From positions 124,001-188,000 of the forward strand of contig NZ_ATWJ01000013.1 of assembly GCF_000421185.1 (NCBI RefSeq): a DNA stretch of 64,000 nt, written 5' to 3'. Position 1 is the stretch's first letter, and each line of letters opens with the position of its first letter. Position numbers and translations under genes: made by a program. The stretch comes from Ornithinimicrobium pekingense DSM 21552 (GTDB lineage Bacteria > Actinomycetota > Actinomycetes > Actinomycetales > Dermatophilaceae). The notes under the pieces were generated by a model. The model had not been told where the DNA came from. It did no database searches and saw only the letters and a list, made by a program, of their open reading frames with translations. Shown here one piece after another: positions 1 through 64,000 of the stretch.

Positions 1-857
1 AGCAGGCCGACGCGCTCGTCGTCTTCCCGCGCCCGGACCTGCAGCGCGACCTGCGGGCCCTGCTGCACCTGCGTGAGGACGAGCCCGTCCACGTCGTCCC
101 CGAGGGGATCGACGTCCACGCCCTCGAGCACGCCGACCGGCAGGTGGGGCTGGCGATGACGGGCGCGGCCCCGACCGCTCCGGTCGCCGCCGCGCTTGGC
201 GAGCTCGACGAGCTCCTGGCCACGCTGCCGCAGCAGCGCCGCGACCTGCCCCTGGTGCTCAGCGTCGGCCGCCTGCACCCGGTCAAGGGCATGGTCACCC
301 TGGCGCGGGCCTGGGCCGACCACCCGCACCTGGCCGACCGCTGCACGCTCGTCGTGGTCGGCGGCGACCTGGCGCGCCCGACCGCCGACGAGGCCGAGCA
401 GCTGGCCCTGCTCGACGCCGTGGTCCCCCGCCAGGACGGTCCCGCCCGTGGCTTCCTCCTCGCCGGGCACCGCAGCAACCCCACGGTGGCGGTGTGGCTG
501 TCGGCGGCGCGGCGCGGACGGCCCGGCCTGAGCGCGCCCGGCGGCGTCTACGTCTGCGCGAGCGTCAAGGAGGAGTTCGGCATCGCGCTGTGCGAGGCGC
601 TCGGCTCCGGGCTCGTGGTCGTCGCCCCCGACCACGGCGGGCCGCCCACCTACGTCGAGCACGGGCGGACCGGCGTCCTCGTGGAGACCACCGACCCGGT
701 CGCGCTCGCCGGAGCCGTCGCCGACGCCCTCGACCTGGCGGCCGCCCCCGACGCCCCGGCTCGCGAGGCTCACGCCCGGCAGGTGGTCGCCGACCGGTTC
801 AGCATCGAGACGATGGCCGGCGCGCTGGCGCGGGTCTACCGGGAGGTCGCGCGATGA
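1..857 (+). CDS. Glycosyltransferase family 4, C-terminal part (5' end outside window)
   Basis: The reading frame is open from base 3, so the true start lies before the window. The visible part carries the GT-B C-terminal domain: VVPEGID (the family's hinge motif, encoded near base 100), the donor-domain opening VLSVGRLHPVKG, and the nucleotide-sugar site KEEFGIALCEALGSG followed by PDHGGPPTYVEHGRTG. In GT4 enzymes the E-F-G-I-x-x-x-E element binds the sugar-nucleotide. Acceptor and donor sugars cannot be told. The stop overlaps the start of the next glycosyltransferase (ATGA), so the two are almost certainly co-translated and may act on the same glycan or glycolipid. Confidence 0.85.
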   Translation, partial: QADALVVFPRPDLQRDLRALLHLREDEPVHVVPEGIDVHALEHADRQVGLAMTGAAPTAPVAAALGELDELLATLPQQRRDLPLVLSVGRLHPVKGMVTLARAWADHPHLADRCTLVVVGGDLARPTADEAEQLALLDAVVPRQDGPARGFLLAGHRSNPTVAVWLSAARRGRPGLSAPGGVYVCASVKEEFGIALCEALGSGLVVVAPDHGGPPTYVEHGRTGVLVETTDPVALAGAVADALDLAAAPDAPAREAHARQVVADRFSIETMAGALARVYREVAR

Positions 858-2167
858 CCCTGCTCGTCGTCTCCCCCGACTACGCCTCCCACCTCTTCCC
901 GCTGGCCACCCTGGCCACGGCCTGGCGCGACGCAGGCGAGCGGGTGGTGGTGGCGACGGGCCCGGCGACCGACGCGCTGGTCCGCGGCTTTGGGATGGAG
1001 CGGGTCGACCTGCGGCTGGGGCGAGGGTCCAACCCCGGGGTCATCCGCGCCGAGGAGCAGCCCCGCGGCGAGGACGACGCGCTGCGCGGCTTCTTCGCCG
1101 CCACCCGCCGGGGCCCCGTGGCCACCCTGGCGTTCCAGGCCCGGGCGCGCCGGGACGACCTGCTGTGGGACCCCATCGACACCGCGCGGCGGGTGGAGGA
1201 GGTCGTCAGCCGGGTCCACCCCGACCACGTGCTTGTCGACCACCTGGCCTTCAGCGCGCGGCTGGCGCTGCGGGCCGCCGGCGTCCGGCACGCCGACGTG
1301 GTGCTGGGCCACCCCTCCGCGCTCGTGGTCGGGCACGACGAGGTCTACGGGCTGCCGCCCTCCTGGCCGGCCGCGATGCGACCGCCGGAGGAGGACCTGG
1401 CCGGGCTGCGGACGCTCTGCGAGGAGGTGCGCGACCGCTTCACCGCCGACTGGAACACCGCGCTCACCACCCTCGACCCCGGGGCCCCCGCCAGCCCGGA
1501 CGCCTTCGCCGAGACCGGTGACGTGCTGCTGCTCAACTACCCCGGTGAGCTGCACGAGCCGGGGCGGACCGGCCGGCTCGGGCCGCACGCCTTCCTCGGC
1601 TCGGCCGTCCGCGAGGAGCCGCCGGACAGCGAGGTCGAGCGCTGGCTCGCCTCCTCGGAGGCACCGGTCGTCTACGTCAGCCTGGGCAGCTTCCTGTCGG
1701 TCCGCTCCGACGTCCTCGCCCGCGTCGCCGCGGCGCTGCGCGACCTGGACGTGCGGGTGGCCCTGGCGACCGGCTCGACCGCACCCGCCGACCTCGGACC
1801 GCTCCCGCCGCACTGGCTCGTCCGCCCCGTCCTGCCCCAGGTCACGCTGCTGCGCGCCGCCCGGCTGGCCGTCACCCACGGCGGCAACAACAGCGTGACC
1901 GAGGCGCTGACCGCCGGGGTCCCCCTGCTCGTCCTGCCGCTGTCGACCGACCAGTTCGCGGGCGCCGCCGCCCTCGAGCGCACCGGTCTCGGGCTCGTCC
2001 GCGACCCCAACGTCGCGCCGCCCGAGGAGCTGCGGGAGGCCGTCCTCGGGCTCCTGACGCCGGACGCCGGGCGGGACGCAGCGCTCGCCCGGCTGGCGCA
2101 CGACCTCACGACCCGGCCCGGGCCGCAGCGCGCCCGCGCGGCGCTGCTCGACGGCATACCCGCCTAG
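854..2167 (+). CDS. GT1-like (UGT/MGT-type) glycosyltransferase
   Basis: A 437-residue GT-B protein. The N-terminus ([21 protein letters not shown]) is typical of the UGT/macrolide-glycosyltransferase group, the donor domain begins at [10 protein letters not shown], and [12 protein letters not shown] near residue 340 is the nucleotide-sugar binding H-G-G-x-x-S element, followed by [14 protein letters not shown]. The ATG at 854 is chosen because it overlaps the previous stop by four bases and gives a full-length family member; the frame is open upstream but reads through the GT4 gene. The stop codon shares the bases CTAG with the stop of the convergent hutI gene. Substrates are unknown; a glycoside natural product or cell-surface glycan is possible. 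Confidence 0.85.
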
Positions 2168-3366
2168 ACCTCCAGCGCGCGCACGACCGGCACCCCGACG
2201 CGGTAGGGGATGTGCAGCCAGCTCGGCGCGTCGACGAGCGCGAGGTCGGCGCGCAGGCCGACGGCGACCCGCCCGATGTCGGTGCGGCGCAACGCCTGCG
2301 CGCCGCCGACGGTGGCCGCCCGCAGCGCCTCGGCGGGCGTCATCCCCATCTCCCGGACGGCGAGCGCGATCATCAGCGGCATCGAGGAGGAGTAGCAGGT
2401 GCCGGGGTTGCAGTCGCTGGCGATCGCCACGCGTGCACCGGCGTCGAGCAGCCGCCGCGCGTCGGGGTAGGGCTGGCGCGTCGAGAACTCCACGCCGGGC
2501 AGCAGCGTCGCCACGGTGTCGCTGCCGGCGAGCGCCTCGACGTCGGCGTCGGTGAGGTAGGTGCAGTGGTCGACGCTGGCGGCGCCGAGCTCGACCGCGA
2601 GCTGCGCGCCCGGGCCCTCGCCCAGCTGGTTGCCGTGCACGCGCAGCTCCAGGCCGGCGTCACGCCCCGCCTCCAGCACCCGGCGCGACTCCTGGCCGTC
2701 GAAGGCGTGCGGGCTCGCGGGCTCGCAGAAGACGTCGACCCACCGCGCGTGCGGCGCGCACGCCTGCAGCATCTCGCCGCAGACGAGGTCGAGGTATGCC
2801 GCGCGCCCGGCGGGGTCACGCCGGTCCGGGGGCACCACGTGAGCACCCAGGTAGGTCACCTCGGGGGTGACCTCGCGGGCCAGCCGCAGCGCCCGGACCT
2901 CGTCCTCGACGGTCAGCCCGTAGCCGCTCTTGACCTCCACCGTCGTCGTGCCCTGCGCGCGCATCTCCTGGACGCGGTGCTGCAGGGTGGCCCGCAGCTC
3001 GCCGTCGGTGGCCGCGCGGGTCGCCTCGACCGTGACCGCGATGCCGCCCCCGTCGTAGGGCGTGCCCGACATCCGGGCGGCGAACTCCGCGGAGCGGTCG
3101 CCGGCGAAGACCAGGTGGCTGTGGCTGTCGACGAAGCCGGGCACGACCGAACGGCCCTCCAGGTCGATGGCCCAGTCGGCCGCAGGCGCCTGGGCCGCCG
3201 GCCCCACCCACTCCACGGTCGGGGCGCTGTCCTCCCCGCCTCCGCCGATGACGACCGCGGCGTCGCGCAGGACGCCCAGGCCGGCGTGCAGGGGTTCGTC
3301 GACGGCTCCCTCGGTCGTCGACTCGCAGGTGACGAGCTCGGCGATGCCGGTGATGAGCATGCTCAT
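2164..3366 (-). CDS. hutI: Imidazolonepropionase
   Basis: Third step of histidine degradation: opens the imidazolone ring to give N-formimidoyl-L-glutamate, in the cytoplasm. It is a 400-residue amidohydrolase-superfamily protein. The metal-site motif [11 protein letters not shown], the HGNQLGEG segment, DHCTYLTD and the late SDCNPGT motif with its metal-binding Asp are all visible, in the usual order. The ATG at 3366 lies four bases after the hutF stop; AAGGAA within the hutF end can serve as ribosome site. Last gene of hut operon I (M20 enzyme, kinase, hutF, hutI). No terminator is needed by overlap: the stop shares bases with the convergent glycosyltransferase stop. Confidence 0.95.
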
Positions 3367-3370
3367 GGGC

Positions 3371-4741
3371 TCAGCGTTCCTTCCACAGGGGGGTGATGGC
3401 CTCGTGCAGCAGGCGCCCGACGTCGCCGAGCCGGTGCCTCCTGGCCTCGACGACGACCCGGCCGTCCACGACGACCGTGTCGACGTCGGCGGCCGTGGCC
3501 GCGAGCAGGATCTGGCCGGGGTCGGACCCGGCGGTGCGCACCGTGTCGTCGCGGACGGCGACGAGGTCGGCCCGGGCCCCGACCTCGAGGCGGCCGGCGT
3601 CGGGCCAGCCGATGCTGCCGTGCGCGGTCGCGGCCTCCAGCAGGGCCGCCGGGGCCAGCCGGCCCCGCCGCAGGCTGGCGAGGCGCTCGTGCATCTCCAG
3701 CGCCCGCGCCTCCTCCAGCAGGTCGACGACCGCGTGCTGGTCGGAGCCGAGCGAGAGCCGGGCGCCGGCGTCGCGCAGCGCGACCGCCGGGCCGATGCCG
3801 TCGGCGAGGTCACGCTCGGTGGTGGGGCAGAAGCAGGCCCACGACCGGTGGCCGCCGAGCAGCCCCACGTCCTCGTCGGTCAGGTGGGTGGCGTGGACGG
3901 CCGACAGGTCCGGCCCCAGCACGCCCTCGGCCTCGAGCAGCCCGGCCGGGGTGCGGCCGTGGGCCGCCAGGCAGGCCTCGTTCTCGGCCGGTTGCTCCGA
4001 CAGGTGCACGTGCAGCGGGGTCCCTTCCGCACCGGTGCCGCCGGGGTGCGGCCGCGACCGGGCGGCCGCGGCCACCGCACCCAGCTGGTCGCGCGGCACG
4101 GCCCGCACGGAGTGGACGGCGCCGCCGACCCGCAGGTGCTCCGGGCCCCCGTCGAGGTGGTCGCGCAGCTCGCCGACCCGCGCCGCCCACGCCCCGGCGT
4201 CCCCGTCGCCGAAGCGCAGCTGCGGGCCCTCGAGCGCCGCATACCCGTCGGCGCCGAGCCCGCCGGAGAGGTAGCAGGTATCCAGCAGCGTCAGCCGGAC
4301 GCCGGCCTCGCACGCGGCCTCGACGAGCGCGTGCCCCATGGCGTTGGCGTCGGCGTAGCGGGTGCCGCCCGGCCCGTGGTGCAGGTAGTGGAACTCCCCG
4401 ACCGCGGTGACGCCGGCCAGCGCCATCTCGGCGTAGGCGGCCCGGGCGAGCGTCAGGTAGCTGTCGGGGTCGAGCTGGGCGGCGACGGCATACATGCCCT
4501 CGCGCCAGGTCCAGAAGGTGCCGCCCCCGGCGTGCGTGCGCCCGCGCAGCGCCCGGTGGAAGGCGTGGCTGTGGCTGTTGGCCAGGCCGGGCAGCACGAC
4601 CCCGGGCAGGACCCGGTCGCCCGCCTCGGCGGACCGACCGGCGTCCACGGCGGTGAACCGGCCGTCCTCGATGGTCAGGCGCACGTCCCGCGCGGGGCCG
4701 TCGGGCAGGTGGGCGTGCGCGGCGAACCAGGTCGTGCTCAC
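3371..4741 (-). CDS. hutF: Formimidoylglutamate deiminase
   Basis: Converts N-formimidoyl-L-glutamate to N-formyl-L-glutamate and ammonia, the branch of histidine degradation used by pseudomonads and many actinobacteria. About 456 residues, amidohydrolase fold: [12 protein letters not shown] (H-x-H metal site), [30 protein letters not shown] and [18 protein letters not shown] are characteristic of HutF. The GTG at 4741 overlaps the stop of the kinase gene (GTGA), which fixes the start. It sits directly upstream of hutI in the same operon. Confidence 0.95.
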
Positions 4742-5229
4742 CGTTCGCCCCCGGTGGACGGTGCGGCGGCGAGCGCGTCGACGCGGTCCACGACCTCGTC
4801 CGGGGCCAGCTCGGAGGTGTCGAGGACGAGGTCGGCGCCCCGGCGCAGCAGCGGCTCGTAGCGCTCCTGGTCGGCGCGCACCCGCTCGAGCTCGCCGGGC
4901 TCCTTGCCGAAGTCGTTGCCGGGCCGCACGCCCAGCCGCTCCCGCAGGACGGGCCACGGCGCGACCAGCACGACCACGTGGTCGACGAGGGGGTAGAGCT
5001 CGGCCTGCCCGTCGCCGGTCGCCGCGACGACGAGCGGCCGGTCGTGCCGCGGCTGCTGCAGGATCGCCCGGATCTCCGGCAGACGCAGGTCGGTGCGGTC
5101 GGGGTGCTCGTCGACGAGGCCGTCCTCGTCGGTGTCCACGGTGCGCCAGCCCCGCCCCCGCAGCGCCTCCAGGACCGTCGACTTGCCGGTGCCGGACATG
5201 CCGGTGAGCAGCACCTTCGTGGCCGTCAT
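4738..5229 (-). CDS. P-loop kinase-like ATPase inside the hut operon
   Basis: A 163-residue protein opening MTATKVLLTGMSGTGKSTVLEAL, where GMSGTGKST is a Walker A loop, followed by WRTVDTDEDG, an acidic DxD segment like the substrate site of shikimate/gluconate/cytidylate-type kinases. VVAATGD and LVDHVVVLVAPWPVLRERL resemble the lid region of small-molecule kinases. It overlaps both neighbours by four bases (ATGA upstream, GTGA downstream), so it is translated with the M20 enzyme and HutF. No kinase is needed in the known hut pathway, so the substrate is unknown. A phosphotransfer or regulatory role is inference. Confidence 0.75.
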   Translation of the reverse strand: MTATKVLLTGMSGTGKSTVLEALRGRGWRTVDTDEDGLVDEHPDRTDLRLPEIRAILQQPRHDRPLVVAATGDGQAELYPLVDHVVVLVAPWPVLRERLGVRPGNDFGKEPGELERVRADQERYEPLLRRGADLVLDTSELAPDEVVDRVDALAAAPSTGGER

Positions 5230-6524
5230 GCCGCCCCGTCCTGCGGCCCGTCGCCGGTCGTCGCGCCACCGGTCGTCAGGTCGCGCAGGCAGTCGGCGAG
5301 CGCGGCGACCCCGGCGTGGCAGTCGGCGGCCTCGGCGTGCTCGGCCGGGCTGTGCGAGACCCCGGTCGGGTTGCGCACGAAGAGCATGGTGCTCGGCACG
5401 CCCGCGGTGGCCAGGATGCCGGCGTCGTGGCCGGCACCGGTGCCCAGGACCGGCGCGGAGACCTCGGCGTCGCGGTCGAGCACGCGACGCAGGCGCTCGC
5501 TCAGGCCCTGGTCGAAGCGGGTGGTCGGCGTCCAGCTCTCCCGCGTGACCGTCGCGCCCATCTCCTCGCCGCGGGCCGTGAGCTCGGCGACCGTCGCGAC
5601 CACCTGCTCCTCGTCGGCGCCGCGGGCGTCGAGCCAGCCGGTGACGTGGGAGGGTATGGCGTTCACGCCGCCGGGGGTGACGTGCACCTTGCCGACCGTG
5701 GCCACGCACCCGCGCTGCGTGGCGACGTGGCGCGCCCCGAGGACGAGGTCGGCATACCCGAGCATGGCGTCGCGGCGGTCCTGCAGACGCGTGGTGCCGG
5801 CGTGGTTGGCCTCGCCAGGGAAGTCGAAGCGCCACCGTCCGTGCGGCCAGATGTCGCTGGCGACGGCGACCGGGGCGCCGAGGTCGACGAGCGCGCGCCC
5901 CTGCTCCACGTGCAGCTCGACGAAGGCGCCGACACGGGCGAGCGTCTGCGGGTCGGGTCCGAGATCGTCCGGGTCGCGGCCGGCGGCGCGCAAGGCCTCG
6001 GCGTAGGTGGTGCCGTCGGCGTCGGTGAGGGCGAGGGCCCTGGCCGGGTCGAGCTGGCCGGTGAGCACGCGCGACCCGGCGCAGGCGATGCCGAAGCGGG
6101 CGCCCTCCTCGTCGACGAAGTTGGTGACGGCGACGGGCACCTGCGGCCGCACCCCCGCCTCGCGGAGCCGGTCGACCGCGGCGAGCGCGGAGACGACGCC
6201 GAGCGGGCCGTCGAAGGCGCCGCCGTCCGGCACGGAGTCGAGGTGGGAGCCGGTGACGACCGCCCGGCGGCCGGCGGCCACGGCGTCGTCGACCGTGCCC
6301 GGCCCGTCCCACCACCAGCCCCACTGGTTGCCGACGCGGTCGGTGGTCAGCTCCAGCCCCCGGCGGGCGCACTCGCCGGCGAACCACTCGCGCAGCGTGT
6401 GGTCCTCGGCCGTCCAGGCGAAGCGGCGGTAGCCGCCGCTGCGCGCCTGCCCGACGGACTCCAGGTCTGACCACATGGCGTCGAAGGCCGCCAGGCTGCC
6501 GCTCCCGCTCCTGCGTGCGCTCAC
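5226..6524 (-). CDS. M20-family amidohydrolase (AllC/N-carbamoylase-like), hut operon
   Basis: A 432-residue zinc amidohydrolase of the allantoate amidohydrolase/N-carbamoyl-L-amino-acid hydrolase group. Metal ligands are visible in GSHLDSVPDGGAFDGPLG, NFVDEEGARFG and ELHVEQG; ANHAGTT belongs to the dimerisation/substrate domain; GAGHDAG and VSHSPAEHA close the active site. First gene of hut operon I. The start is GTG at 6524; a -10 box TAGAGT ends seven bases before it, so the mRNA is probably leaderless. The hut dyad lies at 6580-6595. Because no HutG is seen, this enzyme is a good candidate for N-formylglutamate deformylation; allantoate or another N-carbamoyl substrate remains possible. 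Confidence 0.8.
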   Translation of the reverse strand: MSARRSGSGSLAAFDAMWSDLESVGQARSGGYRRFAWTAEDHTLREWFAGECARRGLELTTDRVGNQWGWWWDGPGTVDDAVAAGRRAVVTGSHLDSVPDGGAFDGPLGVVSALAAVDRLREAGVRPQVPVAVTNFVDEEGARFGIACAGSRVLTGQLDPARALALTDADGTTYAEALRAAGRDPDDLGPDPQTLARVGAFVELHVEQGRALVDLGAPVAVASDIWPHGRWRFDFPGEANHAGTTRLQDRRDAMLGYADLVLGARHVATQRGCVATVGKVHVTPGGVNAIPSHVTGWLDARGADEEQVVATVAELTARGEEMGATVTRESWTPTTRFDQGLSERLRRVLDRDAEVSAPVLGTGAGHDAGILATAGVPSTMLFVRNPTGVSHSPAEHAEAADCHAGVAALADCLRDLTTGGATTGDGPQDGAA

Positions 6525-6579
6525 GGGTCCGACTCTAGGAGGGAGCCTGGGGTCGCGTCGGCCCGCCCCGCCAGGACGC

Positions 6580-6595
6580 GTCCGGGATGTGAGAC
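6580..6595. promoter_or_regulatory. Candidate hut operator, site 1
   Basis: GTCCGGGATGTGAGAC, an imperfect dyad centred about 63 bases upstream of the GTG of the M20-kinase-hutF-hutI operon. Near-identical 16-mers precede hutU (12092) and hutH (14993). The distance from the presumed leaderless start suits an activator site, though this is inference. Confidence 0.6.
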
Positions 6596-6614
6596 CCGGC
6601 GGGCGGGGCAGCCG

Positions 6615-7151
6615 TCAGGTGGTCGCGCCGGGCGCCCGCAGGCGCGAGGTGATGTCGGCGCACTCGAGGCAGACGTCCTCCGGCACCACGCCCGCCCGCA
6701 TGAGCCAGCCGAAGACGACGCACCCCACGCACAGGCCGGCCAGCGCCTCGAGCGCCGGGAAGACGGCCATGACGACGGCGACGACCAGCACCGCGGTGCC
6801 GAGCCAGGCCGCACCGGTGGCCAGGTGCAGCAGCCACAGCACGGAGGCGAGGCCCGTCAGGACCGCACCGACGGCGGCGGCGAAGCGCTTGGGGGTGCCG
6901 GCGGTCGGGTGCGGCAGGGCCGGGACGCGCGGCCGCACCCAGCGGCTCACCACGCGGGCGAGGGGGCTGACCCGGGGGCCGAGGGTCGCACGGAGGGTGA
7001 AGTCTGCCGCGAGCGGCAGGAAGACCCACCACTGCTGCAGGGCGAGCATGAGCAGGACGGCGAGGAGGACGACCCCGGCGGTCAGCCGGGCGGTCACCTC
7101 GTCGACGACGGCGGGGAAGCGTGAGCGCATCACCACATGATGCATCACCAT
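6615..7151 (-). CDS. DUF4395-type integral membrane protein
   Basis: About 178 residues. Two hydrophobic stretches follow a short N-terminus (LTAGVVLLAVLLMLALQQ and WVFLPLAADFTLR), then a basic loop with WVRPRVPALPHPTAGTPKRFA, then two more hydrophobic stretches. Cysteine pairs near the end (LCVGC and CLEC) fit the DUF4395 family, whose members are often linked to thioredoxin-like proteins. Function unknown. Several in-frame ATGs (7151, 7145, 7130) are possible and none has a clear ribosome site; the first is given. The short AT-rich stretch at 7130-7165 is the likely divergent promoter region shared with the YbaK gene. Confidence 0.65.
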   Translation of the reverse strand: MVMHHVVMRSRFPAVVDEVTARLTAGVVLLAVLLMLALQQWWVFLPLAADFTLRATLGPRVSPLARVVSRWVRPRVPALPHPTAGTPKRFAAAVGAVLTGLASVLWLLHLATGAAWLGTAVLVVAVVMAVFPALEALAGLCVGCVVFGWLMRAGVVPEDVCLECADITSRLRAPGATT

Positions 7152-7202
7152 AGCAGTCGTTATGAAATCGCGAGGTGGGCGCACCGGCGGTAGCGTGCGC
7201 CC

Positions 7203-7685
7203 ATGAGCGAGGAACGGGCCCTGCACGCGGTCGTGGCCAGCGGTCTGCCCTACGCGGTCACGCGGCACGGTCGCGTCGGGAGCCTGGCGGAGGCTGCGGC
7301 CGTCCGCGGCGTGGAGCCGCGCGACATCGTCAAGACGCTGGTGGTGCGGCGCGCCGAGGGCGACTACCTCTTCGTCCTCGTGCCCGGCGACCGCGAGATC
7401 GCCTGGCCCAAGCTGCGCGAGCTGCTCGGGGTCAGCCGGCTGTCGATGCCGGAGGCCGCGGTGGCCCAGGAGGCGACGGGCTACGAGCGCGGGACGATCA
7501 CGCCCTTCGGGTCGACGACGGCGTGGCCGGTGGTGGCGGACGCCTCGCTCACCGGTGACCCGCAGCGCAGGATCTCGGTCGGTGCCGGTGCGCACGGCGT
7601 CGCTGTCACCGTGGGGGCGGAGGCCGCGCTGGCGTTCTGGGACGCGCAGGTCGCCGACGTCACCGAGCCGCTCGGGACGCCCTGA
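7203..7685 (+). CDS. YbaK/EbsC-family aminoacyl-tRNA editing protein
   Basis: A 160-residue single-domain protein of the YbaK/ProX superfamily, which hydrolyses misacylated tRNAs such as Cys-tRNA(Pro) in trans. Visible family features: VVASGLPYAVTRH near the N-terminus, RDIVKTLVVR with the conserved substrate-contacting lysine, the loop LVPGDREI, and ISVGAGAHGVAVTV near the C-terminus. TAGCGT at 7191-7196 is followed by six bases and then the ATG, so the message is probably leaderless. The stop lies two bases from the convergent MFS gene stop. Which tRNA is edited cannot be told. Confidence 0.85.
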   Translation: MSEERALHAVVASGLPYAVTRHGRVGSLAEAAAVRGVEPRDIVKTLVVRRAEGDYLFVLVPGDREIAWPKLRELLGVSRLSMPEAAVAQEATGYERGTITPFGSTTAWPVVADASLTGDPQRRISVGAGAHGVAVTVGAEAALAFWDAQVADVTEPLGTP

Positions 7686-7687
7686 CC

Positions 7688-8998
7688 TCAGCCCTTGCTG
7701 ACGTCGGGCAGGGTCCGGGCGACCCCGACGCCGACGAGACCCAGGGCCGCGAGGAAGACGAGCGCGGCGACCGGGCCGAGCAGCGCGAGCGCGCTGGAGG
7801 CGGCCCCCACGACCAGCAGCAGCACGCCGATCGCGGTGTTGGAGACCGCGACATAGCTGGTGCGCCGCTCCTCCCCCGCCATGTCCACCACGTAGGTCTT
7901 GCGGGCGACGCGCACGCCGGTGTGGGCCAGGGCCAGCAGCAGGTAGGTCACGGGGTAGAGCCACCACGTCCCCCGCGTCGCCGGCCACAGGTGCAGGCCC
8001 AGGAAGGCCACCACCAGCACGCTCGCCCCGGCGGCCGCACCGGTCATCAGGCGCTGGGAGGACCGGTCGGCCCACCGCCCGAAGAAGCGGCCGCCGACGA
8101 GCCCGGCGACGCCCTGGGCGATGACGAAGGGGCCCAGCCCCGCCAGGCTGGTCTCGCCCTCCTGCGCCGCGAGCGCGACGACGAAGGGCGGCGACAGGGC
8201 CGAGACCAGCAGCAGCCCCCGCGCCCAGACGAACCTGCGGAACGGTGCGTCCTCGCGCAGCAGCCGCCACGAGGTGGTGACCCACCCCTCCTGGTCGGAC
8301 GCCTCCACCGGCTCACCCTCGGGCTCACGGACCGCGGCGTAGACCGCCAGGGCCAGCACCCACGCTCCCGCGGCCGCGCCGAGCAGGACCGCCAGGACCG
8401 TGACGCCGACCTCGTCCCCGCCGAGCACGCGGATGCCGAGGCCCAGGGTGATGGCCACGGCGCCGGAGAGCAGCGTCGACAGACCGTTGATCTGCCCGCG
8501 CTCCCCCTTGGGCACGGTGCGGCCCAGGACGTCCTTGCCGGCGAGGGAGCTCAACGAGCGGGACAGCGAGAAGACGCCCAGGAGCAGCACCACGGCCACG
8601 CCGGCCGCCCAGCCGGTGAGGCCGGCGACCGCGAGCGCCATACCCGCGGTGGAGACGGCCTGGCCTGCCGCGCCCCACAGCCAGAAGTGCCGCCGCCGGG
8701 CCGAGCGCTGCAGCACCGGCGACATCGCCGCCTGCGGCAGCATCGAGCCGGACTCCCGGACGGGCACGAGCAGGCCCAGCACGGCGGCCGGGGCACCGAC
8801 GGCGGTCAGCGCCCACGGCAGCACGGTCTTGGCGTTGACGACCTGGTCGCCGGTGGCCTGCAGGGTGTTGGCCGCGATCTGCAGCAGGCCGTTGCGCCCG
8901 GTGCTCCGCTGCTCCTCGAGGTCCTGGTCGTCCCGGTCGGCGCGGACGAGGGCCTGGTAGAGGCGGGCGGTCGAGGTCACCGGGTCATCGTGCCGCAC
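7688..8998 (-). CDS. Major facilitator superfamily transporter
   Basis: A roughly 436-residue polytopic protein with about 12 hydrophobic segments, a hydrophilic central loop (EPEGEPVEASDQEG) and short basic loops between helices 2 and 3 (LQRSARRRH). The GTG at 8998 begins ten bases after the stop of the YjiH-type gene, so it may be the third gene of hut operon II; a second GTG at 8980 is also possible and neither has a strong ribosome site. Substrate unknown. The position makes transport of histidine, urocanate or a breakdown product a testable idea, not a conclusion. Confidence 0.8.
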   Translation of the reverse strand: MRHDDPVTSTARLYQALVRADRDDQDLEEQRSTGRNGLLQIAANTLQATGDQVVNAKTVLPWALTAVGAPAAVLGLLVPVRESGSMLPQAAMSPVLQRSARRRHFWLWGAAGQAVSTAGMALAVAGLTGWAAGVAVVLLLGVFSLSRSLSSLAGKDVLGRTVPKGERGQINGLSTLLSGAVAITLGLGIRVLGGDEVGVTVLAVLLGAAAGAWVLALAVYAAVREPEGEPVEASDQEGWVTTSWRLLREDAPFRRFVWARGLLLVSALSPPFVVALAAQEGETSLAGLGPFVIAQGVAGLVGGRFFGRWADRSSQRLMTGAAAGASVLVVAFLGLHLWPATRGTWWLYPVTYLLLALAHTGVRVARKTYVVDMAGEERRTSYVAVSNTAIGVLLLVVGAASSALALLGPVAALVFLAALGLVGVGVARTLPDVSKG

Positions 8999-9008
8999 GA
9001 CCCGGCCG

Positions 9009-10327
9009 CTAGAAGAGCCAGAGCGCCAGCGGGATCGCCAGCACCAGGCTCAGCGCGACCCGGACGAACCAGATGGCCAGCAGCCGCGGGATCGAGACCG
9101 GGATCTGGGTGCCGAGCAGGCTGGGCACCATCGCGGAGAAGAAGATGACCTGGGAGACGCAGACGACCGCGACGACGAACTTCACCGACATCGCCGACTC
9201 CGTGACCAGCGCGGCCGGCAGGAACATCTCGGAGATGCCCAGCGCGGCGGCCTTGGCCACCAGCAGCGGCTCGGGGATCTGCAGGGCCCAGGTGATCGGG
9301 TAGAAGAGGTAGCCCAGCCAGTCGAAGACCGGGGTGTACTTGGCCAGGACGAGGCCGATGAGCCCGACCGACAGGATCGAGGGCAGGATCGCCATCGCCA
9401 TGAGCACGCCGTCCTTGAGGTTGGCCAGGACCGTGCGCCCGACGCCGGGGTCGGCGGCGACGGTCGCCCGGGCGGCCCGCCAGGCGGCGCCCAGCCGGGA
9501 CCCCTCGGGGTCCTGCTCCGGCCGCGGCGTGACGCCGGGGGCGTAGTCGTCGGGCTCGCGGGACAGCGGCCAGACCCGCACGGTGACCGCGGTCACCAGG
9601 AAGGTGATGACCAGGGTGGACCAGAAGTAGAGGGTCCAGTGGCCCATGAGGTCCAGGGCGCCGGCCACGACGATCATGAACGTGGCCGACACCGTGGAGA
9701 AGCCGGTGGCGATGGTCATCGACTCGCGGCGGTTGTACTTGCCCTCGAGGTAGACCCGGTTGGTGATGAGCAGCGCCAGGGAGTATGACCCCACGAAGCT
9801 GGCGACCGCGTCGATCGCCGAGCGCCCCGGCGTGCGGAAGACCGGCACCATGAACGGGCGCACCAGCACCCCGACCAGCTCCATCAGCCCGTAGCCCACG
9901 AGCAGCGCCAGGAAGACCGCCCCGATCGGCACGAGCAGCCCGACCGGGATGACCAGGGCGTTGAGCAGGAACGGGCCCATGTCGTCCTCGAAGAGCCACG
10001 CCGGTCCGACCCCGAGGACGAGCATCACGCCGACGACCAGGCCCAGGACGCGCAGGACCGAGAAGACCGTGGTCGTGCGGTCGCGGCGCCAGGTGCCGGA
10101 CACCCAGGGGTATGCCGCACCCGCGGCGATGAGCGCGAGCGCGTACCACGGCAGGACCGCGGGGATCTCCGCGCGCAGCCAACTGACGACGTGGTCCAGC
10201 GGGATCGTGCTCCTGTCGCCGATGGTGACCGGCACGAAGAACATGAGGATGCCGATCGCGGACAGGACGAAGAACTTCCACATCGCCGGCTTGCCGGTCC
10301 CGACCTGCTGGTCGGAGGTGGCGGTGC

Positions 10328-10331
<4 letters not shown>
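9009..10331 (-). CDS. YjiH-type membrane protein (nucleoside-recognition/Gate domain)
   Basis: A 440-residue integral membrane protein. N-terminus [20 protein letters not shown] precedes the first helix ([18 protein letters not shown]). A Gate-like segment runs through [31 protein letters not shown], and a second hydrophobic half follows a charged loop with [10 protein letters not shown]. Proteins of this group are often found next to histidine-degradation genes in actinobacteria and are assumed to carry histidine or urocanate; that role is unproven. The ATG overlaps the hutU stop (ATGA), so it is translated with urocanase. Confidence 0.8.
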
Positions 10332-11992
<1,661 letters not shown>

Positions 11993-12091
11993 GGGGGTCT
12001 CCTTCGACGGGGGTATGGCGTGGGCCGGGTGGGGCTGACCTCCATCAGACCCTCCGCCCGGCCCGCCGCCAACCCTTCTCGCACACCCGAC

Positions 12092-12107
12092 GTCCGGCAT
12101 GCGAGAC
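12092..12107. promoter_or_regulatory. Candidate hut operator, site 2
   Basis: GTCCGGCATGCGAGAC, same orientation as site 1 relative to its target. It lies 100-115 bases upstream of the hutU ATG, which has a leader with a ribosome site. Thirteen or more of 16 positions agree with sites 1 and 3. Confidence 0.6.
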
Positions 12108-12143
12108 GGCACAGTCTCTCCGCACCCTCCACACCAGCGATTG

Positions 12144-12181
12144 GGACCGAGTAGTGTCGCTATGGCGACGCCGTTCGGTCA
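12144..12181. repeat. Palindromic element, copy 1 (3' side of the broken DUF559 gene)
   Basis: An imperfect hairpin: left arm GACCGAGTAGTGTCG, six-base loop CTATGG, right arm CGACGCCGTTCGGTC. Several mispairs are G-U, as if the folded RNA form were kept. The central part (GTGTCG, loop ending ATGG, CGAC) matches the perfect palindrome at 13249-13286 in the same orientation. The stop of the degraded gene's 3' frame (12179-12181) falls inside it. Confidence 0.7.
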
Positions 12182-13122
12182 CAGTGTCGGCCAGGTCGTG
12201 AGCGCACAGCCCTCCGAGCACGGTCGCGCCCGACCGGCCCACCCCCGGTGGCGCAGCGCGAGGGCGAGCTCACCCGCGACCTCGCACGGCTGGTTGTCCA
12301 GCTCCAGGGGTGTGACGCGAAGGGTCACCTCGCCGCGGCCCGCCGCGCGCCTGTCGCGCCGCCGGTCGACATGGAACCGCTCACCGGCATGCCAAAGACG
12401 GCCGTCGATCTCCACGTTCGTCCTGAAGGTTCGGTTGGTCAGGTCGGTCCTCGTGCGCGGTCCTGCCGCATCGCCTGGCGCGCGAACGGAGGCAGCCCGT
12501 GCGGCCGACGGACACGCCCCTCGAACCACGTCTCGGGCAGGCTCTCCGCCCCTTCACCCACCTCCCAGAACGCCAACCGCAGCTCCCGCCGCATCCGATG
12601 CCGGGACCGGCCCTCGAGCTCGCTCAGCAGTGCGACGGCGTCGACCGACCGCTCCTGGCACGCCCGCGCGGCCAGGGCTACGGCGTCGTCGACCGAGCAG
12701 TCAGCCCGGTCGGCGATGTCGATCACGGTCGCCGCCAGGCGGGTGACGGGCAACCCGTCCACGCGCACCGGGTCGAGGTGACGACGCCGGACCACACGGA
12801 TCCCCGGCATCGGCTCGGGGTGACGCTCGTGCGGCACCCCGACGCAGAGCTCCGCCGGCGGGGTCCACTCGAGCCGCCACACGTAGGACGCGGAGCGCAG
12901 GAGCAGCACGCTACCGGTGCCGCAGCGGAGCAGGCCGGCCCAGGCCCGCGCATGCCAGTCGACAGAGCCGCTGTGGGTGAGGTAGACGCCGGGGTGGAGC
13001 TGCTGCCAGTCGCCCCGCCGCAGCCGCCACCTCACCCGGGCCGCCGTCATGCCGGAGGCGAGCGCCTGTGCCCGGCTGACCACACGGCTCTGCCGGCGCG
13101 CCAGTCGGTCGAGGTCCACCAC
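12179..13122 (-). pseudogene. Frameshifted AbiEi-antitoxin-like/DUF559 endonuclease-like gene
   Basis: Two frames join to make one protein of a common actinobacterial type. The 5' frame (13122 to 12439) gives an AbiEi-like winged-helix N-terminus: SRAQALASGMTAARVRWRLRRG, then DWQQLHPGVYLTHSG. It ends in LPETWFEGRVRRPHGLPPFARQ and a stop. The 3' frame (about 12480 to 12179) continues with RTDLTNRTF and VEIDGRLWHAG, then ERFHVDRRRDRRAAG and LRVTPLEL, the Vsr/DUF559 nuclease-fold pattern E-x-D-G-x-x-x-H. The shift lies between 12441 and 12480, near a GCACGAGG run. A start at 13122 or 13119 (GTG) is likely. It may be a real inactivation or a sequencing error. Flanked by the two matched palindromes. 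Confidence 0.75.
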
Positions 13123-13248
13123 CCGATGTTGCCGCGGTCAGGGTGCACCTCGCGGCGGTTGTCCACAGAGGGACCGGCGCGTGAGTCCGTTCACACGACC
13201 GAGCGGGGATGTCCACGCGGTGGGCCGTGCGCACCGCGGCACACAGCT

Positions 13249-13286
13249 GGACCGATCGGTGTCGTGATGGCGACACCGATCGGTCC
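13249..13286. repeat. Palindromic element, copy 2 (5' side of the broken DUF559 gene)
   Basis: A perfect 16-bp inverted repeat: left arm GGACCGATCGGTGTCG, loop TGATGG, right arm its exact complement. It matches the element at 12144-12181 in orientation and core. It lies 83 bases beyond the stop of hutH (minus strand), so it could also stop hutH transcription, but there is no T-run. The rest of 13123-13369 shows no gene. Confidence 0.8.
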
Positions 13287-13369
13287 CAGCGACGGCGTTC
13301 GGTAAGGACGATAGACCGCAGGTGGCGGCAGGACGGGTGCGGCGCAGGGGCCGCGGCAGAGGCCGCCCC

Positions 13370-14938
13370 TCAGGCGAGCGGGCCCGTCTGCTGCTCCGCG
13401 GCGGCACGTACGTGACCGTCCAGCACGAGGTCGACGACAGCCTCGATCTCGGGCGAGAGGTGGCGGTCCGGCCCGGGGCCGGCGACACCGGCGCCGCGCA
13501 GCAGGGCCACGACCGCGGCGGTGGCCGGCGCCGGTGCCAGCGGGGCCCGCAGGTCCAGGGCGCGGGCGGCGGTCAGCACCTCGACCGCGAGGACGCGGGC
13601 CAGCCCGTCGACGCTGCGGCGCAGCTTGCGGGCGGCGCCCCAGCCCATCGACACGTGGTCCTCCTGCATGGCCGAGGACGGGATGGAGTCGACGCTGGCC
13701 GGGGCGGCCAGCCGCTTGAGCTCGGAGACGACGGCGGCCTGGGTGTACTGCGCGATCATCAGTCCCGAGTCGGTGCCCGGGTCGTCGGCGAGGAAGGGCG
13801 GCAGACCGTGGCTGCGGGCGACGTCGAGGAAGCGGTCGGTGCGCCGCTCGGCGATGCTCGCCACGTCGGCGGTGACCACCGCGAGGAAGTCGAGGACATG
13901 GGCGACCGGGGCGCCGTGGAAGTTGCCGTTGGACTCCACCCGGCCGTCGAGGGTGACCACGGGGTTGTCCACGGCGGCGGACAGCTCCCGTCCGGCCACC
14001 AGGCGGGCGTGGTCGCAGGTGTCGCGGGCGGAGCCGTGGACCTGCGGCGAGCAGCGCAGCGAGTAGGCGTCCTGGACCCGGGTGCAGGCCTCGGTGCGGT
14101 GGCTCTCCCGGATCGCGCTGCCGCTCATGACCGCGCGGAGGTTGGCCGCCGAGGCTGCCTGGCCCGGATGCGGCCGCAGCGCCTGCAGGTCGGCGGCGAA
14201 GACGTCGTCGGTGCCCAGCTGCCCCTCCACGCTCATCGCGGCGGCGACGTCGGCGGTGGTGAGCAGCGTGCCCAGGTCGTGCAGGGCCAGCACGAGCATG
14301 CCGAGCATGCCGTCGGTGCCGTTGATGAGGGCCAGCCCCTCCTTCTCCGCCAGCTCCACCGGCGTGATCCCCGCGGCGGCGAGGGCGTCCCCGGCGGCCA
14401 GCAGCTCACCGGACGCGTCACGGACCTGCCCCTCCCCCATCACGGCCAGCGCGCAGTGGGCGAGCGGGGCGAGGTCGCCGGAGCAGCCGAGCGAGCCGTG
14501 CTCGCGGACGACCGGGGTGATGCCGGCGTTGAGGAGCGCGGCATACGCCTGGGCTGTCTCGACCCGCACGCCGGTGCGGCCGGTGGCGAGCGTGGACAGG
14601 CGCAGCAGCATGGTCGCGCGGACCACCTCGCGCTCGACCTCCGGGCCGGAGCCCGCGGCGTGGCTGCGGACCAGGCTGCGCTGCAGCTGGGCGCGCTTCT
14701 CCGGCGGGATGCTGGTGGTGGCCAGGGCGCCGAAGCCGGTGGAGATGCCGTAGTGCGGCTCGGAGTCTCCGGCGAGGCCGTCGATGATCCGGCGGGTCGC
14801 CGCGACCGCCTCGAGCGCGGCGTCGGACAGCCGCACGGGGGCGCCGTGCCGGGCGACGGCGACGACGTCCTCGGGGCTGAGCGGGCCGACGTCGACGGTG
14901 ACCTCGGCGGGCAGGGTGGGGACGGGCAGACGGCTCAT
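13370..14938 (-). CDS. hutH: Histidine ammonia-lyase
   Basis: First step of histidine degradation: non-oxidative deamination to urocanate. 522 residues, MIO-dependent lyase family. GISTGFGAL (residues 64-72) with the catalytic tyrosine just before it, the MIO-forming region GSLGCSGDLAPLAH (148-161), NGTDGMLGM, and the C-terminal SSAMQEDHVSMGW are all present. The prosthetic triad reads Cys-Ser-Gly (152-154) instead of the usual Ala-Ser-Gly; I recall the same variant in Streptomyces HutH. Transcribed alone, with hut operator site 3 centred about 62 bases upstream of the ATG. The IclR gene is one gene away. Confidence 0.95.
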   Translation of the reverse strand: MSRLPVPTLPAEVTVDVGPLSPEDVVAVARHGAPVRLSDAALEAVAATRRIIDGLAGDSEPHYGISTGFGALATTSIPPEKRAQLQRSLVRSHAAGSGPEVEREVVRATMLLRLSTLATGRTGVRVETAQAYAALLNAGITPVVREHGSLGCSGDLAPLAHCALAVMGEGQVRDASGELLAAGDALAAAGITPVELAEKEGLALINGTDGMLGMLVLALHDLGTLLTTADVAAAMSVEGQLGTDDVFAADLQALRPHPGQAASAANLRAVMSGSAIRESHRTEACTRVQDAYSLRCSPQVHGSARDTCDHARLVAGRELSAAVDNPVVTLDGRVESNGNFHGAPVAHVLDFLAVVTADVASIAERRTDRFLDVARSHGLPPFLADDPGTDSGLMIAQYTQAAVVSELKRLAAPASVDSIPSSAMQEDHVSMGWGAARKLRRSVDGLARVLAVEVLTAARALDLRAPLAPAPATAAVVALLRGAGVAGPGPDRHLSPEIEAVVDLVLDGHVRAAAEQQTGPLA

Positions 14939-14992
14939 GGCCCTACTCCACACGACCCGACGAGCCTGCAGCAGCCGCGTGCCCGCTCATTC

Positions 14993-15008
14993 GTCTCACA
15001 TGCCAGAC
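14993..15008. promoter_or_regulatory. Candidate hut operator, site 3
   Basis: GTCTCACATGCCAGAC on the plus strand; its complement GTCTGGCATGTGAGAC is the most symmetric of the three copies (GTCT, central CATG, AGAC). Centred about 62 bases upstream of the hutH ATG, matching the spacing at site 1. Confidence 0.6.
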
Positions 15009-15037
15009 AGGGCCACCACAGCCGGCCCTGACGCGCC

Positions 15038-15646
15038 TCAGAGCAGGCCGGCCCGCTTCGCCGCCCGGCGGGCGGTCGCCGGCACGACGACGACGAACCG
15101 CTCGAGCACGACCATCGTGTCGTCGGTGACCTGCTCACCGGCCGCGGCGCCGGCGGCGAAGTGCACCCGGTGGGTGGCCCGCCACTGCTCCAGCGACCCC
15201 TCCCCCTCGCGGCGGGCGTGGTCCTCGCCGACGTCGCCGAAGCGGACGACCTCGACGTGCGTGGTGCGGATCAGCGCCCGCGGCCGTTCCCGGCCGTCGA
15301 CGACGATCGAGAGCAGCCCCGGCTCGGGCAGCACGACGTCGACACCCGTGCGCACGAGGGTGTCACCCTCCGCGGGCCCCTGGCCGCCGGTCGGCACGTC
15401 GGCCTCGGCGTCGGCCCGCCGCCGCGCCTCGTCCTCGTACTCGTGCAGCGCGGTGGCCGTGGCGGTCTTGCGGCCGCCCAGGACCAGCTCGAGCAGCCGG
15501 TCGGACTCCTCCGGCGTCGCCCCGAAGGACCACGCCGGCGGTGGCAGGGTCTCGGAGACGGTGGCGCCGAGGTAGGCCCCCGCCGGGTTGAGGCCGCCGC
15601 GCACCCGCGCGTCGGCCCAGAAGCGGCTGATCTCGGCGTCGTCCAC
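15038..15646 (-). CDS. ASCH-domain protein
   Basis: A protein of about 202 residues starting VDDAEISRFWADARVRGGL. The ASCH signature GRKTATATALHEYE is visible in the middle, preceded by WSFGATPEESDRLLELVLGG; the rest of the domain includes LLSIVVDGRERPRALIRTTHVEVVRF and VHFAAG. ASCH domains form a beta-barrel related to PUA and are thought to bind RNA or nucleosides; some are amidohydrolases acting on acetylcytidine. The GTG at 15646 is preferred to the one at 15655 because TACGGT ends seven bases before it, fitting a leaderless start. Divergent from the IclR gene; no evident link to histidine use. Confidence 0.8.
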   Translation of the reverse strand: MDDAEISRFWADARVRGGLNPAGAYLGATVSETLPPPAWSFGATPEESDRLLELVLGGRKTATATALHEYEDEARRRADAEADVPTGGQGPAEGDTLVRTGVDVVLPEPGLLSIVVDGRERPRALIRTTHVEVVRFGDVGEDHARREGEGSLEQWRATHRVHFAAGAAAGEQVTDDTMVVLERFVVVVPATARRAAKRAGLL

Positions 15647-15697
15647 ACCGACCACCGTAGACGCCCGCCGCCGCGGCGGCGGCGGCATACTGGCGCG

Positions 15698-16465
15698 GTG
15701 GCCAACGCACCCGCAGCAGCGCACGCGCTCGACGTGCTCATGCTGCTGGCCCGCCACGCCACGCCCCTGCCCGCCGCGACGGTCGCCCGCGAGCTGGGCC
15801 TGCCCCGGTCCACCACCTACCACCTGCTGGCGGTGCTGGCCGAGCGCGGCTTCGTCGTCCACCTGCCCGAGGAACGCCGCTACGGCCTGGGGGTGGCGGC
15901 CTTCGAGCTGGGCTCGGCCTACACCCGGCACGCGCCGCTGCAGCGGCTCGCCCGCCCGGTGCTCGCCCGGCTGGCGGACACCACCGGGCACAACGCCCAC
16001 CTGGGGGCGCTGCACGGGCGCGACGTCGTCTACGTCGTCGAGGAGCGCGTCGCCGGCCGTCCCTCGCTCGTCAGCGACGTCGGCGTCCGGCTGCCGGCCT
16101 CGCTGACGGCGACCGGCCTGGCGATCCTCGCCGCCCTGCCCGCCGCCCAGGTGCGCGCGCTCTTCCCCTCCGCCGACGCGTTCGTCCAGCGGCACGGCGT
16201 CGGGCCCTCGTCGCTGTCCACCCTGCGCCCGCTCCTCGCGCAGGCCCGGACCCGCGGGTATGCCGTGGAGCACGGGTTCGTCACGCCCGGCCTGGACTCC
16301 GTCGCCTCCGCCGTGCTCGACCACTCCGGCCACCCGGTCGCCGGGGTCGCCGTGACCGCCGAGCGCGAGCACCTGAGCCCCGGGGCGGTCGAGGACGTCG
16401 TGACCCAGGTGCGCCGCGCCGCCCTCGAGGTCTCCCGGCGGCTCGGGCACCGGGCACGCCCGTGA
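15698..16465 (+). CDS. IclR-family transcriptional regulator, candidate hut regulator
   Basis: 255 residues. N-terminal winged helix: AAHALDVLMLLARHATPLP, then VARELGLPRSTTYHLLAVLAERGFV as the recognition-helix region; effector domain from about residue 75 with LGSAYTRHAPLQRLARP and VAGVAVTAE near the end. Starts with GTG; CATACT ends six bases before it, suggesting a leaderless mRNA. It is the only one-component regulator in the hut region, and an IclR-type protein (HutR) is known to control hut genes in Corynebacterium. The three hut dyads resemble, from memory, the TCTG-N6-CAGA-type site of that protein. Control of hut genes is therefore likely but inferred. Confidence 0.85.
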   Translation: MANAPAAAHALDVLMLLARHATPLPAATVARELGLPRSTTYHLLAVLAERGFVVHLPEERRYGLGVAAFELGSAYTRHAPLQRLARPVLARLADTTGHNAHLGALHGRDVVYVVEERVAGRPSLVSDVGVRLPASLTATGLAILAALPAAQVRALFPSADAFVQRHGVGPSSLSTLRPLLAQARTRGYAVEHGFVTPGLDSVASAVLDHSGHPVAGVAVTAEREHLSPGAVEDVVTQVRRAALEVSRRLGHRARP

Positions 16466-16532
16466 CACCTGCGGTCCTGCCGGCCCCCTGACGGGTCGCC
16501 CCCGGGCCGATCCGTCGTTACCGTCAGGGCGC

Positions 16533-17819
16533 ATGGACATCCTCTGGGGCATCGGCGGCATGCTGGCCCTCATCGCCCTCGGCCTGCTGCTCTCCTCCAA
16601 CCGGCGCCGGGTGCGGTGGCGCACGGTCCTGTCGGCCCTGGCGATCCAGATCGTCTTCGGCGTGCTCGTCCTCTACTGGTCGGCCGGCGTGGCGGTGCTC
16701 GGCACGGTCACCGAGGGCGTGCAGGCCGTCATCAACTCGGCCAACGCCGGCATCAGCTTCCTCTTCGGACCGGTGCTGCCGCAGGGCGAGGACGCGGGCG
16801 TGGTCTTCGCCTTCCAGGTGCTGCCGGTCATCATCTTCTTCGCCTCCCTCACCGCGGTGCTCTACCACTTCGGCATCCTGCAGTTCGTCGTCGAGAAGCT
16901 CGGCGCCGCGCTCGGCTGGGCGCTGGGCACCCGCAAGGCGGAGTCGGTCAACGCCGCCGCCAACATCTTCGTCGGCCAGACCGAGGCGCCCCTGGTCATC
17001 CGGCCCTACCTGCGGGGGCTGTCCCGCTCCGGCCTGTTCGCCGTCATGGTCGGCGGTCTGTCGACGGTGGCCGGCTCGGTGCTCGTCGGCTACTCCCTGC
17101 TCGGCGCCCCGCTGGAGTACCTCATCGCCGCCTCCTTCATGGCCGCCCCCGGCGCGCTGATGATGGCCAAGCTCATCGAGCCCGAGACCGAGGAGGAGGA
17201 CGAGCACGAGGAGCGCGACGGCATACCCGACGGCGAGGAGCCGCGCGAGGAGGAGGCGCACGAGCGCGCCGAGGAGGACGACGACGAGCTCGAGGGTATG
17301 GAGTACCGCAACGTCATCGACGCCGCCGCCTCGGGCGCCGGGGACGGGCTGAAGCTGGCGCTGAACATCGGCGCGATGCTGCTGGCCTTCATCTCCCTCA
17401 TCGCGCTGGTCAACCTGCTGCTCGGGGTGGTGGGCGGCTGGTTCGGCAACCCCGAGCTGACCTTCGAGCAGATCCTGGGCTACGTCTTCGCGCCGCTGAT
17501 GACCGTCATCGGCGTGCCGTGGGCCGAGGCGACGAGCGCCGGCAGCTTCGTGGGGCAGAAGGTGGTCGTCAACGAGTTCGTCGCGTTCAGCAACTTCGCG
17601 CCGACCATCGAGGAGTTCAGCCCCAAGACGGCGGCCATCATCACCTTCGCGCTGACCGGCTTCGCCAACCTGGGTTCCCTGGGCATCCTGCTCGGCGGCC
17701 TCGGCGGGCTCATCCGGCACCGGCGGCGCGAGATCGCCCAGCTGGGCCTGCGCGCGATCGCGGCGGGGACCCTGGCCAACCTGATGAGCGCCACGATCGC
17801 CGGGATCCTCATCGGCTGA
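16533..17819 (+). CDS. NupC-family concentrative nucleoside transporter
   Basis: 428 residues, CNT family, cation-coupled nucleoside uptake across the cell membrane. The family motif GQTEAPLVIRPYL and the later VVVNEFVAFSNFAP are clear; hydrophobic helices occur throughout. Unusual: between helices, residues about 220-255 form a highly acidic insert (ETEEEDEHEERDG, EEPREEEAHERAEEDDDE) that is longer and more charged than the usual loop. TACCGT lies eight bases before the ATG, so the transcript is probably leaderless. Follows the IclR gene by 67 bases in the same direction; no reason to link it with histidine. Confidence 0.9.
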   Translation: MDILWGIGGMLALIALGLLLSSNRRRVRWRTVLSALAIQIVFGVLVLYWSAGVAVLGTVTEGVQAVINSANAGISFLFGPVLPQGEDAGVVFAFQVLPVIIFFASLTAVLYHFGILQFVVEKLGAALGWALGTRKAESVNAAANIFVGQTEAPLVIRPYLRGLSRSGLFAVMVGGLSTVAGSVLVGYSLLGAPLEYLIAASFMAAPGALMMAKLIEPETEEEDEHEERDGIPDGEEPREEEAHERAEEDDDELEGMEYRNVIDAAASGAGDGLKLALNIGAMLLAFISLIALVNLLLGVVGGWFGNPELTFEQILGYVFAPLMTVIGVPWAEATSAGSFVGQKVVVNEFVAFSNFAPTIEEFSPKTAAIITFALTGFANLGSLGILLGGLGGLIRHRRREIAQLGLRAIAAGTLANLMSATIAGILIG

Positions 17820-17846
17820 GGACGGGCGGTCGGTAGGTTGGGCGGC

Positions 17847-18836
17847 ATGCGAGCCATCACGATCAGCGAGCCCGGAGACGCCGACGTCCTTGCGGTGACC
17901 GAGGTGGACCGGCCCGAGCCCCGCGAGGGGGAGGTCCTCGTCGAGGTCGTCACGGCGGGCGTCAACCGCGCCGACGTGCAGCAGCGCAAGGGCTTCTACC
18001 CGCCGCCGGAGGGGGCCTCCGCGCTGCCCGGCCTGGAGGTCAGCGGCACGGTCAGCGCCCTGGGCCCCGGCACCGAGGGCTCCGGGTGGTCGGTCGGCGA
18101 CGAGGTGTGCGCGCTGCTGGCCGGGGGCGGGTATGCGGAGCACGTCGCGGTGCCAGTCGGCCAGCTGCTGCCCGTGCCGGCCGGGGTGAGCCTGGCCGAC
18201 GCCGGCGGCCTGCCCGAGGTCGCCTGCACGGTCTGGAGCAACCTGGCGCTCGAGGCGGGGCTGAAGGAGGGCGAGACCGTGCTGCTGCACGGCGGGTCCA
18301 GCGGCATCGGGACCATGGCCATCCAGGTGGCCAGGCAGCTGGGCGCGCGGGTGGTCGTGACCGCCGGGTCGCAGGCCAAGCTCGACGCGTGCCGCGAGCT
18401 CGGTGCCGACGTGCTGGTGAACTACCGGGAGCAGGACTTCGTCGAGGAGGTCCGCGGCGCCACCGACGGGCGTGGGGCGGACGTGATCCTCGACGTGGTC
18501 GGCGCGAAGTATCTCGGCCGCAACGTCGAGGCGCTCGCCCCTGACGGGCGGCTCGTGGTCATCGGGCTGCTCGGCGGTGCCAAGGCCGAGCTCAACCTGG
18601 GCCAGCTGCTGTCGAAGCGGGCGCGGGTCATCGCCACGTCGCTGCGGTCACGCCCGCTCGAGGGCAAGGCCGAGATCGTCGCCTCCGTGCGGGAGCACGT
18701 GTGGCCGTGGGTCGAGCAGGGGCTGGTGCGCACGGTGGTCCAGTCGCGCCACCCGCTCGAGCAGGCCGCCGAGGCCCACCGCGAGATGGAGGCGTCCGGC
18801 CACGTGGGCAAGATCCTCCTTGACGTGAAGCGCTGA
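17847..18836 (+). CDS. NAD(P)H quinone oxidoreductase (zinc-free MDR family, PIG3-like)
   Basis: 329 residues. GroES-like N-terminus with AGVNRADVQQRKGFYPPP, the PIG3/TIGR02824-type signature; VLLHGGSSGIGTMAIQVAR is the dinucleotide-binding loop of this zinc-independent branch; LDVVGAKYLGRNVEAL and LLGGAKAELNLGQLLSKR follow. It likely reduces quinones with NADPH in the cytoplasm; the physiological substrate is unknown. ATG at 17847 is used because TAGGTT (17834-17839) ends seven bases before it, a leaderless arrangement. Confidence 0.9.
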   Translation: MRAITISEPGDADVLAVTEVDRPEPREGEVLVEVVTAGVNRADVQQRKGFYPPPEGASALPGLEVSGTVSALGPGTEGSGWSVGDEVCALLAGGGYAEHVAVPVGQLLPVPAGVSLADAGGLPEVACTVWSNLALEAGLKEGETVLLHGGSSGIGTMAIQVARQLGARVVVTAGSQAKLDACRELGADVLVNYREQDFVEEVRGATDGRGADVILDVVGAKYLGRNVEALAPDGRLVVIGLLGGAKAELNLGQLLSKRARVIATSLRSRPLEGKAEIVASVREHVWPWVEQGLVRTVVQSRHPLEQAAEAHREMEASGHVGKILLDVKR

Positions 18837-18929
18837 GCAGGCCGCATACTGTCCTCGCAGGTCTGACGGGGGGCTCCGCCGAACGACGAGACCGCACCGC
18901 CGTGTCCCGTTCGTGATGGGGGTCCTCCC

Positions 18930-21113
18930 GTGCTCTTCTCCCGCCGACGTCCGCTCCTGTGCGGGCTCGTCCTGACCCTGCTCGCCGCCCTCGGCCTGCC
19001 GGCCACCGGGGCGGAGGTCGTCCGGCAGCAGGAGGAGGTCCTCCACGACCCCGACGGCCGTGACGGCGACTTCTTCGGCCAGGCTCTCGCCGTGTCCGAC
19101 CACCGCGTCGTGGTCGGCGCGCCCGGCAAGCCGCCGGCCGGCACGTCGGTGTCGGACGTCAACCCGGTCGGGTCGGTGTCGGTCTTCACTCCTGCCGCCG
19201 ACGGGTCGTTCTCCCGGACCGAGCTGCGCCCCTCCGACGGTTCCTACCGTGACTGGTTCGGGATCTCGGTGGCCACGGCGGGCGACCTCGTGGCGGTCGG
19301 CGGCTCGGGAGCGGCCACCCGCTACGCGGACGGGAGCTACGGTCACGACGGCTCCGGCGCCGCCTACGTGTACGAGGACGGCCCGCAGGGAATGGCGGAG
19401 GCGCGGTTGCGACCTGCGGAATCGCTGCCGCACAGCCGGTTCGGGGAGGCTGTCGCCACCGACGGTCGCCGCGTGGTCGTCGGGGCGCCGGGCAGCTCAT
19501 CGGCGTCCGGCGACCTGTCCGCGGGTGCTGTGCACGTCTTCGAGCCGACCGCCGAGGGGTGGCGCGAGCAGCGGGTCGTCGCCGCGGCGCCGGTGGAGTA
19601 TGCCGGGTTCGGCGCTGTGCTGGCGGTCGCGGGCGAGCGGATCCTCGTCGGTGCCCCCAGGGAGCGGCCCAGCGGCGCCGTGCACGTCCTGGGGCCCGAC
19701 GGCGCCGGCGGCTACCGCACGGAGCAGGTGCTGCGGCCCGACCCCGCCCTGGCCACCGGCCGCTTCGGGCAAGCGTTGGCCGTCGACGGGGACCGCCTGG
19801 TCGTCGGAGCACCCGGTTACGGCTCCGGCACCGGTGACCGCCCGGGCAGCGTCCACGTCTTCGACGCCGACGACACGGGGGTCTACGCCCTGCGTACCCG
19901 GCTCGACCCCGACGGCCTCCCGATCGTCCCGACCGACCTGGGCACCTCCGTCGCGGTCCGAGGCGACCGGGTCGTCAGCGGGGCGGTGCCGGAGAGCGGA
20001 GGGTCGGGCACCGTGCTCGTCTTCGACCTGGACGCCGGCACCGGTGTCGAGCGGGTCCGGCAGGGGTGGATCCCACCGGAACCCTGGTCCTACCGGGTGG
20101 GTGTCACGGTGGCCTTCTTCGGTGACCGGATCGTGGCAGGAGGTACCGGGAGCGATCCCGGCACGGGCCGCCCGCAGGGCGCCCTGCACCTGCTGCGGGA
20201 GCACGAGGGTGCCGAGATCAGCCGCACCGCGGCCGCCAACCGCTACGCCACCTCGGCCCTCGTGGCGGCGGAGTTCTCGCCGGGGACGCCCCTGGCGGTC
20301 GTGGCGACCGGTGCGTCCTTCCCGGACGCCCTGGCCGGCGCCGCGCTCGCCGGAGGCGGGGGCGGGCCGGTGGTCCTCACCAGAGGGGACTCACTGAGCG
20401 ACTCCGCGAAGTCCGCCCTCGTCGCGCTCAGGCCCCGCACGATCGTCGTGACAGGCGGACCGGGAGCGGTGTCCGACAGCGTCCTCGGTGCGATCCAGCA
20501 GGCGACCGGGGTCCGGCCCGTCCGGCTCGCCGGCGGCGACCGCTACGCGACGGCCGCCGCCGTCGCCGGTCAGTTCCCCAGCGGCGTCGACGTCGCCTAC
20601 GTGACCGGCGGGGCCGACTTCCCCGACGCCCTGTCGGGCAGCGCCCTGGCCGCGGCTCAGGACGCCCCGGTGCTGCTGACCCGCCAGGGCAGCCTGCCCA
20701 CCAGCACCCGTGACGCCCTGGCCCGGCTCAAGCCGCGGCGCATCGTCGTCCTGGGCGGCACCGGTGCGGTGGGCGCGGCCGTCGTCGACGAGCTCAAAGC
20801 CCTGGCCCCGACGGTGCAGCGGATCAGCGGCGCCAACAGGTATGCCACCGCGGTCGCCGTGAGCGCCCAGGTCGCGCCCGGCGTCCCCGTCGTCTACCTC
20901 GCCAGCGGGACCGGCTTCGCGGACGCGCTCTCCGGGGCCGCGCGCGCCGGCAGCCTGGGAGCGCCCCTGCTGCTCACCCGGCCGACCGACGTGCCCTCCG
21001 TCGTGCGCGCGGAGCTCCTGCGGCTGCGGCCGGACCGGATCGTGGTCCTGGGTGGCGAGAACGCGGTGACCCCCCAGGTCGAGACAGCCCTGCACGAGCT
21101 CGTCTACCCCTGA
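18930..21113 (+). CDS. Secreted FG-GAP beta-propeller protein with CWB2 cell-wall-binding repeats
   Basis: 727 residues. A signal peptide (basic SRRR, then a hydrophobic core to about residue 28, ending PATGA) directs export. Residues about 45-410 hold seven FG-GAP-like repeats of the form FGxxxAxxGDRxVVGAPG, enough for one propeller; the last two are degenerate. Residues about 430-727 hold three CWB2 (PF04122-type) repeats, each beginning with NRYAT or DRYAT and containing FPDALSG/FADALSG and RIVVLGG. CWB2 triplets anchor proteins to anionic wall polymers. Start is GTG; a possible -10, CATACT at 18844, would give a leader of about 75 bases. Ligand of the propeller unknown. Confidence 0.88.
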   Translation: MLFSRRRPLLCGLVLTLLAALGLPATGAEVVRQQEEVLHDPDGRDGDFFGQALAVSDHRVVVGAPGKPPAGTSVSDVNPVGSVSVFTPAADGSFSRTELRPSDGSYRDWFGISVATAGDLVAVGGSGAATRYADGSYGHDGSGAAYVYEDGPQGMAEARLRPAESLPHSRFGEAVATDGRRVVVGAPGSSSASGDLSAGAVHVFEPTAEGWREQRVVAAAPVEYAGFGAVLAVAGERILVGAPRERPSGAVHVLGPDGAGGYRTEQVLRPDPALATGRFGQALAVDGDRLVVGAPGYGSGTGDRPGSVHVFDADDTGVYALRTRLDPDGLPIVPTDLGTSVAVRGDRVVSGAVPESGGSGTVLVFDLDAGTGVERVRQGWIPPEPWSYRVGVTVAFFGDRIVAGGTGSDPGTGRPQGALHLLREHEGAEISRTAAANRYATSALVAAEFSPGTPLAVVATGASFPDALAGAALAGGGGGPVVLTRGDSLSDSAKSALVALRPRTIVVTGGPGAVSDSVLGAIQQATGVRPVRLAGGDRYATAAAVAGQFPSGVDVAYVTGGADFPDALSGSALAAAQDAPVLLTRQGSLPTSTRDALARLKPRRIVVLGGTGAVGAAVVDELKALAPTVQRISGANRYATAVAVSAQVAPGVPVVYLASGTGFADALSGAARAGSLGAPLLLTRPTDVPSVVRAELLRLRPDRIVVLGGENAVTPQVETALHELVYP

Positions 21114-21146
21114 GAGCTCGCGTCTCCCGGTGCTCGCGCTGGAGGG

Positions 21147-21659
21147 TCAGTCGACCGTGCCCAGCAGCCGCCCCACGCGCGGAGGCTGCTCGGCGGCGGC
21201 GATCGCGGCCATGATGCCGAAGGTGTCGCTGTCGGCCTGGGCCAGCTCGCCGGGGGTGAACCACTCGGCCTTGCGGGCCTCCGTCGCCAGGTCGAGGTCG
21301 GGCCGGGTCTCCAGGATCACGCGGAAGACGACGTCGATGACCTGACGCTCGGCGTCGACCCGGACGGTGACCGGGTCACCGGGGTCGACGTCCAGGCCGA
21401 TCTCCTCGGCGACCTCGCGCCGGACGGCGTCCGAGGGCTCCTCGTGCTTGCCCATCAGGCCGCCCGGCAGGCTCCACCCCTCGCGGTGCGGCTGCCAGAG
21501 GAACAGCACGCACCCGTCGTGCTCCAGGACGCACACCGCACCGGCCGTGTAGCTCGGCGCCCCCACGCGCACGGCGGCCCGCTTGAGCGGGTTCGGCATG
21601 ACCCGGAAGCCCACCAGCGCCGCGGTCCCGGCCTTGCGGCGCATCGTCTCCCAGTTCAC
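21147..21659 (-). CDS. NUDIX hydrolase
   Basis: About 170 residues. The Nudix box is complete: GGLMGKHEEPSD, then REVAEEIGL. It is preceded by GAVCVLEHDGCVLFLWQPHREGWSLP and followed by VIDVVFRVI. It should hydrolyse a nucleoside diphosphate linked to another group; the substrate is not predictable. The start is uncertain: GTG at 21659 (VNWETMRRK) or GTG at 21677, neither with a strong ribosome site. The 32-bp repeat array at 21681 overlaps the promoter region. Confidence 0.85.
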   Translation of the reverse strand: MNWETMRRKAGTAALVGFRVMPNPLKRAAVRVGAPSYTAGAVCVLEHDGCVLFLWQPHREGWSLPGGLMGKHEEPSDAVRREVAEEIGLDVDPGDPVTVRVDAERQVIDVVFRVILETRPDLDLATEARKAEWFTPGELAQADSDTFGIMAAIAAAEQPPRVGRLLGTVD

Positions 21660-21680
21660 TGCCCCACTCAACCACACCGC

Positions 21681-21769
21681 GTCGTCGGTCGCGCCCGTCG
21701 CGTACGCACCGCGTCGTCGGTGGGGGTGAGGGCGTGCGGGCGACGTCGTCGGTGGGTGAGGGGGGTGGG
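21681..21769. repeat. Tandem array A, 32-bp period (three units)
   Basis: GTCGTCGGT recurs at 21681, 21713 and 21745, an exact 32-base spacing. Each unit reads CGGT(C/G)G, then GTGAGGGCGTGCG-like sequence, then GCGACGTCGT. The last unit runs into the stop codon of the FAD dehydrogenase (minus strand). The units are the same family as arrays B (39787) and C (40221). Confidence 0.8.
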
Positions 21770-23437
21770 TCAGAGGGTGGCGGCGAGGGCGCGCCCGGCC
21801 TGCCGGCCGCTGAAGAGGCAGCCGCCGAGAAAGGTGCCCTCCAGCGAGCGGTAGCCGTGCATGCCGCCGCCGCCGAAGCCGGCGACCTCGCCCGCGGCGT
21901 AGAGGCCGGGCACGGGGGTGCCGTCGGCGCGCAGCGCCCGGCCGTCGAGGTCGGTCTGGATGCCGCCGAGCGTCTTGCGGGTCAGCACCCGCAGCCGGAC
22001 CGCGACGAGCGGACCGTGCTTGGGGTCGAGGAAGCGGTGCGGCGGCGCGGTGCGGACCAGCCGGTCGCCGCGCGAGCGCCGCGCGGCCCGCACCATCGCC
22101 GTCTGCACGTCCTTGCCGAAGTCGTTGTCGAGCTCGCGGTCACGCGCCTCGACCAGCTCGCGGACCGCCGCCGCGTCGACCAGGTCGTCGCCGGTCAGGG
22201 CGTTCATGCCGGCGACCAGCTCCTCGACCGTCCCGGCGCGCACCACGTCGGTCCCGGCGTCGGCGAACCGCTGCACGGGCTCGGGCACGTCGGTGGTCAC
22301 CCGCCCCAGCACCTGGCGCACCGAGCGGCCGGTGAGGTCGGGGTTCTGCTCCGACCCGGACAGGGCGTACTCCTTGCCCAGGACCGTCGTCGTCGCCACG
22401 AACCAGGAGTGGTCGTGCCCGGGGGTCGCGGTGCGCAGGTGCGCGAGGGTCCCCAGCGTGTCGAAGCCGGGCAGGCAGGGGAAGGGCAGGCGCCGGCCCA
22501 GCGCGTCGAGCCACAGCGAGCTGGGCCCCGGCAGGATGCGTATGCCGTGCCCCGGCCAGACGGGCGAGTGGTTGGGCAGGCCCTCGACGTAGTGCCACAT
22601 CCGGTCGCGGTTGACCAGCCGGGCACCGACATCCACGACCGGGTCGAGCATCGACCCGTCGACGTAGGCCGGGACGCCGGTGAGCAGGTCCTGCGGGGGC
22701 GTGCCGAGGCGCTCCGGCCACCACTGCCGCACCAGCGCCGGGTTGGCGCCGATGCCCCCGCTGGTGACCAGGATCGCCTGGGCCCCCAGCTCGAACCGGG
22801 TGGCCGCCACCCGGCTGGACGGCGCGCCACGGTCGGCGTCGTCCCCCACCAGCACCTCGCCGCGCACCCCGGTGACGGCGCCGCCCGACACCACCAGCTC
22901 GGTGACCCGGTGCCGCCCGTGCAGCTCGACCCGGCCGGTCCGCACCCCCTCCCGGACGGCCCGCTCGAAGGGCTCGACGACCCCCGGCCCCGTCCCCCAG
23001 GTGATGTGGAAGCGCGGGACGGAGTTGCCGTGGCCGGTGGCCCGGCCGTCCCCGCGCTCTGCCCAGCCCACGACCGGGAAGAGCCCGACTCCCTTCTCCC
23101 GCAGCCAGGACCGCTTCTCGCCCGCGGCCCAGGCGACGTAGGCGCGCGCCCACCGCATACCCCAGAGGTCCTCGGCGTCCGCGCCCTCGAGCCGGTCGAA
23201 GCCGGCGCTGCCGCTCCAGTCCTGCCAGGCCAGCTCCTCGCTGTCCCTGATCCCCATCCGCCGCTGCTCGGGGGTGCCGACGAGGAACAGCCCGCCGAAG
23301 CTCCACCACGCCTGCCCGCCGAGGTGGTCGGCGGACTCCTGGTCGACCAGGGCGACCCGGTGACCGGCGGTGACCAGCTCGGCGGTGGCGACCAGCCCGG
23401 CCAGCCCCGCCCCGACCACGATGACGTCAGCGTGCAT
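21770..23437 (-). CDS. FAD-binding dehydrogenase (fumarate reductase/KstD-like flavoprotein)
   Basis: 555 residues. N-terminal FAD site VIVVGAGLAGLVATAEL with the acidic residue at the end of the second strand (VALVDQE), then DHLGGQAWWSFGG; the C-terminus has KTLGGIQTDLDGRALR, VPGLYAAGEVAGFGGGGMHG and LEGTFLGGCLFSG, typical of the succinate dehydrogenase/ketosteroid dehydrogenase flavoprotein group. Substrate unknown; members are usually annotated only as FAD-binding dehydrogenase. ATG at 23437 chosen as the start just before the first beta strand. Array A begins right after its stop. Confidence 0.88.
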   Translation of the reverse strand: MHADVIVVGAGLAGLVATAELVTAGHRVALVDQESADHLGGQAWWSFGGLFLVGTPEQRRMGIRDSEELAWQDWSGSAGFDRLEGADAEDLWGMRWARAYVAWAAGEKRSWLREKGVGLFPVVGWAERGDGRATGHGNSVPRFHITWGTGPGVVEPFERAVREGVRTGRVELHGRHRVTELVVSGGAVTGVRGEVLVGDDADRGAPSSRVAATRFELGAQAILVTSGGIGANPALVRQWWPERLGTPPQDLLTGVPAYVDGSMLDPVVDVGARLVNRDRMWHYVEGLPNHSPVWPGHGIRILPGPSSLWLDALGRRLPFPCLPGFDTLGTLAHLRTATPGHDHSWFVATTTVLGKEYALSGSEQNPDLTGRSVRQVLGRVTTDVPEPVQRFADAGTDVVRAGTVEELVAGMNALTGDDLVDAAAVRELVEARDRELDNDFGKDVQTAMVRAARRSRGDRLVRTAPPHRFLDPKHGPLVAVRLRVLTRKTLGGIQTDLDGRALRADGTPVPGLYAAGEVAGFGGGGMHGYRSLEGTFLGGCLFSGRQAGRALAATL

Positions 23438-23493
23438 GGGGGGCAGGGTAGCGAGCACCTGCCCCGGTCTGCGCGTCTACGCTGTCCCCAGCC

Positions 23494-25230
23494 ATGGCCA
23501 CCCGTGACAGCCGACGCCTCCCGACGCCGCCGCCCGGCGTCCTCACCGGCCTGCGCCGGGGCGTCGTGCTGGTGCTGCTGACCCTGGTCGCCTTCGTCGG
23601 CGGCGTCGCCACGACGCAGCTGTGGCCGGTGCACACCGAGACCGGCTACTTCGCCGCCGACGTCTCGGTCGCCCCCCGGCTCGACTCGACCGTGGAGCTG
23701 CCGATGGTCGTCGGCGACGTCGTCATGACCTTCGACGGCCCGCTGCCGGCGCCGGGGCTGCGGGCCCAGGTCTCGGTCCGCGAGGAGGTCACCGACCTGC
23801 TGCGCAGCGGCCGCCTCGACGCCTCCAGCCTGCAGCCGAGCCCCGAGGAGCTGCGCGAGGCCATCGACCACGGCGTGCGGGAGGTCGGGTGGAAGTTCGC
23901 CACGGGCGCGCTCGTCACCTCCCTGCTCGTCCTGCTCACCTATGCCGTCGCCCGGCCCCACCACCTGGGCCGGGTCGTGGCCGCGGCGACGACCGCGACG
24001 GCGGTGGCGCTCGCCGCCCCGGGCGCCGCGGCATACCTGACCTATCGGGTCGACAACGTCGCCGAGTTCCGCGCGACCTCGCTGCTGTCCCTGGTGCAGA
24101 CGAATACCGGGCTGCTGGACAGCCTGACGGCCAACGCCTCGCACGGCGCCGTCTACGTGACCAACCTGCTGGCGCTGTCCGACGCGCTGCGCGAGGAGTT
24201 CACGCCCGGGGCGGTCGAGGTCCCGGTCGCGGCGCGCTTCCTGCTGGTCAGCGACCTGCACGGGATGAACCAGTTCCCGCTGATGCGGCAGATCGTGGCG
24301 AGCGAGGGCATCGACGCGGTCATCGACGCGGGCGACCTGCTCAACTTCGGGCAGCCGCGCGAGGGGGCGCTGACCGACCTCTACGCCGGCATCGAGAGCC
24401 TCGGCGTGCCCTACATCTTCGTGCGCGGCAACCACGACGCCGTCTCGGCCGAGGACGAGGCCGTGCTGCGCCGGCTCTCGCGCATCCCCAACGTCCTGCT
24501 GCTGGAGCCGACCGCGGGCGAGCTCGTGCGCGTCGAGGTCAACGGGGTGTCGGTCAGCGGCTTCAACGACGTGCGCTACTACAACCAGCGCGGCGCCGAC
24601 TTCGGCGAGGAGCAGGCCGAGGCGGCCCGGCGGTTCCGCGAGGCCACCGAGGGCACCGTGCCCACCGACCTCGTCGTCACCCACCAGCCCTACGCCGCCG
24701 ACCGGGTCGAGGCGACCGGGGCGACCGTCAACGGCCACATGCACGCGCCGGACCTGGAGCGCGGGCACATCCAGGTCGGGTCGTTCACCGGGGGCGGGCT
24801 GGTCAACCAGTTCCGGCTGCCACCGCTGACCGAGGAGGCGCAGGAGGCCGCGGAGGAGGACCCGGACACGGCCGGCGAGCTGCAGGGCCACCCCTACAGC
24901 TTCGACATCCTCAACGTCGGGCAGGACTGCTCGATCATGAGCCTGACGCGCTACAGCTACCGCAACCTGGTCTCCGGCCGCCCGCAGTACGACGACGTGC
25001 GCCTCGTCAACGGCCGCACCATCCAGCCCGACCCCCCGCAGGACCGCATCTGCGGCCCGGAGCTGGGCGTGGTGACCTCGCCGCTGCTGCCGGTCGCGAC
25101 GACCGACTCCGCGGTGAGCACCGACGACGCGACGCAGACGGTATCGATCCCCCCGCCGTCCGGGCGCCCCGAGGACCTGGACCTGTCGACCGAGGGCCCC
25201 GACGAGGTCGTCGTCACCATCGCGCCCTGA
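23494..25230 (+). CDS. Membrane-anchored metallophosphoesterase
   Basis: 578 residues. An N-terminal transmembrane segment at about 22-45 and two further ones around 145-165 and 175-195 place the catalytic domain outside or at the membrane. Calcineurin-like motifs follow in order: SDLHG (about 252), DAGDLLN, RGNHD (about 310), THQP, and NGHMHAP (about 413), which supply the two-metal site. An acidic, proline-rich tail follows. TACGCT lies ten bases before the ATG. The gene converges with the DsbA-like gene; a palindrome and 19-bp repeats fill the gap. Confidence 0.87.
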   Translation: MATRDSRRLPTPPPGVLTGLRRGVVLVLLTLVAFVGGVATTQLWPVHTETGYFAADVSVAPRLDSTVELPMVVGDVVMTFDGPLPAPGLRAQVSVREEVTDLLRSGRLDASSLQPSPEELREAIDHGVREVGWKFATGALVTSLLVLLTYAVARPHHLGRVVAAATTATAVALAAPGAAAYLTYRVDNVAEFRATSLLSLVQTNTGLLDSLTANASHGAVYVTNLLALSDALREEFTPGAVEVPVAARFLLVSDLHGMNQFPLMRQIVASEGIDAVIDAGDLLNFGQPREGALTDLYAGIESLGVPYIFVRGNHDAVSAEDEAVLRRLSRIPNVLLLEPTAGELVRVEVNGVSVSGFNDVRYYNQRGADFGEEQAEAARRFREATEGTVPTDLVVTHQPYAADRVEATGATVNGHMHAPDLERGHIQVGSFTGGGLVNQFRLPPLTEEAQEAAEEDPDTAGELQGHPYSFDILNVGQDCSIMSLTRYSYRNLVSGRPQYDDVRLVNGRTIQPDPPQDRICGPELGVVTSPLLPVATTDSAVSTDDATQTVSIPPPSGRPEDLDLSTEGPDEVVVTIAP

Positions 25231-25276
25231 GCGGGTGTGCTGGGTGAACCGTCGAGCGACGCGGAAGCCGTCCCGC

Positions 25277-25350
25277 GCGGGGGAAGCTTCCCCCGCACGA
25301 GCCGGTCTCCCCAGCACGAGCCACCGTCGCCCGCACGAGCGTGACGCGGG
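25277..25350. repeat. Palindrome with 19-bp-period repeats, locus D
   Basis: A perfect 20-bp palindrome, GCGGGGGAAGCTTCCCCCGC (25277-25296), is followed by units GAGCCGGTCTCCCCAGCAC and GAGCCACCGTCGCCCGCAC (19 bases each) and a degenerate third. The first and last parts of the unit (GAG, GCAC) are fixed, the middle varies. It lies between the convergent metallophosphoesterase and DsbA-like genes, so a terminator role for both is likely. A larger copy is at 46352-46490. Confidence 0.75.
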
Positions 25351-25376
25351 CGTCAGGGCCGCTCGCGGGCGGACCG

Positions 25377-26219
25377 TCAGTCACGCGAGAAGGCGCGCTG
25401 CTCCTCCTGGGCGATGACGCTCTCGAAGTAGAGCGCGGACTGGGCGCCCTGCACGACCGTCGTGTTGACCAGGAAGGTCGGCGTCGAGGACAGTCCGATC
25501 GAGCGGGCCTCGGCGGTGTCGGCGTCGACGGCGGCCGCGAGCGCCGGGTCGTCCAGCGCCTGCTCGAAGGCCGCGAGGTCGGGCACGCCGACCTCCTCGG
25601 CGATGTCGAGCAGGTCCTGGCGCTCCAGCTCGGCGTGGCCCTCGCTGGAGCGGGCGAAGACGGCCGTCTGGTAGGGCTCGAGCAGGTCCTGGGCGGCCGC
25701 GGCGCGGGCGGCGACCGCGGCCTGGTGCGACTGCTCGTCGAAGATGACGAAGTCGCGGAACTCGATGCGCAGCACGCCGGCATCGACGAGCGGCTGCAGC
25801 TCGGGGCGGGTCTCCACCGCGAACTGGGCGCAGTAGGGGCAGCGGTAGTCGGCGTACTCGATCATCACGACCGGGGCGTCGACCTCGCCGACCGCCATCG
25901 GGTCGTCGGGGTCGCGCCGCTGCAGGTCGAGCATGAGCTGCTGGACCTCCTCGGGCGGGGTCTGCGCGGCTGCGTCATCCGACGCGGTCCCCTCCGGCGC
26001 GCTCTCCTGCGCCTGCTGCTCCCCCGTCTGCGCCGGCGCCGCGGCCGAGGGAGGCGTCGAGGGGCCGCGTGCCCCGTCGCTGCCCTCGGTGCCGAGCGCG
26101 AGCCAGGCGATGAGCCCGATGACCAGCGCCACCACGGTCACCGCGACCGCCCACGCGATCGAGGAGGCCCGGCTGTCGTCCGCGGGCGGTGAGAAGGCGG
26201 GGCCGGGCTGCTCTGTCAC
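25377..26219 (-). CDS. DsbA/thioredoxin-like membrane-anchored protein
   Basis: 280 residues. A short cytoplasmic tail, one transmembrane helix at about 21-42, a low-complexity linker rich in Ala, Pro, Gln and Glu, then a thioredoxin-fold domain with MIEYADYRCPYCAQF; CPYC (about 127-130) is the active-site pair. SSTPTFLVN contains the cis-proline loop. It probably acts as an extracytoplasmic thiol oxidase or isomerase. Start GTG at 26219, preceded by GGCGGGG. Confidence 0.88.
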   Translation of the reverse strand: MTEQPGPAFSPPADDSRASSIAWAVAVTVVALVIGLIAWLALGTEGSDGARGPSTPPSAAAPAQTGEQQAQESAPEGTASDDAAAQTPPEEVQQLMLDLQRRDPDDPMAVGEVDAPVVMIEYADYRCPYCAQFAVETRPELQPLVDAGVLRIEFRDFVIFDEQSHQAAVAARAAAAQDLLEPYQTAVFARSSEGHAELERQDLLDIAEEVGVPDLAAFEQALDDPALAAAVDADTAEARSIGLSSTPTFLVNTTVVQGAQSALYFESVIAQEEQRAFSRD

Positions 26220-26269
26220 CCCGCCAGCGTCCCACACGGCCACCGTCACGCCGCCTCCAGGCCCGGCGG

Positions 26270-26860
26270 TCAGGCGGGCTCCGCGCCCTCCCCGACCGAC
26301 CAGGTATGCCGTACCTCGTAGCGGGGCGTGCCGTGGGGGCCCTGGCCGAGCCAGGAGGCGACGAGCAGCACCTCGTCGGCACGCCATACCGGGGTCCGGA
26401 GGGTGTCGAGCGCCTGCAGGAGATGACCGGCGGGGTGCGGGCGACCCACCGCCCGGGCGAGCGTGACGTGGGGCCTGAAGCGGGTGCCGGCCACGCGCGC
26501 GCCGACGTGGTTGGCGACGGCGCGCAGCCCCGTGGCCCAGTCGGCCAGCGTGCCCCGCGCGCTCTCCTCCACCCCGGCCCACAGCACCCGCGCCGCGCCG
26601 GGGTCGGGGAAGGAGCCCGCCCCCGCCAACCGCAGGTCGGTAGTGCCCCGGCGCGCGAGGAAGGCCTCGCCCTGCGCGATGAGCTCCTCCTCGCGCCACT
26701 CGTCCAGGTCGGGCAGGAAGGCGAGCGTGAGGTGCAGGTGCTCGGCCCGGGTCCAGCGCCACTCCCGGCGGGAGGCCACGCTCTCGCGGCGCGGCCCGAG
26801 GAAGGTGTCGAGGTCGGTGACGACCTCCTCGGGCAGGTCCACGGCGAGAAAGGCGCGCAT
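26270..26860 (-). CDS. thpR: 2'-5' RNA ligase family protein (2H phosphoesterase)
   Basis: 196 residues. The two H-x-T/S-x motifs of the 2H superfamily are HLTL (43-46) and HVTL (131-134). MRAFLAVDLPEEV and the length match ThpR, an RNA 2',3'-cyclic phosphodiesterase/2'-5' ligase of uncertain cell role. CACGAT lies six bases before the ATG, hinting at a leaderless mRNA. Follows the DsbA-like gene upstream side and diverges from carbamate kinase. Confidence 0.88.
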   Translation of the reverse strand: MRAFLAVDLPEEVVTDLDTFLGPRRESVASRREWRWTRAEHLHLTLAFLPDLDEWREEELIAQGEAFLARRGTTDLRLAGAGSFPDPGAARVLWAGVEESARGTLADWATGLRAVANHVGARVAGTRFRPHVTLARAVGRPHPAGHLLQALDTLRTPVWRADEVLLVASWLGQGPHGTPRYEVRHTWSVGEGAEPA

Positions 26861-26935
26861 GCCCCCATCGTGGCCGATCCGCCGCGCCGCCGCCGTCCCG
26901 GCCGCGCGCCGGCGGGCACGGCATACTCCCAGGTC

Positions 26936-27853
26936 ATGAGGATCGTCGTGGCTCTGGGCGGCAACGCGCTGCTGCAGCGCGGCCAGGTGCCCGACGCCGC
27001 GGCGCAGGTGGAGAACATCCGGCGGGCGATGCGGGCGCTGGCGCCGCTGACCGACGACCACGAGGTCGTCATCACGCACGGCAACGGCCCGCAGGTCGGC
27101 GTCCTGGCGATGGAGAGCGCGGCGGACGCGCGGCTGAGCCAGCCCTACCCCTTCGACGCGCTGGGCGCGATGACGCAGGGGCTGATCGGCTACTGGATCC
27201 TGCAGGCGATGGGCAACGAGCGCCCCTACCGCCAGCTCGCCGCGGTGCTCAACCAGACGCTCGTCGACGCCGACGACCCGGCCTTCGCGGACCCGACGAA
27301 GTTCGTCGGCGAGGTCTACGACGAGCAGACCGCCCGGACGCTCGCGGAGCGGCACGGCTGGGACGTGCGCCCTGACGGGAAGCACTGGCGCCGCGTGGTC
27401 CCCTCGCCGCGACCGCGGGAGATCATCGAGACCCGGCTCATCGACCAGCTGCTCGACGACTCCGCCGTCGTGGTGTGCGCCGGGGGTGGCGGGGTGCCGG
27501 TGGTGCGGACCGCGACCGGCGACCTGCAGGGGGTCGAGGCGGTCATCGACAAGGACCTGTCGGCGGCGCTGCTGGCGCACCGGCTGCGGGCCGACCGGCT
27601 GCTCGTGCTCACCGATGTGCCCGCGGTGATGGAGGGCTGGGGCACGCAGCGGGCTCGCGAGATCCGCCGCACGACGCCGGCCCGCCTGCGCGCGCTCGAC
27701 CTGCCCACCGGCTCGATGGGCCCCAAGGTCGAGGCGGTATGCCGTTTCGTCGAGGTCGGGGGCCGGGGCGTCGCGGCGGCGATCGGCAACCTCGAGGAGG
27801 CCGGGGCGCTGGTGGACGGCTCGGCGGGGACCTACGTCACCGCCGACGGCTGA
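26936..27853 (+). CDS. arcC: Carbamate kinase
   Basis: 305 residues. Amino-acid-kinase fold with MRIVVALGGNALLQRG (phosphate-binding), ITHGNGPQVG, the subdomain segment PTKFVGEVYDEQTA, VVCAGGGGVPV, and VIDKDLSAALLAHRL, all typical of ArcC. The enzyme interconverts carbamoyl phosphate plus ADP with carbamate plus ATP. No arginine deiminase or ornithine carbamoyltransferase gene is in the window, so the pathway link is open. CATACT ends eight bases before the ATG (leaderless type). Confidence 0.92.
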   Translation: MRIVVALGGNALLQRGQVPDAAAQVENIRRAMRALAPLTDDHEVVITHGNGPQVGVLAMESAADARLSQPYPFDALGAMTQGLIGYWILQAMGNERPYRQLAAVLNQTLVDADDPAFADPTKFVGEVYDEQTARTLAERHGWDVRPDGKHWRRVVPSPRPREIIETRLIDQLLDDSAVVVCAGGGGVPVVRTATGDLQGVEAVIDKDLSAALLAHRLRADRLLVLTDVPAVMEGWGTQRAREIRRTTPARLRALDLPTGSMGPKVEAVCRFVEVGGRGVAAAIGNLEEAGALVDGSAGTYVTADG

Positions 27854-27869
27854 GCGGGCGGCGGGCGGG

Positions 27870-28190
27870 TCAGCGCACGTCGGCGAGCGGGCCGTCCATC
27901 AGCCAGCCGGCGCCGATGACCGGGTCCCACCGGGCGATGCTGACGTGGTCGACGAGGCCGAGCTGCTGGAAGGGGTCCTCCCGCAGCAGCTCCAGCAGCG
28001 GCTCCTCCGCCTCCCCGAGGAGCAGGATCAGCGCGGCCGCGGGCCCGTCGGCCTGGCGGGCCATCGGCCCGGAGAGCAGCACGACGCCCTCCTCGGCGAG
28101 GCGGGAGAGGAAGGCGCGGTGGGACGGGCGGTGCTCGTCGAGCGCGGCGGTGTCCTCGGAGTAGGCGTACTGGACGGCGAAGATGGCCAT
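27870..28190 (-). CDS. YciI-family protein
   Basis: 106 residues, the full length of the YciI fold. FAVQYAYSEDT begins the first strand; RPSHRAFLSRLAEEG contains the conserved His of the family, SGPM follows, and DPFQQLGLVDHVSI is the typical C-terminal motif. YciI proteins are a dimeric ferredoxin-like group with few known activities. TAGGTT ends six bases before the ATG (leaderless type), and lies within a 13-bp dyad shared with the VOC gene. Confidence 0.88.
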   Translation of the reverse strand: MAIFAVQYAYSEDTAALDEHRPSHRAFLSRLAEEGVVLLSGPMARQADGPAAALILLLGEAEEPLLELLREDPFQQLGLVDHVSIARWDPVIGAGWLMDGPLADVR

Positions 28191-28194
28191 GGGG

Positions 28195-28227
28195 CCAACC
28201 TAGCGCCGCGCGCGGGCGCTAGGTTGG
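28195..28227. promoter_or_regulatory. Divergent promoter dyad between YciI and VOC genes
   Basis: A perfect 13-bp inverted repeat, CCAACCTAGCGCC and its complement, separated by seven bases of GC. Each arm contains the -10 box TAGGTT of one of the two divergent genes, so both promoters are covered by one symmetrical element. Confidence 0.55.
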
Positions 28228-28264
28228 GACCAGCCCCCCGTCTGCCCGAGGAGCCCGCAGCACC

Positions 28265-29005
28265 ATGAGCACGCACGACGCCCTGAGCGTCCGCCCGGTC
28301 CGCTTCACCGACGCCATCCCCGCCTGGCGCACGGTCCTGGACGCCCTGGGCGCGGTCCTGCTGAGCGAGGACGACGGGTGGCTGGTCTTCCAGCTGGGCG
28401 CGGGGCGGCTGGCGCTGCACGCGGCCGCGGGGTCCTCGGAGGCGGCCGGGACCACCCTGCTCGGCCTGGAGACGAGCGTGCCCCTGGAGGAGGCGGTGAG
28501 CGCGGCGGCCGGGGAGGGCGTGCCGATCGAGCTCGGTGACACCGACCACGGGCTCGCGGGCATCGTCACGGCCGCCGACGGGGTCCGCCTCACCGTCGAC
28601 ACACCCTCCCCCAACCCGCGCGAGCTCGAGGCCACCCAGCCGGGGCTCGCGGTCATGCCGGTCTGGCACACCACCGCCGGCCGGGTGGCCCTCGACGTCC
28701 TCGACGGACTGGGTATGCGGCGCCGCATCACCCTCGAGGACGGGACGTGGGCCGACCTGACCGCCCGCGGCGGCGGGCTGCACGGCGTGCAGCCGATGAG
28801 CGACGTCGGCACCGAGCTGGCGTTCGAGCTCAACGGCAACCTCGACCTGCTGCTCGAGCCGCTGACCGCGGCGGGGGTCCCGGCACGGATCGCCCAGGAG
28901 GAGTCGGGGCGGGTGCTGCGCTTCGCCGACCCCGACGGCGGCCCGGCGCTGCGCGTCCTGGAGCGGGAGCCCGACCTCTACAGCTACGCACTCTCGGAGA
29001 TGTAG
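28265..29005 (+). CDS. VOC-superfamily (glyoxalase-like) protein
   Basis: 246 residues with two repeats of the beta-alpha-beta-beta-beta module: RFTDAIPAWRTVLDALGAVL opens the first, and TPSPNPRELEATQPGLAV begins the second. The metal ligands usual for VOC enzymes are not obvious, so it may bind rather than transform a ligand. ATG at 28265, with a GAGGAG-containing leader of about 35 bases from a -10 at 28220. Probably co-transcribed with the phosphotransferase gene that follows. Confidence 0.7.
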   Translation: MSTHDALSVRPVRFTDAIPAWRTVLDALGAVLLSEDDGWLVFQLGAGRLALHAAAGSSEAAGTTLLGLETSVPLEEAVSAAAGEGVPIELGDTDHGLAGIVTAADGVRLTVDTPSPNPRELEATQPGLAVMPVWHTTAGRVALDVLDGLGMRRRITLEDGTWADLTARGGGLHGVQPMSDVGTELAFELNGNLDLLLEPLTAAGVPARIAQEESGRVLRFADPDGGPALRVLEREPDLYSYALSEM

Positions 29006-29007
29006 CC

Positions 29008-29868
29008 CTGCCGTCCACGGCAGAGCGCTTCTCCCTGTCCGCCGAGCAGCAGCACCTGCTCGACGGGTGGCTGCCCGGGCACGCGGTGACCGCCGACCTC
29101 AGCTGGGGCCTGGTCGACACGGTGGTGCTGCGGGTGCACCACGACGGGCGTGACGTCGTCGTCAAGGCCGGTGGCGCCGGCAACCACCACCTGCGCCGGG
29201 AGATCCACGCACGCCGACGGTGGACCGGCCCGTGGCTGGCGACCGGCTCGGTCGGCGCCCTGCTGCACGCCTGCACCGAGGCGGGTGTGCTCGTGGTGGA
29301 GCACCTGCCCGGCCGCCTCGTCCAGGACGTCCCGGAGGCTGCCGGCGACCCCGCGACCTACCGCCAGGCGGGACGCCTGCTCGCGTCCTTCCACGCCCAG
29401 CACCGCGAGCGGGACGTCGGCCACGAGGCCGCCGCCGACGCGAAGGTGCGGTGGTGGCTGGAGCAGGAGCACCGCATACCCGCTCCTGCGGTCGCGGGCG
29501 TCCACGAGGCGCTGGCCTCCCACGCCCATGACGTCGTCGACCTCGTCCCGACGCACGGTGACTGGCACACCCGCAACTGGCTGGTCCACGAGGGTGAGGT
29601 GAGGGTCATCGACCTCGGCAGGGCCGAGCTGCGGCCCGCGTGGACCGACCTGGTGCGGCTGGCCGGCCGGGAGTGGGTGGGTCGCCCCGACCTCGAGGAG
29701 GCCTTCCTCGACGGCTACGGCAGCGACCCCCGGCCGCGGGGGCTGTGGCGCGCCACGCTGCTGCGGGAGGCCGTGGGCACCGCGGTGTGGGCCTACCGCG
29801 TCGGCGACCACGCCTTCGAGGAGCACGGTCTGCGCCTGCTCGAGGAGGCGCTGGAGCGCTACCGCTGA
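29008..29868 (+). CDS. Aminoglycoside phosphotransferase-family kinase
   Basis: About 286 residues. Protein-kinase-like fold: VVVKAGG with the ATP-site lysine, LVVEHLPGRLVQD as hinge, THGDWHTRNWL (about residue 184), the catalytic H-G-D-x-x-x-x-N motif, and VIDLGRAE in place of DFD/DFG. Substrate unknown. No ATG, GTG or TTG exists in frame near the required start. CTG at 29008 lies three bases after the VOC stop, with GGAG nine bases upstream, and is the best start. It could be translated by coupling to the VOC gene. Confidence 0.75.
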   Translation: MPSTAERFSLSAEQQHLLDGWLPGHAVTADLSWGLVDTVVLRVHHDGRDVVVKAGGAGNHHLRREIHARRRWTGPWLATGSVGALLHACTEAGVLVVEHLPGRLVQDVPEAAGDPATYRQAGRLLASFHAQHRERDVGHEAAADAKVRWWLEQEHRIPAPAVAGVHEALASHAHDVVDLVPTHGDWHTRNWLVHEGEVRVIDLGRAELRPAWTDLVRLAGREWVGRPDLEEAFLDGYGSDPRPRGLWRATLLREAVGTAVWAYRVGDHAFEEHGLRLLEEALERYR

Positions 29869-29876
29869 TCCCCCGG

Positions 29877-30431
29877 TCAGTCCAGCGGGAAGACCACGGC
29901 GCCGGCCCAGCCCACGTGCTCGGTGCCCCGCTGCAGGCCGGTGCGGTAGGTGAGGTCGATCCCGTCCACCACGGCCACCGTGCCGGCGTCGGACGGGGTG
30001 AACCTCAGGACGACCTGGTCCCAGTCGGTGGACCTGCGGTGGTCCGCGGGGGCGGCGCACCGCCGCTCCGCGTCGTCGCCGTAGACGATCCCGATGTTCG
30101 CCCCGTCGCAGAGCAGGACCTCGGTCTGGACCTCACCGCCGAAGACGCGGACCCGGGGCTCGCCCGCGATCAGCTCCACGTCGTGACCGGCGAGCTCGAC
30201 CATGACGACGTAGACGGGCGTGAGCCGCTCGGGCCGCGCCCCGAACTCACCGCCCGGGCCGCCGAAGGCTCTCGGGTGCGACCACCACCAGGCGACCGCG
30301 AGGGCGGCGAGGAGCAGCAGGGCGACGGCCACCCGCCGGCGGGTGGGCTGCCGGGGCGGCCGGGGGCCCGCCGCCCCTGTCCGGTCCTGCCGGTCGAGCA
30401 CTGCGCTGCCGGCGTCCTCGGCGATGGTCAT
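29877..30431 (-). CDS. Single-pass membrane protein of unknown function
   Basis: 184 residues. A cytoplasmic tail rich in Arg and Pro, one transmembrane helix ([17 protein letters not shown], about 36-53) and an extracytoplasmic domain with two cysteines (LLCDGAN and RRCAAP) that could form a disulfide. [20 protein letters not shown] and [12 protein letters not shown] near the end suggest a beta-rich domain. I do not recognise a family. Converges with the phosphotransferase gene. Confidence 0.65.
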
Positions 30432-30756
30432 GCCACAGTGTCGGGCCGGCGGGCGGGCGTGGCAAGCACTCCGCGCCGGGCGTCTCCGGACCGGATCAGG
30501 ACCTCTCCCTGGTCCGCGAGTGGGTGCGCTGGCGGGACGCGCACGGGCGGACGTGACGAGCGGCACGTCCCGTCCTGGCTCGACGGTGCGGCTCCGCGGC
30601 CCGAGACGTGCTAGCGTTCTGAGCGACTCGCCGTACCAGTGGCCTACGAGGTTTCCGCGTTTGATTGACCGGATGTGCCGCAACGAGGACGCCATCGGTG
30701 GTCCGGAGGCGCCGCGCACGTGGGCCCCGACAGTACACAAGAATGAGGCAGCACAA
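30432..30756 (+). promoter_or_regulatory. Long gap with the cold-shock gene leader
   Basis: No gene is visible in these 325 bases. TAGCGT at 30612-30617 is a plausible -10 for the csp gene, without a clear -35, and would give a leader of about 135 bases. It is less GC-rich than its surroundings (CGTACCAG, GTTTCCGCGTTTGATTGACC). Long structured leaders are usual for csp genes, where cold changes the fold. Confidence 0.4.
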
Positions 30757-30960
30757 GTGGCAACAGGCACCGTGAAGTGGTTCAACTCCGAGAAGGGCTT
30801 CGGCTTCATCGAGCAGGATGGTGGCGGCGCTGACGTCTTCGTCCACTACTCGGCGATCGACAGCTCGGGTTACCGCGAGCTCCAGGAGGGCCAGAAGGTC
30901 GAGTTCGACGTCACCCAGGGCCCCAAGGGCCCGCAGGCTGACAAGGTTCGCTCCCTCTGA
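30757..30960 (+). CDS. csp: Cold shock protein, CspA family
   Basis: 67 residues, a single OB-fold cold-shock domain. RNP1 KGFGFI (13-18) and RNP2 VFVHYS (27-32) bind single-stranded nucleic acid. [11 protein letters not shown] and GPQADKV at the ends are standard. GTG start at 30757 with GAGG upstream. It likely acts as an RNA chaperone. A strong terminator follows at 30976. Confidence 0.97.
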
Positions 30961-30975
30961 GCTGACACCAACGTC

Positions 30976-31012
30976 GCAAGACGCCCCGCGCCTCTGGCGC
31001 GGGGCGTCTTGC
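30976..31012 (+). terminator. Terminator of the cold-shock gene
   Basis: A perfect 17-bp stem, GCAAGACGCCCCGCGCC and its complement, with the three-base loop TCT, 15 bases after the csp stop. Only a weak T-tract (GTTGTCCT) follows, as usual at high GC. The clearest intrinsic hairpin in the window. Confidence 0.9.
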
Positions 31013-31030
31013 GTTGTCCTGTAAGTGCCC

Positions 31031-31198
31031 CTACCAGGGCATCATCCGCTGGTTCCACCGGTCCCGCTCGGCCTCCTGGGAGGAGACGTAACCGCAGCGG
31101 CGGCAGCGCACCAGCCTCGGCGCGCCCCAGTCGGAGTGGTCGGCGTGCCGCACCCAGTGGTGGCCGATGACCCGGCACGACCAGCGGCGCCAGCCCAT
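31031..31198 (-). CDS. 55-residue zinc-ribbon-like protein
   Basis: The frame begins MGWRRWSCRVIGHHWVRHAD and ends RWNQRMMPW. Cys8, the His pair at 13-14 and CRRCG (Cys32, Cys35) suggest a small metal-binding ribbon. AGGAGGAC overlaps the stop of the sulfur-amino-acid enzyme gene and stands about ten bases before the ATG, so translation is probably coupled to it. The protein has normal base usage for the window. Family not named with confidence; similar small phage-type and actinobacterial proteins exist. Confidence 0.65.
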   Translation of the reverse strand: MGWRRWSCRVIGHHWVRHADHSDWGAPRLVRCRRCGYVSSQEAERDRWNQRMMPW

Positions 31199-31213
31199 GC
31201 CTCCACGGTCCTC

Positions 31214-32323
31214 CTAGCCGAGCGCCCGCGCAAGGTCCTCCCACAGGTCCTCGGGGTCCTCGACCCCGACCGACAGGCGCAGCAGGCTCTCCGGCACCGA
31301 CGCCACCTCGGCCGCGTGACGCCGGCGCCGCTCGAGCTGGGACTCCACCCCGCCCAGGCTGGTCGAGTGGGTCCAGACCCGCACCGCCGAGCACACCGCC
31401 TCGGCCGCCTCGGCGCCCCCGACCACCTCGACCGAGACCATCGCGCCGAAGCCGGGGTAGCGGACGCGCTCGACCGCCGGGTGCTCCTCGAGCCGGTCGA
31501 CGAGCAGCTCGGCGGTGGCGCTCGCCCGCTCCAGGCGGACGTGCAGCGTCCGCACCCCGCGCAGCACCAGCCAGGCCTCCATCGGGCCCGGGATGGCACC
31601 GTGCAGCGTGCGGTAGGTGCGGACGCGCTCCTGCAGGTCGGGCCGCTCGGGCGAGACCACCACCGCGCCGAGCAGGGTGTCGGAGTGACCGGCGAGGTAC
31701 TTCGTCGCCGAGTGCACCACCGCGTCCACGCCCCAGCGCAGCGGCTGCTGGGCCACCGGGGTGGCGAAGGTGTTGTCGCAGACGACCAGGGGGCGGTCCG
31801 GCCCGTAGCGCTCCCGCAGCCCGCGGACGACGGCCACCACGTCGGTGAGCTCCATCATCGGGTTGCTGGGCGACTCCAGCAGCAGCAGGTCGGCCCCGTC
31901 GCACGCCTCGACGATCCCGGCCACGTCCTCGGCTGCGACGGTGCGCACCGACAGCGCGCCCGCCCGCTCCCGCTCGGCCAGCAGCCCCGCCGTCCCGCTG
32001 TAGACGTGCGTCGGCCGCACGACCACCCCGCCCGTCGGCACCTGTCCGACGACCGCGGCCACCGCGGCCATGCCCGAGGCGAAGGCGGACGCCATACCCG
32101 CCTCGAGGGAGCCGAGGACCTCCTCCAGCGCCTCCCAGGTCGGGTTGGAGACGCGGGCGTAGTTGACCTGCCCGTCGGCCACGTAGGTCGAGGTCAGGTG
32201 CACGGGGGTGTTGACCGGCGCACCGGGGGCGCGGTCGGGGCGGCCCAGCGCGACGGCCCGGGTGGCGGGGCGCAGGTCGGCGTGGGCGTGGTCACCGGGG
32301 CTCGGCCGGCGCTCGGGCGTCAT
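31214..32323 (-). CDS. PLP-dependent Cys/Met metabolism enzyme (cystathionine gamma-synthase/lyase-like)
   Basis: 369 residues, Cys/Met metabolism PLP family. VHSATKYLAGHSD contains the Schiff-base lysine; LLLESPSNPMMELTD and VVCDNTFATPVAQQPL are the PLP-binding aspartate region; LTSTYVADGQVNYARVSNPT is the N-terminal substrate segment. Whether it makes cystathionine, cleaves it, or acts on another thioether cannot be told from sequence alone. ATG at 32323. The small zinc-ribbon gene follows within 15 bases. Confidence 0.88.
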   Translation of the reverse strand: MTPERRPSPGDHAHADLRPATRAVALGRPDRAPGAPVNTPVHLTSTYVADGQVNYARVSNPTWEALEEVLGSLEAGMASAFASGMAAVAAVVGQVPTGGVVVRPTHVYSGTAGLLAERERAGALSVRTVAAEDVAGIVEACDGADLLLLESPSNPMMELTDVVAVVRGLRERYGPDRPLVVCDNTFATPVAQQPLRWGVDAVVHSATKYLAGHSDTLLGAVVVSPERPDLQERVRTYRTLHGAIPGPMEAWLVLRGVRTLHVRLERASATAELLVDRLEEHPAVERVRYPGFGAMVSVEVVGGAEAAEAVCSAVRVWTHSTSLGGVESQLERRRRHAAEVASVPESLLRLSVGVEDPEDLWEDLARALG

Positions 32324-32359
32324 GGGCTCACGCTGCCACACGCCGGCGCCTGAGCAGGC

Positions 32360-32929
32360 TCAGGAGCTCTCGGCGTGCCCCTCCGGCCCGGCCGCCTGGC
32401 GCTCACGGTATGCGGCGGCCGCCACCCGGTTGCCGCAGGTGGTGCTGCAGAACCGGCGGGAGCGGTTGCGGGTCAGGTCGACGAGCACGTCCTGGCAGTC
32501 GTCGGCGCCGCAGGTGCCCAGGCGCCCCAGCTCCCCGGCCCGCACCAGGTCGACCACGGCCATCGCCAGCTCGACCGCCATCCGCGTCGCCAGCGGAGCG
32601 TCGTCCGGGGTGGCGTGCAGGTGCCAGTCCCACTGGTCGTGGCGCACGAGGCGGGGCAGCGCGCGGTTGTCGGCGAGCATGGCGTTGACCAGGGCGACGA
32701 CCCCCTCCTCGTCCCGCTGCCACAGCTCCCGGAAAAGGGGGCGCAGCGCGCGGACCTGCTCCAGCTCGTCCTCGTCGTGGCGGATCGGCCCGGTCCACCC
32801 CCAGCGGGTGACGAAGTCGTCGAGCTGGTCCACCGTGGTCAGCGTGTCGGACCCGTCGGTCGGGTCGTGCGTGTTGACCAGGTCGACGGCTCCCTGCAGG
32901 GCCACCTCGGTGTCATGGGTAAAAAGCAT
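32360..32929 (-). CDS. CGNR zinc-finger (ABATE-domain) protein, likely regulator
   Basis: 189 residues. The C-terminal CSTTCGNRVAAAAYRER is the CGNR finger, with CGADDC earlier as the other cysteine pair; the N-terminal part is the ABATE domain thought to be ligand-binding. Such proteins are predicted DNA-binding regulators, with little experimental work. ATG at 32929 has AGGAG at five-base spacing. It faces the EamA exporter gene across a 108-base gap holding a strong dyad, a typical regulator-target layout. Confidence 0.85.
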   Translation of the reverse strand: MLFTHDTEVALQGAVDLVNTHDPTDGSDTLTTVDQLDDFVTRWGWTGPIRHDEDELEQVRALRPLFRELWQRDEEGVVALVNAMLADNRALPRLVRHDQWDWHLHATPDDAPLATRMAVELAMAVVDLVRAGELGRLGTCGADDCQDVLVDLTRNRSRRFCSTTCGNRVAAAAYRERQAAGPEGHAESS

Positions 32930-32930
32930 G

Positions 32931-32988
32931 TTGACTCCTGACGCTCCTCTCGCCTATCGTCATGAGTGTCAACGGCTGACACCCATGA
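32931..32988 (+). promoter_or_regulatory. Promoter and palindromic operator between CGNR and EamA genes
   Basis: TTGACT (32931) and TATCGT (32955) are separated by 18 bases and face the EamA gene. A 12-bp dyad, TCATGAGTGTCA, five bases, TGACACCCATGA (32960-32988), has one mismatch and overlaps the end of the -10 and the expected start of transcription. A bound protein here would block the promoter. The CGNR protein is the obvious candidate. Confidence 0.65.
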
Positions 32989-33037
32989 TCCCACGTCGGG
33001 CCGTGACGCGCGGCCCGCCCACCGAGAGGAGGCGCGC

Positions 33038-34066
33038 GTGACCGCTCCCACCCCGACCCGCCGTCGCCCCACCCCCACCACCCCGCGGCCGGCACGCTCC
33101 CCGCGCGCCCTGCTCGTCCTCGGCCTGCTGATCGCGCTGGTCTCGGCGCTGGCCTTCGGCAGCTCCGGCGCCGTGGCCAAGAGCTCGTTCAACGCCGGCT
33201 GGTCACCGGCCGCCGCCGTGACGGCCCGGATGGCCCTCGGCGCGCTGGTGCTGGCCGTCCCCGCCGCCCTGTCGATGCGCGGGCGCTGGCACCTGCTGCG
33301 CCGGCGCACCACCTGGGTCCACGTGGGCCTCTTCGGCGCCCTCGCCGTCGCCGGGGCCCAGCTCTTCTACTTCCTCGCCGTGACGCAGCTGTCCGTCGGC
33401 GTCGCGCTCATGCTGGAGTACCTCGGGCCGATCCTCGTCGTCGGCTGGCTCTGGCTCGCCCACGGCCAGCGGCCCCGCCGCCTCACCCTGCTCGGCGGCG
33501 GCGTGGCGATGCTCGGCCTGCTCCTGGTCCTCGACGTGCTCGGCGACGTGCAGGTCAGCACGCTGGGCGTGGTCTACGGCCTGCTGGCCGCGGTCGGCCT
33601 GGCCGTCTTCTTCGTCCTCGGCGCCGACGAGTCCAACGGACTGCCGCCGATCGCCTTCTCCGCCCTCGGCATGGCCGTCGGCACCCTGGTGGTGACCCTG
33701 GCCGGCCTGGTCGGCGTCGTGCCCTTCACCATGACCACCGCCGACGCGACGCTGGCGGGCCTGGAGGTGCCGTGGTGGGTGCCGATGCTGTGGCTGGGCG
33801 TGGTCGCGGCGGCCTTCGCCTACGCCACCGGGATCATCGCCACCCGCATGCTGCGGGCCAAGGTGGCCTCGTTCGTCGGCCTCGTCGAGGTGCTCTTCGC
33901 CGTGCTCTGGGCCTGGGTCCTGCTCGGCGAGATGCCGGCGCCGGTCCAGCTGGCCGGCGGCCTGCTCATCGTGGCGGGCGTCGTGGCGGTCAAGCTCGAC
34001 GAGCAGCCGGAGGTGGCGGAGGACCTTGCCGTCGAGCCGATCCCGGCCGCCGGTAGTCGTGGGTGA
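33038..34066 (+). CDS. EamA/RhtA-type exporter
   Basis: 342 residues, ten transmembrane helices in two EamA repeats (LVSALAFGSSGAVAKSSF opens the first; LLAAVGLAVFFVLGADE opens the second; LVEVLFAVLWAWVLLGEMP ends it). DMT-superfamily exporters of amino acids or metabolites. GTG at 33038 is set by the perfect GAGGAGG ribosome site six bases upstream. Its promoter overlaps the dyad at 32960. Its 3' end overlaps the convergent MarR gene by 77 bases. Confidence 0.9.
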   Translation: MTAPTPTRRRPTPTTPRPARSPRALLVLGLLIALVSALAFGSSGAVAKSSFNAGWSPAAAVTARMALGALVLAVPAALSMRGRWHLLRRRTTWVHVGLFGALAVAGAQLFYFLAVTQLSVGVALMLEYLGPILVVGWLWLAHGQRPRRLTLLGGGVAMLGLLLVLDVLGDVQVSTLGVVYGLLAAVGLAVFFVLGADESNGLPPIAFSALGMAVGTLVVTLAGLVGVVPFTMTTADATLAGLEVPWWVPMLWLGVVAAAFAYATGIIATRMLRAKVASFVGLVEVLFAVLWAWVLLGEMPAPVQLAGGLLIVAGVVAVKLDEQPEVAEDLAVEPIPAAGSRG

Positions 34067-34526
34067 GGACGTCGTCCGGGTCGAGCACGTCGAGCATCGC
34101 GTCGGCGATGGTCCCCAGCTGGCACACCTGCTCCTCGTCGATCAGGTCGAAGACGTAGCGGCGGACGGCCTCCACGTGGGCCGGGGCGGCCCCCGCGAGC
34201 ACGTCATACCCCTGGTCGGTGAGGGTGACGCGCGTGGCGCGGCCGTCGTCGGGGTCGGGCGAGCGCCGCACCAGCCCGCGCTCGTCCAGCTTGCGCGCCA
34301 CGTGCGAGAGCCGCGGCAGCGTGGCGTTGGTGCGGGCGGCGAGGGCGTTCATCCGCAGCATGCGCCCGTCGGCCTCGGAGAGCATGGCCAGCACGTAGTA
34401 CTCGAAGTAGGTCAGGCCCGCCTCGCGGCGCAGCTGTGAGTCCAGCGCCCCGGGCAGCAGCTCCATCACGGCCTTGAGCCGCACCCAGACGTTGAGCTGC
34501 TCGTCGTCGAGCCAGGTGGGAGCCAT
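33990..34526 (-). CDS. MarR-family transcriptional regulator
   Basis: 178 residues. Winged helix with LTYFEYYVLAMLSEADGR, LAARTNATLPRLSHVARKL and the wing RSPDPDDGRATRVTLT. The C-terminus carries a proline-rich tail (QGPPPPPAARR). TAGGCT ends seven bases before the ATG, so the mRNA is probably leaderless. No target is evident; its 3' end overlaps the EamA gene. Confidence 0.88.
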   Translation of the reverse strand: MAPTWLDDEQLNVWVRLKAVMELLPGALDSQLRREAGLTYFEYYVLAMLSEADGRMLRMNALAARTNATLPRLSHVARKLDERGLVRRSPDPDDGRATRVTLTDQGYDVLAGAAPAHVEAVRRYVFDLIDEEQVCQLGTIADAMLDVLDPDDVLTHDYRRPGSARRQGPPPPPAARRA

Positions 34527-34572
34527 GGCGGTGAGCCTAGCCCCGGGGGATGACCGGGCGGCGGACCCCCGG

Positions 34573-34666
34573 GTGCACGGGCCACTCAGCTGAGTGCTCC
34601 GTGCACGGATCTCGCCGGTATGCCGTGCACGCGCCACTCACCCGGGTGGCCCGCGCACGGCATACC
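34573..34666. repeat. Two tandem long palindromes downstream of the S10 peptidase gene
   Basis: First: GTGCACGG at 34573 pairs with CCGTGCAC at 34606 around ACTCAGCTGAGT (15 of 17 pairs). Second: GGTATGCCGTGC (34617-34628) pairs with its exact complement at 34655-34666, with an inner stem around CCCGGG. Both share GTGCACGSGCCACTCA, 52 bases apart, so one is likely a copy of the other. Position after the peptidase stop (34672, minus strand) suggests termination. Confidence 0.75.
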
Positions 34667-34671
34667 CGCGC

Positions 34672-36168
34672 TCACCGCCCGCTCGCCCGCCGCACGAAGT
34701 CGGTGATCCCCTCGGCCTCCTCGACCCGGGTGCCGGCCCCGACGTAGGGCATGTGGCCGGTCTCGAACCACGCGTGCTCGATCCGGTCCAGCGCCTGCTC
34801 GGGCAGCCGCAGGTGGGCGACCATGTCCTCGGCCGCGCCGTAGGGCGTGGCCAGGTCGTAGTAGCCGTACTCGATGCGCACGCGCAGGTGGGGGTTGGCG
34901 CGCATCACCCGCTCGAGCTTGTCGGTGACGTTGATCGGCCGGGCCTCGAACTCCTTGTAGGACCAGTGCTCGATCGCGTCGGAGAAGACGGCGTAGGGCA
35001 GGTCCAGCTCCGAGCGCAGCTCACCGCGCAGGTAGTGGTGGATCGCGGCCGCGTAGGGGCCCATGATCGCGTCGATCGAGGGGTCGGCGTCCATCCCCTC
35101 GGCGATGCCGGAGTGCAGCACCCCGGTGATCCGCCCGTCGATGCGCCCGACCGTGCGGCCCTCGTCGCGGAGCAGCTCGGTGCAGAAGCGCCAGTGCTCG
35201 GGCCGCAGGTCGCAGCGGTCCAGGTAGTCCTCCGACAGCCCGGTGAGCGAGGAGAGCTGGGCGAGCACGTCATACCTCTCCTCCTCGGTGAGGCGGTTGC
35301 CGCGCCCGAGCGCCCAGCGGTAGGCCCCGGCGGCGAGCTCCTCGGCGTCGGCGAGCACCTCGCGCAGCGACCGGCCCGGGTGCTTGCCGTGGAAGTGGGC
35401 GATCGCGGCGTAGGTGGGCAGGTAGGACAGGCACGCCTCGTCGTGGCGCAGGAAGCGGAAGTCCTGGGTGCCGAAGTCGAGGACGCTGGAGATGAGCACG
35501 AGGCCGTTGAGCTGCATCCCGAAGCGGCTGAAGAGGTGCTCGGCCACCGACACCGCGCGGGTCGTGCCGTAGGACTCGCCGCACAGGAACTTCGGGCTCA
35601 TCCAGCGGTCCTCGCGCGTGCACCACAGCCGGATGAGCTCGCTGACCTGCTCCACGTCCTTGCCGAAGCCGTGGTAGTCCTTGGCCTTGCCGCCCTTGAC
35701 CGCGCGCGACAGCCCGGTCGACATGGGGTCGATGAAGACGAGGTCGGTGGCCCGCAGCGGCGTCTGCGGGTTGTCCGTCAGCGCGTAGGGCGGCGGGGTC
35801 GGCTCGTCCACCTCGCCGGCGTCGACGATCCGCGGGCCGAGCACGCCCAGGTGCAGCCACACCGAGCTCGAGCCGGGGCCGCCGTTGAAGACGAAGGTCA
35901 CCGGCCGGTCCTTGGGGTCGGCCCCCTCCGGCAGGTCGAGGGTGTAGGACGTCACCGCCAGCTCGGCGCGCGGCGTCCAGCCCTCGAAGACGTCGTCCTT
36001 GAACTCCTCCTCGCGCAGCACGATCCGCCCGGTGCGGGCGGTGTAGCTCAGCTCGCCGTCGTCGGTGGCGAGGGTGTGGTGGGTCTCGACCAGCAGGTCG
36101 CGGGGCTCGGGGGCGCCCTGGGTGTCGTCCTTCGTCGTGTCCTTCGGGGCGGTGACGTCGTCGCTCAT
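34672..36168 (-). CDS. S10-family serine carboxypeptidase-like protein
   Basis: 498 residues. FNGGPGSSSVWLHLG forms the oxyanion hole and the nucleophile is in CGESYGTTRA; the aspartate lies in GYYDLATPYG and the histidine in ETGHMPYVG. No signal peptide is seen, so the enzyme is probably cytoplasmic, unlike eukaryotic S10 enzymes. TACAGT ends six bases before the ATG (leaderless type). It could release C-terminal residues from peptides; substrate unknown. Confidence 0.9.
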   Translation of the reverse strand: MSDDVTAPKDTTKDDTQGAPEPRDLLVETHHTLATDDGELSYTARTGRIVLREEEFKDDVFEGWTPRAELAVTSYTLDLPEGADPKDRPVTFVFNGGPGSSSVWLHLGVLGPRIVDAGEVDEPTPPPYALTDNPQTPLRATDLVFIDPMSTGLSRAVKGGKAKDYHGFGKDVEQVSELIRLWCTREDRWMSPKFLCGESYGTTRAVSVAEHLFSRFGMQLNGLVLISSVLDFGTQDFRFLRHDEACLSYLPTYAAIAHFHGKHPGRSLREVLADAEELAAGAYRWALGRGNRLTEEERYDVLAQLSSLTGLSEDYLDRCDLRPEHWRFCTELLRDEGRTVGRIDGRITGVLHSGIAEGMDADPSIDAIMGPYAAAIHHYLRGELRSELDLPYAVFSDAIEHWSYKEFEARPINVTDKLERVMRANPHLRVRIEYGYYDLATPYGAAEDMVAHLRLPEQALDRIEHAWFETGHMPYVGAGTRVEEAEGITDFVRRASGR

Positions 36169-36221
36169 GCGAGGACTGTATGCGGCGTGCCGAGGGCGGC
36201 GGTGCGGCATACCGTCGGGGT

Positions 36222-37667
36222 ATGGAGTGGTTCGTCGCCGAGGACGGATGGCTGGGGCGGGCGGTGTTCCTGCACGCCCTGGCCGCGCTCTACGTCGTCG
36301 CCTTCGTCGCGGCCGCGCGCCAGGGCCCGGCGCTCATCGGCACGCGCGGGCTGACGCCGGTGCCGGACCACCTGCGACGGGTGGGCTTCCGGCAGGCGCC
36401 GAGCGTCTTCCACCGCTGGTGGTCCGACCGCTTCTTCCTCGCGGTCTGCTGGACGGGCGCGGGGCTGGCGGCGCTGACGCTGGCCGGGGTGACCGCGCGG
36501 CTGCCGCTGGTGGCGTCGACGGCGGTGTGGCTGGCGCTGTGGGCGCTCTACCTGTCGGTCGTCAACGTCGGCCAGCTCTGGTGGTCCTTCGGCTGGGAGT
36601 CGCTGCTGTGCGAGGTGGGCTTCCTGGCGGTCTTCCTGGGCAACGCGGCCGTCGCGCCGCCGCTGCTGGTCCTGCTCCTGCTGCGGTGGGTGCTCTTCCG
36701 GCTCGAGCTGGGCGCCGGGCTGATCAAGATGCGCGGCGACCCGTGCTGGCGCGACCTGACCTGCCTGCACCACCACCACGAGACCCAGCCGATGCCGGGG
36801 CCGCTGTCGTGGTTCTTCCACCACCTGCCGGGGCCGCTGCACAGGGTCGAGGTCGCCGCCAACCACGTCACCCAGCTGGTCGTGCCGTTCGGGCTGTTCC
36901 TGCCCCAGCCGGTGGCCGGGGTGTGTGCCGGGATCATGCTCGTCACCCAGCTGTGGCTGGTGGCCAGCGGCAACTTCGCCTGGCTCAACTGGCTGGCGGT
37001 CGTGCTGGCCGCCTCGGTGCTGCCGGACGCCTTCTGGGCGTGGCTCCTCCCCCGCCCCGTGCAGGACTGGCTCGTGCCCGCGCAGGCCGGCGCGACGCCA
37101 TACCCCTGGGCCGGGGCGGTGCTCCTGGTGACGGCGCTGGTCCTCGTCCTGAGCTGGCGGCCGGTGCTCAACCTGGTCTCGCCGGGGCAGGCGATGAACG
37201 CCTCCTTCGAGCCGCTGCGGCTGGTCAACACCTACGGGGCGTTCGGCAGCGTGACGAAGGTGCGGCACGAGATCGTGGTCGAGGGGCTCGACGAGGACGG
37301 GGTATGGCGTGAGTACGGCTTCCGCGGCAAGCCCGGGCCGCCGGGGCGCTGGCCGCGGCAGTACGCGCCCTACCACCTGCGCCTGGACTGGATGATGTGG
37401 TTCGCGGCGCTGTCGCGGCGCTATGCCCGGCCGTGGTTCCCCCGGCTGCTGCGGCGGCTGCTGGAGGCCGACCCGGCGACGCTGCGGCTGCTGGCCGTCG
37501 ACCCCTTCGACGGACGGCGGCCCGAGGCGGTGCGGGCGCTGCTCTACCGCTACCGCTACACGACCTGGGCCGAGCTGCGGGCGACGCGCGCGTGCTGGCA
37601 CCGCGACCTGGTCGGCGAGTTCGCGCACCCGGTGACGCTGGCGACGGCCGAGGCGGACTGGGCGTGA
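36222..37667 (+). CDS. Lipase maturation factor family membrane protein
   Basis: 481 residues. Several transmembrane helices in the first two-thirds; the family core AGLIKMRGDPCWRDLTCL, HHHETQPMPGPLSW, VEVAANHVTQLVVPFG is clear. The family name comes from vertebrate LMF1, an ER lipase-folding factor; the bacterial role is unknown. The C-terminal part, from NTYGAFGSVTKVRHEIVVEG, is the conserved soluble domain, ending soon after WAELRATRACWHRDLVGEF. ATG at 36222 within GGGTATGG. Confidence 0.88.
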   Translation: MEWFVAEDGWLGRAVFLHALAALYVVAFVAAARQGPALIGTRGLTPVPDHLRRVGFRQAPSVFHRWWSDRFFLAVCWTGAGLAALTLAGVTARLPLVASTAVWLALWALYLSVVNVGQLWWSFGWESLLCEVGFLAVFLGNAAVAPPLLVLLLLRWVLFRLELGAGLIKMRGDPCWRDLTCLHHHHETQPMPGPLSWFFHHLPGPLHRVEVAANHVTQLVVPFGLFLPQPVAGVCAGIMLVTQLWLVASGNFAWLNWLAVVLAASVLPDAFWAWLLPRPVQDWLVPAQAGATPYPWAGAVLLVTALVLVLSWRPVLNLVSPGQAMNASFEPLRLVNTYGAFGSVTKVRHEIVVEGLDEDGVWREYGFRGKPGPPGRWPRQYAPYHLRLDWMMWFAALSRRYARPWFPRLLRRLLEADPATLRLLAVDPFDGRRPEAVRALLYRYRYTTWAELRATRACWHRDLVGEFAHPVTLATAEADWA

Positions 37668-37688
37668 GGGCTGTGCTGGGATAGGAGG

Positions 37689-39758
37689 ATGACCAACCCG
37701 TTCCTGGCACCGTCCACCCTGCCCTTCTCCCTGCCCGACTACGCGACCATCACCGACGCGCACGTGCGGGAGGCGCTGGAGATCGGGATGGAGCAGCAGC
37801 TGGAGGAGCTGCGGGCGATCGCCGAGGACACCTCGCCGGCGACGGTGGAGAACGTCCTGCACGCCTGGGAGCGCAGCGGCGCCGTGCTGGAGCGGACGCT
37901 GTCAGCCTTCTGGGTGGCGCGGTCGGCCGACACCAACCCCGAGCGCGACGCGATCATGGCCGAGTTCTCCCCCCGCCTGGCGGCCCACCAGGACGCGATC
38001 CTGCTCGACCCGGCGCTCTACGGCCGGCTCAGGGCGCTGTCCGAGCGGGCCGACGCCGGTGAGGTCGAGCTCGACGATCAGGACGCCTTCAACCTCTCCG
38101 AGCGGCTGCGCGCCTACGAGCGCGGCGGGATCACGCTGCCGGCCGGGCAGCAGGCCCGGCTGCGCGAGCTCAACGGCGAGCTGGCCACGCTGTCCAACGA
38201 GTTCGACACCGCACTGGTGGCCGGGCGCAACGCCGCGGCCGTGCACGTCACCGACGAGGCCGAGCTGGCCGGGCTGTCCGAGGACGAGAAGGCCCGGCTG
38301 CGGGAGGCGGCGCGCGGCCGCGACCTCGACGGCTGGCTGGTGCCGGTCGTCAACACGACGGGGCAGCCGCTGCTGGACAACCTCGAGCACCGGGGCCTGC
38401 GGGAGCGGATCTTCCGCGCCTCGGTCGGGCGTGGCCTCGGCTCCGGGGACCCTGCCCACGACACCCGCGACACCCTGGTGCGGATCGCGCGGCTGCGGGC
38501 CGAGCGGGCTGCGCTGCTCGGTTACCCCCACCACGCCGCCTACGTCCACGAGGTCGCCTGCGCCCGGACCACCGAGGCGGTCAACGACCTGCTCGGTCGG
38601 CTCACCCCCGGGGTCGTGCAGATCGTCGAGCGCGAGGCGGAGGCGCTGCGGGCGCGGCTGGAGAGCGTGGAGCCGGGGGCGACCCTGGAGCCGTGGGACT
38701 GGCAGTTCCTGGCGACGCGCGAGAACGCCGCGTCGGCGTTCGACACCGACCAGCTCAAGCCCTACCTGGAGTTCGAGCGGGTCCTGACCGAGGGGGTCTT
38801 CGCGGCCGCGACGGCGCTCTACGGCATCACCTTCGCCGAGCGGCCCGAGCTGGTCGGCTACACCTCCGAGGCCCGGGTCTTCGAGGTGCGGGAGGCCGAC
38901 GGCTCGGTGCTGGGCGCCGTCGTCATCGACGCCTACACCCGGCCGAACAAGAAGGGCGGCGCGTGGATGACCTCCATCGTCGACCAGAGCCACCTGCTCG
39001 ACCAGCAGCCGGTCGTGACCAACACGTGCAACGTGCCGCCGCCCGCGGAGGGGTCGCCGAGCCTGATGACCTGGGACAACGTCATCACGCTGTTCCACGA
39101 GTTCGGGCACGACCTGCACGGGCTGCTGTCGGACGTGCGCTACCCGTCGCGGTCCGGGACGTCGGTGCCGCGCGACTTCGTCGAGTTCCCCAGCCAGGTC
39201 AACGAGATCTGGGCGTGGGAGCCGGCGCTGCTGCGGCGCTTCGCCCGGCACCACGAGACCGGCGAGCCGATCCCGGACGAGTGGGTGGACAAGCTCGTGG
39301 CGAGCCGGACCGAGAGCGGCTACCGGACCCTGGAGCTGCTGGCGGCGATGCTGCTCGACCAGGCCTGGCACCAGACCCCGCTGGCGGAGCTGCCGGAGGA
39401 CGGGTCGGGCGTCGAGGCCTTCGAGGCGGCGGCGCTGGAGCGCGCCGGGGCGGCCCACCCGCTGATCCCGCCGCGCTACCGGTCGGCCTACTTCCACCAC
39501 ATCTTCGGCGGAGGCTATGCCGCGGGCTACTACTCCTACCTGTGGTCGGAGGTCATGGACGCCGACACGGTCGCGTGGTTCCGCGAGCAGGCGACGGCCG
39601 AGCAGCCCGGCGGGATGACGCGCGAGGCGGGCGACCGCTTCCGCGCCGAGCTCCTGGGCCGCGGCGGCTCGCTGGAGGCGCTGGAGACCTACCGGCGCTT
39701 CCGCGGCGCCGACCCCGACGTCTCCCACCTGCTGGCGCGCCTGGGCCTGACCGCCTGA
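37689..39758 (+). CDS. M3-family metallopeptidase (Dcp/oligopeptidase A-like)
   Basis: 689 residues. The zinc site FHEFGHDLHGLLSD (HEFGH at about 470) with the downstream glutamate in FVEFPSQVNEIWAWE is diagnostic of thimet/Dcp peptidases. FHHIFGGGYAAGYYSYLWSE near the end is the substrate-binding segment. It cleaves short peptides in the cytoplasm, probably as dipeptidyl carboxypeptidase or oligopeptidase. Follows the lipase maturation gene by 21 bases. Array B begins close after the stop. Confidence 0.92.
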   Translation: MTNPFLAPSTLPFSLPDYATITDAHVREALEIGMEQQLEELRAIAEDTSPATVENVLHAWERSGAVLERTLSAFWVARSADTNPERDAIMAEFSPRLAAHQDAILLDPALYGRLRALSERADAGEVELDDQDAFNLSERLRAYERGGITLPAGQQARLRELNGELATLSNEFDTALVAGRNAAAVHVTDEAELAGLSEDEKARLREAARGRDLDGWLVPVVNTTGQPLLDNLEHRGLRERIFRASVGRGLGSGDPAHDTRDTLVRIARLRAERAALLGYPHHAAYVHEVACARTTEAVNDLLGRLTPGVVQIVEREAEALRARLESVEPGATLEPWDWQFLATRENAASAFDTDQLKPYLEFERVLTEGVFAAATALYGITFAERPELVGYTSEARVFEVREADGSVLGAVVIDAYTRPNKKGGAWMTSIVDQSHLLDQQPVVTNTCNVPPPAEGSPSLMTWDNVITLFHEFGHDLHGLLSDVRYPSRSGTSVPRDFVEFPSQVNEIWAWEPALLRRFARHHETGEPIPDEWVDKLVASRTESGYRTLELLAAMLLDQAWHQTPLAELPEDGSGVEAFEAAALERAGAAHPLIPPRYRSAYFHHIFGGGYAAGYYSYLWSEVMDADTVAWFREQATAEQPGGMTREAGDRFRAELLGRGGSLEALETYRRFRGADPDVSHLLARLGLTA

Positions 39759-39786
39759 CGACGTCTGGTCCCGCTCCCCCTCTGCG

Positions 39787-39914
39787 ACCGACGACGTCGC
39801 GCGCACGCTCCTCACCCCACCGACGACGTCGCGCGCACGCTCCTCACGCGACCGACGACGTCGCGCGCACGCTCCTCACGCGACCGAGGACGTCGCGTGC
39901 ACCAACGGGGACGG
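39787..39914. repeat. Tandem array B, 32-bp period (four units)
   Basis: ACCGACGACG recurs at 39787, 39819, 39851 and (as ACCGAGGACG) 39883: exact 32-base steps. The core reads GACGTCGCGCGCACGCTCCT. A degenerate unit also overlaps the M3 peptidase stop (CTGACGACGTC at 39755). The complement of the unit is the same family as arrays A and C. Confidence 0.85.
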
Positions 39915-39975
39915 TTCTGACCACAGACTGCCCACCTCTTGCTACCGTCGCGGGGACACCGATCGAGGAGGACCG

Positions 39976-40206
39976 ATGTCGAAGACCGCCGTGCTGGTGT
40001 ACGCCGTCGTGGGGGCGGGGCTCATCGCCTGGGCCGTGATGTCAGGCGACGCGTTGCCGCTGGGGCTTCTGCTCCTCGCGTGTCTCGCCGCGCTCCTGCA
40101 TCTCGTCGGGCCGGGGAAGATGGGCAAGGCCGGTGCCGACCAGCAGCTCCGGGAGCAGGCCAGGGCGAGGTATGGCGTGCACGCGCCGGACCGGCCCCGC
40201 TTCTGA
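39976..40206 (+). CDS. Small two-helix membrane protein
   Basis: 76 residues: MSKTAVLVYAVVGAGLIAWAV and LPLGLLLLACLAALLHLVG form two helices, followed by a charged tail ending HAPDRPRF. ATG has GAGGAGG at five-base spacing, so it is translated. TACCGT upstream (39945) may be its -10. Flanked on both sides by the 32-bp repeat arrays in opposite orientation. No family recognised. Confidence 0.7.
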   Translation: MSKTAVLVYAVVGAGLIAWAVMSGDALPLGLLLLACLAALLHLVGPGKMGKAGADQQLREQARARYGVHAPDRPRF

Positions 40207-40220
40207 CCACCTGACGCCCT

Positions 40221-40336
40221 CGGTCGCGGGTGAGGCGGGCACACCACGTCCCCGGTCGCCGCTGGGGCGTGCGCGCCACGTCCTCGGTCGCGGGTGAGGC
40301 GGGCGCACCACGTCCCCGGTCGCGGGTGGGGGCGGG
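40221..40336. repeat. Tandem array C, 32-bp period (about 3.5 units)
   Basis: CGGTCGC recurs at 40221, 40253, 40285 and 40317, exact 32-base steps. A unit reads CGGTCGCGGGTGAGG, then CGGGCGCACCACGTCCC. It is the inverted counterpart of array B, so the small membrane gene sits between opposing arrays. The last unit runs into the stop codon of the EF-G-like gene. Confidence 0.85.
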
Positions 40337-42424
40337 TCAGCCGATGAGCTCGCGGGTCTGGGCGGCGGGCAGGTAGTCGTAGCGGACGAAGCTGCGGGTG
40401 AACGTCCCCGAGCCGTGGGACACCGAGCGCAGGTCGATCGGGTAGCGGGCCAGCTCGTGCTGGGGCACCTCGGCGCGGACGACCGTGTGTCCCTCCGAGC
40501 CCACGGGCTCGGTGCCGTAGACCTGGGCGCGGCGACCGCGCAGGTCGGCCATGACCGCGCCCACGTAGTCGTCGGCCACGGTGATCTCGACGGCGTCGAC
40601 CGGCTCCAGCAAGGACACGGTCGACTCGTTCGCGGCCTCGCGCAGGGCCTGGCCGGCCGCGTTCTGGAAGGCCATGTCGGAGGAGTCCACCGAGTGCGCC
40701 TTGCCGTCGACGAGCGTCACGCGCACGTCGACGCAGGGATAGCCGGCGAGCACACCCTCGGCGAGCTGGTTGCGCAGCCCCTTCTCCACCGAGGGGATGA
40801 ACTGCCGCGGGACGGCGCCGCCGACCACCTTGTCGACGAACTCGAAGCCCGCGCCGCGCTGGAGCGGCTCGATCTCCAGCTGCACCACGGCATACTGCCC
40901 GTGGCCGCCGGACTGCTTGACCAGCCGGCCCTGCACCTGCACCGGGCGCACGAAGGTCTCGCGCAGCGAGGTCTTGACCGGCTCGGTCTCGACGTCGACG
41001 TTGTAGCGGTTGCGCAGCTGGTCGAGGACGTCGTCGATCTGGGCGGGACCGAGCGTCCACAGCACCACCTGGTGGGTCTCGGCGTTGTGCTCCAGGCGGA
41101 GCGTGACGTCCTCGCTGATGAGCCGCTGCAGCGCCCCGGCGAGCCGGTCCTCGTCCTTGCTCGCGGCCGCCCGGACGGCCACGGGCAGCAGCGGCTCGGG
41201 CAGCAGCCACGGCTCGACCAGCGCGGGCCGGTCGGAGTCGGAGAGGGTGTCGGCGGTCTCGGCGGAGGCCAGCTTGGTGACGAGCACGAGCTCGCCGGCG
41301 ATCGCCGCGTCACGCGGCACGGTGCCGGCGCCGCCCGGGCCGGGGGTCATGATCTGCCCCACCCGCTCGTCGTCGTCGTCGTGCCCCGGGTGGCCGGGGA
41401 CCTCCCGGCCCACGACCCGCTCCAGGTGGCCGCTGACGTGCAGCCGGGCGCCGGCGGACAGCGTGCCGGAGAAGATGCGCACCAGGGACAGCCGGCCCAC
41501 GTAGGGGTCGGTGGTCGTGCGGACGACCTCGGCCACCAGGGGCGCCGACGGGTCTGCGGTCACGTCATACAGCTCCTGCCCGGACGGGTCGGTGACGACC
41601 GGCGTCCAGGCCTGCTCGGGCGAGGGGAAGGCCGCGACCATGAGGTCGAGCAGGCGCGGGACCCCCATGCCGGTCGGGGGGTTGACGACAACGATGGGGA
41701 AGAAGCGCGCGGTCGTGATGGCGGCGCGCAGGTCGGCGCGCAGGCTCTCCCGGTCCAGCTCCTCCCCCGACAGGTAGCGGTCCAGGAGCGACTCGTCCTC
41801 GGAGGTCTCGATGATGGCCTCGACGAGCTCGGCCCGCTGGCCCTCGACGTCCGCGCGCTCCTCGTCGGTGAGCGGGCGGGCCGTGCCCTCGGCGTCGCAC
41901 ATCGTCTCGTCGAGCAGCTCGACGATCCCCGTCAGCTCCTGGCCCTCCACGACCGGGACCGACAGCGGCACCGCCGTGCCGAAGACGCGTCGGCACTGCG
42001 CGACCACGCTGTCGTAGTCGGCGCGGGCCAGCTCCAGCTGGGTCACCGCCACCAACCGGGGCACCCCCACCGCGTCGCACTCGCGCCACAGCATCCGGGT
42101 CGCCTCGTCGATGCCGCTGCCCGCGGCGACGACGAAGACCACCGCGTCGGCGGCCCGCAGCCCGGCGCGCACGTCACCGACGAAGTCGGGCCTGCCGGGG
42201 GTGTCCACGACCGTGACGACGGTGCCGCTGCCCTCGTGCACCGTGCTCGCGACACCGAGCGCGGTCGAGGCCTCCTCGGCCTCCTTGACGTGCCCGAGCT
42301 GCCCGCTGGTCAGCTGCTCCAGCAACGCGCTCTTGCCGGTCCCCTGCGGCCCGACCAGGACCACGTTGCGGATCTCGGAGGGGCTGCTCGGTGCACGGAA
42401 CGAAGAGGCGCCGTTGCGGTTCAT
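40337..42424 (-). CDS. Elongation factor G-like GTPase (EF-G2 type)
   Basis: 695 residues with the five-domain EF-G layout (C-terminal domains seen in SGGHGQYAVVQLEIEP, FQNAAGQALREA and SFVRYDYLPAAQTRELIG). The GTPase motifs deviate: P-loop GPQGTGKS (25-32), switch II DTPGRPDF (74-81) with Arg in place of the catalytic His of DTPGHVDF, and the NKxD position reads TQLE (about 129-132). Like actinobacterial FusA2 proteins, it probably is not the main translocase and may have little GTPase activity. ATG at 42424; a dyad lies just upstream at 42443. Confidence 0.85.
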   Translation of the reverse strand: MNRNGASSFRAPSSPSEIRNVVLVGPQGTGKSALLEQLTSGQLGHVKEAEEASTALGVASTVHEGSGTVVTVVDTPGRPDFVGDVRAGLRAADAVVFVVAAGSGIDEATRMLWRECDAVGVPRLVAVTQLELARADYDSVVAQCRRVFGTAVPLSVPVVEGQELTGIVELLDETMCDAEGTARPLTDEERADVEGQRAELVEAIIETSEDESLLDRYLSGEELDRESLRADLRAAITTARFFPIVVVNPPTGMGVPRLLDLMVAAFPSPEQAWTPVVTDPSGQELYDVTADPSAPLVAEVVRTTTDPYVGRLSLVRIFSGTLSAGARLHVSGHLERVVGREVPGHPGHDDDDERVGQIMTPGPGGAGTVPRDAAIAGELVLVTKLASAETADTLSDSDRPALVEPWLLPEPLLPVAVRAAASKDEDRLAGALQRLISEDVTLRLEHNAETHQVVLWTLGPAQIDDVLDQLRNRYNVDVETEPVKTSLRETFVRPVQVQGRLVKQSGGHGQYAVVQLEIEPLQRGAGFEFVDKVVGGAVPRQFIPSVEKGLRNQLAEGVLAGYPCVDVRVTLVDGKAHSVDSSDMAFQNAAGQALREAANESTVSLLEPVDAVEITVADDYVGAVMADLRGRRAQVYGTEPVGSEGHTVVRAEVPQHELARYPIDLRSVSHGSGTFTRSFVRYDYLPAAQTRELIG

Positions 42425-42442
42425 GCGGCATAACCTACGCCT

Positions 42443-42457
42443 ACTACACGAAGTAGT
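42443..42457. promoter_or_regulatory. Dyad upstream of the EF-G-like gene
   Basis: ACTAC, ACGAA, GTAGT: a 15-base perfect-armed inverted repeat between the end of the MarR gene (42460) and the EF-G-like start. Its size fits a MarR-type site, but no binding is shown. Confidence 0.4.
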
Positions 42458-42459
42458 GT

Positions 42460-42951
42460 CTACCGGTCCCCCGAGCCCTCCGGGCCTGCCGCGTCGGCGA
42501 CCCGGCGGCCCACCTCGAGCATCCTGCCGACCAGGCGGGAGAGGTCGGCGAGCTCGTCGAGGTCGAGCCCCTCGAGCAGCCGGGCGCGCGCCTCGCGGGT
42601 CGGCCCCTCCAGCGCGGCGAGCACCGTCTGCCCCTCCTCGGTCACCCGCAGCAGCAGCCGGCGACGGTCGGCGGGGTCGGGCCTGCGCTCCAGCCAGCCG
42701 CGCGAGGCGATGCGCTCGACGATGCCGCTCATCGTCGGCGTGGTGACGTCGAGCGCCCGGGCCAGGTCCTGCCCGGTGAGGTCCGGCGTGGCCCGGACCA
42801 GCACGAGCACCTGGACCTGGCGCAGGGTCAGGTCGGCGGGCACCCGCACCGGGTCGAGCCAGCGCACCACGACCGCGTGCAGCGCGTCCTCCGACCGCAC
42901 GATCTGTGCGGTCAGCTCCGCCCGCCGGTCCTGCGGCTGCGTGCGGGTCAT
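42460..42951 (-). CDS. MarR-family transcriptional regulator
   Basis: 163 residues. LTLRQVQVLVLVRATPDLTGQDLARAL, VTTPTMSGIVERIASRGWLERR and PDPADRRRLLLRVT are the winged helix and wing. ATG has GAGGAG five bases upstream. Divergent from the RND pump across 55 bases with a dyad, so it probably represses the pump, and perhaps the EF-G-like gene downstream. Confidence 0.9.
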   Translation of the reverse strand: MTRTQPQDRRAELTAQIVRSEDALHAVVVRWLDPVRVPADLTLRQVQVLVLVRATPDLTGQDLARALDVTTPTMSGIVERIASRGWLERRPDPADRRRLLLRVTEEGQTVLAALEGPTREARARLLEGLDLDELADLSRLVGRMLEVGRRVADAAGPEGSGDR

Positions 42952-42963
42952 AAGTCTCCTCGT

Positions 42964-42984
42964 CAGTTCGTCCCGGGCTAACTG
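42964..42984. promoter_or_regulatory. Dyad in the MarR/RND divergent promoter
   Basis: CAGTT, eleven bases centred on CCCGGG, AACTG. TAGGCT at 42992-42997 is a likely -10 for the pump, so a protein on the dyad would cover its -35 region. Candidate MarR operator. Confidence 0.4.
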
Positions 42985-43006
42985 TTGGTCTTAGGCTAGG
43001 CATCCT

Positions 43007-46000
43007 ATGTCGCGCCTCACGCTCTTCAGCGTCCGCAACCGTGCCCTCGTCGCGCTGACGACGCTCTTCGCCGTCGTGGCGGGGCTGTGGTCGACCTCCG
43101 CCCTGCCGCGCGAGCTCTTCCCCTCCCTGCAGTTCCCGGTGCTGGCGGTCACCACCCCCGTGCCCGGCTCCAGCAGCTCGGTCGTCGAGGAGCAGGTGAC
43201 CGAGCCGGTCGAGGTGGTCGCCCAGGGGCTGAACAACGTCGTCGAGGTGACCTCGACCAGCACCGACGGCTTCTCCTCCGTCGTCGTCGAGCTGGACTAC
43301 GGCACCGACCTCGGGGCCGTCCAGACCGACCTGCAGCGCGCGGTCCTGGCGCAGGCCCCCAACCTGCCCGACGGCGCCGAGCCGCAGATCTTCGCCGGCA
43401 ACCTCGACGACTTCCCGATCATCCAGCTCGCCGCCACCGGCGGCGAGGGCGTGGACGCCGACGAGCTCGTCGACCGCCTCGAGCGGCTCGTCGTGCCCGA
43501 GATCGAGGACGTCGACGGCGTGCGCGCGGCGACCCTGTCCGGCGTCGCCGACCGCGTCGTCACCGTCGACCTCGACGACGAGGAGGCCGCCGAGGCCGGC
43601 GCCACCGTGCCCTCCGTCGCCCAGCTGCTGCAGGCCAACGGCGTCGTCGTCCCGGGCGGGACGGTGCTCGACGGCGACGCCGAGCTGCCGGTCCTGGTCG
43701 GCTCGCGCCTCACCTCGGTCGAGCAGATCGAGGCGCTGCCGCTGCTCACCCCCCAGGTCATGGGTATGCAGCAGGCCGCCGCCCAGCAGCGCACCGCCGC
43801 CGCCGAGGCGCGCACCGCCGCGGACGACGCGACGGCGGCCGCCGCGGCCAGCCCGGCCGACCCCGAGCTCGCCGCCGGCGCGGCCGCCGCCCAGGCCGCG
43901 GCCGAGCAGGCCGAGACCGCGCTCGAGGAGGCCGGGGAGGTGGAGGTCCCGACCCTCGGTGACGTCGCCGAGGTGACGCTGGAGACGCGGGCGGCCACCG
44001 CATACACCCGCACCAACGGCGAGCCCAGCGTCGGCATCGCCATCACCAAGACCCCCGACGGCAACGCGGTCGAGATCTCGCACGACCTCGCCGACCTGCA
44101 GGCCGAGTTCGGCACCGCGCTCGGTGGCGGCGAGCTGGTGACCATCTACGACGGCGCGCCGTTCATCGAGAAGTCCATCGAGGACCTGGCCACCGAGGGC
44201 GTGCTGGGCCTGGGCTTCGCGATCCTGGTCGTGCTGGTCTTCCTGCTGTCCGTGCGCCTGACGCTGGTCACCGCGCTGTCGATCCCGCTGTCGCTGCTCA
44301 TCGCGCTCATCGGCCTGCAGGCGCTGGGCTACAGCCTCAACATCCTCACCCTCGGTGCCCTGACGATCGCCGTGGGCCGTGTCGTCGACGACTCCATCGT
44401 GGTCATCGAGAACATCAAGCGGCACATCGCCCGCGGTGACGAGCGGCGCACCGCGGTCGTGGAGGCCACCCGCGAGGTCGCCGGAGCGATCACCTCGGCC
44501 ACGGTGGCCACCGTGGCGGTCTTCCTGCCCCTCGGCTTCGTCGGCGGCCAGGTCGGCGAGCTGTTCCGGCCCTTCGCGGTGACCGTGGCCCTGGCCATGC
44601 TCGCCTCCCTGCTGGTGGCGCTGACGATCATCCCGGTGCTGGGCTACTGGTTCCTCGGCGGCGGCCGCGCCACCCCCGGCCGGCACGAGGAGGAGCCCGA
44701 CGAGGCGCGCGACACCCCCGACCGGCTGCAGCGCGCCTACCTGCCGGTGCTGCGCACCGCCGTCGCGCACCCCTGGGTCACCGTGCTGCTCGCCGCGCTC
44801 GTGCTCGGCGGGACGGGGTATGCCGCCACCCTCCTGAAGACGGACTTCATCGGCTCCGCCGGGGAGAACACCCTGCAGGCCACCCTGACGATGCCCACCG
44901 GCACCCGGCTCACCGACACCGACGAGCAGGCCCGGCAGGTCGAGGAGTGGCTGGCCGACCAGGACGAGGTCGCCGCCTACCAGGTGGTCGCCGGCAGCCC
45001 CGGCGGCATCGAGGCGGTCTTCCTCGGCAGCGGCGCCAACACGGCGACCTTCGCGATGACGCTGGAGGAGGGCGTCGACGGCGAGGCCTTCGGCGAGGAG
45101 CTGACCGCGCACGTCGAGGAGCAGCTCGGTGAGGGGGCCTCTCTCGTGGCCACCGCCGGCCAGCAGATGGGCAGCACCGACCTCGAGGTCGTCGTGCAGG
45201 CCCAGGACGAGGACGACCTGCGCGCCGCCGCCGGGTCGGTGACCGAGCTCGTGCAGGACGTCGGCGCCACCGACGTCACCAACGACCTCACCGACACCGT
45301 GCCGTCGCTGCGGGTGCGCGTCGACCGGGCCGCGGCCGCCGAGGCGGGCGTGACCGAGGCGCAGGTCGGCCAGCTCGTGCAGGCGGCGACCGACGGCACC
45401 CGGGTGGGGCGCGTGGAGTTCGACGCCCGCCAGGTCGACGTGCTGGTCCGGCAGGGAGCCGCGGACGACGTGGACGGGCTGGAGGAGCTGCAGGTCGCCA
45501 CCACCGCCGACGGCGACCCGGTGCTGCTGGGCGAGGTGGCCGAGCTGGAGACGGTCGAGGAGGCGGTCACGATCACCCGCGTCGACGGCCTGCGGGCCGC
45601 CACGGTGTCGGGCCGCCCCAGCGGCGACGACCTGGGTGCGCTGAGCGCCCAGCTCGGGGAGCGGCTCGACGGCCTGGAGGTCCCCGACGGGGTCCAGGTC
45701 GAGCTCGCCGGCGTCTCCGCCGACCAGCAGTCGGCGTTCAACGCCCTCGGGCTGGCGCTGCTGGCCGCGATCGCCATCGTCTACCTGGTGATGGTCGCGA
45801 CCTTCAATTCCCTCGTCCAGCCGCTCATCCTGCTCGTCTCCGTGCCGTTCGCGGCCACCGGCTCCATCGGCCTGCTGCTGCTGACCGACAAGCCGCTGGA
45901 CGTCGCCTCGATGGTCGGCATGCTCATGCTCGTCGGCATCGTCGTGACCAACGCGATCGTGCTCATCGACCTGGTCAACCAGTACCGCGCCCGCGGCCTG

Positions 46001-46276
46001 GACCGCGGCACCGCGCTGATCGAGGGCGCCCGCCACCGGCTGCGACCGATCATCATGACCGCGCTCGCGACCATCCTGGCCCTGACCCCGATGGCCCTGG
46101 CGATCACCGGCGGCGGAGCGTTCATCTCCCAGCCGCTGGCCATCGTGGTCATCGGCGGCCTGGTCACCTCGACGCTGCTGACGCTGATCCTGGTGCCGGT
46201 GCTCTACGAGCTGGTCGAGCGGGGCGCCGCCTGGGCCGGCGGCCTGCGCGGACGGCGGGCGGCCCGCCGGGCCTGA
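43007..46276 (+). CDS. RND-family efflux pump, AcrB/SwrC-like
   Basis: 1089 residues, two repeats of one helix, a large extracytoplasmic loop and five helices. LTLFSVRNRALVAL begins the first helix, FVGGQVGELFRPFAVTVALAML belongs to helices of the first half, and VGMLMLVGIVVTNAIVLIDLVNQYRARG to the second. It is like SwrC/YerP of Gram-positive bacteria; no adaptor or outer-membrane partner is nearby, as expected. An Ala-rich insert at about 254-310 (AAAQQRTAAAEARTAADD and similar) is unusual. Likely proton-driven export of hydrophobic compounds. Confidence 0.9.
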   Translation: MSRLTLFSVRNRALVALTTLFAVVAGLWSTSALPRELFPSLQFPVLAVTTPVPGSSSSVVEEQVTEPVEVVAQGLNNVVEVTSTSTDGFSSVVVELDYGTDLGAVQTDLQRAVLAQAPNLPDGAEPQIFAGNLDDFPIIQLAATGGEGVDADELVDRLERLVVPEIEDVDGVRAATLSGVADRVVTVDLDDEEAAEAGATVPSVAQLLQANGVVVPGGTVLDGDAELPVLVGSRLTSVEQIEALPLLTPQVMGMQQAAAQQRTAAAEARTAADDATAAAAASPADPELAAGAAAAQAAAEQAETALEEAGEVEVPTLGDVAEVTLETRAATAYTRTNGEPSVGIAITKTPDGNAVEISHDLADLQAEFGTALGGGELVTIYDGAPFIEKSIEDLATEGVLGLGFAILVVLVFLLSVRLTLVTALSIPLSLLIALIGLQALGYSLNILTLGALTIAVGRVVDDSIVVIENIKRHIARGDERRTAVVEATREVAGAITSATVATVAVFLPLGFVGGQVGELFRPFAVTVALAMLASLLVALTIIPVLGYWFLGGGRATPGRHEEEPDEARDTPDRLQRAYLPVLRTAVAHPWVTVLLAALVLGGTGYAATLLKTDFIGSAGENTLQATLTMPTGTRLTDTDEQARQVEEWLADQDEVAAYQVVAGSPGGIEAVFLGSGANTATFAMTLEEGVDGEAFGEELTAHVEEQLGEGASLVATAGQQMGSTDLEVVVQAQDEDDLRAAAGSVTELVQDVGATDVTNDLTDTVPSLRVRVDRAAAAEAGVTEAQVGQLVQAATDGTRVGRVEFDARQVDVLVRQGAADDVDGLEELQVATTADGDPVLLGEVAELETVEEAVTITRVDGLRAATVSGRPSGDDLGALSAQLGERLDGLEVPDGVQVELAGVSADQQSAFNALGLALLAAIAIVYLVMVATFNSLVQPLILLVSVPFAATGSIGLLLLTDKPLDVASMVGMLMLVGIVVTNAIVLIDLVNQYRARGLDRGTALIEGARHRLRPIIMTALATILALTPMALAITGGGAFISQPLAIVVIGGLVTSTLLTLILVPVLYELVERGAAWAGGLRGRRAARRA

Positions 46277-46351
46277 CCGGCGGCGCAGCGGCGGTCCGCG
46301 GCCTCGCGCGGCGGGGCGGGGAGGGCGGGAGCGCGGCGGCCGAGTGCGCCC

Positions 46352-46452
46352 GCACGGGCTCAGCGTTCTCGTGCGGGCTCAGCGTTCTCGTGCGGGGGAA
46401 GCTTCCCCCGCACGAGAGGACTTCCCCGGCACACGACGGCGTCCCCGGCACG
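46352..46452. repeat. Palindrome with 19-bp-period repeats, locus E
   Basis: The centre (46386-46417) is a perfect 32-bp palindrome whose middle is the same as locus D (GGGGGAAGCTTCCCCC). On the left are two 19-base units, GCACGGGCTCAGCGTTCTC and GTGCGGGCTCAGCGTTCTC; on the right are GAGAGGACTTCCCCGGCAC and ACGACGGCGTCCCCGGCAC. Left and right units are complements of one family. Lies between the convergent RND and BCCT genes. Confidence 0.8.
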
Positions 46453-46453
46453 A

Positions 46454-46490
46454 GGCACGGCCCCCCACCCGCGGGCCGGGGGGCTGTGCC
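46454..46490 (-). terminator. Terminator of the BCCT gene
   Basis: GGCACGGCCCCCC pairs with GGGGGGCTGTGCC (13 pairs, one G-U) around an 11-base loop, ten bases beyond the BCCT stop. No T-tract is evident. Confidence 0.75.
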
Positions 46491-46500
46491 GGGTATGGCG

Positions 46501-48192
46501 TCAGGGCGCCCGGTCGTCAGCGCCCTGGTCGACCGTGCTCTGCTCGGTGACCCCCGGGGTGGTCGCTGTCGGCGTGGCCGTGGCGCGGTCGTCGACGCCC
46601 TCCTTCGGCACGATCGCCCCCTCGCCGGCCGGGACCAGCCCCTTGCGCACGATGAAGGGCTCCTCGCGGAAGGCCATGATGAGCATCGGCACCATCGCGA
46701 AGACGAGCACGAAGACCGGCAGGCCCATGACCGTGATCACCTGCTGCAGCGAGGCGAGCGCCTCGTCACCGCCCAGGACGATCAGGCTGGCCGCGACCGC
46801 GCCCTCGGAGACGCCCCAGAACACCCGCTGCCGGGTCGGGCCGCCCTCGGCCTCGCCGGAGCAGAGCATGTCGACGACGAGGGAGGCGGAGTCGGAGGAG
46901 GTGGCGAAGAACAGCGCGACCACGACGATCGCGACACCGGAGACGAAGGTGGCGGCGGGGAAGTTCTCGAAGAAGGCGAACATCGCCAGCGGCACGCTCT
47001 CGGCCACGGCCGCCGACAGGTCGCCGCCGCTGCCGCCGATGCCGTCGATCTCCATCGCCGACCACCCGAAGATGACGAACCAGACCAGCGTGAACAGCGA
47101 CGGCGCGACCAGCACGCCACCGACGAACTCACGGATGGTCCGACCGCGCGAGATGCGCGCCAGGAAGATGCCCATGAACGGCGACCAGGTCACCGTCCAG
47201 GCCCAGTAGAAGACCGTCCAGCTGCCCTGCCAGCCCCAGCCGCCCTCCTTGGAGAACTCCGCCATCGAGTCGTTCCAGAACGACAGCCGCACCACGTCCT
47301 GCAGGTAGTAGCCCAGGCTCTCCAGGATCTGCCGGAGCAGGAAGATCGTCTCGCCGAAGAACAGCACGAAGAGCATGAGGCCGATGGCCATGCCGATGTT
47401 GAGGTTGGACAGCCGCTTCACGCCCTTGTCCAGGCCGGCGACGATCGAGGCGGTGGCCACCACGGTCAGGACCGTGATGATGACCACCCTCAGCCAGACC
47501 GCGTCCTGCAGGCCGGTCAGCGCGCTCAGCCCCGCGCTGATCTGGGAGGTGCCCAGCCCCAGCGACACGGCCAGGCCGAAGATGGTGCCGAGGACGGCGA
47601 AGACGTCGATGACCTTGCCCGGCGTCCCGTAGATGCGCTCCTTGAGCAGCGGGTAGAACGCCGAGGAGAAGCGCAGCGGCAGGCCCTTGCGGTAGACGAA
47701 GTAGCCGAACGCGAGCCCGGGCAGGGTGAAGATCGCCCAGGTGTGGATGCTCAGGTGGTAGAGCGAGATGCTCATCGCGTTGCGCGCGGCCTCGACCGAG
47801 TAGGGCTCGACGCCGGAGAACGGGGGCGTGGCGAAGTGCGACATGGGCTCGGCCACGCCCCAGAACATCAGCACGGTGCCGATGCCGCCGGCGAAGAGCA
47901 TCGCGAACCACGACAGGTTGGTGTAGGCTGGCCGGTCGTCGTCGCCGCCCAGCCGCAGCGAGCCGTAGCGGCTCAGCGCGACCCAGATGAGGAAGACCAC
48001 CCAGGTCGTGACGCCCAGGATGAAGAACCAGCCGAGCCGGGTGACGACCCAGTCACGGCCCTGGCCGAAGACCTCCCCCAGCGGCCCGGGGAAGGCCAGC
48101 AGGAGGATCAGGATGACGATCATCAGGCCTGCGGACCAGAAGAAGATGTGGGGGTTGGTCCTCAGTCCGAGCCGGCGGGCGAGTGCTTCCAT
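46501..48192 (-). CDS. BCCT-family transporter (betaine/carnitine/choline type)
   Basis: 563 residues, twelve helices. The family signature region is visible around WTVFYWAWTVTWSPFMGIFLARISRGRTIREF, with the conserved tryptophans, and AMLFAGGIGTVLMFWGVAEP earlier. LGTSQISAGL and WSFGxxx-like segments are consistent with sodium-coupled uptake of a quaternary amine such as glycine betaine for osmoprotection. The hydrophilic C-terminus ends in a Thr/Ala-rich tail that in related carriers can sense osmolarity. Confidence 0.93.
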   Translation of the reverse strand: MEALARRLGLRTNPHIFFWSAGLMIVILILLLAFPGPLGEVFGQGRDWVVTRLGWFFILGVTTWVVFLIWVALSRYGSLRLGGDDDRPAYTNLSWFAMLFAGGIGTVLMFWGVAEPMSHFATPPFSGVEPYSVEAARNAMSISLYHLSIHTWAIFTLPGLAFGYFVYRKGLPLRFSSAFYPLLKERIYGTPGKVIDVFAVLGTIFGLAVSLGLGTSQISAGLSALTGLQDAVWLRVVIITVLTVVATASIVAGLDKGVKRLSNLNIGMAIGLMLFVLFFGETIFLLRQILESLGYYLQDVVRLSFWNDSMAEFSKEGGWGWQGSWTVFYWAWTVTWSPFMGIFLARISRGRTIREFVGGVLVAPSLFTLVWFVIFGWSAMEIDGIGGSGGDLSAAVAESVPLAMFAFFENFPAATFVSGVAIVVVALFFATSSDSASLVVDMLCSGEAEGGPTRQRVFWGVSEGAVAASLIVLGGDEALASLQQVITVMGLPVFVLVFAMVPMLIMAFREEPFIVRKGLVPAGEGAIVPKEGVDDRATATPTATTPGVTEQSTVDQGADDRAP

Positions 48193-48275
48193 GCCCTAGA
48201 GGTTTTCGCACTCACGGCGGGGTGTCCACCGGAGCGCCGCCCGGCGGCGTCCCCGCGCCGTCACCAGCCCCACCC

Positions 48276-49655
48276 TCAGCGCGGCACGGTGCCCCACCCC
48301 TCGGGCCCGCCGGTGCCGGCCTCGTACTCCTCCATCGGGACGCGGTCGGCCCGCCACGCCTCGAGCACGGGCTCCACGATCCGCCACATCTGCTCGGCCG
48401 TGTCGCCGCGGATCGACAGCATCGGGTTGCTGTCCAGGATGCCGGCCAGCACCTCCCCGTAGGGCCGCATCCGGGGCTGGCCGAGGGTGGTGTGCAGCCG
48501 CTTCTGCTCCAGGTCCAGCGGGTCGCCCTCGGCGTTGATCGAGATGTCGAGGCTGACCGCGCCGGGGCGCAGCTCCAGGACCAGCTGGTCGGGCGACCCG
48601 CTGTCGTGCAGGCCGTCGGGGATGTGGGAGGGCTCGCGGAAGGTGACGACGATCTCCTTGCGGTTGTCCCCCATCGCCTTGCCGCTGCGCAGCACGAACG
48701 GCACGCCGCTCCAGCGCTGGTTGCGGACCGCGACGGTGAGCTGGGCCAGCGTCTCGGTGCCGCGCGCGGGGTCGACGCCCTCCTCGGCGGCGTAGTCGGG
48801 CACCTGCCGGCCGTCGATGGTGCCGGCCGTGTAGCGGGCGCGACGGGAGGCCACGACCGGGTCGTCACCCCACAGGCTGGTCGCCCGCAGGACCTGGGCC
48901 TTGAGCGAGCGCAGCTCCTCGTGGTCCATGCTCGCCGGCGACTCCATCGCGAACATCGCCAGCACCTGGAGCAGGTGCGACTGCGTCATGTCGATGAGGG
49001 CACCGGCGTGGTCGTAGTAGCCGGCCCGCCCCTCCAGCGCCAGGGACTCGTCGTAGTAGATGTCGACGCGCTCGATGTGCTCGGCCGACCACAGCGGCTG
49101 GAAGATCCGGTTGGCGAAGCGCAGGCCCAGCAGGTTGAGCACCGTGTTGATGCCCAGGAAGTGGTCGATCCGGAAGATCCGGTCTTCGGGCACCACGCGG
49201 GTGGCCTGCCGGTTGAGCTCGACGGCGCTGGCCAGGTCGTGACCGAACGGCTTCTCCATGGCCAGGCGGGTGCCCTCCGGCAGGGAGATCTGCTCCAGCA
49301 GCCGGCACACCTGCACGGTGACCTGCGGCGGGAGGGCGAAGTAGATCACCAGACCGTCCTCGACCGACTCCACGAGGTCGCGCAGCTGGGACACCTCGAG
49401 CGCCTCGGTGACCTCGTAGCGGGCGTCGGCCACGACGCGGTCGACCGTCTCCTGCGGGGCCTCGGCCTCCTCGAAGGACTCCCGGACCCGCCGGTGCCAC
49501 TCCTCCTGGGCCATCTCCTCCCGGTCGGCGCCGACGACCACCACGTGGCGGTCCGGCTCGACCCGCAGCAGCGAGCCCAGGCCGGGCAGCAGGAGGCGGC
49601 GGGTCAGGTCCCCGCCGGCGCCGATGATCAGGAGCGTGGTGGCTGCGTCAGGCAT
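48276..49655 (-). CDS. Glucose-6-phosphate dehydrogenase-like protein, divergent
   Basis: 459 residues. N-terminal GAGGDLTRRLLLPGL is the NADP site (usual GASGDLTKRKL), MEKPFGHD is present, and RNQRWSGVPFVLRSGKAM matches the C-terminal domain. The substrate signature usually reads RIDHYLGKE; here it is RIDHFLGIN (162-170), so the phosphate-contacting lysine is missing while the catalytic His stays. It may use a different substrate or be weak. ATG at 49655 preferred, with AAGG nine bases upstream; 49664 is possible. A lactonase gene lies nearby, on the same strand. Confidence 0.85.
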   Translation of the reverse strand: MPDAATTLLIIGAGGDLTRRLLLPGLGSLLRVEPDRHVVVVGADREEMAQEEWHRRVRESFEEAEAPQETVDRVVADARYEVTEALEVSQLRDLVESVEDGLVIYFALPPQVTVQVCRLLEQISLPEGTRLAMEKPFGHDLASAVELNRQATRVVPEDRIFRIDHFLGINTVLNLLGLRFANRIFQPLWSAEHIERVDIYYDESLALEGRAGYYDHAGALIDMTQSHLLQVLAMFAMESPASMDHEELRSLKAQVLRATSLWGDDPVVASRRARYTAGTIDGRQVPDYAAEEGVDPARGTETLAQLTVAVRNQRWSGVPFVLRSGKAMGDNRKEIVVTFREPSHIPDGLHDSGSPDQLVLELRPGAVSLDISINAEGDPLDLEQKRLHTTLGQPRMRPYGEVLAGILDSNPMLSIRGDTAEQMWRIVEPVLEAWRADRVPMEEYEAGTGGPEGWGTVPR

Positions 49656-49680
49656 GCGGCCCATCCTTGCAGCCGACCGT

Positions 49681-49697
49681 CCGGACCGCCGGTCCGG
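49681..49697. promoter_or_regulatory. Dyad between the G6PDH-like and DedA-like genes
   Basis: CCGGACC, GCC, GGTCCGG: a short perfect inverted repeat in the gap between divergent genes, just before TACGCT (49702). Candidate operator; short enough to be chance at this GC. Confidence 0.3.
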
Positions 49698-49716
49698 CGC
49701 GTACGCTGGGCGCGCG

Positions 49717-50274
49717 ATGCGGACGGTGGCGGCAGGTCAGACGGAGGGCACGAGCGGCTTCTTCTGGGAGAGCCAGGGCTTCGTCGTCGCCTTCCTCTTC
49801 CTCCTGGCCGTCGCCATGCTGCGGGGACAGGCCACCTACTGGCTCGCCCGGGTCGTCACCGAGCAGACGCTGGCCCGCACCGCCCCCACGAGCGGCTGGC
49901 GTGCCGGGGTCCACGCCTGGCTCCGGGGCGAGGGGGTCGCGCGCGGCCGCGCCTCGCTGCAGCGGTGGGGGCTGGTCATGGTTCCCCTGTGCTACCTCAC
50001 CGTCGGCTTCCAGACGCTGGTGCTCGCGGCGGCCGGGATGATCCGCGTGCCGTGGGTGCCGTTCACCCTCGCCCAGCTGCCCGGGGCCGCGGCCTGGGGC
50101 CTGATCTACAGCACGATCGGCTTCGCGGTCTGGGGCGCGACGATCGCCGCGCTGGCGGGGCAGCCGCTGGCGGTCGCCGCGCTCGCGGCCGTGCTGGTCG
50201 TGGCCGGCGCGACGGTGGTGCTGCGCCGGCGGCGCCGGGAGATCGGCCGGGCCCGCAGCGGCGCCGCGACCTGA
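49717..50274 (+). CDS. Small DedA/VTT-like membrane protein
   Basis: 185 residues with about four hydrophobic segments. FLFLLAVAMLRGQATYWLARVV, LVMVPLCYLTVGFQTLVLAAAGMIRVPW and FTLAQLPGAAAWGLIYSTIG resemble the re-entrant loop and glycine-rich helix of DedA/VTT proteins, which flip or translocate lipids. The match is not strong. TACGCT lies nine bases before the ATG. Confidence 0.55.
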   Translation: MRTVAAGQTEGTSGFFWESQGFVVAFLFLLAVAMLRGQATYWLARVVTEQTLARTAPTSGWRAGVHAWLRGEGVARGRASLQRWGLVMVPLCYLTVGFQTLVLAAAGMIRVPWVPFTLAQLPGAAAWGLIYSTIGFAVWGATIAALAGQPLAVAALAAVLVVAGATVVLRRRRREIGRARSGAAT

Positions 50275-50302
50275 GCCACCCGCCGTCCTCCGGGGCCGCG
50301 TC

Positions 50303-51328
50303 TCAGCCGACCCAGGTGGGCGCCGACCACGCCAGGCTGTGGCCCGTCTCCTCCAGCAGCCCCTGGTCCACCGCCCACACGTCGACCGACCCCTCCTTCT
50401 CCGCCGCCACCAGCAGCCGGCGCCCCTCTTGACCGGGCAGCCAGCCGATGAACCGCGGCCAGTGCGCGACCACGACCTGCTGACGCAGCGTGAGGTGCCC
50501 GCGCTCGCCGACGGCGAACACCGACACGGTGTCGGTGCCGCGCGTGGAGACGTAGACGTGCGCACCGTCGGGGGAGACGACGATGCCGCCGGTCGTGGTC
50601 TCCCCGGGGCCGGGGCCCTCGGGAGCCGTGGTGACCGTCTGCGTCACCGACCAGCCCGACCCGTCGCGCCCGAGCGTGTGCACGGTCTGGTCCAGCTCGC
50701 CGACCACCCACACCAGGTCGTCGCGGCCCGGCGCCGGCGCCAGGTGGCGCGGCCCGCTGCCGGGCGGCAGCACGACGTCACCGGTATGCCGCAGCGCGCC
50801 ACCCTCCTCCACGCTCACCTCGCGCACCCGGTCCGAGCCCAGGTCGCACACGAGCAGCCGCCGGTCGTCGAGGAACACCGCCTGGTGGGCGTGCGCGGAG
50901 TCCTGCCGCTCGTGCGGCCCGTCGCCCTCGAGCTGCAGCTCGTCGACCAGCTCCAGCGTGCCGCCGTCCCCGTCCCCGTCCCCGCCTGCCCCCGTCGAGA
51001 CCAGCCCGACGCTGCCGCTGACGTAGTTGCTGGCGACCAGCCACCGGCCGTCCGGCGAGAGCGCGAGGTGCGCGGGCCCCATACCCCCGCTCGGCGCGGA
51101 CGCGACCACCCCCTCGCCGTCACGCACCCGCACGACCTGCGAGCCCTCCCCCTCGGCGACGGCATACAGGTCCGGGCCGTCCCCGGGGCGCACGAGCCAG
51201 GACGGGTCCGCGGGGCCCGGGAGCGGCTCGACGTCCCCGAAGCCGCGGTCGGTGAGGGTCACCCGGGCCAGGCCGGAGCGGCCCTCGGGCTGGTCGGTCG
51301 TGTATCCGCCGAGGTAGAGGGTCGTCAT
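50303..51328 (-). CDS. Lactonase-family beta-propeller protein (YbhE/Pgl type)
   Basis: 341 residues with repeated blades of the form LALSPDGRWLVASNY, GTDTVSVFAVGERGHLTLRQ and VSPDGAHVYVSTRG. It is the seven-bladed lactonase fold of E. coli 6-phosphogluconolactonase. Proximity to the G6PDH-like gene on the same strand supports a role in the oxidative pentose phosphate pathway or a related sugar-acid lactone. ATG at 51328. Confidence 0.85.
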   Translation of the reverse strand: MTTLYLGGYTTDQPEGRSGLARVTLTDRGFGDVEPLPGPADPSWLVRPGDGPDLYAVAEGEGSQVVRVRDGEGVVASAPSGGMGPAHLALSPDGRWLVASNYVSGSVGLVSTGAGGDGDGDGGTLELVDELQLEGDGPHERQDSAHAHQAVFLDDRRLLVCDLGSDRVREVSVEEGGALRHTGDVVLPPGSGPRHLAPAPGRDDLVWVVGELDQTVHTLGRDGSGWSVTQTVTTAPEGPGPGETTTGGIVVSPDGAHVYVSTRGTDTVSVFAVGERGHLTLRQQVVVAHWPRFIGWLPGQEGRRLLVAAEKEGSVDVWAVDQGLLEETGHSLAWSAPTWVG

Positions 51329-51403
51329 GGCGTCATGGTGTCAGCGACCGGCCGGGCCCACCAGCCGACGGGCGACGGGAGCGGGCGGGCCTACAGTTGC
51401 CCC

Positions 51404-53119
51404 ATGGGCCGCGAGTACGACCAGGACACGACCGTCGGCAACAGCACGCTGCGCATCCGCACCCGCGGACGCGCCGTGCTGTCCAACCCGATGACCAACC
51501 GCGGCACGGCGTTCACCGCCGCCGAGCGCGAGGACCTCGAGATCGACGGGCTGATGCCGACCGGCTTCACGACGCTGGAGAACCAGACCCGACGCGTCTA
51601 CGAGCAGTTCCGCTCCAACAAGTCGATGCTCGGCAAGTTCCTGACGCTCAACGCGCTGCGCGACCGCAACGAGGTGCTCTTCTACCACCTGCTCTCCAGC
51701 CACCTGGAGGAGATGCTGCCGGTCATCTACACGCCCACGATCGGTGAGGCGATCGAGCGGTTCAGCTCGACCTACAACCGGCCGCGCGGGGTCTTCCTGT
51801 CCATCGACCACCCCGAGAAGATCGAGAAGAGCCTGCTCAACTACGGGCTGGGGGCCGAGGACGTCGACCTGATCTGCGTCACCGACTCCGAGGGCATCCT
51901 GGGCATCGGCGACCAGGGGATCGGCGGCATCCAGATCGCGATCGGCAAGCTGTCCGTCTACACCGCGGCGGCCGGGATCCACCCGCGCCGCAGCATCCCC
52001 GTCGTGCTGGACACCGGCACCGACAACCTCGGCCTGCTCTCCAACGACCTCTACCTCGGCGAGCGCCACAGCCGCGTGCGCGGCCAGCGCTACGACGACT
52101 TCATCGAGCAGTTCGTGCAGACCGTCACCCGGGTCTTCCCCAACGCGATGATCCACTGGGAGGACGTCGGCACCGCCAACGCCTACCGGATCCTGGACCG
52201 CTACAAGGACGAGGTCTGCACCTTCAACGACGACATCCAGGGCACCGCCGCCGTCGTGCTCGCGGCGCTGCTCGCGGCGGTCGAGGTGACCGGCGTCGAC
52301 CTGGACGACCACCGGATCGTGGTCTTCGGCGCGGGCAGCGCGGGTATGGGGATCGCCGGCCTGGTGCGCGACGAGATGCTGCGGACCGGACGCTCGGAGA
52401 CCGAGGAGGAGGCCTACTCCCGCTTCTGGCCGATCGGGATCCAGGGCCTCTACCTCGAGGGCGACCACCGGCTGCACGACTTCCAGAAGCCGTGGGCGCG
52501 CAAGCGGCTCGACATCGCCGGCTGGGACGTGCAGGACCCCGAGCGCATGACCCTGCTCGACGTGGTCCGCAACGTGCGCCCGACCATCCTCATCGGCACC
52601 TCGACCCGGGGCGGCGCCTTCACCCGTGAGGTCGTCGAGGAGATGGCCCGGCACTCGACGCGGCCGATCATCTTCCCGCTGTCCAACCCCACGAGCCGGG
52701 CCGAGGCGACGCCGGCCGACCTGCTGGAGTGGACCGAGGGCCGGGCCCTCGTCGCGACGGGCAGCCCGTTCGAGCCCGTCGACGTCGAGGGCGTGCGGCA
52801 CACGATCGCCCAGTCCAACAACGCGCTGATCTTCCCCGGCCTCGGCCTCGGGGTCGCCGTGAGCCGGGCGTCGCGGGTGACCGAGGGCATGATCTCGGCC
52901 GCGGCCAAGGCGCTCGCCGGCATGGTCAACACCTGGCGGCCCGGCGCCCCGCTGCTGCCGAGCATGAGCGACCTGCGGCTGGTCTCGGCCACGGTGGCGA
53001 TCGCCGTGGTCCGGCAGGCGAGCGAGGAGGGCGTGGCCCAGGTGGCCGTCGAGGACCCGATCCAGCAGGTCTACGAGCGCATGTGGCAGCCCCGCTACCC
53101 CGACATCGAGGCCATCTGA
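51404..53119 (+). CDS. NAD-dependent malic enzyme
   Basis: 571 residues, the large malic-enzyme type. LENQTRRVYEQFR opens the core; TDSEGILGIGDQGIGGI and FNDDIQGTAAVVLAALLAA are the malate/metal-site motifs; VVFGAGSAGMGIAGLV is the NAD-binding loop; PIIFPLSNPTSRAEATPADLL follows. It decarboxylates malate to pyruvate. NAD rather than NADP use is family inference. TACAGT ends six bases before the ATG (leaderless type). Confidence 0.93.
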   Translation: MGREYDQDTTVGNSTLRIRTRGRAVLSNPMTNRGTAFTAAEREDLEIDGLMPTGFTTLENQTRRVYEQFRSNKSMLGKFLTLNALRDRNEVLFYHLLSSHLEEMLPVIYTPTIGEAIERFSSTYNRPRGVFLSIDHPEKIEKSLLNYGLGAEDVDLICVTDSEGILGIGDQGIGGIQIAIGKLSVYTAAAGIHPRRSIPVVLDTGTDNLGLLSNDLYLGERHSRVRGQRYDDFIEQFVQTVTRVFPNAMIHWEDVGTANAYRILDRYKDEVCTFNDDIQGTAAVVLAALLAAVEVTGVDLDDHRIVVFGAGSAGMGIAGLVRDEMLRTGRSETEEEAYSRFWPIGIQGLYLEGDHRLHDFQKPWARKRLDIAGWDVQDPERMTLLDVVRNVRPTILIGTSTRGGAFTREVVEEMARHSTRPIIFPLSNPTSRAEATPADLLEWTEGRALVATGSPFEPVDVEGVRHTIAQSNNALIFPGLGLGVAVSRASRVTEGMISAAAKALAGMVNTWRPGAPLLPSMSDLRLVSATVAIAVVRQASEEGVAQVAVEDPIQQVYERMWQPRYPDIEAI

Positions 53120-53213
53120 GCCGAGGACCGGCCCCGCGAACGCGCCGAGTGACCCACCTTCGCAGCGCCGGACCGCGGACCGAGCGACCGACGTGGGCCG
53201 CTCGGCACATCTC

Positions 53214-54464
53214 TCAGCGAGTGTCGCGGCGGTGGACCAGCAGCGAGAGCCCCAGCAGCACCAGGCCGCCCAGCGACAGCGCCGCGCCGACCAGGGAGGG
53301 CGCGCGGAAGCCGTGGCCCGCGGCGATGACCAGGCCGCCGACGTAGGCGCCGAGGGCGTTGGCGATGTTGAGCGAGGAGTGGTTCATCGCCGCGCCGAGG
53401 GTCTTGGCCGGTCCGGCGACCGCCATCAGCCGCAGCTGCAGGGCGATGACCCACGCCGAGCCGGAGACCGCGACGAGGGAGAGCGTGACCAGCGCCGGCA
53501 CCAGCCAGCGCGAGGTCTGCCAGAAGGCCAGCAGCGAGACGGCCGAGGTCAGCCCCATGAGCAGCAGGGTGCGCAGCACCGACCAGTCGCCCAGCCGGCC
53601 GCCGAGCCAGGTGCCGACGACGGAGAACGCGCCGTGGACGAGCAGGAACACCGGCACCCACGACCGGTCCAGCCCGGTGACGACCTCGACGGTGGGGGCG
53701 ATGTAGGAGTACATCGCGAACATCCCGCCGAAGCCGACCGCGCCGATGAGCATCGTCAGCCAGAACTGCAGGCTGCCGAAGGCGCCCAGCTCGGTGCGGA
53801 AGGAGGCGTGCCGCTCGGCCGCGAACGCCGGCACCCACGCGCGCACGAGCACCGCGGTGAGCACGCCGATGACGGCCACCGCCCAGTAGGCCACCTGCCA
53901 GCCGAGCTGCTGCCCGGCCCAGGTCCCCAGCGGCACGCCCGCGACCATCGCGACCGGCAGGCCGAGCATCACGGTGCCCACCGCGCGGCCGCCGCGCCCG
54001 GGCGGGGCCAGCGCCACCGCCACCAGGGCGGCGAGCCCGAAGTAGGCACCGTGCGGCAGGCCGGCCAGGACGCGGGCGGCCAGGAGGGTGCCGTAGCCCG
54101 GCGCCAGCGCGGTCAGCGCGTTGCCCAGGGCGAAGACGAGCATCAGCCCCACGAGCACGCCGCGCCGCGGGAGCCGGGCGGCGCCCAGGGCGATCAGCGG
54201 CGCACCGACGACCACGCCCACGGCATACGCGGAGATGACGTGCCCGGCCGTCGGGATGTCGACGCCCACGTCCTCGGCGATCTGCGGCAGCAGGCCCATC
54301 GTGACGAACTCGGTGACGCCGACGCCGAAGCCGCCCAGCACGAGCGCGAGGACGACCAGCGCCAGCGTGCGGGCGCGGGGGGTGTCCGGGGGCGCGACGG
54401 GGGGAGCTGCGGGCAGGGTCAACGAAGGAGCCCTCTCTGGGCGGCACGACGGTGGGGGGTCCAT
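53214..54464 (-). CDS. MFS transporter (DHA1/AraJ-type)
   Basis: About 416 residues, twelve helices. GVTEFVTMGLLPQIAEDVGV, ARVLAGLPHGAYFGLAAL and LGLPVAMVAGVPLGTWAGQQLGWQVAYW are typical of AraJ/chloramphenicol- and sugar-efflux DHA1 proteins. Substrate unknown. The start is ambiguous: ATG at 54464 is given; a TTG about 15 codons in also fits. A gap of 94 bases to the malic enzyme stop shows nothing remarkable. Confidence 0.85.
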   Translation of the reverse strand: MDPPPSCRPERAPSLTLPAAPPVAPPDTPRARTLALVVLALVLGGFGVGVTEFVTMGLLPQIAEDVGVDIPTAGHVISAYAVGVVVGAPLIALGAARLPRRGVLVGLMLVFALGNALTALAPGYGTLLAARVLAGLPHGAYFGLAALVAVALAPPGRGGRAVGTVMLGLPVAMVAGVPLGTWAGQQLGWQVAYWAVAVIGVLTAVLVRAWVPAFAAERHASFRTELGAFGSLQFWLTMLIGAVGFGGMFAMYSYIAPTVEVVTGLDRSWVPVFLLVHGAFSVVGTWLGGRLGDWSVLRTLLLMGLTSAVSLLAFWQTSRWLVPALVTLSLVAVSGSAWVIALQLRLMAVAGPAKTLGAAMNHSSLNIANALGAYVGGLVIAAGHGFRAPSLVGAALSLGGLVLLGLSLLVHRRDTR

Positions 54465-54536
54465 CAAGGGTAGGCCCACCGGCGTCTCGTCGACGCCACC
54501 GTGCTACGGCCGCCCGTTCCCTGCCACAGTGGTCCC

Positions 54537-55649
54537 ATGCTCACGCGCGTGGCGACGTTCAACGTGGAGAACCTCTTCGACCGGGCCCGGATCCTCGCCG
54601 CCGACACCTGGGAGGAGCACCGCGAGGACCTCGAGGCGTATGCGGTGCTCACCCGGATCCTGCAGCAGGAGCGCTACTCCGCGCAGGACAAGGAGCGGAT
54701 CGCCGAGCTGCTGGTCGAGCTGGGGCTGGGCCGCTCCGACGAGGGCGAGCTGCTGCGGCTGCGGCAGAACCGCGGGCGGCTGGTGCGCCGCCCCCGGGAG
54801 GGCGGGCTCGTCGTCGAGGCCGACGGCCGCGGCGACTGGATCGGCTGGCTGGAGCTGCGGCGCCAGTCCCCCACCGAGCTGGCGCTGCGGCACACCGCCC
54901 AGGTCGTCGCGGACCTGGCCCCCCACGTGCTGGGCGTGGTCGAGGCCGAGGACCGGGTCGCGCTGGGCCGCTTCAGCCGCGACCTGCTCGAGCCCGCCGC
55001 GGGGTGGGGGTTCGAGCACGTCATGCTCGTCGACGGCAACGACGACCGCGGCATCGACGTCGGGCTGATGTGCCGCGCCGGCTACCCGATCGGGCCGATC
55101 ACCAGCCACGTCGACGACCGCACCCCCGAGGGGCTGCGGGTCTTCTCGCGCGACTGCCCGGAGTACGAGGTCGCCCTGCCCGGCGGCGGACGCCTCGTCG
55201 TCATGGTCAACCACCTCAAGTCCAAGGGGTATGGCGGCCAGGCCGTCTCCGCGCGCTCGCGGCGGCGTCAGGCCACCCGCGTCCGGGAGCTGTACGACGC
55301 GCGTCTGGCCGCGGGCGACGACCTGGTCGTCGTCCTCGGGGACCTCAACGACACCCCGGACTCCGACGCGCTGGCACCGCTGCTCGGGGACGGCGGCCCG
55401 CGTGACGTGAGCGCCCACGGGACGTTCGACGACGGTGGCTGGCCCGGGACCTACACCACCGGGAGGGCGGGCAACAAGATCGACTACATCCTGTGCTCCC
55501 CGGCGGTCTTCGACGCGATCCGCGCCGGCGGGATGCACCGCCGGGGTGTGTGGACGGCCTCGGGGCGGTGGCCGATGTACGACACGCTGACCCGGGAGGT
55601 CGACGCGGCCAGCGACCACCACGCGGTGTGGGTCGACCTGCAGCTGTGA
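54537..55649 (+). CDS. Endonuclease/exonuclease/phosphatase-family protein
   Basis: 370 residues. RVATFNVENLF opens the fold; VVEAEDRVAL, VNHLKSKGYGG, VVLGDLNDTPDSDAL, NKIDYILC and ASDHHAVW are the EEP motifs in order, carrying the Asn, Glu, Asp and His of the metal site. No signal peptide is seen. Could be a nuclease or a phosphodiesterase. CACAGT ends six bases before the ATG. Confidence 0.88.
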   Translation: MLTRVATFNVENLFDRARILAADTWEEHREDLEAYAVLTRILQQERYSAQDKERIAELLVELGLGRSDEGELLRLRQNRGRLVRRPREGGLVVEADGRGDWIGWLELRRQSPTELALRHTAQVVADLAPHVLGVVEAEDRVALGRFSRDLLEPAAGWGFEHVMLVDGNDDRGIDVGLMCRAGYPIGPITSHVDDRTPEGLRVFSRDCPEYEVALPGGGRLVVMVNHLKSKGYGGQAVSARSRRRQATRVRELYDARLAAGDDLVVVLGDLNDTPDSDALAPLLGDGGPRDVSAHGTFDDGGWPGTYTTGRAGNKIDYILCSPAVFDAIRAGGMHRRGVWTASGRWPMYDTLTREVDAASDHHAVWVDLQL

Positions 55650-55658
55650 CCGCGCCGG

Positions 55659-57608
55659 TCAGCGTCCGCCGTTGGCCTCCGCGCGGGGCCGCACCAGGGC
55701 CACCAGGGTGACGCCCGACTGGGGCACCGTGGTGGTGCGGCCGACGACGGTCGCGTGGCCGTCCTCCACGGAGAACATCAGCACCGCGTCGGGCTGGCGC
55801 TCCAGGAAGTCGTCGAGCGTGTGCTGCTCGGTCAGCTTGGTCTGGCGCACCGCCATCCCCTCCCGGACGCGCTGCTCGAGCTCGGGCGCGGACAGCGCGG
55901 GGCGGAACGCCAGCCGCGCCGTCAGCTTGCGGGCCGTGCGCTGCTTGGCCTGGGTCGCGGTGGCCCCGCTCTCGGGGGAGCTGCGCCGGCGGCTGCCCGA
56001 CCCCTGCTCCTCCGCCTCCTCGTCCCGACGCTCGTCCTGCCGGCGCAGCTGGAAGGTCTGGGAGCTGCCGAGGGTGTGGGCGAACTCGCGGGCCGCCGTG
56101 GAGTTGGTGGCGTCGTCGTAGGTGGCGGCGACGAAGGAGCCGATGCCCGCGAGCTCCATGTCCTCCACCGCATACTCCGAGAGGATGTGCGTGCGCTCGA
56201 CCCGCAGCCCGGCCATCCGGGCCTGGCTGACCTCGGCGGGCGACAGCGACACCAGCAGGGTCGGCACGCCCAGCCCCTGCAGGATCCCCGCGGCCTGGCG
56301 CGCCCAGACCGGCGCGCCGGCGAAGAGGATGCCGTTGGGCGTGGTGGTCGCCAGCCCCAGACGCTCGGCGAGGCGCCCGACGCCGAGGCCGTAGACGGCC
56401 ACGGTGACGACGATGGTGACGAAGACCAGCGGGACGAGGTCGGAGGCCTCGGCGACCAGGGCGGTGAGCCGCTCGGCGTTGGCCTCCAGCTCCAGGGCCT
56501 CCAGAGGAGGCAGGTCGATCTGACGGGACTCCAGCACCGCGTTCTCGGCGGCGTGCTCCAGCTCCAGGGCGAAGATGCTCGTCACGGCGGCGGCGACGAT
56601 GCCGCGCGGCGCCATGAAGGACAGCAGCGTGCGCTCCTCGCGGGTGGCCGAGGTCCCCAGCAGCCCGAGCCAGACAGAGGCGGGTCGCACCACCAGGATC
56701 AGCAGCGTCACGAAGACGAGCGCGATCGGCGCGACGGCCACGACCTCGGCGGGGGAGATGCGGCCGGCGAGCATGACGAACAGCGCACCGACGATCAGCA
56801 CCTGCAGGTGCTCCTTGAACTCCCGCACGTGGTCCAGCCGCAGGCCGGGGCGGTTGGCCAGGTAGATCCCGAGCATCGTCACGGTGAGCAGCCCGCTCTC
56901 GGCCTGCAGCTGGTTGGAGACCACGAGGGCACCCACCGCCACCGCCAGGAAGACGACGCCCTCGAGGAAGTCGGGGATCCAGTGGCGGCGCATCGCCACC
57001 TCCAGGCCGACCCCGAAGACCAGGGTCAGCGCGGTGCAGATGAGCAGCAGCCGCCCGAGCATGACCAGGGCGGGCCCGATCGAGACCTCGGGGCCGCTGA
57101 TGATCACCGTCTGGAAGACGAGGACGGCGAGCACCGCCCCGATCGGGTCGACGACGATGCCCTCCCACCGCAGCATCGAGGACACCCGCCGCGTCGGGCG
57201 CAGCTGGCGGACGATCGGGGCGATGACCGTGGGGCCGGTGACGACCAGGAGGGCGCCGATGAGCAGGGAGAGCTGCCAGCCGATGCCGGCCACCATGCCC
57301 GAGGCGGTGATGAGCACCCAGGCCAGCGCCACGACGACCGTGCACAGCCGCACCACCGCCGTGCCCAGCCCGCGCAGGTCGCGGAACCGCAGGGACAGCG
57401 ACCCCTCGAAGAGGATGATGCCCACCGACACGCTCACCCCGGCGAAGAGCACGTCGCGGCCGAGCACCTCCTCGGGCGTCACGACCTGCCCCAGGCCGAA
57501 GCCGACGACCAGCAGCAGCAGGATCGACGGCACCTTGGCCCGGTAGGCGAGGAGCTGGCACGCGGCGGCCAGCGCGAGCACCAGGGCGAGGTAGGGGGCG
57601 ACTTGCAC
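55659..57608 (-). CDS. NhaP/CPA1-type cation:proton antiporter with RCK-like domain
   Basis: 649 residues. About twelve helices in the first 420 residues, with VTGPTVIAPIVRQLRPT and WEGIVVDPIGAVLAVLVFQ carrying the CPA1 ion-site pattern. After residue 440 comes a Rossmann-like cytoplasmic domain (ILFAGAPVWARQAAGILQGLG, HILSEYAVEDMELAG) that resembles an RCK_N module, and a final domain with DDFLERQPDAVLMFSVEDG. Likely sodium or potassium efflux. Start is GTG at 57608. Confidence 0.88.
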   Translation of the reverse strand: MQVAPYLALVLALAAACQLLAYRAKVPSILLLLVVGFGLGQVVTPEEVLGRDVLFAGVSVSVGIILFEGSLSLRFRDLRGLGTAVVRLCTVVVALAWVLITASGMVAGIGWQLSLLIGALLVVTGPTVIAPIVRQLRPTRRVSSMLRWEGIVVDPIGAVLAVLVFQTVIISGPEVSIGPALVMLGRLLLICTALTLVFGVGLEVAMRRHWIPDFLEGVVFLAVAVGALVVSNQLQAESGLLTVTMLGIYLANRPGLRLDHVREFKEHLQVLIVGALFVMLAGRISPAEVVAVAPIALVFVTLLILVVRPASVWLGLLGTSATREERTLLSFMAPRGIVAAAVTSIFALELEHAAENAVLESRQIDLPPLEALELEANAERLTALVAEASDLVPLVFVTIVVTVAVYGLGVGRLAERLGLATTTPNGILFAGAPVWARQAAGILQGLGVPTLLVSLSPAEVSQARMAGLRVERTHILSEYAVEDMELAGIGSFVAATYDDATNSTAAREFAHTLGSSQTFQLRRQDERRDEEAEEQGSGSRRRSSPESGATATQAKQRTARKLTARLAFRPALSAPELEQRVREGMAVRQTKLTEQHTLDDFLERQPDAVLMFSVEDGHATVVGRTTTVPQSGVTLVALVRPRAEANGGR

Positions 57609-57666
57609 GCGTGCCAGTGTGCTGCATACCCGGCTCCCCGCGCAGGAGCGTGCCGCCGGGACGCCG

Positions 57667-57930
57667 TCAGCCGGCGACGGCCTCGAGGAGGCCGGCTGCG
57701 AGCAGCACCTCCACGGCCGCCCGCGTCTGCTCCAGCGCCGTGCCCTCCGGCGGCGGGCCGAAGGCTGTCTCGAGCACCTGCGCGAGCTCCTCGAGGGTCA
57801 CCGGCCCGTCGGCCTGCTCGCGGATGAACGTGCCGAGCGCCGACACGCGGTGGACCTGCCCGTCGACCAGGACGAGGGACTCGCCGCCGCGGTGCAGCTC
57901 GTCGTGGGCGACCACGGCCCGCACGCTCAC
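57667..57930 (-). CDS. PqqD-family protein, partner of the HprK-related protein
   Basis: 87 residues. LVDGQVHRVSALGTFIREQADG and VTLEELAQVLETAFG are the winged-helix core of PqqD-like proteins, which bind peptide leaders; EQTRAAVEVLLAAGLLE is the last helix. GTG at 57930 overlaps the stop of the kinase-like gene (GTGA), so the pair is co-translated. This arrangement matches what has been called the HPr-rel-A system. Confidence 0.75.
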   Translation of the reverse strand: MSVRAVVAHDELHRGGESLVLVDGQVHRVSALGTFIREQADGPVTLEELAQVLETAFGPPPEGTALEQTRAAVEVLLAAGLLEAVAG

Positions 57931-58766
57931 CACGGGTCGCCCCGCCCGAGGATCTCGGCCGCGACGGGCTCGAGGGAGGCGGCCTCGGCATACACGACGC
58001 GCTGCGCGCCGCCGGTGCGCTCGAGCACGTCGGCCAGCCACCGCAGGGGCCCCTCGGTGCGCATGAAGCCCGACGACTCGGGGGTGAGGGCGAGGACGGC
58101 GTCGAGCACGTCGAGCTGCTCCACGCGCGGCGGGCCGGGGTGGCCCACCTCGCGGCGGAGCACGACGACGCCGGCGAGCCACGGCGCGGCGACGGGGGCG
58201 GTGAGCCCCGCGGTGCCCGGTGGCTGCTCGTCCTTGGTGCCGGACCAGTCGGGGCGGCGGGTGGACAGCGGCTTGAGGTAGGGCACGACCGTCCCGTCCC
58301 GGCCGATCCCCACCGTCTCGTCGCTGACGTAGGCCCGGCCAGGTCCGAGCGCGCGGCACAGCGTCGTCTTGCCCGTGTTGCCCGGCGCCACGAACGCCGC
58401 CGTGGCCCCGGTGAGGGGGTCGGCCAGGCCGGCCGCGTGGAGCATGAGCAGCTCTCCGGCGCGCGCGGTGATCACGGCGTGGGTGATGCTCTGGGTGAGC
58501 CGCTGGAGCAGCCTGGGCAGGTCGCGGTCGTGGACCACGGTGTCCCGGCGCTCCCAGGGCTCCGGCCGGTCCTCGGGGACGACCCCGGCCTCGACGACCA
58601 GCGGCGGGGCCGTCGTGCCGGCGGCGGGCCCGGTCCCCTCGCGCAGGGCGAGGTGCCAGCGCTCGCGCAGCACCCGCGCGAGCTCCTCGGGCTCCTGCCC
58701 GGTGACCCGCACGTCGACGTCGGTGCCCAGCACGTGCAGCGGGACGATGTCGGCGGCGGAGGTCAC
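57927..58766 (-). CDS. HprK-related kinase-like P-loop protein
   Basis: 279 residues. The central FVAPGNTGKTTLCRALG has a Walker A at 127-134, followed by YVSDETVGI, the acidic element of HPr kinase/phosphatase; earlier, ITHAVITARAGELLMLHAAG is also typical of HprK-like proteins. It lacks the N-terminal domain of true HprK. TAGGGT ends six bases before the GTG start. Its target, and any role with PqqD, is unknown. Confidence 0.8.
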   Translation of the reverse strand: MTSAADIVPLHVLGTDVDVRVTGQEPEELARVLRERWHLALREGTGPAAGTTAPPLVVEAGVVPEDRPEPWERRDTVVHDRDLPRLLQRLTQSITHAVITARAGELLMLHAAGLADPLTGATAAFVAPGNTGKTTLCRALGPGRAYVSDETVGIGRDGTVVPYLKPLSTRRPDWSGTKDEQPPGTAGLTAPVAAPWLAGVVVLRREVGHPGPPRVEQLDVLDAVLALTPESSGFMRTEGPLRWLADVLERTGGAQRVVYAEAASLEPVAAEILGRGDPW

Positions 58767-58825
58767 GGCGTCACCCTACGTCTGCGCCCGTCGCCCGTCG
58801 CCGCGCCGCACTAGGGTCCAGGGTC

Positions 58826-59857
58826 ATGGACGAGGTCACCGGCACGCCGGAGGAGGAGGCGCTGGCGCGGGCGGTGCACGCCGTGTATGCCGTCGAACCG
58901 GCGGAGTTCGTCGCGACCCGCAAGGAGTGGGTGACCCGTCTGCGCGCCGACAAGCTGCGCGAGGTGGCCCGGCAGGTGGCGGCGCTGCGCAAGCCGACCG
59001 TGTCCGCCGCCGCGGTCAACGCTCTGGTCCGCGCGGACGACCCGGTCGTCGCCCGGCTCGAGGACGTGGGCGCCAGGATGCGTCACGCCCAGTCCACGCT
59101 GGACGCCGCGGCGCTGTCGGCGCTGCGGGACGAGCGCGACGAGGTGCTGCGCGCCTGGGTGGCGGCGGCGCGCGAGCATGCCGGTGGCGCGCTCACCGCC
59201 GCGGTCGAGGCGGAGGTGCGCGACACCGCCGTGGCCGCCCTCGCCGACCCGGCCGCCACCGAGGTGGTGACCAGCGGGACGCTGACGCGGGCGCTGTCCT
59301 ACAGCGGGTTCGGCGAGGTCGACGTCGCCGACGCCGTCGCACGGACCAGCACGGGGGTGATGCTCAGCCGCATCGAGGGTGGCCGGGGGGCGGACGAGGG
59401 CGAGGTCGCGGAGGACGAGGACGAGGAGGACCTCGCGGAGGGCGGCACCGAGGAGGTGGTCGCGGACGATGACGCCGAGCCAGACGAGGACGACGCGGAG
59501 GACGAGGACGCCGGCGCCGAGGACGAAAGCACCGAGGCTGCCGGCGAACCCGAGGCCGACCTCGCCACCCTCGAGATGGAGCTGGACGAGGCCGAGAAGG
59601 TCGTGGCGGCGGCCCGTGCCGCACGCCGCACGGCCGTCCGCGAGCACGAGGCGGCGCAGGAGCGGGCGACCTCGGCCGCCGAGCAGGTGGCACAGGCACA
59701 GCGGCTGCTGGAGCAGGCCCGGTCGGCGCTGGAGGAGGCCGAGGCCGAGCAGGGACGCACCACCGCGGCCCTGGAGGAGGCCGAGGAGGAGCTACGCCGC
59801 AGCCGTCAGCAGCGGGACACCGCCCGGGCGGCCCTGGAGGAGGCCGAGGACGGCTGA
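58826..59857 (+). CDS. Acidic coiled-coil protein of unknown function
   Basis: 343 residues. An alpha-helical N-terminal domain (EFVATRKEWVTRLRADKLREV, LRKPTVSAAAVNALVR) of a type seen in many actinobacteria, a highly acidic central region (about 195-250, many Glu and Asp), and a long C-terminal coiled coil rich in Ala, Glu and Arg (EEAEEELRRSRQQRDTARAA). TAGGGT ends eight bases before the ATG (leaderless type). No catalytic motif is seen; a scaffold role is possible. Confidence 0.75.
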   Translation: MDEVTGTPEEEALARAVHAVYAVEPAEFVATRKEWVTRLRADKLREVARQVAALRKPTVSAAAVNALVRADDPVVARLEDVGARMRHAQSTLDAAALSALRDERDEVLRAWVAAAREHAGGALTAAVEAEVRDTAVAALADPAATEVVTSGTLTRALSYSGFGEVDVADAVARTSTGVMLSRIEGGRGADEGEVAEDEDEEDLAEGGTEEVVADDDAEPDEDDAEDEDAGAEDESTEAAGEPEADLATLEMELDEAEKVVAAARAARRTAVREHEAAQERATSAAEQVAQAQRLLEQARSALEEAEAEQGRTTAALEEAEEELRRSRQQRDTARAALEEAEDG

Positions 59858-59917
59858 GCCGCCTGGCACAGGGCCCTCTCGCCGGTCACCACGCTCGTGC
59901 GCCACGCTCGTGCACCG

Positions 59918-59963
59918 CTGTCGTGACACGACGGTCGTCACCACGACGGGCGTGTCACGACAG
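59918..59963. terminator. Bidirectional hairpin between the coiled-coil gene and bioY
   Basis: A perfect 12-bp stem, CTGTCGTGACAC and its complement, encloses 22 bases that pair further (GGTCGT with ACGACG). Two direct copies of CACGCTCGTGC precede it (59890-59912). Lies between convergent genes. Confidence 0.7.
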
Positions 59964-60035
59964 GACGGCACGAGGGTCCGCCAGACGTCACCGCCCGGCG
60001 TCCCCCGCGGCAGTCGTCCCGTGGGGCAGGCGTCG

Positions 60036-60638
60036 TCAGCGGCGCGTGTCGACGGAGCGGATCAGGCGCCAGGCGAGCGGGAACGCCGCGGCGGCCAGGC
60101 CGGCCTTGACCAGGCCGGGGAGGATGAAGGGCGTGACGCCGTAGGCGGCGATCGTGGCCGGGTCGCTCAGGCCGAGCACGGCGGCCATCCACGGGACGCC
60201 GACGAGGAAGGGCGCGACGGTGGCCAGGCAGAAGCCGGCCATCGCCAGCAGCGGCCGGCGGTCCCACGCGCGCTCGGCGAACCACCCGGCGACCGCCGCG
60301 GCGGCGATGAAGCCGACGATGAAGCCGAAGGACGGGGCGAGCACGTAGGCCGGGCCGCCCGCGAAGCCGGCGAACCACGGGACACCGGCCAGGCCGGCCA
60401 CCAGGTAGGTGGTCAGGGCGGCGGCACCGCGACGCATGCCCAGCGCACCGCCGACGAGGATGACCCCCAGCGTCTGCCCGGTGATCGGCACCGGCCACAT
60501 CGGGATGGTCACCTGGGCGAGCAGCCCGACGACGACGGCTCCGGTGACGACGAGCGCGACGTCGGTCATCGTCGAGCTGCGGGCGACCAGACGGTCGGCG
60601 AGCACGCCCGGGCGGGCGGCGAGTGCGGCGGTCGACAC
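60036..60638 (-). CDS. bioY: BioY-family biotin transporter substrate-binding component
   Basis: 200 residues, six helices. QVTIPMWPVPITGQTLGVIL near the start and the motif FAGGPAYVLAPSFGFIVGF are BioY hallmarks. It captures biotin at the membrane and may use an energy-coupling factor module; no ecfA or ecfT gene is in the window. GTG at 60638 has AGGAGG eight bases upstream. No biotin-operator-like palindrome was found. Confidence 0.93.
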   Translation of the reverse strand: MSTAALAARPGVLADRLVARSSTMTDVALVVTGAVVVGLLAQVTIPMWPVPITGQTLGVILVGGALGMRRGAAALTTYLVAGLAGVPWFAGFAGGPAYVLAPSFGFIVGFIAAAAVAGWFAERAWDRRPLLAMAGFCLATVAPFLVGVPWMAAVLGLSDPATIAAYGVTPFILPGLVKAGLAAAAFPLAWRLIRSVDTRR

Positions 60639-60757
60639 GAGGTGTCCTCCTGGGCGGGGCGGGCGGGAGACGAGCGATCCACAGCCTGCCACAGCCGGGG
60701 GCGCGCACGCACCGGGCCCGGTCGTCCTGAGCTCGCCCCCGGCCCGCCCCGGTGAGG

Positions 60758-60788
60758 TTGGCGGACCGGCGAGCGCACGGCATACGCT
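60758..60788 (+). promoter_or_regulatory. Promoter of the phosphofructokinase gene
   Basis: TTGGCG at 60758-60763 and CATACG (60781) or TACGCT (60783) at 17-19 bases form a plausible sigma-A promoter, about 110 bases before the start. Confidence 0.4.
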
Positions 60789-60799
60789 GGGGCTGCATC

Positions 60800-60842
60800 G
60801 ACGCCGGTCGGCCCGCTCCTCGGGTGGGGCACGACCGGCGTC
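60800..60842 (+). repeat. Hairpin in the phosphofructokinase leader
   Basis: GACGCCGGTCG pairs with CGACCGGCGTC (11 bp) around 21 bases that contain a nested CCCG/CGGG stem. It may shape the mRNA leader; no known riboswitch class is recognised. Confidence 0.5.
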
Positions 60843-60896
60843 CGCCCGTCCGGACCACGAGCCGTGGCCGACCCCCGACGCGCTAGGAAGAGCCCC

Positions 60897-61919
60897 ATGA
60901 AGATCGCCGTGCTGACCGCCGGGGGCGACTGCCCCGGACTGAACGCCGTCATCCGCGGTGTGGTGCTCAAGGGCGACCGCATCTACGAGCACGAGTTCGT
61001 GGGCGTCCGTGACGGCTTCCGCGGCCTGGTCGACAACGACATCGTGCCGCTGCCCCGCCAGCGCGTGCGCGGCCTGTCCAAGGTCGGGGGCACGATCCTG
61101 GGCACCTCGCGCGTCAGCCCGATGACCAACGGCGGCACCGACCGCGTCAAGGAGGTCATGGACCAGCACCACATCGACGCGCTCATCGCCGTCGGCGGCG
61201 AAGGCACGCTGACGGTGGCCCGCATGTTCCACGACGCCGGCATCCACGTGGTCGGCGTGCCGAAGACCATCGACAACGACCTGTCGGCGACCGACCGCAC
61301 GTTCGGCTTCGACACGGCGGTGTCGGTGGCGACGGAGTCGATCGACCGGCTGCGCACCACCGGCGAGGCGCACAGCCGGTGCATGGTCGTCGAGGTCATG
61401 GGCCGCAACGTCGGCTGGATCGCCCTGCACGCCGGCATCGCCTCGGGCGCCCACGCGATCCTCATCCCCGAGGTGCCCGTGACGCGCCAGCAGCTCTTCG
61501 ACTGGGTCCGGCATGCCATGGACCGCGGCCGTGCGCCGGTCGTCGTGGTGGCCGAGGGCTTCACCTTCGCCGGCGAGGAGGAGAAGGTCGGCAGCGACCG
61601 CACCGACGGCTTCGGCCGCCAGCTGCTCGGGGGCATCGGCGACCAGGTCACGCGGATGATCGAGGAGGCCACCGGCATCGAGACCCGCAACACCACGCTG
61701 GGCCACCTGCAGCGCGGCGGCGTGCCCAGCTCCTACGACCGGGTGCTCGCCACGCGCTTCGGCACCGCGGCCGTCGACGCGGTGAGCAACCGGCTCTGGG
61801 GCACGATGGTGGCGCTGCACGGCATCAACATCGTCAACGTCAACCTGCGCGACGCCACCAGCGAGCTCAAGACGGTCCCCCGGGAGCAGTGGGACGAGGC
61901 GGCCATCCTCTTCGGCTGA
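60897..61919 (+). CDS. pfkA: 6-phosphofructokinase
   Basis: 340 residues. TAGGDCPGLNAVIRG opens the fold; AVGGEGTLTVA has Gly103 and VPKTIDNDL has Lys123; GRNVGWIALHAG and LQRGGVPSSYDRVLATR complete the site. Gly at the first position favours ATP as donor, while Lys at the second is seen in PPi-dependent and group III enzymes; this mix is known in actinobacterial ATP-PFKs such as that of Streptomyces. ATG at 60897 follows AGGAAG at six-base spacing. Confidence 0.93.
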   Translation: MKIAVLTAGGDCPGLNAVIRGVVLKGDRIYEHEFVGVRDGFRGLVDNDIVPLPRQRVRGLSKVGGTILGTSRVSPMTNGGTDRVKEVMDQHHIDALIAVGGEGTLTVARMFHDAGIHVVGVPKTIDNDLSATDRTFGFDTAVSVATESIDRLRTTGEAHSRCMVVEVMGRNVGWIALHAGIASGAHAILIPEVPVTRQQLFDWVRHAMDRGRAPVVVVAEGFTFAGEEEKVGSDRTDGFGRQLLGGIGDQVTRMIEEATGIETRNTTLGHLQRGGVPSSYDRVLATRFGTAAVDAVSNRLWGTMVALHGINIVNVNLRDATSELKTVPREQWDEAAILFG

Positions 61920-61974
61920 CCTGGCCGCCCTCCTGCGCGAAGGGGCGCCCGGACGGCGCGCCTAGGATCGGGGG

Positions 61975-63270
61975 ATGACGCATCCCGGCCCCCCGCACGA
62001 GGCGACCGCACGCGACATACCCCTGCCCACCGCGGACGACGTCGACGCCGCCGCGGCGCGCATCGCCGGCAAGGTGGACCGCACCCCGCTGCAGCGCAGC
62101 GAGCGGTTGTCGGCGTCCACCGGGGCCGACGTGTGGCTCAAGCGCGAGGACCAGCAGCCGGTCCGCTCCTACAAGGGGCGCGGGGCCGCCAACCTCATCG
62201 CCCAGCTGGACGCCGAGCAGGTGTGGGCCGGGGTGGTGTGCGCGAGCGCGGGCAACCACGCCCAGGGGGTCGCCCACGCGTGCGCGTCGCTGGGCGTCAA
62301 CGCGCGCATCTACCTGCCCGCGACCACGCCCCGGCAGAAGCGGGAGCGGGTGGCCGCGATCGGCGGGGACTGGGTGGAGACGGTGGTCGGCGGGGCGTCC
62401 TACGACGAGGCCGCGGCGGCCGCCCTGGACGATGCGCGGCGCACCGGCGCCACGCTGGTGCCGGCGTTCGACCACCCGCACACGATCGCCGGCCAGGGCA
62501 CGATCGCCCTCGAGGTCGTCGAGGACCTGACGGCGGCCGGCCGACGGCTCGACGTGCTCGTCGTGCCGGTGGGCGGGGGCGGGCTGCTCGCCGGCTGCCT
62601 CACCTGGCTGCGGGAGCGCCACCCGCAGGTGCGCGTCGTCGGGGTCGAGCCCGCCGGCGCGGCGAGCATGATCGAGGCCACCTGGAAGGGCGGACCCACG
62701 ACGCTGGCGACGATCGACTCCTTCGTCGACGGCGCCGCCGTGCGCCGCGCGGGCGACCGGACGTATGCCGTCGTCGCGCGCCACGCCCCCGAGCTGCTCG
62801 CCGTGCCCGAGGGCCGGATCTGCACCGAGATGATCGACCTCTACCAGACCGAGGGCGTCATCGCCGAGCCCGCCGGGGCGCTGGCCGCCTCCGCGCTGGA
62901 CCGCGTCGGCGTCGAGCCGGGACAGACCGTGGTCGCCGTGGTCTCCGGCGGCAACAACGACCTGCTGCGCTACCCGGAGGTGATGGAGCGCTCGCTCATC
63001 GACCGCGGGCTCAAGCACTACTTCCTGGTCGACTTCCCCCAGGAGCCGGGGATGCTGCGCACCTTCCTCGACGAGGTGCTCGGCCCCGACGACGACATCT
63101 CGCTGTTCGAGTACGTCAAGCGCAACAACCGGGAGACCGGGCCGGCGCTGGTGGGGATCGAGCTGGGTCGCCGCCAGGACCTGCCCGGGCTGCTGGAGCG
63201 GATGGACGCCTCGTCGATGGACGTCGAGCCGATCCCCCACGACAGCCCGCTATTCCGCTTCATCCTGTAG
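61975..63270 (+). CDS. ilvA: Threonine ammonia-lyase (threonine deaminase)
   Basis: 431 residues. RSYKGRGA with the PLP lysine at 67, SAGNHAQGVA, the glycine loop VGGGGLLAG, and VSGGNND near the end of the catalytic domain. A single ACT-like regulatory domain follows (HYFLVDFPQEPGMLRTFL), as in the short Bacillus/actinobacterial IlvA. It makes 2-oxobutanoate for isoleucine. TAGGAT ends six bases before the ATG, so the mRNA is probably leaderless. Confidence 0.95.
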   Translation: MTHPGPPHEATARDIPLPTADDVDAAAARIAGKVDRTPLQRSERLSASTGADVWLKREDQQPVRSYKGRGAANLIAQLDAEQVWAGVVCASAGNHAQGVAHACASLGVNARIYLPATTPRQKRERVAAIGGDWVETVVGGASYDEAAAAALDDARRTGATLVPAFDHPHTIAGQGTIALEVVEDLTAAGRRLDVLVVPVGGGGLLAGCLTWLRERHPQVRVVGVEPAGAASMIEATWKGGPTTLATIDSFVDGAAVRRAGDRTYAVVARHAPELLAVPEGRICTEMIDLYQTEGVIAEPAGALAASALDRVGVEPGQTVVAVVSGGNNDLLRYPEVMERSLIDRGLKHYFLVDFPQEPGMLRTFLDEVLGPDDDISLFEYVKRNNRETGPALVGIELGRRQDLPGLLERMDASSMDVEPIPHDSPLFRFIL

Positions 63271-63290
63271 CGCCCTGCGCCGGGACCCCG

Positions 63291-63326
63291 TCGCGGCGGG
63301 CACCTGTCCCGTGGTGCCCGCCGCGA
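63291..63326 (+). terminator. Terminator of ilvA
   Basis: TCGCGGCGGGCACC pairs perfectly with GGTGCCCGCCGCGA (14 bp) across an eight-base loop, 20 bases after the stop. A second, weaker CACC...GGTG hairpin follows. Confidence 0.8.
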
Positions 63327-63375
63327 TCCCGCCACACCACCCTGTCCCGGGGTGCCCGCGTGGATGCCTGTGCGC

Positions 63376-64000
63376 TCAGCTCATCGCGTCGACATACTCC
63401 TCGCTGTGCCGCGGCGCCTGCGCCGCAGCGGCCGGACCGACGCGGCGCGGCCACCAGAAGCGCTCGCCGAGGACCCGCACGATCGCGGGCACGAGCACCG
63501 TCCGCACGACCAGGGTGTCGAGCAGCACGCCGATGCAGATCACCACACCGATCTGGGCCAGCACCACCAGCGGCAGGACGCCCAGGACCGCGAAGACCGC
63601 GGCCAGCAGGATGCCGGCGCTGGTGATGACGCCACCGGTGGCGCCGAGCGCGCGCAGCACCCCGTCGCGGGTGCCGTGCGCCCCGGCCTCCTCCAGCGTG
63701 CGGGTGATGAGGAAGATGTTGTAGTCCACGCCCAGGGCGACCAGGAAGACGAAGGCCAGCAGCGGCATGCTCGCGTCGATGGCCGCGAAGCCGAAGACCC
63801 CGGTGAAGAGCCACCACGAGACGCCGAGGGCGGCCGCGAAGGTGGCGACGACGCTGCTGACGAGGATGACCGGGGCCAGGACCGAGCGGAGCAGCCCCAT
63901 GAGGGCGAGCAGGACGCCCGCCAGGATCAGCGGCATGACCTTCCACCGGTCCTGCAGGCTGCCGGCGTCGGCGTCGGCGCCCGAGGCGTCGCCACCGGTG
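63376..64000 (-). CDS. MMPL-family transporter, C-terminal part (5' end outside window)
   Basis: The frame is open to the window edge. The visible part has the last transmembrane bundle: MPLLAFVFLVALGVDYNIFLITR, which is the MMPL/RND helix with the conserved Asp-Tyr pair, then TGGVITSAGILLAAVFAVLG, GVLLDTLVVRTVLVPAIVRVLG, and a cytoplasmic tail ending EEYVDAMS. MMPL proteins export lipids or other hydrophobic compounds. Size and partners of the full protein are not visible. Confidence 0.9.
   Translation of the reverse strand, partial: TGGDASGADADAGSLQDRWKVMPLILAGVLLALMGLLRSVLAPVILVSSVVATFAAALGVSWWLFTGVFGFAAIDASMPLLAFVFLVALGVDYNIFLITRTLEEAGAHGTRDGVLRALGATGGVITSAGILLAAVFAVLGVLPLVVLAQIGVVICIGVLLDTLVVRTVLVPAIVRVLGERFWWPRRVGPAAAAQAPRHSEEYVDAMS

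What the first reader, a model, noticed from the sequence alone, without database searches (positions are those of the whole stretch)
6580..15008. One 16-bp dyad marks all three hut transcription units
GTCCGGGATGTGAGAC (6580), GTCCGGCATGCGAGAC (12092) and GTCTGGCATGTGAGAC (14993, minus strand) share at least 13 positions and lie upstream of the M20-kinase-hutF-hutI operon, hutU-yjiH and hutH. No fourth copy was seen. Sites 1 and 3 are centred about 62 bases from the start codon, which equals the transcription start if the mRNAs are leaderless; site 2 fits the same distance from a likely start at about 12037. The symmetry GTCT, CATG, AGAC and the single IclR gene at 15698 point to one activator-type regulator. 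From memory, the IclR-type HutR of Corynebacterium binds a TCTG-N6-CAGA-like site, close to this.
Basis: partly seen in the sequence, partly recalled or inferred. Interest (0 to 1): 0.72.

Follow-up and report, generated by a model that had tools for sequence, protein, structure and literature searches.

The report
HutR activator sites at hut operons
Three copies of one short mirror-symmetric DNA site mark the three histidine-degradation operons of this actinobacterium; comparison with relatives suggests that they are docking sites of a known kind of switch protein (HutR, IclR family), placed at a strikingly fixed distance from the promoter.

Summary
A family-derived consensus, GTCYSNNATNNSRGAC, hits exactly these three places in the 3.85-Mb genome. 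They are very probably operators of HutR, an IclR protein reported to activate hut genes in Corynebacterium resistens (published motif GTCTGWWATWCCAGAC). In 141 hut loci (1.38 Mb), 133 of 134 exact GTCTNNNATNNNAGAC matches lie upstream of hutH, hutU or M20; one lies at hutR alone. A leave-genus-out matrix finds a dyad at hutH in 117 of 130 loci of genomes with HutR (one, G087, without a detected HutR) and 0 of 5 without. HutR recognition-helix residue 42 co-varies with dyad position 4. A -10-like hexamer starts at +50.5 (+/-1) from the dyad centre in 103/111 hutH, 40/41 M20 and 21/29 hutU promoters; most hutH and M20 starts look leaderless. The design recurs outside the family (30 of 35 gene-site pairs) and at kynureninase genes in two genera. 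Activation is inferred from geometry and precedent; binding, effector and start sites are untested. New member of a known kind, with extensions that I did not find in print.

The parts
6580..6595 (.). dyad 1 (predicted HutR operator) upstream of M20-kinase-hutF-hutI
   Evidence: (score 18.7)
12092..12107 (.). dyad 2 (predicted HutR operator) upstream of hutU-yjiH
   Evidence: (score 18.5)
14993..15008 (.). dyad 3 (predicted HutR operator) upstream of hutH
   Evidence: (score 23.1)
6532..6537 (-). -10-like hexamer TAGAGT, first base 50.5 bp from dyad centre; GTG start 7 nt further
   Evidence: sequence; T....T at this place within 1 bp in 40 of 41 M20 promoters
12044..12049 (-). -10-like hexamer TCTGAT, 50.5 bp from dyad centre; predicted start about 12037
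   Evidence: sequence; within 1 bp in 21 of 29 hutU promoters; also in G549 and G550
14945..14950 (-). -10-like hexamer TGGAGT, 50.5 bp from dyad centre; ATG start 6 nt further
   Evidence: sequence; within 1 bp in 103 of 111 hutH promoters
15698..16465 (+). hutR, IclR-family regulator (255 aa), recognition helix PRSTTYHLL with His42
   Evidence: PF01614 and PF09339 above cut-off; orthologue in 135 of 142 family genomes with hutH and 0 of 7 without
13370..14938 (-). hutH, histidine ammonia-lyase
   Evidence: TIGR01225 638 bits, cut-off 539
10328..11992 (-). hutU, urocanate hydratase
   Evidence: TIGR01228 903 bits, cut-off 375
9009..10331 (-). YjiH-like membrane protein (Gate domain) in the hutU unit; candidate transporter
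   Evidence: PF07670 46 bits, cut-off 29.6; relatives in 10 of 141 loci
5226..6524 (-). M20-family amidohydrolase, first gene of the hutF-hutI unit (N-formylglutamate hydrolysis inferred)
   Evidence: NF006770 579 bits, cut-off 372; PF01546
   Evidence: AAA_18, AAA_33 and RapZ-like matches just above cut-off
3371..4744 (-). hutF, formimidoylglutamate deiminase
   Evidence: NF006681 598 bits, cut-off 362
2164..3348 (-). hutI, imidazolonepropionase
   Evidence: TIGR01224 368 bits, cut-off 298

Best explanation
The three dyads are operators of HutR, the IclR-family protein encoded at 15698-16465. A HutR dimer (or pair of dimers) reads the two GTCY half-sites through its recognition helix, residue His42 facing base pair 4 of the half-site. 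Bound about 62 bp upstream of the transcription start, ahead of a poor -35 region, it most likely recruits RNA polymerase to hutH, hutU-yjiH and M20-kinase-hutF-hutI when an intermediate of the pathway (histidine or urocanate) is present, so that the enzymes from histidine to glutamate switch on together. hutH and the M20 unit are read as leaderless mRNAs; hutU has a short leader. Shown by computation: sites, specificity, conservation, spacing, covariation. Inferred: binding, activation, effector, start sites.
For: Specific: 3 of 3 family-consensus hits in the own genome are these sites. Conserved: 133 of 134 exact core matches in 1.38 Mb of 141 loci lie upstream of hutH, hutU or M20; the strict pattern has 163 sites in 149 genomes against 5 for the reversed control. 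Linked to HutR: dyad at hutH in 117 of 130 loci with HutR (G087, whose HutR was not found, is counted there) against 0 of 5 without; in 57 named loci with both genes, 31 have them divergent and adjacent. Linked to this protein's helix: half-sites have T at position 4 in 252 of 260 cases with His42, 15 of 34 with Arg, 16 of 24 with Lys; in 40 loci taken as outside the family His goes with T in 65 of 66, Gln with C in 6 of 6, Glu with C in 4 of 4; 9 of 10 tree-separate non-His clades have a C site in at least one member, against 6 of 121 His sequences. By motif register this residue is the equivalent of TtgV Arg52, which contacts DNA in crystal structure 2XRO (PMC8222616, passages). Promoter-bound: fixed step to a -10-like hexamer, also in 51 of 58 gene-site pairs of the 80 named loci, 30 of 35 in those outside the family. 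Precedent: motif in PMC8222616 Table 1 (passages); [quoted passage not shown] resistens' (PMC4401554, passage).
Against: No binding or expression data. 13 of 130 loci with HutR lack a matrix hit at hutH; 8 of them have a hutU dyad at up to 1 mismatch, 3 a variant dyad at hutH, and in 2 (G082, G110) none was found. G087 has the dyad but no detected HutR (73% complete). The window's dyads 1 and 2 carry C at position 4 in one half although its HutR has His42, and 8 of 25 non-His sequences have no C site, so the residue code is a tendency. Mutual information does not single out residue 42. In the 7 genomes of this genus tested (the window's included) hutR has no dyad of its own. Only two genera underlie the 0 of 5. 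The exact C. resistens consensus had 0 matches in 396 genomes of the phylum, the own one included. M20 starts sit at the predicted transcription start in only 27 of 41. Start sites come from hexamer position, not from RNA mapping.
Confidence: 0.86

Rival explanations
1. HutR binds the dyads but works as a repressor (or as both), released by the inducer.
For: The IclR family holds repressors, activators and dual regulators (PMC8222616, passages). Where a dyad lies near hutR its edge can overlap a -10-like hexamer of hutR (TA at -11.5/-10.5 in 20 of 62, against 0 of 51 control hutH-side sites), which fits repression of hutR itself.
Against: On the enzyme side the dyad ends 42 bp before the -10-like hexamer and covers neither it nor the likely -35; no sigma-70-like promoter was found between 11950 and 15760, the hutU and hutH promoters, which suits promoters that need help; the C. 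resistens protein activates (PMC4401554 passage).
Confidence: 0.1
2. Another regulator, for example the second IclR protein of the genome, binds the dyads; the IclR gene at 15698 serves the neighbouring nupC gene.
For: nupC follows the IclR gene here and in G549 and G550; the genome has a second, distant IclR match.
Against: The orthologue is in 135 of 142 family genomes with hutH and 0 of 7 without, while nupC was found near it in 0 of the other 29 HutR loci (1.5-kb flanks) and 0 of 80 named loci with up to 6 kb; sites vanish where HutR is absent and co-vary with its recognition helix.
Confidence: 0.03
3. The similarity of the three sites is a chance find in GC-rich DNA.
For: At 3 mismatches the window holds no more hits than shuffles.
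Against: Exact match count, leave-genus-out matrix scores, conservation and spacing.
Confidence: 0.01

Closest known systems
HutR (IclR family) of Corynebacterium resistens DSM 45100
   Same: IclR protein encoded with hut genes; 16-bp palindrome GTCTGWWATWCCAGAC with the same GTCT-AT-AGAC frame (site 3 in its better orientation agrees at 13 of 16 positions); activator according to a passage in PMC4401554.
   Different: Here a GC-richer centre, C allowed at position 4, three separate units with an M20-hutF branch instead of hutG, and hutR not adjacent to hutH. Protein identity to the C. resistens protein was not measured.
IclR-family activators PobR, PcaU and PcaR
   Same: Same protein family and GTNCG-type palindromes (PMC8222616, passages).
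   Different: TIGR02431 (PcaR/PcaU/PobR) scores 100 bits, under its cut-off of 284.75.
HutC (GntR family), repressor of hut in proteobacteria
   Same: Same pathway (PMC4401554, passage).
   Different: Different protein family and DNA site (GT-N-TA-N-AC, same passage).

Membership tests
HutR-type IclR regulators of histidine utilization | IclR-family protein | tested here: met
   PF01614 95.9 bits (cut-off 24), PF09339 50 bits (cut-off 22)
HutR-type IclR regulators of histidine utilization | gene goes with hut genes | tested here: met
   window: start 760 bp from the hutH start; family: in 135 of 142 genomes with hutH, 0 of 7 without (two weak matches, G006 and G066, not counted)
HutR-type IclR regulators of histidine utilization | 16-bp palindrome of the frame GTCT..AT..AGAC upstream of hut genes | tested here: met
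   The exact letters of the C. resistens consensus are not used here (0 of 396 genomes)
HutR-type IclR regulators of histidine utilization | sequence orthology to C. resistens HutR | not tested
   that protein sequence was not in hand
HutR-type IclR regulators of histidine utilization | binds the site and activates hut genes | not testable with these tools
   needs bench work
PcaR/PcaU/PobR subfamily (TIGR02431) | passes the curated score | tested here: not met
   100 bits against 284.75

The most novel reading that the evidence does not exclude
HutR and its dyad form a portable activation cassette kept across much of the Actinomycetota: a dyad at about -62, a fixed 50.5-bp step to an unusual TNNNAT-type -10 without a good -35, and a start codon at the transcription start. 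One recognition-helix residue tunes the operator dialect (His42 with T at position 4; Arg, Lys, Gln or Glu admitting or demanding C), switching repeatedly in evolution, and the cassette has been placed in front of kynureninase in two genera, joining tryptophan to histidine breakdown under one regulator.
Probability: 0.55. Interest if true: 0.6.

Novelty: new member of a known kind. Interest (0 to 1): 0.45.

Why it matters
It turns a three-site hint in one genome into a regulon with a stated operator, regulator, promoter geometry and helix-to-base tendency, testable with one purified protein and a few oligonucleotides. The fixed spacing and leaderless-looking starts offer a clean system for class-I-like activation by an IclR protein in actinobacteria, and the kynureninase sites predict an unexpected link between two amino-acid pathways.

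Tried and rejected
Chance was considered and rejected. An nupC-specific role for the IclR gene was rejected: nupC was found near it in G549 and G550 but in 0 of 29 other family loci and 0 of 80 named loci; the first-set stretches end a median 653 bp past hutR and could not test this well. The 1-mismatch place G000:C7:407809 was read; it looks coding to the eye and has no hut gene within 1.5 kb, and was set aside. A replacement regulator was looked for by eye in one HutR-less genome, G011; none was obvious. The exact C. resistens consensus in 396 phylum genomes gave nothing. Amino-acid permease sites (2 genomes) and SBP_bac_3 transporter sites (2 genomes) match the dyad but not the -10 spacing: weak candidates. 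Of the 37 strict sites outside the first regions, by my tally 6 lie at hut genes, 9 at kynureninase, 2 at the permease, 2 at the transporter gene, 18 are unresolved. Of 12 further stretches of the genus, two (G546, G545) hold a dyad with no hut gene. Mutual information ranks residue 42 second overall (with position 6) and second for position 4; the claim rests on the counts and the tree. No structure prediction was run.

Rows dropped: one search left out genes whose tblastn match began after residue 25, HutH or HutU matches under 60% identity, and those with under 150 bp upstream; one search used 111 loci with HutR and a site; one search used 146 sequences; five of the 40 outside loci have no site and were left out. 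The 40 'outside' loci were picked by me from record titles; two (L300, L301) are MAGs whose titles do not settle the family.
Full report
Observation. The three 16-mers stand at 6580, 12092 and 14993 as described. In pairs they share 14 of 16 positions. All three target units run on the minus strand: M20-kinase-hutF-hutI from 6524, hutU-yjiH from 11992, hutH from 14938. Family models confirm hutH, hutU, hutF, hutI and an M20 amidohydrolase, and an IclR protein at 15698-16465. Within the window alone the degenerate pattern at three mismatches is no richer than in shuffles, so the case rests on specificity and comparison.

Specificity. In the whole genome (3.85 Mb, 15 contigs) the pattern of the three sites occurs exactly only at these places, with one further place at one mismatch and nine at two. 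The one-mismatch place looks coding and has no hut gene nearby. A consensus taken from relatives, GTCYSNNATNNSRGAC, hits the genome three times: the same three. In that of 31 genomes of the genus have a match; many have more places than hut units, so the looser pattern is not clean everywhere.

Conservation. 149 genomes of the family were searched: HutH in 142, the IclR protein at E <= 1e-20 in 137, two of which (G006, G066) have only a weak, paralogue-like match; HutU in 139, M20 in 110. Leaving out those two, HutR is in 135 of 142 genomes with hutH and in 0 of 7 without. The seven with hutH but no HutR are G011, G060, G089, G109 (one genus), G036, and G087 and G066, where the assembly is 73% complete or the contig ends nearby. 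I fetched 140 stretches around these genes, 1.38 Mb together with the first 19 kb of the window. GTCTNNNATNNNAGAC occurs exactly 134 times; 133 lie upstream of hutH, hutU or M20 (52 of them shared with hutR), one at hutR alone, all at 8-194 bp from a projected gene start. With one mismatch 50 of 53 lie near such genes. A matrix made without the genus under test finds a dyad within 200 bp of hutH in 117 of 130 loci of genomes with HutR, above the 99.9% level of 1983 coding blocks. In the five hutH loci of genomes without HutR it finds none, nor at the four hutU and four M20 genes testable there; Fisher p = 2.5e-5, but this is only two genera. G087 has the dyad and was counted with the 130. Of the 13 misses, eight have a dyad at hutU at up to one mismatch, three a variant dyad, and in two none was found.

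Whole-genome background in relatives. The strict pattern GTCTSNNATNNSAGAC occurs 163 times in the 149 genomes; the reversed control 5 times (sums typed from the table). 126 lie in the fetched hut loci. Of the other 37, by my tally six are at hut genes, nine at kynureninase (7 of 8 sampled genomes of genus g53 and 2 of 2 of g40, one of which has the contig length of Humibacillus xanthopallidus), two at an amino-acid permease, two at an SBP_bac_3 transporter gene, and 18 are unresolved.

Promoter geometry. Taking the dyad centre as zero and reading towards the gene, a hexamer T....T starts at +50.5, within one base, in 103 of 111 hutH, 40 of 41 M20 and 21 of 29 hutU promoters; the median over offsets is 0 to 1, and the best offset outside this zone holds 20 of 111 for hutH (+45.5). 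ATG or GTG begins at +62.5 or +63.5 in 97 of 111 hutH promoters and at +61.5 to +63.5 in 27 of 41 M20 promoters, so most of these mRNAs are probably leaderless; hutU starts show no such peak. The -35 region is little conserved (a T at +27.5; no sigma-70-like promoter). A dyad at about -62 ahead of a weak promoter is the position from which class I activators work (established knowledge, recalled). In two other species of the genus, G549 and G550, three such sites stand at M20, hutU and hutH with the same spacing within one base.

Which protein. The recognition helix reads PRSTTYHLL in the window. Residue 42 is His in 121 of 146 sequences. Half-sites have T at position 4 in 252 of 260 cases with His42, 15 of 34 with Arg, 16 of 24 with Lys; none of 300 plain shuffles reached the observed mutual information, though residue 42 is not the single best column. 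In 40 named loci taken as outside the family, His goes with T in 65 of 66, Gln (Pseudonocardia) with C in 6 of 6, Glu with C in 4 of 4. On a tree built without that column, non-His appears in 10 separate clades, 9 of which hold a C site in at least one member; 17 of 25 non-His and 6 of 121 His sequences have one. The window's genome is one of those six: its dyads 1 and 2 have a GTCCGG half. By the register Pro-Arg-Ser-Thr the residue matches TtgV Arg52, which contacts DNA in 2XRO (PMC8222616, passages); that register is read from the text, not from a structure alignment. The same paper already reports helix-to-base correlations for the IclR family as a whole.

Reach. Of 64 dyads in these 80 loci, 62 lie next to a hut gene or hutR; 51 of 58 gene-site pairs have the -10-like hexamer at the same place, 30 of 35 in the 40 loci taken as outside the family.

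Autoregulation. Among dyads near hutR, TA stands at -11.5/-10.5 on the hutR side in 20 of 62 cases and in 0 of 51 control sites, which suits a hutR -10 overlapped by the dyad and thus self-repression. In the window's genus no dyad was found at hutR in the 7 genomes tested.

Kynureninase. All nine sites have TACGTT starting at +49.5 to +51.5 and an ATG at +61.5 to +63.5, the design of hutH. Two of the nine proteins were tested and pass TIGR01814; the others share the same N-terminal sequence. I found no mention in print: the main text of PMC8222616 does not contain the word, and none of the 12 papers listed (of 41) in a search for kynureninase with IclR, Actinobacteria and regulon holds it. That HutR and not another IclR protein binds there is inferred from the site alone.

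Known ground. HutR of C. resistens, its motif and its role as activator are in print (PMC8222616, passages and one section; PMC3350403, passages; PMC4401554, passage). The primary paper (PMID 22462578) was not held and I did not read it; whether it maps promoters with this spacing I cannot say. So the finding is a new member of a known kind; the fixed geometry, the residue tendency within HutR and the kynureninase sites are extensions that I did not find in the papers searched.

Noticed in passing
L239, L240, L245-L248, L250-L252: Kynureninase genes in genera g53 and g40 carry a HutR-type dyad with the hutH-like spacing and a leaderless-looking start; beside them lies a gene that looks like pdxT (by eye, not from a search).
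   Followed up: partly
window 12439-13122 (-): An AbiEi_4-type protein gene lies between hutU and hutH, which are close neighbours in the seven other first-set species of the genus with hut genes. hutU has its own dyad here and in G549, G550, G541, G547 and G553.
   Followed up: partly
window 16533-17819 (+): A NupC nucleoside transporter gene follows hutR here and in G549 and G550, but was not found near hutR in 29 other family loci or 80 named loci.
   Followed up: partly
window 9009-10331 (-): YjiH-like Gate-domain membrane protein in the hutU unit; relatives in 10 of 141 loci of four genera, a candidate histidine or urocanate carrier.
   Followed up: no
L084, L127, L154, L155, L173: One genus (g12) keeps hutH, hutU and M20 but has no HutR and no dyad; upstream of M20 in G011 and G060 an inverted repeat around CATACGCAACGG was seen by eye. 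Its hut regulator is unknown.
   Followed up: partly
L226, L227: Amino-acid permease (ProY-like, below the model's cut-off) with a dyad about 100 bp upstream in two genomes of genus g3; -10 spacing not conserved.
   Followed up: partly
L231, L233: In genus g15 a strict dyad with TGGGAT at +50.5 lies just downstream of the IclR gene; its target gene was not identified.
   Followed up: no
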